The notes under the pieces are model-generated. The model was given only the letters and a program-made list of their open reading frames with translations, was not told the origin of the DNA and ran no database searches. The position numbers and the translations under genes are program-made. A stretch of 28,052 bases of DNA from a virus. The stretch is from IMG/VR virus record IMGVR_UViG_3300017782_000154, positions 1 to 28,052 of that record; one strand, 5' to 3'. Below are positions 1-28,052 of this stretch, piece by piece (position 1 is the first letter of the stretch; the number at the start of each line of letters is the position of its first letter).

Positions 1-125
1 ACATAAAGATCCCTTTCAAACGGGAATAGGTTTTCAACTTCTGTCATACTGTATTTATGATGCTGAACCAGACTAAACATCAAATGGTAATAGTTGCCTA
101 CATCATTGTGGCTCAGGCAAACGTA
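1..125 (-). CDS. Partial ORF in the -1 frame after gp26 (probable frameshift extension or gp51-position protein)
   Basis: Reading right to left from the T-run at 131-125, the frame one base back from gp26 stays open for 40 codons to the left edge, so the 3' end is missing. It has protein-like content well before its first in-frame ATG (80-78): it reads CLSHNDVGNYYHLMF and then HHKYSMTEVENLFPFERDLY. It starts inside the end of gp26 and bypasses the gp26 stop at 115-113. No Shine-Dalgarno stands before the ATGs at 80 or 47. T4 has gene 51, a baseplate hub assembly factor, right after gene 26, so this may be the counterpart. Tail assembly chaperone genes of other phages use the same -1 arrangement. 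Expression as a gp26 fusion is inference; that the stretch is coding is fairly well supported. The alternative is separate translation from ATG 80 or 47. Confidence 0.65.
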
Positions 126-131
126 AAAAAA
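94..131 (-). promoter_or_regulatory. Probable -1 programmed frameshift signal (slippery run plus stem-loop)
   Basis: On the minus strand gp26 reads GAT TTT TTT ACG TTT GCC TGA. The heptamer T-TTT-TTT (131-125) allows both tRNAs to re-pair after a -1 slip. Four bases later, TTGCCT (120-115) and AGGCAA (99-94) form a perfect 6-bp inverted repeat, with one extra G-U pair possible, around a 13-base loop that contains the gp26 stop. A weak 4-bp loop contact (AATG with CATT further downstream) could make a pseudoknot. The spacer is slightly shorter than the usual 5-9 bases. The signal is seen in sequence; its function is inferred. Confidence 0.6.
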
Positions 132-838
132 TCAAATAAACCTTTAAGCTCTCTCTCAACAACAGTACCATCTTCTCTAGTATATTCAATAGTATGTCTA
201 ATTTGAGGAGCTGCTCCTAAAAATTCTTGAATGTCTTGAAAGTTTTTGGATGTTAATGACTCTAAAAAATCATCGCGCTCTTCTTTGGTATAATCTCTCA
301 AAAAGTGAACATCAGAACCGTCAGCATTATACACAGATTCAATAGTTTCGCCTATAAGATCAAATGTAACTTTACCAAGATTAACTTCCCCTTGTTGACT
401 TGCAGTAACAGTTTCAACATTATTAAAACTAGGGTATCTTAGCTTAACTGAATAATCATCATTTAATCTAAACGAACCACTATGAGTAGTATCACTAATA
501 AGACCAACCTCATCTAAATCCACTTCAACATCATAATACTGCTCATCTTCTTCATCTTTAATCTTAAGAGAAACAATATTTTGTACACTTATAGCTCTCA
601 GTTTTAAAAATAGAAAGTCAACCTCAAATGAAGGAAGGTCTGTAATATTAATATCATTCATAACACAATTTTGAACAACTTGTTTAACACTCTCAGCAAT
701 ATGAGATAAATCATTTGCTTGTTGTCCAAACAGTAGAATCTTTTCTTCCTTAACTGTAAAGGGTCTGTATTTTAGTTTCTTTTCAGAAAACGGTAGGGTT
801 AAATTAAAAATAGGTACATCAATTTTAGGTAATGCCAT
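113..838 (-). CDS. 26: Baseplate hub assembly protein, T4 gp26 family
   Basis: 241 aa. The N-terminus (MALPKIDVPIFNLTLPFS, then KYRPFTVKEEKILL) is the recognisable start of the T4 gp26 family (Pfam T4_baseplate); T4 gp26 is slightly shorter, at about 208 aa. In T4 this protein takes part in building the central hub of the baseplate and acts in the cytoplasm during tail assembly. The start ATG is at 838-836, with a good Shine-Dalgarno (GAGGAT) just upstream. It is the last complete gene of the minus-strand operon, 34 bases after gp54. The end of the gene is unusual: the last codons run through seven consecutive T, and a -1 frame coding stretch takes over where the protein would stop, so two products (241 aa and a longer fusion) are possible. 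Family assignment is by remembered sequence pattern. Confidence 0.82.
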   Translation of the reverse strand: MALPKIDVPIFNLTLPFSEKKLKYRPFTVKEEKILLFGQQANDLSHIAESVKQVVQNCVMNDINITDLPSFEVDFLFLKLRAISVQNIVSLKIKDEEDEQYYDVEVDLDEVGLISDTTHSGSFRLNDDYSVKLRYPSFNNVETVTASQQGEVNLGKVTFDLIGETIESVYNADGSDVHFLRDYTKEERDDFLESLTSKNFQDIQEFLGAAPQIRHTIEYTREDGTVVERELKGLFDFFTFA

Positions 839-872
839 TATATCCTCACTTTATTTATTTTGATAATTCATT

Positions 873-1742
873 TTATTTGTTAAACATTCCAAGTAATGTC
901 TCACCGTTATTTATAACATTAAGCGCATCACCTATGCTTCTAGGTTTTTTCAAAGACTTTGCTACCTGTACTGCCCCATTTACTTTGTTAATAAACTGAA
1001 GTAAATTAAAAGCTTTATCATCTTCTTTTGCTTCAGCTGGTTTAAATGCTGAACTTGTCCAGTGTCTGTAATTAAACTGAACTTGTAGTTCAGCTACTTC
1101 ATCATTCTGTCGCCAACCCATAGCAAGATCGCCGATAACTGCTGGATAAGCTTCCACTAGTGTATATTTGGTAATTTTACTTCCGGTTGGATCGTATACT
1201 AATATATCAATATTACATACATAATCTTCATAATATCCAACCTCACCGAGTGAGCCTCCAGTATCAGGGTCCGTTGACAGATCACCCATTTGATGAGCGA
1301 AAGATGAAATCTCCTTGGCCCAGAAATTAAAAAACTCTAATACTAGTCCATTGTTGTCCAGCATAAAGGTAGCACTCACGGCTGGAAATATAGCATTAGC
1401 TACTCTTCTTTCTAAAGGTCCAAATCCTTGTCTTTGTACATCGGAAGTTGCAAAGCTAACACCAGGTATATTTACCGCATTGCATAATAGACCAACATTT
1501 TCGACGGATTTAACATCTTCAAATCCATTAGGTTGATGTGTTATTACTAAACCAAAAAGGTTTGGTCTCATAAGACCGTTTAGACCTGAAACTCTAGCTT
1601 TAAAATCTGATATATTAAAACTTTTCGAAAACTGATCTGGGGTATCGGTTTTTTTCTTTTTACCACCAATCGCAGCATCAACCACTTTACCTAAAGGTCC
1701 AGCTTTAACTTTGCCTGGTAATTGATTAATCAAATCCTTCAT
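873..1742 (-). CDS. 54: Baseplate tail tube initiator, T4 gp54 family
   Basis: 289 aa; T4 gp54 is about 320 aa. gp54 sits on the baseplate and with gp48 starts polymerisation of the gp19 tail tube; it shares a tube-protein fold with gp19. Supporting sequence: a basic N-terminal tail (residues 1-45, including GGKKKK), then RPNLFGLVITHQPNG (about 59-73), NIPGVSF (91-97), SATFMLDNNGLVLEFFNFW (123-141) and the closing strand LQVQFNYRHW (219-228). These are the typical 'NxF / PG / F..D....F..W / V.F.Y..W' landmarks of T4-like tube-related proteins. The start overlaps the stop of the upstream 203-aa gene as TAATG, which implies translational coupling. It lies in the same operon as gp4 and gp26, on the opposite strand from its functional partner gp48. 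Confidence 0.78.
   Translation of the reverse strand: MKDLINQLPGKVKAGPLGKVVDAAIGGKKKKTDTPDQFSKSFNISDFKARVSGLNGLMRPNLFGLVITHQPNGFEDVKSVENVGLLCNAVNIPGVSFATSDVQRQGFGPLERRVANAIFPAVSATFMLDNNGLVLEFFNFWAKEISSFAHQMGDLSTDPDTGGSLGEVGYYEDYVCNIDILVYDPTGSKITKYTLVEAYPAVIGDLAMGWRQNDEVAELQVQFNYRHWTSSAFKPAEAKEDDKAFNLLQFINKVNGAVQVAKSLKKPRSIGDALNVINNGETLLGMFNK
908..915 (-). promoter_or_regulatory. Candidate late promoter inside the end of gp54, upstream of gp26
   Basis: Exact T4-type late motif TATAAATA on the minus strand, 70 bases upstream of the gp26 start. It lies inside gp54 coding sequence. In DNA this AT-rich a few exact copies are expected by chance, so only the position supports it. Confidence 0.25.
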
Positions 1743-2353
1743 TATCGATCACTCGCTTTTCTTGAATGTTTATAAACAGTAGTTCTTCTAGCACCTACAA
1801 ACCTGTCTAAAGGTAATTGTAAAACAATATCCCACTCCGCAGGATGAATCTTTACAAACCTAGATTTACACTGATTATTTAGGTAACGTTTAATGCAGGG
1901 CTTCCATAATGATTTACCTGATAGTGATTTTAATCTCTCATAAGTAAATTTTAATCTAGTTTGTTCATCAAACCTTTCATCAGATAAAAATTCATACATC
2001 TGGGTCATTAATACAGCCCTTAACTTAGGAGGTAAATAATGAAAATTAACACCCATAAAGCCGCCGCTATAATCCTCTATTAACATAACTAATGGAAATT
2101 TATCATAATAAGGTAAGGTTTCTTTACCTTTGGCTTCATATTGAAACAAGTATAAGTCGCCAGGATGAAATAGTCTATTAACAGTATTATCGCGCGCACC
2201 TTTAGTTTTCATGAGCCTGTCTGGTCTTATATCACTTAATTGGCCTGCCTTATCTCTAAACCAACGACGTGATTCTTCTGACGATCCAGGTGTAAAGCCT
2301 TTTTCTATACCCTCATTAAGTAACCGCTGAAATATAAATCTCTTAGTACTCAT
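1742..2353 (-). CDS. Conserved T4-like phage protein of unknown function, probably virion-associated
   Basis: 203 aa, basic and aromatic-rich, with no membrane segment or signal peptide visible. Most distinctive is a central block (residues 67-110) containing GDLYLFQYEAKGKETLPYYD, then FPLVMLIEDYSGGFMGVNFH and YLPPKLRA. Proteins with this 'PYYD.FPL ... G.NFHYLPP..R' pattern occur in T4-like marine phages near head-completion and baseplate genes, usually annotated as structural or hypothetical; I cannot give a defined role. The start ATG overlaps the gp4 stop (ATGA) and its own stop overlaps the gp54 start (TAATG), so it is translated between a head-completion nuclease and a tail tube initiator. 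That suggests a part in head or tail completion, but this is context only. Confidence 0.6.
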   Translation of the reverse strand: MSTKRFIFQRLLNEGIEKGFTPGSSEESRRWFRDKAGQLSDIRPDRLMKTKGARDNTVNRLFHPGDLYLFQYEAKGKETLPYYDKFPLVMLIEDYSGGFMGVNFHYLPPKLRAVLMTQMYEFLSDERFDEQTRLKFTYERLKSLSGKSLWKPCIKRYLNNQCKSRFVKIHPAEWDIVLQLPLDRFVGARRTTVYKHSRKASDR

Positions 2354-2787
2354 ACGCCTAACTCTTTCTCAGTCATTATTTTAAAATCCCATCCTCTATC
2401 AGCACAGTATTCATACGCAGCATTCCACTTAGCTTCATTTATTCCATATGTCTTTACTTCTCGTAGGAATCTAGCAGTAGGCCTTTTACCTGAAAGCTTT
2501 TTAGGTGGTATAGTTTGCGCCAATGGTTTAACCTCAATAACTGTTTCTTTTAATTTACCGTTTATTTTTCTTTTAACGTAGAAGTCTGGATAATATCTAT
2601 GTATCCTTCTATCCATCGGACTCCTATAAGGTATGATAATTTCCTCACTTGACCATGCCATAACATCAGGATGGTCATCTAAATACTTCATAAGTTTACA
2701 TTCCCACAAACTTCTGTAGATTATGTTTGTAGGATTGCCTAAATACTTTTGTGGGTTCCTCGGTTTGAACCTTCCTTTATACGCCAT
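2350..2787 (-). CDS. 4: Head completion protein, T4 gp4 (gp50/65) family, nuclease-like fold
   Basis: 145 aa, matching T4 gp4 (about 150 aa), which completes the DNA-filled head before tail joining. The start was placed at ATG 2787-2785 (MAYKGRFKPRNPQKYLGN), the usual start of the family; a longer frame to 2922 exists but would overlap gp48. Landmarks: NIIYRSLWECKLMKYLD (21-37), the acidic site YYPDFYVKR (65-73) and VIEVKP (83-88). D68 with E85-x-K87 forms a PD-(D/E)xK-type pattern like that of TnsA-like endonucleases. It is the first gene of the minus-strand operon; a TATAAATA late promoter ends five bases before its ATG and no Shine-Dalgarno is visible, so the transcript may be nearly leaderless. 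Its stop overlaps the next start (ATGA). Confidence 0.85.
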   Translation of the reverse strand: MAYKGRFKPRNPQKYLGNPTNIIYRSLWECKLMKYLDDHPDVMAWSSEEIIIPYRSPMDRRIHRYYPDFYVKRKINGKLKETVIEVKPLAQTIPPKKLSGKRPTARFLREVKTYGINEAKWNAAYEYCADRGWDFKIMTEKELGV

Positions 2788-2792
2788 ACATT

Positions 2793-2800
2793 TATTTATA
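2793..2800 (-). promoter_or_regulatory. T4-type late promoter for the minus-strand operon
   Basis: Exact TATAAATA on the minus strand inside the 24-bp divergent intergenic gap, ending five bases (AATGT) before the gp4 start. T4 late promoters place transcription start about 6 bases past the motif, which here falls on or next to the A of the ATG. The intergenic position and correct orientation make this one of the two best-supported promoters in the window. Confidence 0.7.
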
Positions 2801-2811
2801 GGTAGGATCAG

Positions 2812-3891
2812 ATGGGTATTAACATTGGTAAAATAACAAATAAAGTTGCAGCAGGAGCCGCGATAGGTGATAAGCTTGGGCTTTTTAAGAAAAAAAAGAA
2901 AGATAGAGAGGCCAAGGAGCAAGAACCGAAGCGTGCAATAGAAGAAGCTAAAAGACGCGACGAGCTTTCCCCTTTACAATTCCCATCAGATATAGGTAAG
3001 AAGTACTTCTTTATGAAGTTTAAAAAATATGATTACGGAAAATCTAACAGTGTCAACAAAGGAGAAGATCTCAAAGAAACTCTCAAGGGGTACATAATTC
3101 TTCCTTTTCCCAGGGAATTGACTGAGGAATATAATGTTGCTTATAGGGGCGCACAATTAGGATACTTTGGAGCAGGCGCCGACGCGTTGGCTAAAGTTTT
3201 GAATGATAGCGAGGAACTTGGAAACATCACTACAGATAATTTTAAAGGTCTAGTACCAAAGGCCGGTAAAGCCATAGCTGGAGCATTAACTGCCAATCTT
3301 GTACAAAAGGTAGGAAAAAAAGTTGGAGCAGGGCAGTTAGGTAAAGCTGCAGTTATATTAGGCCTTGGCGGCGCAAAATTACAGGACACTATAGGATCGC
3401 GAATAGGCGTAGTTGATAATCCTGTTGAAAGGGCAATGTTAGACGGAGTTCCTCTGAGAGATCATAGCTTTAGTTTTAAATTAGTACCTCGTAATCAAAA
3501 GGAAAATACATCTGTTGATTTAATAATTGCAGAAATTAGATCAAGAATGATGCCTTATAACTCCGGCGGTGAATTTTTCTTTCAATTCCCTGAGGTAGTT
3601 GATTTCGGGTTTAATGGATCATTTACGAAACAACCATATAAAACATCCGTTATTACATCATTAAAGGTAGATTATGCTCCTGATGGTGCTTCTTTTCATA
3701 TAAAGGATGGTGAAGCAACTGCTTATGTTTTAACTATAGGATTAAAAGAAATTCAACCAATTAGAAAAGAAGACTTCGGTAAAGTCGAAGGTGGGGCCAC
3801 TCTCGCAGACGCGGGACTTGCTGATGCACCGCCCCCGGTTCCCAATTTAAAGCCAGATCCGATACGTACCGGCGGCGCAGGTAATAGCTAA
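2812..3891 (+). CDS. 48: Baseplate tail tube cap, T4 gp48 family
   Basis: 359 aa, close to T4 gp48 (about 364 aa). gp48 binds the centre of the baseplate and with gp54 forms the platform for tail tube growth. Features: a basic, charged N-terminal segment (residues 20-50, with a run of Lys), YFFMKFKKYDYG (about 65-76), LPFPRELTEEYNVAYRG (97-113), a Gly/Ala-rich helix-prone middle, and the tube-like C-terminal part with NPVERAMLDGVPLRDHSFSF, then LVPRN, FFFQFPEVVDFGFNG, SLKVDYAPDGASFHIKDG and LTIGLKEIQPI. The C-terminal 20 residues are Pro/Ala/Gly-rich and probably flexible. The start ATG has GGTAGGA just upstream. It is the first plus-strand gene, divergent from gp4, and its stop overlaps the gp53 start (TAATG). 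No plus-strand late promoter motif was seen in the 24-bp gap. Confidence 0.83.
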   Translation: MGINIGKITNKVAAGAAIGDKLGLFKKKKKDREAKEQEPKRAIEEAKRRDELSPLQFPSDIGKKYFFMKFKKYDYGKSNSVNKGEDLKETLKGYIILPFPRELTEEYNVAYRGAQLGYFGAGADALAKVLNDSEELGNITTDNFKGLVPKAGKAIAGALTANLVQKVGKKVGAGQLGKAAVILGLGGAKLQDTIGSRIGVVDNPVERAMLDGVPLRDHSFSFKLVPRNQKENTSVDLIIAEIRSRMMPYNSGGEFFFQFPEVVDFGFNGSFTKQPYKTSVITSLKVDYAPDGASFHIKDGEATAYVLTIGLKEIQPIRKEDFGKVEGGATLADAGLADAPPPVPNLKPDPIRTGGAGNS

Positions 3892-4421
3892 TGAGATACT
3901 TCCAACAATTCCCTACTATTGAGTACAACGACCATCAAGTAAAAAATATACTTGCAAGAGTTAAACTTGCTGATGTACTTAATAATACGCAGTATACTTT
4001 CTATGACTATGAACTAGAAGATGGGCAACAACCCTGGATTGTTGCTGATCAGTACTATGGCAGTGTTGATAGAACATGGATAGTTTATTTGTCTAATAAT
4101 ATAATTGATCCTTTTTATGAGTGGTATATGGATACATATACCTTTGAGAATTATATTACTAAAAAATATGGATCTATTTCAGCTGCTAAAGCTAATCTTA
4201 TTGGATATAATGAAGTTGTTGACGGAGAAAAAACAGGAATAAAATATAGCCCGTTAAGCTATACTTACTCCACTGATAACAATAAATCAAACTGGACAGC
4301 ATTTTATTCTTATGATGAAGAGGATGAAGCCAATGAAGCACGTAGAACAATCAAACTACTAAGTAAAAAATATGCCAGTTTAGCAGAAACTAATCTAAAG
4401 GATCTATTAAATAATGGCTAG
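3891..4421 (+). CDS. 53: Baseplate wedge subunit, T4 gp53 family
   Basis: 176 aa; T4 gp53 is 196 aa. gp53 joins late in wedge assembly and helps link wedges around the hub. Matching features: an N-terminal IEYNDHQVKNILARVKLADV, then YTFYDYELEDGQ (37-48), the family core WIVADQYYGSVDRTWIVYL (49-67) and NNIIDPFYEWYMD (69-81, equivalent to the 'N...DPYYGW' of T4), and a C-terminal Lys/Glu-rich helix (KLLSKKYASLAETNLKDLL). The protein is acidic and Tyr-rich. It starts inside the gp48 stop (TAATG) and its last codons overlap the next gene by eight bases (ATGGCTAG), so it lies in a tightly coupled string with gp48 and the hub genes. Confidence 0.85.
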   Translation: MRYFQQFPTIEYNDHQVKNILARVKLADVLNNTQYTFYDYELEDGQQPWIVADQYYGSVDRTWIVYLSNNIIDPFYEWYMDTYTFENYITKKYGSISAAKANLIGYNEVVDGEKTGIKYSPLSYTYSTDNNKSNWTAFYSYDEEDEANEARRTIKLLSKKYASLAETNLKDLLNNG

Positions 4422-5706
4422 TGAAGACATACAACTCCCAGGACAAGCAGCACTTATAGGCGTGGCTGTTTTAAATGAGGATGAAGAGACTATTGTAGAT
4501 CTAATTAACTTAGTCGACATATGTAATATTATTGAAAGTATTGATAATGATACATTACTATGTGCGATTAAGATATCTGATACTACTGATACTATTAGCA
4601 CATTTCCCTTAAGAGGTGATGAGCCGGTTGTTATAACTTGGACAGCTTCAGGCATTGAAAAGCAATGTGTTTTTAGAATTACTAATATTAATAATATTGG
4701 CCATAGTATAGAAACACCAGGCGCTGGTATTGAAATTGATATGATATCTGAATATGCGTATAAACAAGAATTTCATAATATTGATAGTGCATTTAGTTCA
4801 ACAATTAAGTCAGCTGCAGAAGCTATTCACTCAGAAGTTTTATCAGATGTATTCCCAAATTCATTTAGGGCTGATGAATTTAAATTATATAATAAAGATG
4901 CCAACAAGATTACAGTTGATGAGACGTTAGGTGTATTGGACTTTATTATACCAAGTGAAACACCTTTTGATGCAATGAACTATTTATTGGCATGGGCGAG
5001 TAACCCTGAAAGCAGTAAATCAGGTACGTGGATGTTTTTTCAAACATTGGACGGGTTTAAATTTACTACTATGGAGGCATTATTCTCAGCGCCTTTAAAG
5101 GACGGCACACACACATATACCTTAGCTAGTACTGAGGATCCACTTGACCCATTATCTCAATATTCTGTTAGTAACTTAAGGCAGCTAAAAAGAAGCAACC
5201 TATTTATTCTCGCTAAAACGGGTAGATTTTGTTGTCAAGTTAAAGAGTTAAGTTATACACATAAAAAGGTACAGACAACCGAGTACACCTTCTTTGATGA
5301 AGATTATGCCCTTGAAGGTAAAGAGTTGCTAGTATCTGATAAGCTTAAAAATACTTTAGGTAAGGTGCCGACTGAGACGCACTGGGTTTATAGAGACAGC
5401 TCAACACCAGATTTCAGTATTAATGACATCTTACCTCACAAATGGGCTATGCATAGTATTACTAGAAACAACACTATGCAGATAAAAGTAGCTGGCAACC
5501 CTAACCTAATGGCTGGTGATGTATTAGAACTTGTAGTAAATAGACCCACTGCTGTTGAGAAAGATAATGAACGACCTGAAGATAAAACAATATCAGGTAA
5601 ATACATTATTAAAGATATTGTACATATGTTTGCGCCCAGCACATATAAGCAAGATATTACATTAATTAGACCAGGCGCAGTTGATGCAGGTAAGGTGGAA
5701 TCGTAA
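4414..5706 (+). CDS. 27: Baseplate hub protein, T4 gp27-like
   Basis: 430 aa; T4 gp27 is 391 aa. gp27 forms the trimeric ring that carries the gp5 spike and connects to the tube. Supporting sequence: an N-terminal beta-rich domain ending in CVFRITNINNI (about 86-96), the hub-type segment IPSETPFDAMNYLLAWASN (about 176-194) followed by WMFFQTLDGFKFTTMEAL, and a C-terminal strand set with NPNLMAGDVLELVV then GKYIIKDIVHMFAPSTYKQD, which parallels the end of T4 gp27 ('G..I.F ... FYVDEV.H'). Synteny supports the call: it lies between gp53 and the spike protein. The start ATG overlaps the gp53 stop and the stop overlaps the gp5 start (TAATG). Similarity is structural in style, so the family call is less certain than for gp53 or gp25. 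Confidence 0.75.
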   Translation: MASEDIQLPGQAALIGVAVLNEDEETIVDLINLVDICNIIESIDNDTLLCAIKISDTTDTISTFPLRGDEPVVITWTASGIEKQCVFRITNINNIGHSIETPGAGIEIDMISEYAYKQEFHNIDSAFSSTIKSAAEAIHSEVLSDVFPNSFRADEFKLYNKDANKITVDETLGVLDFIIPSETPFDAMNYLLAWASNPESSKSGTWMFFQTLDGFKFTTMEALFSAPLKDGTHTYTLASTEDPLDPLSQYSVSNLRQLKRSNLFILAKTGRFCCQVKELSYTHKKVQTTEYTFFDEDYALEGKELLVSDKLKNTLGKVPTETHWVYRDSSTPDFSINDILPHKWAMHSITRNNTMQIKVAGNPNLMAGDVLELVVNRPTAVEKDNERPEDKTISGKYIIKDIVHMFAPSTYKQDITLIRPGAVDAGKVES

Positions 5707-7247
5707 TGAACGACAATTTTAAATGGTACTTTGGAGTAGTCGAAAATAGAGACGATCCATTAGAGATAGGCAGATTAAAAGTTAGATGGTTTGATGTACA
5801 TTCAGATGATTTAGGTAAACAGCCTACATCAAGCTTACCGTGGGCAACTCCGATATTCCCAGTATCAAGCGCATCAACTTCAGGTGTAGGCGGTCCATTA
5901 ACTGGAGCAGTAGAAGGATCTTTTGTAATGGGATTCTTTGTTGATAAAACGTTTCAAAACCCTTTTGTTATGGGAACTATTGCAGGCATACCTACAGAAC
6001 CACCTAATATTGGTTTAGGTTTTAATGATCCATATGGTACATATCCTAAAACTACAGATATTAATAATGGTCTAAATGAGTCAGATATCTCACGATTATC
6101 TCGTGACCCAGAAGGGCATGAGAGTCTTATTAATAGACGAGTGACTAGAGAGACAGGGACTGATAACCAGGGCATTCCTACTGCAACAGCCCCTAGTGTA
6201 AAATCTGTATTAGATAATAAACCAGATACGGTTTATGAAGAGGATGATGAAGGCAATAAAACACGTGAGTACTGGCATGAACCGCACCCTGCTTTAACTG
6301 CAGAAGAGTTTGATCCTGCAGAGGATCCGGTTGATGATGATGCTCAGCCGAAAGCATATGTACAATACCCTTATAATCATGTATGGGAGACAGAGTCAGG
6401 CCACGTTTTTGAGGTTGACGATACTCCGAATCATGAGAGAATACATACCCATCATAGATCAGGTACGTTCGAAGAAATTAAAGTCGACGGATCAAAAACA
6501 GTAGTGGTTGTAGGCGACGGTTATGAGATTAATGTAAAAGATAAAAACGTATTAATTAACGGTACTATGAATTTAACTATTTACGGTGACTGTAAAACTC
6601 TAATTAAGGGTGATAAATATGAAGAGATTGATGGCAATCATTTTGTAACAGTTCGTAAAGATAAAATTACTAAAGTTGGTGGGAATGAAGTCACAGAAAT
6701 TTTATCTGATCGCAGTACACAAATAAACGGCAATAATAATATTAGAATAACTGGTAATGACATTACTTCAATTGATGGTAGCGAGACTATCTCAGTAGGT
6801 GCAACACATTCTGAGACTATTACTGGCGAGACAAATATTATTTATGGTGCTGACTTAAAAGAAACAACATTTGGTACTTATATGGGACTTAGAAATGGGT
6901 CAATTGATTTTGCTACACCGAATGATATTAGTTTTGCAGCAGGCGGCAATGTTACAATACGCGCAGTTAATAATATGATTCTAACAGTAGGTAATGATCA
7001 GACTGTTACTGTTAATAATAATATTGCTATTACTGCTAATAATAATATGACTGAAAATATTACTGGTACGCAAACAACTAATGCTGCGTCTACTACTATT
7101 AATAATGATGTTGCTGTTACTGGTACTGTTGATGCGAGTACTGATGTTCTTGGCGGTGATGCCGGTATTAGTCTTGTTACTCATACTCATACAGGATCAG
7201 CCACCGCACCCTCTGGAGCGAAATCAGATACAGGAGCACCTAAGTAA
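5706..7247 (+). CDS. 5: Baseplate central spike, T4 gp5-like, without lysozyme domain
   Basis: 513 aa. An N-terminal OB-fold domain (residues 1-100) shows KWYFGVVENRDDPLEIGRLK, VRWFDVH, LPWATPIFP and FVMGTIAGIP, as in gp5/VgrG proteins. Residues 105-220 are a charged, probably disordered linker where T4 gp5 carries its cell-wall lysozyme; no lysozyme-like Glu/Asp/Thr catalytic pattern is visible there. From about residue 225 (HVWETESGHVFEVDDT, HERIHTHHRSG) to 475 there are short Gly/Asn-punctuated strands (GNNNIRITGND, GGNVTIRAVNN, NNNIAITANNN), typical of the three-stranded beta-helix that makes the needle. The C-terminus, HTHTGSATAPSG, resembles the tip region of marine phage gp5 proteins. 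Expected to pierce the outer membrane mechanically. Start and stop are both TAATG overlaps. Confidence 0.85.
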   Translation: MNDNFKWYFGVVENRDDPLEIGRLKVRWFDVHSDDLGKQPTSSLPWATPIFPVSSASTSGVGGPLTGAVEGSFVMGFFVDKTFQNPFVMGTIAGIPTEPPNIGLGFNDPYGTYPKTTDINNGLNESDISRLSRDPEGHESLINRRVTRETGTDNQGIPTATAPSVKSVLDNKPDTVYEEDDEGNKTREYWHEPHPALTAEEFDPAEDPVDDDAQPKAYVQYPYNHVWETESGHVFEVDDTPNHERIHTHHRSGTFEEIKVDGSKTVVVVGDGYEINVKDKNVLINGTMNLTIYGDCKTLIKGDKYEEIDGNHFVTVRKDKITKVGGNEVTEILSDRSTQINGNNNIRITGNDITSIDGSETISVGATHSETITGETNIIYGADLKETTFGTYMGLRNGSIDFATPNDISFAAGGNVTIRAVNNMILTVGNDQTVTVNNNIAITANNNMTENITGTQTTNAASTTINNDVAVTGTVDASTDVLGGDAGISLVTHTHTGSATAPSGAKSDTGAPK

Positions 7248-8395
7248 TGGCATGCGGACCGGGAAAAGGACTTGATAAGCTTAAAGGTAAGCTCGATGGA
7301 GTTAAAGGTAGCCTTGGCGAACTACAAGGCGATATAGCAGGCGGAATTGAGGGCCTAAGTGATAAATTAAACTCAGCTGCTGCTGATGTTCAGAGCTCAA
7401 TTAAAGAAATGATGCCAACTATTGAGCTACCTGAACTACCTGATATGCCTGAACTTAAATTGCCAGAGCTCGAATTGCCAGAACTGCCAGTTATGGATAA
7501 GTTGCAAGATAAAATTGGCGGTGTTATTAGTTTAGCAAATGATCCCTTAGCATTGTTAAAAGCCGGTGGTCCAAAAGGACTACAGAAAGAGCTAGATAGT
7601 ATTAAGGCCAAATTTGGGGATAAGATACCTGATTTTGATAAGTTATCAGCGGATGCTTTATCTGGTAAAATTAGTCCAGATAATTTATGTAAAGAGTGCC
7701 CTAATTTAGAGATTGATCAAGCTGAGCCGGATAAGATAGTTGAGAAAGGTACTCCAACAACAGCGCCTGAGGTTGATGCAGAGAAGGTACCTGAGCCTGA
7801 GCCCATTCCTGTAAGTCCAAAAGCGCCTGTAACTACCCCAACAGCCGCATCTGTTGATGTAACTGCTGACGGTAAAAATAGAGAAGCAATAAAAGAAGAG
7901 CAAAAGGTTGATAAAGAGATACAAGAGAAAAGATCAGATAAACTACCATTAACTGAGAGTGAGCAGCAAGAGAGAAATAAACGTTGTCTAGCATTTTCGT
8001 ATAAGCTAGCCACTAAAGCGCTAGCTGGTGGTGGTCTCGATTCTGTATCGTATAAAGCTACTAGAGAATACTTCAAAACTAAAAAGCTTAACCAGCAAGT
8101 TTTCGACTTATCTTGGCCTGAGTTATGGGTGCAGGTATTCGCGGTAGCTGGTGAAGATCCTTATAAATACCGTAAAACTAAAATACCAACAGATGAGTTA
8201 AGAAAAAGGCAAAAAGCCCTGTTAAAGAAGAAAAATAAATTAACTTGGGATTTTCAGACTGATGCACAGATTTGGGATAAAAACTATAATAAAGCTAAGG
8301 AATTAATGCCAGATTATTACGGTAAAGCAGATGATTTTGAAACAGCTGCTAAAGAAGCCATTGCACGCGTAACGAGTAAATTTACATCAGCCTAA
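7247..8395 (+). CDS. Unrecognised 382-aa protein between the spike and gp25, probably virion component
   Basis: Not recognised. N-terminal residues 1-55 are Gly/Lys/Asp-rich and helix-prone (GLDKLKGKLDGVKGSLGELQ). Residues 60-82 form a proline zipper-like repeat (ELPELPDMPELKLPELELPE). Residues 150-215 are a low-complexity Pro/Glu/Val linker, and 215-382 form a highly charged Lys/Glu-rich helical domain with several Trp and Tyr (FDLSWPELWVQVF, KLTWDFQTDAQIWDKNY). There is no signal peptide or transmembrane segment; the early Cys (MACGP) is not in a lipobox. Its start overlaps the gp5 stop (TAATG), with AGGAG upstream. Position right after the spike in a tail operon suggests a structural or assembly role, possibly a hub-associated chaperone; this is inference from context. 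Confidence 0.55.
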   Translation: MACGPGKGLDKLKGKLDGVKGSLGELQGDIAGGIEGLSDKLNSAAADVQSSIKEMMPTIELPELPDMPELKLPELELPELPVMDKLQDKIGGVISLANDPLALLKAGGPKGLQKELDSIKAKFGDKIPDFDKLSADALSGKISPDNLCKECPNLEIDQAEPDKIVEKGTPTTAPEVDAEKVPEPEPIPVSPKAPVTTPTAASVDVTADGKNREAIKEEQKVDKEIQEKRSDKLPLTESEQQERNKRCLAFSYKLATKALAGGGLDSVSYKATREYFKTKKLNQQVFDLSWPELWVQVFAVAGEDPYKYRKTKIPTDELRKRQKALLKKKNKLTWDFQTDAQIWDKNYNKAKELMPDYYGKADDFETAAKEAIARVTSKFTSA

Positions 8396-8404
8396 TAGAG
8401 TACT

Positions 8405-8412
8405 TATAAATA
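8405..8412 (+). promoter_or_regulatory. T4-type late promoter for the gp25-gp6-gp7-gp8 group
   Basis: Exact TATAAATA in the 22-bp gap after the 382-aa gene, ending five bases (AAGAT) before the gp25 ATG. No Shine-Dalgarno separates it from the start, so transcription from the usual late start point would give a nearly leaderless message. The spacing is the same as at the gp4 promoter on the other strand. Confidence 0.7.
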
Positions 8413-8417
8413 AAGAT

Positions 8418-8816
8418 ATGACTTTTAGAAAAAAAGAAATTGTATATTCCGATATTAGAAATGACCTGGCCCCTAACCCGGCTACAGGTGATATAATGCT
8501 TCGTGTGAATGAAGAGGCAATAGAATATTCTGTAGTTAATCTACTCACTACAAATAGGTATGAGAGGTTGATGCAACCGGCAATTGGTTCTGGTATTTTA
8601 GGTACATTATTTGAAAATGCCGGCCCTATTACATCTGATATTTTAAGAGAACAAATAATTGATACTATACAAAATTTTGAACCTCGTTGTATACTTACGG
8701 ATGTTATAATTATTCCAAGAATGGATGATAATACGTACGAGGTAGAAATTACCTTTAAACCAATAAATAGCGAAGAATCACGCACTTTTAGCTTTATTTT
8801 AGATAGGACACGGTAA
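8418..8816 (+). CDS. 25: Baseplate wedge subunit, T4 gp25 (GPW_gp25) family
   Basis: 132 aa, the exact size of T4 gp25. gp25 is a lysozyme-like-fold structural protein at the core of the baseplate wedge, next to gp6 and gp53, and has relatives in P2-like phages, R-type pyocins and type VI secretion. Features: an N-terminal segment with FRKKEIVYSDI, the central TTNRYERLMQPAIGSGI (44-60) that carries the conserved 'ER...P..G' core, LFENAG, then TIQNFEPRCIL (about 84-94) and the closing beta strand YEVEITFKPIN (106-116). It is the first gene of the transcription unit started by the promoter just upstream; its stop overlaps the gp6 start (TAATG). Confidence 0.9.
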   Translation: MTFRKKEIVYSDIRNDLAPNPATGDIMLRVNEEAIEYSVVNLLTTNRYERLMQPAIGSGILGTLFENAGPITSDILREQIIDTIQNFEPRCILTDVIIIPRMDDNTYEVEITFKPINSEESRTFSFILDRTR

Positions 8817-10615
8817 TGGCTGCTAACTCTGCTACATCAGTTGTAGATTTGGACTTTGAAACAATTAAGTCAAATTTAACAAACTTTCTCAAGGGACAGT
8901 CTAGTATTCAAGACTACGACTATGAAGGATCAAATATTAATGCACTCCTTGATGTGTTGAGCTATAATACATATCTTAACAATTTTTATACTAATATGAT
9001 TGCTAATGAAATGTTTCTTGATACAGCGATCATTAGAGAGAGTGTAATCTCACATGCAAAAGAGCTTAATTATCTTCCAAGATCCTCAACAGGTGCTTCT
9101 GCGCGCGTAGATATTAAAGTTTATCCTCCCGACTCGCCATCTTCTATTAATATGGACAAGTATACTAGATTTAGTAGTGTGGTTGGAGGTAAATCATATA
9201 CGTTCTCAACAGATTCAGATGTTACTATTATCGCTACTGAAGTTAATGGTGAAGCGCAATACCTTGCGTCAAATGTTAGTATCATTGAAGGCCAGGTAAT
9301 TACTGAATTCTTTACTGCAGATGGTTCAAACAATTTTAGTGTTACTCTTTCAAACAAAGAAGTTGATATATCTAATATTTCCGTAAGAGTACGTGAATCA
9401 AGCACAGTTTCAACTAATACAGAGTGGACAAAGGTAAGTACAGTATTTGGTATTAATAAAGAATCAGATATCTACTTTATTGAACCTACTGAATCGTTTA
9501 AATATAAAGTTGCTTTCGGCGATGGAACTTTTGGTCGTAGTCCTAATATTGGTAATATTATTGAGGTTACTTACAGAGCAGTAAGTGATACAGCTGCTAA
9601 TAGAGCATCTAAATTTAATTCCGCTGGCGGTGTAGGCGGTTACTCTAATGTAGTTGTTACTACAGTAACTAGTGCTGACGGCGGTAGTGAACGCGAGAGT
9701 GTTACTAGTATTAAACAGAATGCCCCTAAAGCTTTCCAAGTACAAGAAAGAGCAGTTACATCCAATGACTATGAAATAATTGCTAGACAGCATTTCCCAG
9801 AAATACAAAATATTGCAGCGTTCGGCGGACAAGACGCTAACCCTCCTAGGTTCGGTAAGGTAATTTTAGCGGTAGATCTTGTACAGGCAGATGGTGTATC
9901 GTTAGCCAAGACGCAAGAAATAGAAGAGTTTATTAACACGAGAACACCTGTTGGAGTGGATGCAATTGTTGTAGAACCTAAATTTATCTTCTTAGGTATT
10001 AAACTTACATTAACATATGATATTGGGTCATCAAAAGAATCTCCTACTACTATCTCTTCAAAAAGCAGAAGTGCTTTGCTTGAGTATGCTGTTGCAAACC
10101 TTAATGGATTTAATAAGAAATACAGAAACTCAAAAGCTTTGGCGGCGGTTGACTCGAGCGATTTAAGTATTATGGGATCTGAAACTTTATTAAAACCTTA
10201 TATAATTATACCTCAATCAGATATTCTTAGATCCTACCAAATTGAGACTATGAATGAGTTAAAAGAAGATTCAAGACTAACAGTTAATACTAATGTAAAT
10301 AATTATGAGCCAGCTATTGAATCTACACCATTTACTTATCAAGGTGACTCATCAGCAAGATTTATTGATGCTGGAAGAGGGGTATTGGCTATTGTTCGTG
10401 GTGATACATCATTTACAATTTTAAAACCAAATGCTGGTACAATTAATTACGTCACAGGTGAGATTATAATTAAACCAATTACAATTTCAGAAGCTACTGG
10501 TTCCTTAAAAATATATTTCAGACCTAAAAATAAAGATGTCATGTCTATGAAGGATACAATTCTTCAGCTGAATAGTAATGATATCGAAGTAGTTGTAAAT
10601 CAGGGTAGATTATAA
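8816..10615 (+). CDS. 6: Baseplate wedge subunit, T4 gp6 (baseplate J-like) family
   Basis: 599 aa; T4 gp6 is 660 aa. gp6 dimers form the inner ring that holds the six wedges together and drives the change from hexagon to star. Features: the N-terminal SSIQDYDYEGSNINALLDVL (about 30-49) and SYNTYLNNFYTNMIANEMFL (50-69) with ESVISHAKELNYLPRSSTGA (75-94), typical of gp6; the beta-rich signature KVAFGDGTFGRSPNIGNIIE (about 231-250), shared with baseplate J proteins; and QERAVTSNDYEIIARQHFPE (311-330). The C-terminal third carries beta-rich material ending IYFRPKNKD. It is coupled to gp25 and gp7 by TAATG overlaps, the gp25-gp6 adjacency seen across contractile systems. Confidence 0.9.
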   Translation: MAANSATSVVDLDFETIKSNLTNFLKGQSSIQDYDYEGSNINALLDVLSYNTYLNNFYTNMIANEMFLDTAIIRESVISHAKELNYLPRSSTGASARVDIKVYPPDSPSSINMDKYTRFSSVVGGKSYTFSTDSDVTIIATEVNGEAQYLASNVSIIEGQVITEFFTADGSNNFSVTLSNKEVDISNISVRVRESSTVSTNTEWTKVSTVFGINKESDIYFIEPTESFKYKVAFGDGTFGRSPNIGNIIEVTYRAVSDTAANRASKFNSAGGVGGYSNVVVTTVTSADGGSERESVTSIKQNAPKAFQVQERAVTSNDYEIIARQHFPEIQNIAAFGGQDANPPRFGKVILAVDLVQADGVSLAKTQEIEEFINTRTPVGVDAIVVEPKFIFLGIKLTLTYDIGSSKESPTTISSKSRSALLEYAVANLNGFNKKYRNSKALAAVDSSDLSIMGSETLLKPYIIIPQSDILRSYQIETMNELKEDSRLTVNTNVNNYEPAIESTPFTYQGDSSARFIDAGRGVLAIVRGDTSFTILKPNAGTINYVTGEIIIKPITISEATGSLKIYFRPKNKDVMSMKDTILQLNSNDIEVVVNQGRL

Positions 10616-13600
10616 TGAACCCTACTCCTGAATACATTAGCAATTTTATTAGAGACCAGTTTCCTGAGTTTTTTCGGGAGATTAATGGCAATATTGTTGA
10701 TTTTGTTCTTGCTTATTATGAATGGTTGGAGACAGAAGGCCAGAATACAAAAGAGCTACGCGGTCTTAAGCATGCCAGAGATATTGATTCAAGTGTAGAT
10801 AAATTTACAGAAAATTTTAAAAAGATGTTTCTTGCTGGTACTCCACTGAGTACTAAGACAGATTCTGCTTTTATTCTTAAACACGTATCTGATTTATACC
10901 AATCAAAAGGCTCATCACGTAGTATTGAGCTACTCTTAAAGATTTTATATAATCAAGAAGTCTCTGTTTTCTTACCTAGCGATAGAATTCTTAGACCTTC
11001 CAATACTAAATGGATTAAGCCACAATACATTGAGCTATCCACATCAGATAAAACTAAAGACTTTGCTGGCAAACAGATTACTGGCGGAACTACTGGTGTA
11101 AGTGCTTTTTGTGAATCAGTAATCCAAAAATCAGTAAATAATAAAAAAATTACTATTGCTTATATTACAGGTGCGACAGGAAGCTTTTCTACTGGCGAAA
11201 TAATTACTAGCGATGGTTTCCTTGATGGTGCACCAATTATGGTTGGCTCATTAAGTAATATTGAATTAGTTTCTGGTGGGCAAGATTTTAAAATTGGTGA
11301 TATATTTGATATTGAGAGCCAAACCGGTCGCGGCGGTCAGGCTAAAGTTACTGAAGTAGAGAATCTTGCTGGTAGAGTTAACTTCCAGCTTTCAAACGGC
11401 GGGTATGGATTTACAGTATCAAATGTTTATACGGAATCATTATCGTCAAACACTACGCTTATTGTAAATACAATTAATAATGTTAATTCTGATATCGAAA
11501 GCTTCTTTAGCTTTGAGAATGTCACGCAACCTATTCAATCAATTAATATTGTTGGCTTGGGTTCTAATGGTGCTGCAAAAGAAGCCAATATTTCTAGCTT
11601 TTTTGTACATGCTACCAATGCAAGTTTTGTAAACAGCTTCTCTGTAGATTCAGGTGGTTCTAATTATAATAATACAGATATTATTGAATTTACTACAGGT
11701 AATGCTGCTGCTAGTATTATTACTAATGGAAATGGGTCTATAACCTCTATTAATGTTACTAATAATGGATCTAACTATATTGATCCGCCTCGTTTTGAGA
11801 TAGTAACTGCAAATGGAGCAGGTGCTAATGTTTCAATCGTTATGGGTAATGACAACTTTATTCAAGGTGCTAACTCAACATCTGCTAATGCAGCAACTGG
11901 TTACGTGGTAGCAAACAGTATTACTGCTAATTCTACTGATGCTACTGGTAATCTAACAGTTATTACAACCAGCGGTAACTTTGATGATGCCGCATATATT
12001 CATTCTGGTACTGTTTCAGAGAATGTACTATCTTCCGGGGTTGCAAACATTGAAACAACTGGCAGATTCATCGGCACTGTTGTTAATACTGCTAGCAATA
12101 TTGTTCGATTAGGTATTGATAGCAATACTAATATATTTTACGCAGGTCCAGGTACCTTTATCAAGGGTGTTGATAGTAATACCTTTGCTAATGTTACTAT
12201 AAGAGGGAGTTATACTTCCGGAGCTGATTTTGAAATTGGTGGTATTGGGTTACAAGAGAGCCTTACATTCTATAATGATATTATTGGTGGCAATAATACT
12301 CAGAATGTTGTATATACTGATGTAACAGTTGAAGGTAGAAATGCCAATATTGGGCTAGTAGAATCAATTACAATTGATACCGAACTGAGTATTACAGGTT
12401 TAAGTAATGTAGTATACCATTCACATCATTCAAATGGTGGTTTCTCTAATGGTGATTACATATACAGTGCTAATGTATACGTGAATTCAATCTTTATCGC
12501 GGCCGCAGGTACTGCATATGATAACAATGATACTGTATCCATTTCAGGTAATGCTACTGCTTCACTCCTAACAACTAATACAGGTGCGATTGCAGCGTTA
12601 GATATTACTTCATCTGGTGCTGGTTATAGTGGGCAAGCAACAATAACAATCTCTACATCCACTGGCTCAGGCGCTAATGTTTATGCAATTATGGGTGCTA
12701 GTGGTGTTGGAGCTCAAGCTTATATTGAATCGCAAAATGCTACTGATATAACAATCTTTGATGAGGCCAATGGTACATTTAGTTCACCTAATATTATCAC
12801 TAATGGTGGTGTTAACGCTTTTGCTACAGTCGCTGCTACAAATAGTTTAGGAGGATCTGGATATGATTCTACTGATACAATCACAATATCTGGTGGCGGC
12901 GGCGCAGGTGCAACGGCTACTTTAAACGTGCAGAGTAATGTTATCACTTCAGTTAATATTACAAATCCAGGATCAGGGTATGATACACCTCCAACGTTTA
13001 CTATTACTGCCGGAAACGGATCTGGGGCAAATTTAACTATTAATATGGATTACGGTATAGGATTGCCAGCATCACCCTCTGCTGATGATACTACTATTAT
13101 ATCTGACGCACTTAGTTTCTTTACTGCAAATATTGGTGAGGTTATTTCCTTTTCTGGTATTAATCCTGGTGCTGGTTATTCACTTGCTCCTGTACCGGTT
13201 ATTAGAAATCCTTACGTAGCGGCCTTTAATAGACGTGATTTTATAGCAAGAACCGATGGCCTTGTAGGATTCTATCAGGTAGGCGAAAGACTTGCTCAGA
13301 ACGTGGATCTCCCAGGGTATGATATAAGCATTGGTAGTATTAGTAATACTACGGCTGTTGTTGTTGGTGAAGGTGTTCGTCAAAACGGAACAGAAGCTTC
13401 TGGTATAGTAGAATCTATTAATGCAACTATGCTTAACTTAAAAAATACTGTAGGTACGTTTAATGACGCAAATGATGTAATTACATTATCTACTAATGCA
13501 GTTATAACACCTGCTTCAAGTGGTGTGGCTCAAAGTAATGGAATAAGTATAGCATCAGGTACTCTAAAATCAATAGAAAATAACGGTGATGGGACTTTTA

Positions 13601-14190
13601 ATTTAAAAATTAGAAGACTTAGCTTCGGTCAATCCTTTATACCAGATGCTACTTTAACTGGCGCTTCTTCTGGAGCAATTTCTAATATAACTCATATAAC
13701 TCAAGACCCCGATTCACTTCCAATTGGATTTAATGCCGTAGTATCGGCCAATGTTCAAACTGCAAACGGAGTCGCCACAGGTGTAGAGATTATTAATTCA
13801 GGATATGGATATGAAAAAGATACTATTGTTAATCTAGTATCAACTAACTCAGCATTTATATCAACGGGGATTGCTTCTATTGATAAACAAGGTACTGGTC
13901 CAGGTAGATGGATTTCAAGTGAATCGTTCTTAAATGATTCTGCCAGAATACAGGACAGTGATTATTACCAGGAGTATTCTTATTCAGTACAGACGGGATC
14001 AGCATTAGATAAATACTCCGGTATACTAAAAGATATGTTACACGTTGCCGGGTTTAAACTATTCGGTGAAGTTATAAATACAAAAGAGATATTTGCACTC
14101 AATGTTGGTATTGATGAGGAAAACCACTTTTCTAATGTGAATCATCACCATGTTTCAATTGCAAATAACTATCAGAGTTGGATGAATTAA
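10615..14190 (+). CDS. 7: Baseplate wedge protein, gp7-like, with long beta-repeat insertion
   Basis: 1191 aa. T4 gp7 (1032 aa) starts wedge assembly with gp10 and runs from the core to the rim. Residues 1-125 (FIRDQFPEFFREINGNIVDF, then YYEWLE, LYQSKGSSRSIELLLKILYN, EVSVFLPSDRI) match the helical domain that in T4 lies in the C-terminal third of gp7 ('FYSTKGIEASYKFLFKVLYN'). The T4 N-terminal part is not present here. Residues 130-1060 are Asn/Thr/Gly/Ser-rich beta sequence with at least three copies of a roughly 70-residue module (340-410, 624-693, 743-811). Residues 1090-1191 return to conserved phage sequence (GRWISSESFLNDSARIQDSD, then YYQEYSYSV, FKLFGEV, NHHHVSI). Coupled to gp6 and gp8 by TAATG. 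Placement between gp6 and gp8 supports gp7; the large middle could reach the fibre attachment zone. Confidence 0.75.
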   Translation: MNPTPEYISNFIRDQFPEFFREINGNIVDFVLAYYEWLETEGQNTKELRGLKHARDIDSSVDKFTENFKKMFLAGTPLSTKTDSAFILKHVSDLYQSKGSSRSIELLLKILYNQEVSVFLPSDRILRPSNTKWIKPQYIELSTSDKTKDFAGKQITGGTTGVSAFCESVIQKSVNNKKITIAYITGATGSFSTGEIITSDGFLDGAPIMVGSLSNIELVSGGQDFKIGDIFDIESQTGRGGQAKVTEVENLAGRVNFQLSNGGYGFTVSNVYTESLSSNTTLIVNTINNVNSDIESFFSFENVTQPIQSINIVGLGSNGAAKEANISSFFVHATNASFVNSFSVDSGGSNYNNTDIIEFTTGNAAASIITNGNGSITSINVTNNGSNYIDPPRFEIVTANGAGANVSIVMGNDNFIQGANSTSANAATGYVVANSITANSTDATGNLTVITTSGNFDDAAYIHSGTVSENVLSSGVANIETTGRFIGTVVNTASNIVRLGIDSNTNIFYAGPGTFIKGVDSNTFANVTIRGSYTSGADFEIGGIGLQESLTFYNDIIGGNNTQNVVYTDVTVEGRNANIGLVESITIDTELSITGLSNVVYHSHHSNGGFSNGDYIYSANVYVNSIFIAAAGTAYDNNDTVSISGNATASLLTTNTGAIAALDITSSGAGYSGQATITISTSTGSGANVYAIMGASGVGAQAYIESQNATDITIFDEANGTFSSPNIITNGGVNAFATVAATNSLGGSGYDSTDTITISGGGGAGATATLNVQSNVITSVNITNPGSGYDTPPTFTITAGNGSGANLTINMDYGIGLPASPSADDTTIISDALSFFTANIGEVISFSGINPGAGYSLAPVPVIRNPYVAAFNRRDFIARTDGLVGFYQVGERLAQNVDLPGYDISIGSISNTTAVVVGEGVRQNGTEASGIVESINATMLNLKNTVGTFNDANDVITLSTNAVITPASSGVAQSNGISIASGTLKSIENNGDGTFNLKIRRLSFGQSFIPDATLTGASSGAISNITHITQDPDSLPIGFNAVVSANVQTANGVATGVEIINSGYGYEKDTIVNLVSTNSAFISTGIASIDKQGTGPGRWISSESFLNDSARIQDSDYYQEYSYSVQTGSALDKYSGILKDMLHVAGFKLFGEVINTKEIFALNVGIDEENHFSNVNHHHVSIANNYQSWMN
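11632..11844 (+). repeat. Beta-repeat module, copy 1 in gp7
   Basis: Encodes residues 340-410: 'GGSNYNNTDIIEFT', an Asn/Gly turn, 'ITSINVTNNGSNYIDPPRF', then 'GAGANVSIVMG'. Same order of elements as copies 2 and 3 and the gp8 copy. Confidence 0.6.
12484..12693 (+). repeat. Beta-repeat module, copy 2 in gp7
   Basis: Encodes residues 624-693: 'GTAYDNNDTVSISG', then 'AALDITSSGAGYSGQATITI' and 'GSGANVYAIMG'. The two half-motifs are in the same order as in copy 1. Confidence 0.65.
12841..13047 (+). repeat. Beta-repeat module, copy 3 in gp7
   Basis: Encodes residues 743-811: 'GGSGYDSTDTITISGGGGAG', then 'ITSVNITNPGSGYDTPPTFT' and 'GNGSGANLTINM'. The best-formed copy; partial echoes follow near residues 846-863 and 1056-1074. 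Confidence 0.65.
14073..14080 (+). promoter_or_regulatory. Candidate late promoter inside the end of gp7, upstream of gp8
   Basis: Exact TATAAATA about 110 bases before the gp8 start, but inside conserved gp7 coding sequence (…EVINTKE…). Chance matches are likely at this base composition. Confidence 0.2.
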
Positions 14191-16436
14191 TGTCGCACTA
14201 TATCGTACCTAAAAACTTTGACATATTCGTAGCTGAACAGTTTGTTGAGTCGCTTACAGAGCCAGCAAACAACTTGCTATATATGTTTTATGGGAACCAT
14301 CTTCCATTTGAGAATGATGATAATCCCCCAATGCCTGAAAACTCAATTGCAGGCACCTTTCATAATGTCTATGATAATATGATTGGTGGTAAGAAAATTA
14401 GGGAAGCAGATCTAGCCCATATGATTCCAAAGTATATGTGGACATCAGGAACTAGATATGATGCTTATGATGATCTGCAAATAAACTTACATACAAAAAA
14501 ATTCTATGTAGCAGTAAAAGAAGGCGCTTTCTATAATGTATTTAAATGCCTGGATAACAGTAATGGTGCTCCGTCAACACAGAGCCCGTTAAAATCTGAA
14601 TTTGTAACTGGGGACGAAATATATACTACAATACAAGATGGATATCAATGGAAGTATATGTATTCAGTCTCTGAAAGCAAGTGGGATCAATTTACTACAG
14701 AAGATTACATGCCAGTATTTGCTAATACAGAAGTAAGTGCAGCTGCAATTGATGGTGCAATCCATTGTATTAAAATAACTTCAGCAGGACAAGATTACAG
14801 CTCATATGCTGAAGGATTTGTTACTGATACAGGAGTTGGTGGTGATGATAAAGTTATTGAAGTAGCAGGTACAACAAGTTTAGTAATTACTACTACAGGT
14901 GCCAGTAATACATTTATAAAAGAAGAAGTTACTGCTAGTTATTTGGAATCAATTATTATTAGTGATGGCGGTTTAGGATTTAGTAATTCAGATACAATTA
15001 CAATTTCTGGACCTGCCACTATTAATGCAACAGCTACTTTATCCACTAATACAACGGGCGGAATCACTGGTATTAATATTACCAATAGAGGTAAATCATA
15101 TACAGGTACACCTACCGTTACATTAACAAGTTCAACTAACACTGCAGCTGCTATTTTAACACCACGCACCGCTTCTAGTACTGGAATTGTATCTAATGTA
15201 AATGGAAGTAATATTACTCTTATTTCTGTTGAGGGATCTATTACTACAGATGATGAATTAACTGGTGCTCAATCAAATGCGATTGCTAATGTATCAGCTA
15301 TAGTAAGAGTAGGTGATACATTATCTCCTAATTCAGATTTCTATAAAGGTAGTACTATTTACTTTGATCACGGTACAGGCGCAGGCCAATTTGCTACTGT
15401 TGATGATTATATTGTTACTTCACAAGCCAAGAGATTAATTTTAAATACAACCCTTGACACACCCTTAGCAGATGACTCACATTTTTTAATTAGCCCTAAG
15501 GTTAATATTAATGGTGATGGGTCAGGCGCTGCAGCAATCGCTAGAGTTAATAAAGTACTAAATGCTAATAATATTGCTAACGTCCAGATGCTATCAATTG
15601 GTTCAGGTTATACTTATGCTGATATTAGTATTACAGGTAACTCAGGTTTTGTAACTAATGCATCCTCTAACAGCTATCTACAAACAAGTGCTAATGCAAG
15701 GGCTATTTTAGCACCTTGTGATGGTCATGGATTTGATTCAAAAAGAGAATTATTTGGTAATAGGGTTGGAGTTAGTGTTACTTTTGCAAATACGGGTGGC
15801 GGTGTAATCGCAGCAAATAACGACTTTAGAAGCGTAGGAATAATCAGGGATCCAAAGTTTGCTAACGGGATATTAACTATATCCTCATCTGATACAACAG
15901 CTTCATCAGGTGAGAATATAACTGGAAGTACATCTGGAGCCAAAGCTTTTGTATATAGTGCTTCTGCTACGGAATTACTAGTAAGTAACATCGTTGGTTA
16001 TTTTGAGACAAATGAGATTATAACAGGCAATCTAGGTGCTAATTTATCTATTAGTACAGTAGATCAGCCAACAACCTACTTTAGACAGACTTATAAATAT
16101 ACTGGTGAAGTAACAACCTCACAAGGATTAGAGCAGGATGAGCTAATTACTCAAGGTGAATCCCAATCAAATGCAACCATATTAATCCCTCTGGGGACTG
16201 GTACTGGTACATTTGAGGTTACTAATCAAAGAAATACGTTTCTTCTGTCTGACAGTGCAACTAATACTGATAAATATATTTACGGACAGACATCTGAAGC
16301 GCAAGTAAAGTTAATTAGTACTAGTTTGCCGGAAGTGGTAGACGGAACTGGTGAAGTGTTATACGTAGAAAACTTTACACCTATTAGTAGAGATAACAAC
16401 CAGTCAGAAACATTTAGAATAATTATTGAGTTCTAG
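14190..16436 (+). CDS. 8: Baseplate wedge subunit, gp8-like, enlarged
   Basis: 748 aa, more than twice T4 gp8 (334 aa). gp8 dimers sit in the wedge with gp7 and gp10. The start ATG 14190 overlaps the gp7 stop as TAATG, as at other junctions; an upstream TTG at 14178 is not needed. The N-terminal 180 residues follow T4 gp8: LLYMFYGNHLPFENDDNPP, a DNMIGGKKI helix, MIPKYMWTSGTRYDAYDD, FYNVFKCLDNS and the signature DGYQWKYMYSVSESKW. The C-terminus (EVLYVENFTPISRDNNQSE, ending RIIIEF) parallels the T4 end ('MIYMENRPPI ... I.F.F'). Between them about 500 residues are beta-rich Thr/Ser/Asn/Gly sequence, including one copy of the gp7-type module (residues 252-322). The assignment rests on both ends matching; the insert is extra relative to T4. 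Confidence 0.8.
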   Translation: MSHYIVPKNFDIFVAEQFVESLTEPANNLLYMFYGNHLPFENDDNPPMPENSIAGTFHNVYDNMIGGKKIREADLAHMIPKYMWTSGTRYDAYDDLQINLHTKKFYVAVKEGAFYNVFKCLDNSNGAPSTQSPLKSEFVTGDEIYTTIQDGYQWKYMYSVSESKWDQFTTEDYMPVFANTEVSAAAIDGAIHCIKITSAGQDYSSYAEGFVTDTGVGGDDKVIEVAGTTSLVITTTGASNTFIKEEVTASYLESIIISDGGLGFSNSDTITISGPATINATATLSTNTTGGITGINITNRGKSYTGTPTVTLTSSTNTAAAILTPRTASSTGIVSNVNGSNITLISVEGSITTDDELTGAQSNAIANVSAIVRVGDTLSPNSDFYKGSTIYFDHGTGAGQFATVDDYIVTSQAKRLILNTTLDTPLADDSHFLISPKVNINGDGSGAAAIARVNKVLNANNIANVQMLSIGSGYTYADISITGNSGFVTNASSNSYLQTSANARAILAPCDGHGFDSKRELFGNRVGVSVTFANTGGGVIAANNDFRSVGIIRDPKFANGILTISSSDTTASSGENITGSTSGAKAFVYSASATELLVSNIVGYFETNEIITGNLGANLSISTVDQPTTYFRQTYKYTGEVTTSQGLEQDELITQGESQSNATILIPLGTGTGTFEVTNQRNTFLLSDSATNTDKYIYGQTSEAQVKLISTSLPEVVDGTGEVLYVENFTPISRDNNQSETFRIIIEF
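14943..15155 (+). repeat. Beta-repeat module in gp8, like the gp7 copies
   Basis: Encodes 'GGLGFSNSDTITISGPA', then 'GGITGINITNRGKSYTGTPT' and a Thr/Ala stretch. It has the same two half-motifs (G.x.Y/F..DTITISG and I..INITN.G..Y...P) as the modules in gp7. Confidence 0.55.
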
Positions 16437-16444
16437 GACAAAAT

Positions 16445-19400
16445 ATGGCAACATTAGATACAGATTTTAATATTAATCCTTACTACGATGATTTTGATCC
16501 TGGTAAGCAATTCGCTCGGGTATTATTTAAACCCTCCGTTGCTGTACAAGCTCGTGAATTAACCCAGCTTCAATCCATCTTACAAGAGCAAGTTCGTAGA
16601 TTTGGTAACAATATTTATAAAGAAGGAACAATCGTTGATGGTTGCTCTTTTTCCTATAATGACAACTACGGATATGTCAAAGTTAAAGATGTTGATGCAA
16701 ACGGTGCACAACTTTCAACCAGCATTACTATTGGTCTTGAAGCGCGCGGTACAGTTACCGGTGTTAAGGGTATTGTTAACAATGCCATTGCTGGTTTAGA
16801 GAGTCAAGAGCCAAATCTCAATACTCTTTATATTGATTACTTCACTACAGGTACAAGTGGTGAGAAAGTATTTAATACAACAGAGAATATTGAAATTTAT
16901 AACAATGCTAATACTCTAGTTGCTACTGCAACTGCTGCAGGCGCAATTGTAAATAATTCAATCGGTCAAGGGTTTTCAGTATCATGTTCAGAAGGTGTTA
17001 TCTTCTCTAAAGGTCACTTCCTAAATGTAGATAAAGGTTTTGTTGTTGTATCTAAATATAACGATACCCCTGATATGGTTTCTGTTGGATTTGCAGTTGA
17101 GGAAACAGTTGTTACTTCTGATGCCGATACTTCTCTGCTTGACAATGCAGCAGGGTTTAATAATGAATCAGCACCAGGCGCCGATAGATTAAAACTAGCA
17201 CCTTTCTTAGTTGCAATTGAAACTAAAGATGCTATTGCCAATGCAAACTTTATGTCTATTATGGATTTTCAGGCTGGGTTACCAGTAATGAAGAGAACCA
17301 ATACTCAGTACAATGAAATTGCTGAGGAGATGGCTAAAAGGACGCAAGAAGAGAGTGGTAACTACACAGTACGTACAAATGAACTCGGTATTGAATCTCC
17401 AGCTAATATTGATGCATTCAATGAATCATCCAATACTACAGCTGCTAATTCTACCAATCAGTTTGAAATAACTATTGGACCAGGTCTACATTATGTTAAC
17501 GGTCATCGTACTGAACAACATAATACTTCTAGAATTCAAGTGGCCCGCGCTTCTGCTAACGCTTCTTTGAATGATGTTGGTATTAGTACATCATCTGGAC
17601 AGTATATTCAGGTTAATGAATATGTTGGTAACCTTGATGGGCACTTAGGTACGACTATTGATCTTTATGATGCGACTCAGACAGCAATCACTGATACTAA
17701 TACACCTGCAGCTGCTGCATCGGGGAATGTTATTGGTACAGCAAGAATTAAGACAACAGAGTTTACAGGTGACGGTATACCAGGTCAGGTGAGTGGCAGC
17801 TTTAATGTCTATTTATTTGATATTGATATGAATGAAGGTAAATCGTTTAAAGATGTTAAATCTCTATACAAGCTTAATAAAGGGGCTTGTGATATTGTAC
17901 TTACAAATGGTAAGGCAGTTATTCAAGAGAGAAACTTAAATACATCTATCTTTGCTTTACCTAGAGGCGGTTTAAAGAGTGCTATAGGTTGTAATTATAC
18001 ATATAGAACAAGTACAACTACTGCTAACTTAACAAGTAACTCTGTTACAATAACAGCTTCTGATACCCAATTCCCCTATTCAGGTACTCTATCAAGAGCT
18101 GAGAGACGTGAATTTATAGTTATTGCTAATAAGTCAATGTCTGGTTTAACTAATGGCAGACCAATCAATACTGATGATCTGGTTATTACTGTTTCTGGTG
18201 GTAATAATGATCAAGCGCAAATTACTATAAGCGGAGCAGTGTCTGGTGCTTATGACGGTACATTTGATGTAATTCATAACATTAAAGCAGTTAATAAACT
18301 GCCCCTTACTAAAACTAGAGATAATAACTTTGTAAAAGTTGATACTTCAAACAATGTATCCGGTGTTAACGGTCCATTTGCTTTGGGTATGACAGACGTT
18401 AACTCAATAGTAAGCGTAAAGTTAGGTGGTTCATCTTGGAATTATACTGATAATAACTTTACAGATGTTACTGGTAGCTTCTTGCTTAATAAGAATTGCT
18501 ATGATAACTTCTATGGTATTTCATCAGTAACTAAACTGCCTTCGCTTACTCTGGCAGCAGGGTCCAGGCTATTAATAGAAGTCCAATCGTTTAAATCAGA
18601 AACAAGATCAGGCGGTAAAGGTTTTTATACCGTATCAAGTTATAAATCAAGTGATGGTACAACATCTCTTAACCCAGGTGATATTCCTTTATATACTAGT
18701 GATAAAACTGGTAACAAATATGACTTAAGAAATAATATTGATTTTAGACCTGCAGTAGCTAATACAGGAGCCTACTCTAATACAGTTTCAGGAGCAACAA
18801 CTAACCCTACTTCGGCCGAAGCATTTAGCGGTGCTGATTTAGTTATTGCTGCACCAGATACTTCTTTCTCTACTGATATTGAATATTATCTACCCCGTAT
18901 TGATAGGCTTATTATTACAGAAGCAGGTTATATGCAAGTTAAGCATGGTACGCCGTCTTCAGAGCCTCTACCACCCCCAGGCGGTCCAAACTCTTTAATT
19001 TTAGGTACTATTGAAATACCTCCCTTTCCTTCATTAACTCCTAATGAAGCTGCTGATAAGGAAAGACTTAACGAGTCAATTAAGGTTATACAAAAGAATA
19101 CTAGACGATATACAATGAATGATATTGCTAGTCTTGATAAAAGAATTAAACAGCTTGAGTATTATACAACACTTAACGCATTAGAGTCTAAAACCTCTAA
19201 TATGATCATTACGGATGAAAATGGTAATGACAGGTTTAAGTCAGGTATTTTAGTTGATCCGTGTACTGACTTTAATATTTCAGATGTATCAAGTAACGAA
19301 TTTAGAGTTGCTAAGAGTACATCAGGTACAACGTTTGTTCCTAGATTTAAACAAAAAATTATTAAATTAAAAGTAGCTAATACACTTAACTGTACTGTGT

Positions 19401-20695
19401 TTGATGATTCAGATAGTATTGTGCCACTTGCCCAAGAATTCCAAATTATTGATCAACCAGTATGTACTGATGATAGATTTTGCACAGAAAATTTCTATAA
19501 GTTTAATGGTATTATAAAAATTGATCCTAGCTATGATGGCGGCTATTCTGTTAATAAGATTCCTTCTAACCCGGTAGTTATTGATACTGCTACATCTATT
19601 AATGAAGTGTTTGATACTTTTGCTGAAACATTCCCATTAGTTAGTACAGTAGTAGGAGAACAAATAGGCGGAGTGGAGACGTCAGTAAGTTATGGTGCGG
19701 AGACAACATCTAATGGTGTGATTGATATAGAAAGAAGTGGTGCGTGGCACCGTAATGGTACTTTAACTAATCAATATAATTACAACAACTATTACTATAA
19801 TCATCAAAATAACTATGAACGCAATGTTACAACTCAAGAAAGAACTACTACTTCTACTACATCATATGATGCCCAAGTTACAAGAGCATCAACAGGTGTA
19901 AATGAGCAAAACCATCAATTAGGTGACTTTGTTACTGATGTACAATTTAAACCTTTCATGAAAGCAGCTAGAATAAAAATTTCCGCTTTCGGATTAAGAC
20001 CAAACACTACACACTATTTCTTCTTTGATGAGAAAAATATTAATAATAGAATCCGTCGAGGTATTCCACAATATAACTACCAAGGTAGTTTTAAAGGAGA
20101 CTCGCCTAGATTCTGCATCCCGATAGGTAAATTTGTTGGTGACGCAGGTGTTAAAAGTGATCAGAAAGGTAGATTAAACGCTGTATTCCATATGCAGGCA
20201 GATACCTTTAATGTTGGTACACGTCAGTTAATAGTAATGGATGAGAATAGTATTAATAAAAAAGATCAATCTACATCTAAAGGGCAGGTTAACTATAACG
20301 CGTTTAACTACTCAACAACTAAAACTGATATTACTATTGCTACCCGTACACCAGAGTTTGATATCACTACTACAAATGAAGTGCATAAAGAAGTAACTGT
20401 TGAATCAGATGATTTCATTAAAGAGATAGAAACTACTTGGACTTATGATAATTATGGCAATAGTACAAACGAATATACAACTACTCAAACGTATGATGAT
20501 ACAGATGGTAGTACAACATATACCTATGATTATAACTACGGTTATTCCAATAATCAATATACTCATACAACCACAACTACTAATTCAACATTAATAGGTA
20601 ACGGCAGCCTAAATGATACAAGTAATTATAATAGATATTACAGAGGATATTATGGCGGTTATGGTATCGGATATCTTGGACACATTGGTATTTAA
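16445..20695 (+). CDS. Large virion structural protein, DUF4815-type
   Basis: 1416 aa. The N-terminus (INPYYDDFDPGKQFARVLFK, then AVQARELTQLQSILQEQVRR, FGNNIYKEGTIVDG; residues 11-65) is the hallmark of the DUF4815 family, large baseplate or tail-fibre-network proteins of marine T4-like phages. Around residues 873-920 is the helical block RRYTMNDIASLDKRIKQLEY, also typical. Later come FKPFMKAARIKISAFGLRPN (about 1168-1187) and THYFFFDEKNIN, then LNAVFHMQADTFNVGTRQLI. Two low-complexity stretches rich in Tyr/Asn/Thr lie at about 1108-1145 and 1328-1416; the latter ends in Gly/Tyr repeats (RYYRGYYGGYGIGYLGHIGI). Start ATG has TAGGA upstream. The usual continuation of this family, beginning 'DP.AQTF', is in the next gene in the same frame, so the protein appears split. 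It occupies the place of T4 gp9-gp12. Confidence 0.75.
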   Translation: MATLDTDFNINPYYDDFDPGKQFARVLFKPSVAVQARELTQLQSILQEQVRRFGNNIYKEGTIVDGCSFSYNDNYGYVKVKDVDANGAQLSTSITIGLEARGTVTGVKGIVNNAIAGLESQEPNLNTLYIDYFTTGTSGEKVFNTTENIEIYNNANTLVATATAAGAIVNNSIGQGFSVSCSEGVIFSKGHFLNVDKGFVVVSKYNDTPDMVSVGFAVEETVVTSDADTSLLDNAAGFNNESAPGADRLKLAPFLVAIETKDAIANANFMSIMDFQAGLPVMKRTNTQYNEIAEEMAKRTQEESGNYTVRTNELGIESPANIDAFNESSNTTAANSTNQFEITIGPGLHYVNGHRTEQHNTSRIQVARASANASLNDVGISTSSGQYIQVNEYVGNLDGHLGTTIDLYDATQTAITDTNTPAAAASGNVIGTARIKTTEFTGDGIPGQVSGSFNVYLFDIDMNEGKSFKDVKSLYKLNKGACDIVLTNGKAVIQERNLNTSIFALPRGGLKSAIGCNYTYRTSTTTANLTSNSVTITASDTQFPYSGTLSRAERREFIVIANKSMSGLTNGRPINTDDLVITVSGGNNDQAQITISGAVSGAYDGTFDVIHNIKAVNKLPLTKTRDNNFVKVDTSNNVSGVNGPFALGMTDVNSIVSVKLGGSSWNYTDNNFTDVTGSFLLNKNCYDNFYGISSVTKLPSLTLAAGSRLLIEVQSFKSETRSGGKGFYTVSSYKSSDGTTSLNPGDIPLYTSDKTGNKYDLRNNIDFRPAVANTGAYSNTVSGATTNPTSAEAFSGADLVIAAPDTSFSTDIEYYLPRIDRLIITEAGYMQVKHGTPSSEPLPPPGGPNSLILGTIEIPPFPSLTPNEAADKERLNESIKVIQKNTRRYTMNDIASLDKRIKQLEYYTTLNALESKTSNMIITDENGNDRFKSGILVDPCTDFNISDVSSNEFRVAKSTSGTTFVPRFKQKIIKLKVANTLNCTVFDDSDSIVPLAQEFQIIDQPVCTDDRFCTENFYKFNGIIKIDPSYDGGYSVNKIPSNPVVIDTATSINEVFDTFAETFPLVSTVVGEQIGGVETSVSYGAETTSNGVIDIERSGAWHRNGTLTNQYNYNNYYYNHQNNYERNVTTQERTTTSTTSYDAQVTRASTGVNEQNHQLGDFVTDVQFKPFMKAARIKISAFGLRPNTTHYFFFDEKNINNRIRRGIPQYNYQGSFKGDSPRFCIPIGKFVGDAGVKSDQKGRLNAVFHMQADTFNVGTRQLIVMDENSINKKDQSTSKGQVNYNAFNYSTTKTDITIATRTPEFDITTTNEVHKEVTVESDDFIKEIETTWTYDNYGNSTNEYTTTQTYDDTDGSTTYTYDYNYGYSNNQYTHTTTTTNSTLIGNGSLNDTSNYNRYYRGYYGGYGIGYLGHIGI

Positions 20696-20707
20696 ACAGG
20701 AATAAAC

Positions 20708-22801
20708 ATGGCAATTAATTTTAACAAACCTAGAAGATATTCTAAGAACCTTGGCAATCTCAAAAGTCTAGATGATCCTATTGCTCAAACATTTGAGATT
20801 AAGCCGGACTATTGCCCGGATTCTGATGGATGTTATTTAACTAGTGTAGCGGTTTACTTTAAAGAAAAAGATCCTAGCTTTGGATGTAACTTTGATTTAA
20901 GGGTAGTAGAGAATGGAATGCCTACTAGAACTGTTTTACCGTTCAGTAAAGTGCATCTCGAACCTATGTTTATTAATACTTCTCCTACTGGTACGGCTGT
21001 AACCATGGTGCATTTTAAAGCACCAGTATATGTTAAAGCTGGGCATAAATATGCATTTACTATTAGACCAGATGGACAGGTTCCTACTTACAAGATATTA
21101 ATCTCTAAACTTGGTAACGCAAGTCTTGAGGGCGGTGATGTTGTAACTTCAAACTGGGGTGAAGGAGCATTCTTTACTTCCGCATCCGAAGCTTGGACTC
21201 CTGTATCCGGAGTTGATTTAAAATTTAGGGTATATCGAGCTCAGTTTGATATGAGTATTGACCCATCGGCTACTCTAGTAAATGATGACTATGAATTTTT
21301 TACTGTTCAAGTTAATACCGGATCATTTGAAGAGAACGAAGAAGTATATAAAGTACCAACTAGTTTTAACTCAGGTAATGTCGCAATAACATTACCGTTA
21401 ACAACTGATGCTGCTGATGCTAATACGGTTAATGTAACTGCTGTTGGAGTATCAACTGCGTTTAATAATACATATTCACCAGGTGATACTATTGTTGTTC
21501 GAAGCAGAGCTAACACTAGTATATCAGATGTTGTAACTATTGATGCTATTGAGTCTAATACATCACTCACTATACAAGGTGGGTTTAGAGTAGGTATGAC
21601 TGATGGTGAAGGTGCTCTAACCCCTACAGCAATTGTAGATGAATTTGCAGTTGCTAATGGTGAACTAACTCTTATTAATTCTACGGCCAGTAATAGTAAT
21701 TTTAAATTTGAAGCAGGTGATACAATCATTGGAACTGAGTCAGGAGCAATTGCTACTATTACTTCCGTTGATAATAAAATTGTTAGTTATTATCTGCCTC
21801 ATATCTATAAAACTACTCCATCACGAACAAGAGTAGAATCAACAGCTAGTTTTAGAAATAGTGCTAATACACAGACTACTTTAAAAACTGTAGCCTTTGG
21901 AATGCAAAATAAAATTTCTGATGTAGAAGCAGCCATTTACAGTAAATCAAATGAGATTGATGGCACTAATATTAATAAATCTTTAGTAATTACTAATGAG
22001 TTAAAATACAATACACCAGTAGTTGCACCGTTCTTAGATGCTGGTATCAGTACTATCCAAGCATTTAAAAACGAAATATCCAGTAATAATACAAATGAAA
22101 GATTAGTAGGAGTTGGTTCTGCTAATACTAAATATGTTTCAAAGCTTGTTAGCTTAGCATCAGGAATTGAATCTGATGATATAGAAGTATACTTAACTGC
22201 ACATCGACCTCCAGCTAGCACATTAGAAGTTTATGCTAAAGTTATTAATGAAGCAGACTCTGATTCTCCTAACTCGAGACAGTGGACTAAGTTGGAAGAA
22301 TCAGTTAAGCAAAAGGCTATGTTCAGTCATGCTGATAGACCTGATGATTTTAGAGAGTTTAAATTTAATATTCCTACCTCACCTACAGTTAATGAAACTA
22401 ATAATAAAGGTATAGCTAATACTACTAGTGGAAGTGCGGTGGTTAATATTGCAGGAGGATCAACTCATTTTAGTTCCGGTGATCTTATTTATATGGGCCA
22501 GAGTTCTAAAAGCTATTTTGTTGGAAGAGTATCCTCTGCTAACTCAACTACGGTAACTCTTTTTGAGGCTGCAGATAGAACAGTAGTAAATTATAATGCG
22601 CACAAAATTAATGCAGACGAAACACAAGCAGCATTTAGGTACATAGATAATAACGGACAAAGTTTAATTAACTACTATGACTCTGTTGGAAGAAAGTATG
22701 ATAACTTTACTCAATTCCAACTTAAAGTAGTATTCCTAGCAGATCAAACTAATACTGTACCCAAACTAAAGGATGTTAGAGCAATTGCTTTAACAGCATA
22801 A
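20708..22801 (+). CDS. Virion structural protein, C-terminal part of a DUF4815-type protein as a separate gene
   Basis: 697 aa. Residues 20-180 (DDPIAQTFEIKPDYCPDSDG, then CYLTSVAVYFKEKDPSFGCN, RVVENGMPTRTVLPFSKVHL, FKAPVYVKAGHKYAFTI, WTPVSGVDLKFRVYRAQF) form a jelly-roll-like module that in related phages follows the 'GLRPNT..YPFFD' region in one polypeptide. Here it begins its own gene, with AGGA seven bases before the ATG. It is in the same frame as the preceding ORF, separated by one TAA and four sense codons. The rest is Thr/Ser/Asn-rich beta sequence with two YYDS/FRYIDNN-type segments near the end (AAFRYIDNNGQSLINYYDSV) and a conserved close (FQLKVVFLADQTNTVPKLKD). It ends with tandem TAA TAA. 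Likely acts next to the 1416-aa protein on the baseplate periphery or fibre network. Confidence 0.7.
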   Translation: MAINFNKPRRYSKNLGNLKSLDDPIAQTFEIKPDYCPDSDGCYLTSVAVYFKEKDPSFGCNFDLRVVENGMPTRTVLPFSKVHLEPMFINTSPTGTAVTMVHFKAPVYVKAGHKYAFTIRPDGQVPTYKILISKLGNASLEGGDVVTSNWGEGAFFTSASEAWTPVSGVDLKFRVYRAQFDMSIDPSATLVNDDYEFFTVQVNTGSFEENEEVYKVPTSFNSGNVAITLPLTTDAADANTVNVTAVGVSTAFNNTYSPGDTIVVRSRANTSISDVVTIDAIESNTSLTIQGGFRVGMTDGEGALTPTAIVDEFAVANGELTLINSTASNSNFKFEAGDTIIGTESGAIATITSVDNKIVSYYLPHIYKTTPSRTRVESTASFRNSANTQTTLKTVAFGMQNKISDVEAAIYSKSNEIDGTNINKSLVITNELKYNTPVVAPFLDAGISTIQAFKNEISSNNTNERLVGVGSANTKYVSKLVSLASGIESDDIEVYLTAHRPPASTLEVYAKVINEADSDSPNSRQWTKLEESVKQKAMFSHADRPDDFREFKFNIPTSPTVNETNNKGIANTTSGSAVVNIAGGSTHFSSGDLIYMGQSSKSYFVGRVSSANSTTVTLFEAADRTVVNYNAHKINADETQAAFRYIDNNGQSLINYYDSVGRKYDNFTQFQLKVVFLADQTNTVPKLKDVRAIALTA

Positions 22802-22804
22802 TAA

Positions 22805-23044
22805 ATGAATAAGCTACTTAAAACAGATAATGAACAGTTTAGTAAAGATCCATCGTCAGGGGCTCTTATAAATACAGATATGAGAGCTTACCAAGCAGCG
22901 CTGGCTCGTAAACGGAACTATAATCGCATTGATAGTATTGAAATGCAAGTAGCTAATTTACACGCCGAAGTTAAAAAGACAGACAATACACTCGAAGAGA
23001 TAAAGAATCTGTTGAATACTATTTTGAGGAACACAAATGGCTGA
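22805..23044 (+). CDS. Small coiled-coil protein before the tail fibre gene
   Basis: 79 aa. The N-terminal half, LLKTDNEQFSKDPSSGALIN with TDMRAYQAAL, resembles small proteins found next to fibre genes in T4-like marine phages ('L.RD..SGA.INTD...Y'). The C-terminal half (NRIDSIEMQVANLHAEVKKT, then DNTLEEIKNLLNTIL) has a heptad spacing of I/V/L and is a predicted coiled coil. The gene starts right after the tandem stops of the previous gene with no clear Shine-Dalgarno, and overlaps the tail fibre start by eight bases (ATGGCTGA). It could act as a fibre assembly or attachment helper; function is not known to me. Met26, preceded by TATAAATA plus five bases, is a possible secondary start, but the conserved look of residues 5-25 favours the full length. 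Confidence 0.65.
   Translation: MNKLLKTDNEQFSKDPSSGALINTDMRAYQAALARKRNYNRIDSIEMQVANLHAEVKKTDNTLEEIKNLLNTILRNTNG
22867..22874 (+). promoter_or_regulatory. Candidate late promoter inside the 79-aa gene, upstream of the tail fibre gene
   Basis: Exact TATAAATA followed by five bases (CAGAT) and an in-frame ATG, the same spacing as at gp4 and gp25. It lies in coding sequence (ALINTDM), so chance is a real alternative. If active it could drive the 806-aa fibre gene about 160 bases further on. Confidence 0.3.
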
Positions 23045-25457
23045 ACGCAAATATTATAATGCAAATATTGTGTACCAGACAGATACTTTTGGCGCATGGG
23101 TCGATCGTACTAATCAGCTGGTGCATGATGCATTAACAATAAACCTTACTGCTCAGCAGAATTCTTCTGGTGGTATTACGACAGGTAATGTTGTTATTAC
23201 ATCGAATCTATACAACTTTGATTCTGATACATACTCAACTACTACTGGCGGGCATTTACAAGCAAATGTAATTATTGCTAATTCATCCCTGCGCGGTGGT
23301 AATATGACCTCAAGCGGGTTGTTATCGATTGATTCAAATACAAATTTTCATACTGATCAAATAACTATTACCTCTAATTCAACACAAGAAGTAATTACTA
23401 CTACTGGTAACCAGCTAGATGTAAGAAGTGACTTGTTATCTGTAAATAACACATCTATGAGAGTTCACGCTAACGTAGATGTTACTTCCACTTCATCTAA
23501 TGTTAATATTAACTCTACAGCTACACATATCTCAGGCACTACATTAGATATTAATTCTACAACAGTAGATATGGATGGCGGTTTCTTAACTGCTGACTAT
23601 AACGATATTACTTTAACAGCCAATGATCAGTCGTTCAAAGCTAATTCAACGATTACTGCTTTAGATATTAATAATGATGGAACTTCAACTTCAACCACTA
23701 TTGACGGCAATACGTTTGTAGTAGATGCTGATGAGACCACATTTAGTGCTAATGTAACGTTTGGAAGTGATGCTGCTGATACTGTATCATTCGTGTCAGA
23801 TGTAGATACAAATATTATACCTTCAGCCAACGGAACTAAAGTACTTGGTTCAACTACATTTAGATGGGATTTATTTGCTGACGACGCTACGATTGATGAT
23901 CTAGCAGTAGATGATACACTACAGGTCAGCGGTCAGACAGATCTTAATGGTGATATTAATCTCGGTAATGCTAACTCAGATACAATCTCTTTTGTTGGTG
24001 AAGTAGATACAAATATTGTACCTTCTGCCAATGGAGCAAAGGATCTAGGTACTACAGTTGATCGTTGGAACTTAGTAGCTGATGATGCAACTATAGAAGA
24101 TCTTACTGTTGAAGCCAATGCTCTTGTTTCAGGTAAATTAAGTGTTACTGGAGATATTGTAGCGAATAGTGATGTCGATATTAAATCTGAAGCTAATACT
24201 AATACACTTAGAGTAAGAACTACATCTGTTTTAACTGGTGCAGTTACAGCAAGTAATACAATAAATGTAGTAGGGAAGTCTACACTTGCTTCTGCCAACG
24301 TAACAGGCGGCCTTCAAGTAAATGGAGCAGTAGATTTTAACAGCACGGGCGACTTTGCTGGCAATGTTAATTTTCAGGATGCAATAACTGTAGCAGATGA
24401 TATTACTGCTAGCAGCGACGTGGATATCACCGGTGAAGTTAATGCCGCATCGGCTGCTATTGTAGGCGCTGCAGCTGTTGGAACTACTTTAGCTGCAGGT
24501 AATACTACTATAACCGGTTTTGTAAATGCAACAACATCGATTCAATCAGGTAATGACCTAACTGTAGGCGGTGATGCAGACATTACAGGTGAAGTAAATG
24601 CTGCAACTGCTGCAATTACAACAAGCGCTGCTATCGGCAGTAATGTGGTTATTAATACTTCATCACTAGCCATTGGTAATTCAACTGTAAATTCAATTAT
24701 TACTAGTTCAAGTATCGATACAGATGGTACAATAACTGTAGCAGGTGACGCAGACCTTTATACTACTAATAGTACCCGGTCACATTTCTCTGTAAATTCT
24801 ACCGCCGTTACTGCAGTAGCAAACGTTGATATTAAAGATAAATTCGCAAATACAAGCGACCCTAACCATGTGCAGCCTAATCTGGTTGTATGGGGTGATT
24901 TAGAAGTTAAAGGTCAATCAATTCTTGCCTCAGATGAAGCACTATCTCTTAATACATCGACTATTAGTACATTAACAGTAACAAGTAGTACTACGCTTAG
25001 AGGTACTCTTGCACTTATTAATGCTACATCGCTTATTGTACAATCAGGAGTTGGTAACTCAACCGCTGGTTTTATACCTTCAGCAAATGGCGTAGATCTT
25101 GGTAATGCTAACAATAGATGGGAAACATATTCCACTACAATTTCAACTTCCGGTAACGTAACAGTTGGCAGTAATACCGAAGCTAACTCAACTGCAGGAT
25201 CAATTAGAACTGCTGGTGGTATTTCTGCTGCTAAGAAAGCGTATATTGGCGGAGTAGCTACTCTTGCAAATAAATTAAATGTAACAGGTAATACTACAGT
25301 AACAAGCACACAACAAGCTAACTCAACAGTTGGTGCCATTAGAACTTCTGGTGGATTATCTGTTGCAAAAAATATTTATGTCGGAGGAGACATTACAGAC
25401 GGGACTAACGATTTAAGAATCTATTATGCTAACGGCACTGTTGCCTGGCCATCTTAA
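23037..25457 (+). CDS. Tail fibre protein built of internal repeats
   Basis: 806 aa, dominated by Thr, Ser, Asn, Val and Ala in short beta strands, with almost no Cys and few aromatics, as in trimeric phage fibres. The N-terminus (KYYNANIVYQTDTFGAWVDR, TNQLVHDAL) is a compact attachment segment of a type seen in marine T4-like fibres. Repeats: a roughly 65-residue block at 239-300 and 306-368 (…DTNI.PSANG.K.LG….RW.L.ADDATI…), with a shorter echo at 679-708 (FIPSANGVDLGNANNRW); 'DVDITGEVNAA' and 'DADITGEVNAA' at 462-472 and 513-523; and 'NST.G.IRT.GG.S.AK..Y.GG' at 717-739 and 762-784. The C-terminus ends LRIYYANGTVAWPS with no separate adhesin domain visible. GAGGA precedes the start. Expected to form a long thin fibre; receptor unknown. 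Confidence 0.75.
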   Translation: MAERKYYNANIVYQTDTFGAWVDRTNQLVHDALTINLTAQQNSSGGITTGNVVITSNLYNFDSDTYSTTTGGHLQANVIIANSSLRGGNMTSSGLLSIDSNTNFHTDQITITSNSTQEVITTTGNQLDVRSDLLSVNNTSMRVHANVDVTSTSSNVNINSTATHISGTTLDINSTTVDMDGGFLTADYNDITLTANDQSFKANSTITALDINNDGTSTSTTIDGNTFVVDADETTFSANVTFGSDAADTVSFVSDVDTNIIPSANGTKVLGSTTFRWDLFADDATIDDLAVDDTLQVSGQTDLNGDINLGNANSDTISFVGEVDTNIVPSANGAKDLGTTVDRWNLVADDATIEDLTVEANALVSGKLSVTGDIVANSDVDIKSEANTNTLRVRTTSVLTGAVTASNTINVVGKSTLASANVTGGLQVNGAVDFNSTGDFAGNVNFQDAITVADDITASSDVDITGEVNAASAAIVGAAAVGTTLAAGNTTITGFVNATTSIQSGNDLTVGGDADITGEVNAATAAITTSAAIGSNVVINTSSLAIGNSTVNSIITSSSIDTDGTITVAGDADLYTTNSTRSHFSVNSTAVTAVANVDIKDKFANTSDPNHVQPNLVVWGDLEVKGQSILASDEALSLNTSTISTLTVTSSTTLRGTLALINATSLIVQSGVGNSTAGFIPSANGVDLGNANNRWETYSTTISTSGNVTVGSNTEANSTAGSIRTAGGISAAKKAYIGGVATLANKLNVTGNTTVTSTQQANSTVGAIRTSGGLSVAKNIYVGGDITDGTNDLRIYYANGTVAWPS
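23751..23936 (+). repeat. Tail fibre ~65-residue repeat, copy 1
   Basis: Encodes residues 239-300 with SFVSDVDTNIIPSANGTKVL, a GSTTFRWDLFADDATIDDLA segment and VSGQTD. Nearly the same order and spacing as copy 2. Confidence 0.75.
23952..24140 (+). repeat. Tail fibre ~65-residue repeat, copy 2
   Basis: Encodes residues 306-368 with SFVGEVDTNIVPSANGAKDL, a GTTVDRWNLVADDATIEDLT segment and VSGKLS. Likely tandem duplication of copy 1; a third, shorter copy is near residues 679-708. Confidence 0.75.
25182..25388 (+). repeat. C-terminal fibre repeat pair (IRT.GG.S.AK..Y.GG)
   Basis: Two copies: NSTAGSIRTAGGISAAKKAY and, 45 residues later, NSTVGAIRTSGGLSVAKNIY, each followed by an IGG/VGG. Such motifs are common in marine phage fibre proteins. 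Confidence 0.65.
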
Positions 25458-25487
25458 GGGGTCTTTATAATGACTAATCCCTTAAGA
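25452..25487 (+). promoter_or_regulatory. Hairpin covering the ribosome binding site and start codon of the Tyr/Arg-repeat gene
   Basis: TCTTAAGGG (25452-25460) is the perfect inverted repeat of CCCTTAAGA (25479-25487). Two more pairs inside (G-U, then U-A) make an 11-bp stem with a 14-base loop. The stem contains the tail fibre stop codon and the AAGGGG ribosome binding site, and the loop contains the ATG. No U-run follows, so it is not a simple terminator. It would fit translational coupling, in which ribosomes ending the fibre gene open the start of the next gene. Structure is seen; function is inferred. Confidence 0.6.
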
Positions 25488-28052
25488 ATGCGAAAACAAC
25501 CAGCTGGGACCTATAATAATGGTCTTGTTGTTATGTCTAACTCAGAGTTAGACTATGCTGCTGAAGTTATACTCGCTAAACTAGGGTCTTCTAATCAGGA
25601 TGTAGCAGATATTATCTTTGATACTGATATTGGAGATAGTATTGGAACGTTTACTGATAGCTACGCTAATGGTGCTATAGGATCCCACCCAGCCAATACC
25701 ACTACTGTATCCAGTACATATACTTTATACCAAAATACTAGCTCAGCATCTGAAACAAATATGATAATGCCTGCTAAGCTAGATGGTGCTTCCGGGATTA
25801 AACCTCAGACTAGTAATAACTTAAATGATAGTATTATTACAAGAGCTCTTAATAAGATTGCTAGTGCCAATACAACATACGGCGAAGCTGGTACTTATTA
25901 CATTACATCAAACTTATCTAATGTTGCTAGTACACCAGTAGGATCTGGAACATGGAAAACAGTTAGCACAGTATATGACGAAGTTACTAACGACGCTGCT
26001 GACGATAATGATAAAGTAACTTATGAACTTCATAGAAGAACTAGTACTAGTACTTCAAGTTCAAGTTTAAATCGTCCTATGACTATTGATAGTACAACTC
26101 CTAGTCATATTAAAGAGATGACTGACACTCAGTTAGAAGAATTAGCTCAAAGATTAAGAAATAGAATCATATCCACTGGTATTGGTACATATGCCCTGCA
26201 GGCTAATGCTCCAGGAACTGGTACTTGGATTGCCAGAGGAGCCTTAATTGATAGAGTTCCTAATATTAGTCAAGTAGCTTACTCTAGAGGTCAACAATAT
26301 ACTCGTAGATTTACTGGACAATATACAAGAGAATCAATTGGATACGCCAGAGAGTATGGGGCTAGCCCATATGTAAGGTCTGTTTACGGTACCGGTAATT
26401 TTACTAGTACAAGATTTACTAGAATATACTCTGCTCAATATGAAAGAGCTGTTATTGGCCCATCATATAATGCATTGTATGAAAGATCTCTATTTACTAA
26501 AGTAACTCCAACCGGGCATTATGCAACTACATATACCGCTCCGAGCATACCAAATACAAGTGAGCAGCAAGCATTATATGCTTTAGGTGTTTATTCACTT
26601 CCTGATGTATCTGGTACAAGAAAATATATTAGAAATACCTTTGCTCGTAGTAGTACACAATCAAACTTCTCAGCTCAGTATGTTAGAGACTCAGGTAGTG
26701 GAGTGGGCATTCCCGGGTTTCCTCAACTGCTACAATTTTCTAGAGTATTTCAACGCGCTAGTTTTACAAGACTGTTAACTGGTCCAACATATTATAGAGT
26801 GCGTAATACCTACTCAGTGCAGACATTTCAGCGGCAGTTTACTAGAATATATTCAGCCCAATATACAAGATACTTTGTAAGAGGTAACTTTAGTAGATCA
26901 TATCAAAGAAATTTTTCTGCTCAATATACAAGAGCTTTTCGTTCACAATATGAACGAGGGTATATTGGACTGTATCAGCGTAACACAGTTGGACCTAATT
27001 ATATACGAGGCAATTTTACTAGAAATGCAGTCGGCCCGTCTTATGAGCGTAAGTTTACTAGAGTATTCTCATTAACAGAAAACCCTGGATACAGCAGAGC
27101 AACTACTGGGCCTCAGTATCGTACAAATTATGCTAGGATTATTCAATATGCCCGAGGTACATTTTATAGAACCGGGGTGTATGGTGGAGAATATGGTAAT
27201 TCCGGTACTCTTTATCAACAATCGGAATTACCCTATAATGCATATGCCCGAGGATTCGACAGAGGTTTTCGATATAACCGAGAACCAGTTCCCGGTGGTG
27301 GAATACTAGGATCTGGTTATTCAGTTACACCTGTAGTTACTCCATATTTAGTTTACTCACGTAATACATACAGGAGCTTATTCACCAGAACTGCTAACTA
27401 CTTTCCAACTTATACTCGGCAAGCTGGACCGACTTATTCTCAACAATACACTAGAATTTATTCTGCTCAATACTTAAGAGGAGAAGTAACTAACTATGCC
27501 GATGGTCCTGCTTATGGTCGAGGTAATGTATATACGAGAATATATTCTGGTACATATGAAGGCCAGTATACTAGAATATATTCAGGCAACTATAAGCGAG
27601 GCGCATTCCAGCGTGATCAAGGCACTCCCCAGTACACTAGTGAATGGTATTCCCGCGGACAACAATATACAAGAATAACACCAGGACCTTCCTATGATAG
27701 AGGTATTACGTTTGAGGGTCAATATAGTAGAGGGCAGTTTGCAAGACAGATAACTGGCCCAAAGTATGATGGTGAGCTCTATGCAAAAGTAACATTAGAT
27801 AACTTTATTGCTGGTTATGTGAGAGCATATACAGGTGAATATTATAAGTTGTATGCTCAGCAATATTCTAGAGTGTTTAAAGCAAATTATGATAGATCCG
27901 TTACAGGTCCGCAATTTGCTTCTGATTTTGATGTTTATGCTCGGCAATACTCTGCACAGTATGAAGGTACCTATTCGCGCGGTGATCAATATACTAGAGA
28001 GTTTTCAGGTAATACTGTACGTCCAGATAATGAAGTATTCCTTCTCTCTTTC
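25470..28052 (+). CDS. Giant Tyr/Arg-repeat virion protein (partial, runs off the right edge)
   Basis: At least 861 codons, open to the window end, so the C-terminus is missing. AAGGGG lies eight bases before the ATG. N-terminal domain, about residues 1-265: MTNPLRMRKQPAGTYNNGLV then MSNSELDYAAEVILAKL, TLYQNTSSASETNMIMPAKL and SHIKEMTDTQLEELAQRLRN, GIGTYALQANAPGTGTWIAR. This resembles the attachment domains of large tail or fibre proteins of marine T4-like phages. From residue 270 on, the protein is a long array of short units with an aromatic residue and Arg at regular places: QQYTRRFTGQYTRESIGYAR, FTRIYSAQYERAVIGPSY, FTRIYSAQYTRYF, YTRIYSGTYEGQYTRIYSGN and similar. No Cys, no signal peptide, no membrane segment. 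Probably a tail-tip fibre or adhesin; the role is not proven by sequence. Confidence 0.65.
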   Translation, partial: MTNPLRMRKQPAGTYNNGLVVMSNSELDYAAEVILAKLGSSNQDVADIIFDTDIGDSIGTFTDSYANGAIGSHPANTTTVSSTYTLYQNTSSASETNMIMPAKLDGASGIKPQTSNNLNDSIITRALNKIASANTTYGEAGTYYITSNLSNVASTPVGSGTWKTVSTVYDEVTNDAADDNDKVTYELHRRTSTSTSSSSLNRPMTIDSTTPSHIKEMTDTQLEELAQRLRNRIISTGIGTYALQANAPGTGTWIARGALIDRVPNISQVAYSRGQQYTRRFTGQYTRESIGYAREYGASPYVRSVYGTGNFTSTRFTRIYSAQYERAVIGPSYNALYERSLFTKVTPTGHYATTYTAPSIPNTSEQQALYALGVYSLPDVSGTRKYIRNTFARSSTQSNFSAQYVRDSGSGVGIPGFPQLLQFSRVFQRASFTRLLTGPTYYRVRNTYSVQTFQRQFTRIYSAQYTRYFVRGNFSRSYQRNFSAQYTRAFRSQYERGYIGLYQRNTVGPNYIRGNFTRNAVGPSYERKFTRVFSLTENPGYSRATTGPQYRTNYARIIQYARGTFYRTGVYGGEYGNSGTLYQQSELPYNAYARGFDRGFRYNREPVPGGGILGSGYSVTPVVTPYLVYSRNTYRSLFTRTANYFPTYTRQAGPTYSQQYTRIYSAQYLRGEVTNYADGPAYGRGNVYTRIYSGTYEGQYTRIYSGNYKRGAFQRDQGTPQYTSEWYSRGQQYTRITPGPSYDRGITFEGQYSRGQFARQITGPKYDGELYAKVTLDNFIAGYVRAYTGEYYKLYAQQYSRVFKANYDRSVTGPQFASDFDVYARQYSAQYEGTYSRGDQYTREFSGNTVRPDNEVFLLSF
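26279..28004 (+). repeat. Degenerate Tyr/Phe-x-Arg repeat array
   Basis: Encodes dozens of units built on [Y/F][T/S/A]R, often as 'QYTR', 'FTR', 'RIYSAQY', or '.GP.Y.R', mostly 5-9 residues apart. 'FTRIYSAQY' occurs twice, and 'YTRIYS' at least three more times. Codons vary between copies, so the repeat is older than a recent DNA slippage event. It extends to the right edge. Confidence 0.7.

Follow-up and report, generated by a model that had tools for sequence, protein, structure and literature searches.

Near one end of a 28,052-nt stretch of viral DNA (IMG/VR record IMGVR_UViG_3300017782_000154, positions 1 to 28,052; the whole stretch is called the window here) lies a locus that very probably encodes the tail assembly chaperones of a T4-related myophage, and in which a short and a long protein would be made by programmed −1 ribosomal frameshifting from gp26 into gp51. 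According to this model, most ribosomes would read gp26 to its TGA codon and produce the short form (TAC-N). A minority would pause at a downstream RNA structure with two tRNA-Phe on T TTT TTT. Both tRNAs would then slip back by one base together, the TGA would be passed and the gp51 frame read, and the product would be a single long protein, gp26-gp51 (TAC-NC). Short and long form, made in a fixed ratio, would then cover the tape-measure protein and assist polymerisation of the tail tube. The slip signal, its register, the selection on the −1 frame, the missing gp51 start and the excess of RNA structure are seen in the sequence; what we infer is that slippage takes place, how efficient it is and that the proteins act as chaperones in this phage.

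On the minus strand, the 3′ end of gp26 in the window is TTT GAT TTT TTT ACG TTT GCC TGA. An earlier note on this DNA had described the gene as ending in seven T read T-TTT-TTT, and the run is indeed found at 131-125, read (GA)T TTT TTT. It is followed by the four bases ACGT (124-121) and by TTGCCT, the first arm of the 6-bp stem TTGCCT/AGGCAA that the note had placed around the gp26 stop and that is present at 120-115/99-94. Immediately 5′ of the T-run the −1 frame has a TGA (134-132), and the gp51 frame can therefore not be opened by a start further upstream. Past the run, the −1 frame reads to the contig end as FFYVCLSHNDVGNYYHLMFSLVQHHKYSMTEVENLFPFERDLY. Its protein-like character up to the window edge, also claimed from the letters alone, was borne out by its match to phrog_634, a family labelled 'baseplate hub assembly catalyst', that is, gp51. 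In L002, an 89% identical relative, the extension is complete at about 58 codons past the slip and matches phrog_634 at 2.8e-22. The predicted peptide across the gp26-gp51 junction is GLFDFFYVCLSHNDVGNYYH. The proposed fusion of gp26 with the gene 51 product is thus supported, since the −1 frame is gp51 and the conceptual fusion is collinear with T4 gp51.

Features of the predicted frameshift locus in the window (positions of the window; − is the minus strand)
Feature	Position	Strand	Basis
−1 frame extension, gp51 (C-domain of predicted TAC-NC), cut by contig end	3..125	−	phrog_634 2.9e-16
First possible gp51-frame starts, TTG 83-81 and ATG 80-78; judged not the real start	78..83	−	sequence; without ribosome-binding site
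Stem-loop TTGCCT (120-115)/AGGCAA (99-94) around gp26 stop, probable stimulatory element	94..120	−	pairing in six relatives; family-wide excess of structure
gp26 (predicted TAC-N, short tail assembly chaperone), 241 aa	113..838	−	PF12322 T4_baseplate 1.3e-48; phrog_150 baseplate hub 1.1e-54
gp26 stop codon TGA, bypassed by predicted −1 shift	113..115	−	sequence
Slippery heptamer T TTT TTT, zero frame GAT|TTT|TTT|ACG	125..131	−	sequence; T_TTT_TTY in register in 170/170 distinct relatives
TGA of −1 frame, directly 5′ of slippery run	132..134	−	sequence, ORF listing
Tail tube protein; precedes gp26, an order shared with other chaperone loci	873..1742	−	phrog_45 4.5e-31

To compare the locus among relatives, viral contigs were scanned with gp26 of the window, S-PM2 and phiM12, and reference phages were added. 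The set comprised 238 loci with gp26 and gp51, 170 of them distinct over 120 bases; T4-type loci, which have another arrangement, and six loci that duplicated the window or had no readable gp51 were left out. The heptamer was no criterion for choosing loci; the gp51 profile, however, was trained on sequences beginning at FF. In all counts that follow, related phages are partly dependent observations. gp51 lay in the −1 frame relative to gp26 in 238/238 loci (170/170 distinct). The heptamer was present in the zero-frame register in all 170, as T_TTT_TTT in 69 and as T_TTT_TTC in 101; the end of the gp26 stop follows 3-27 bases later. At the 39,284 other in-frame positions of the same genes, T_TTT_TT sites occurred only 11 times. 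The codon 5′ of the Phe pair encodes Ser, Asp, Asn, Thr, Ala, Gly or His, yet its third base is T in 170/170; with the codon usage of these genes, this would occur by chance with a probability of about 10^-45 for fully independent loci, which these are not. TTT encodes the first Phe of the pair in 170/170, compared with 69% elsewhere in these genes (TTC 31%). The T-run, whose conservation the earlier note had suggested checking, is therefore kept in all 170 loci with gp51 in a separate frame, and it is lost only in T4-type phages, which carry a pre-fused second copy.

Variants of the site were seen in single phages. A gp51-like −1 frame follows gp26 in Salmonella phage Vi01 (near 2607, unannotated; GAA ATT TTC ATT TAA) and in Vibrio phage K444 (near 2523; ACG CTT TTT GCG TAA), both without the canonical heptamer; these phages either use a different slip site or express gp51 by another route. 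In Rhizobium phage RHph_Y68 (near 2493), T_TTT_TTG replaces T_TTT_TTY, the gp26 C-terminus is DDFLH and the −1 frame goes on as gp51.

Database entries treat gp51 as an independent gene, and many relatives have TAATG or a similar sequence at the gp26 stop. gp51 might then be a separate small protein, made by termination and reinitiation at a start that overlaps or follows this stop. We consider this very improbable. In 79 of the 170 loci, the window included, no ATG, GTG or TTG occurs from the −1 stop upstream of the run to the conserved core of gp51. The remaining 91 have a start near the gp26 stop; only one of them has a Shine-Dalgarno-like motif, as against 130 of 167 gp26 starts, and the other 90 lack a ribosome-binding site because the T-run sits just upstream. 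A start of its own for gp51, which the earlier note had named as something to look for in relatives, is thus not conserved, while the T-run is. The note's statement that at least 36 codons precede the first usable start was wrong for the window, where TTG and ATG come 14-15 codons past the slip; initiation at either would drop the conserved LSHNDVGNYYH part of gp51.

Constraint on the protein, too, begins directly past the slip site. For 66 independent pairs, the pN/pS ratio of the −1 frame was 0.12 over 36 codons past the slip. In 26 pairs of which neither member has any start, it was 0.18 over the first 15 codons; the other frames of the same region gave 1.1-2.3. Between the window and L002, the −1 frame differs by 4 synonymous and 0 nonsynonymous changes in 36 codons. 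These sequence comparisons, of the kind the earlier note had called for, indicate that the −1 frame is under purifying selection as soon as the slip site is passed, its first 15 codons included. Alongside frameshifting, coupled reinitiation could add free gp51 in about half of the relatives, namely those with ATG, GTG or TTG near the gp26 stop.

A homopolymer run may also make RNA polymerase slip, and the shift would then arise in transcription. That is still less probable than a separate gp51. In 101 of the 170 loci the run is just six T and then a C, and it never exceeds eight T. Moreover, T_TTT_TTY keeps the same codon register throughout, a requirement of tandem tRNA slippage but not of slippage in transcription. 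Sequencing errors classically produce apparent frame breaks at homopolymers. That such an error, or a disabling mutation, split one gene is nevertheless refuted: the same break occurs in 170 distinct sequences obtained in many separate studies, and also in isolates such as S-PM2, P-SSM2 and phiM12, and we give this reading practically no weight.

The preferred reading, ribosomal frameshifting, includes a downstream RNA structure. By energy alone, the 6-bp stem of the window is not unusual (z about −1.0 to −1.4 against shuffles), and against synonymous replacements of the −1 protein the window by itself gave a z of −1.84. In the six nearest sequences the stem is paired in 85% of cells, compared with 20-42% for slid controls; it includes one compensatory pair and reaches 11 bp in L009. 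Letter shuffling among these six reached the same pairing in 83 of 500 trials, and with so few sequences chance is not excluded. Over the family, folding of the 74 bases past the slip was more stable than in sequences in which the −1 protein had been recoded synonymously (mean z −2.22), while the next 78 bases, under the same control, gave a mean z of −0.22. Against dinucleotide shuffles, a 70-base stretch gave −2.56 and control stretches within gp26 −0.1 to −0.2. No stem common to the whole family was found; the structures vary by clade, the stem of the window occurs only in its closest six sequences, and S-PM2 has a long hairpin downstream of the slip site. Given the excess over both kinds of control, downstream structure appears to be selected across the family, with a form that differs between clades. 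No Rfam match or tRNA was found in the window.

The T4-type phages offer a comparison with another arrangement. T4 gp51 (249 aa) matches both phrog_150 and phrog_634 and is collinear, across the junction, with a profile of the conceptual gp26-gp51 fusion. T4 gp26 aligns with the short form; its end, GAG TTC TTT GAG, has kept FF and lost the slippery run. PF12322 copies were counted in T4, four T4-type phages and eleven other records, the window being a 28-kb fragment outside this count. T4 and the four T4-type phages have two copies; the eleven others, ten of slippery-run lineages and Vi01 with no canonical run, have one. A single copy with the run, as against two copies in T4-type phages, together with the collinearity of the fusion with T4 gp51, argues for a tail assembly chaperone pair, TAC-N/TAC-NC. 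Such a distribution agrees with a history in which most lineages have a single frameshifted gene and the T4 lineage underwent duplication with fusion, a direction of change that we infer.

The surroundings of the locus were also compared. In phiM12, HTVC008M and Cr30 the order is tail tube (or its position), gp26, gp51, a small ORF and the tape measure, which is annotated or family-matched and lies one small ORF past gp51. The window ends within gp51, and its downstream side is therefore missing. In L002 two ORFs separate gp51 from a long ORF that has no PHROG match: one is endolysin/peptidase-like (3887-4351; phrog_894, 1.9e-42) and the other encodes 107 aa. The first of these two stands between gp51 and the presumed tape-measure gene. 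gp51 is unannotated in Agrobacterium phage Atu_ph04 and Synechococcus phage ACG-2014d, and in HTVC008M (3753-3890) it is annotated from a start about 50 bases past the gp26 stop, whereby the conserved first part is lost. Elsewhere in the window, positions 10615-14190 encode a baseplate wedge-like protein of 1191 aa (phrog_17744). Its C-terminal part has matches in several virion structural families as well, which suggests that the protein has extra domains. The predicted structure of gp26 had a pLDDT of 91.9, and its best viral fold matches were gp26-type baseplate hub proteins. A fold search of the PDB with this model gave no significant match, to a chaperone or otherwise, and a sequence search against solved structures gave nothing.

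Frameshifting of phage tail chaperones is established (Xu, Hendrix & Duda 2004, as cited in PMC10885494), and the analogy that the earlier note drew with the short and long chaperones was right, in agreement with the locus order and with the N-domain that the predicted short and long forms share. As in lambda G/GT, a −1 frameshift would make the pair. Profile library searches of the window gave no match to a lambda-type chaperone family, and the locus differs from lambda G/GT and other phage chaperones in its slippery sequence, T_TTT_TTY, with no similar solved fold found. The note had also spoken of a switch in baseplate assembly. The predicted shift is better described as the making of two chaperone forms in a fixed ratio beside the tape-measure gene. 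T4 gp51 is required for assembly and absent from the particle (PMC3004832).

Contrary to what the note had suggested, the phenomenon is not unreported. According to the passages that cite their work (PMC10885494, PMC12846349), the chaperone genes gp26/gp51 of T4-like phages were identified by Vladimirov, Gautam & Davidson 2022 (Virology 566:9-15); they belong to the same families as those of the window (PF12322, phrog_150, phrog_634). In PMC12846349 that study is the reference for slippery poly-T sequences in the TAC-N genes of T4-like phages, and PMC10885494 describes some T4-like phages with a short gene and a fused long gene in place of frameshifting. T4 itself has two such genes (short gp26, fused gp51) and no slippery run, whereas a frameshift is predicted in the window. 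In the literature on gp26/gp51 frameshifting we found no report besides that of Vladimirov et al. 2022, known here through its citations. The locus of Vandenendeviridae and Andersonviridae (phage Adele, PMC12846349) likewise has a conserved −1 frameshift at poly-T with a routinely misannotated second part; these are other phage families than that of the window, the conserved motif is GTTTTT, and the available part of that paper mentions no test of downstream RNA structure. The window locus is therefore very probably a further case of recognised chaperone frameshifting, by a mechanism already known in phages.

The RNA-structure part of frameshifting in T4-related chaperones may be undescribed so far. 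We see about an even chance that a selected, architecturally variable RNA structure downstream tunes this frameshift and that, in addition, the T4 lineage exchanged frameshifting for gene duplication and fusion, with single-copy phages keeping the run and two-copy phages having lost it. In cyanophages, pelagiphages and related phages, the gene that many genomes list as 'gp51, baseplate hub assembly catalyst' is very probably no independent gene but the last part of a fused chaperone; its annotations pick differing starts or miss it. Frameshifting in some lineages and duplicated genes in others provide a clean natural comparison of how two forms of one protein are made in a set ratio.
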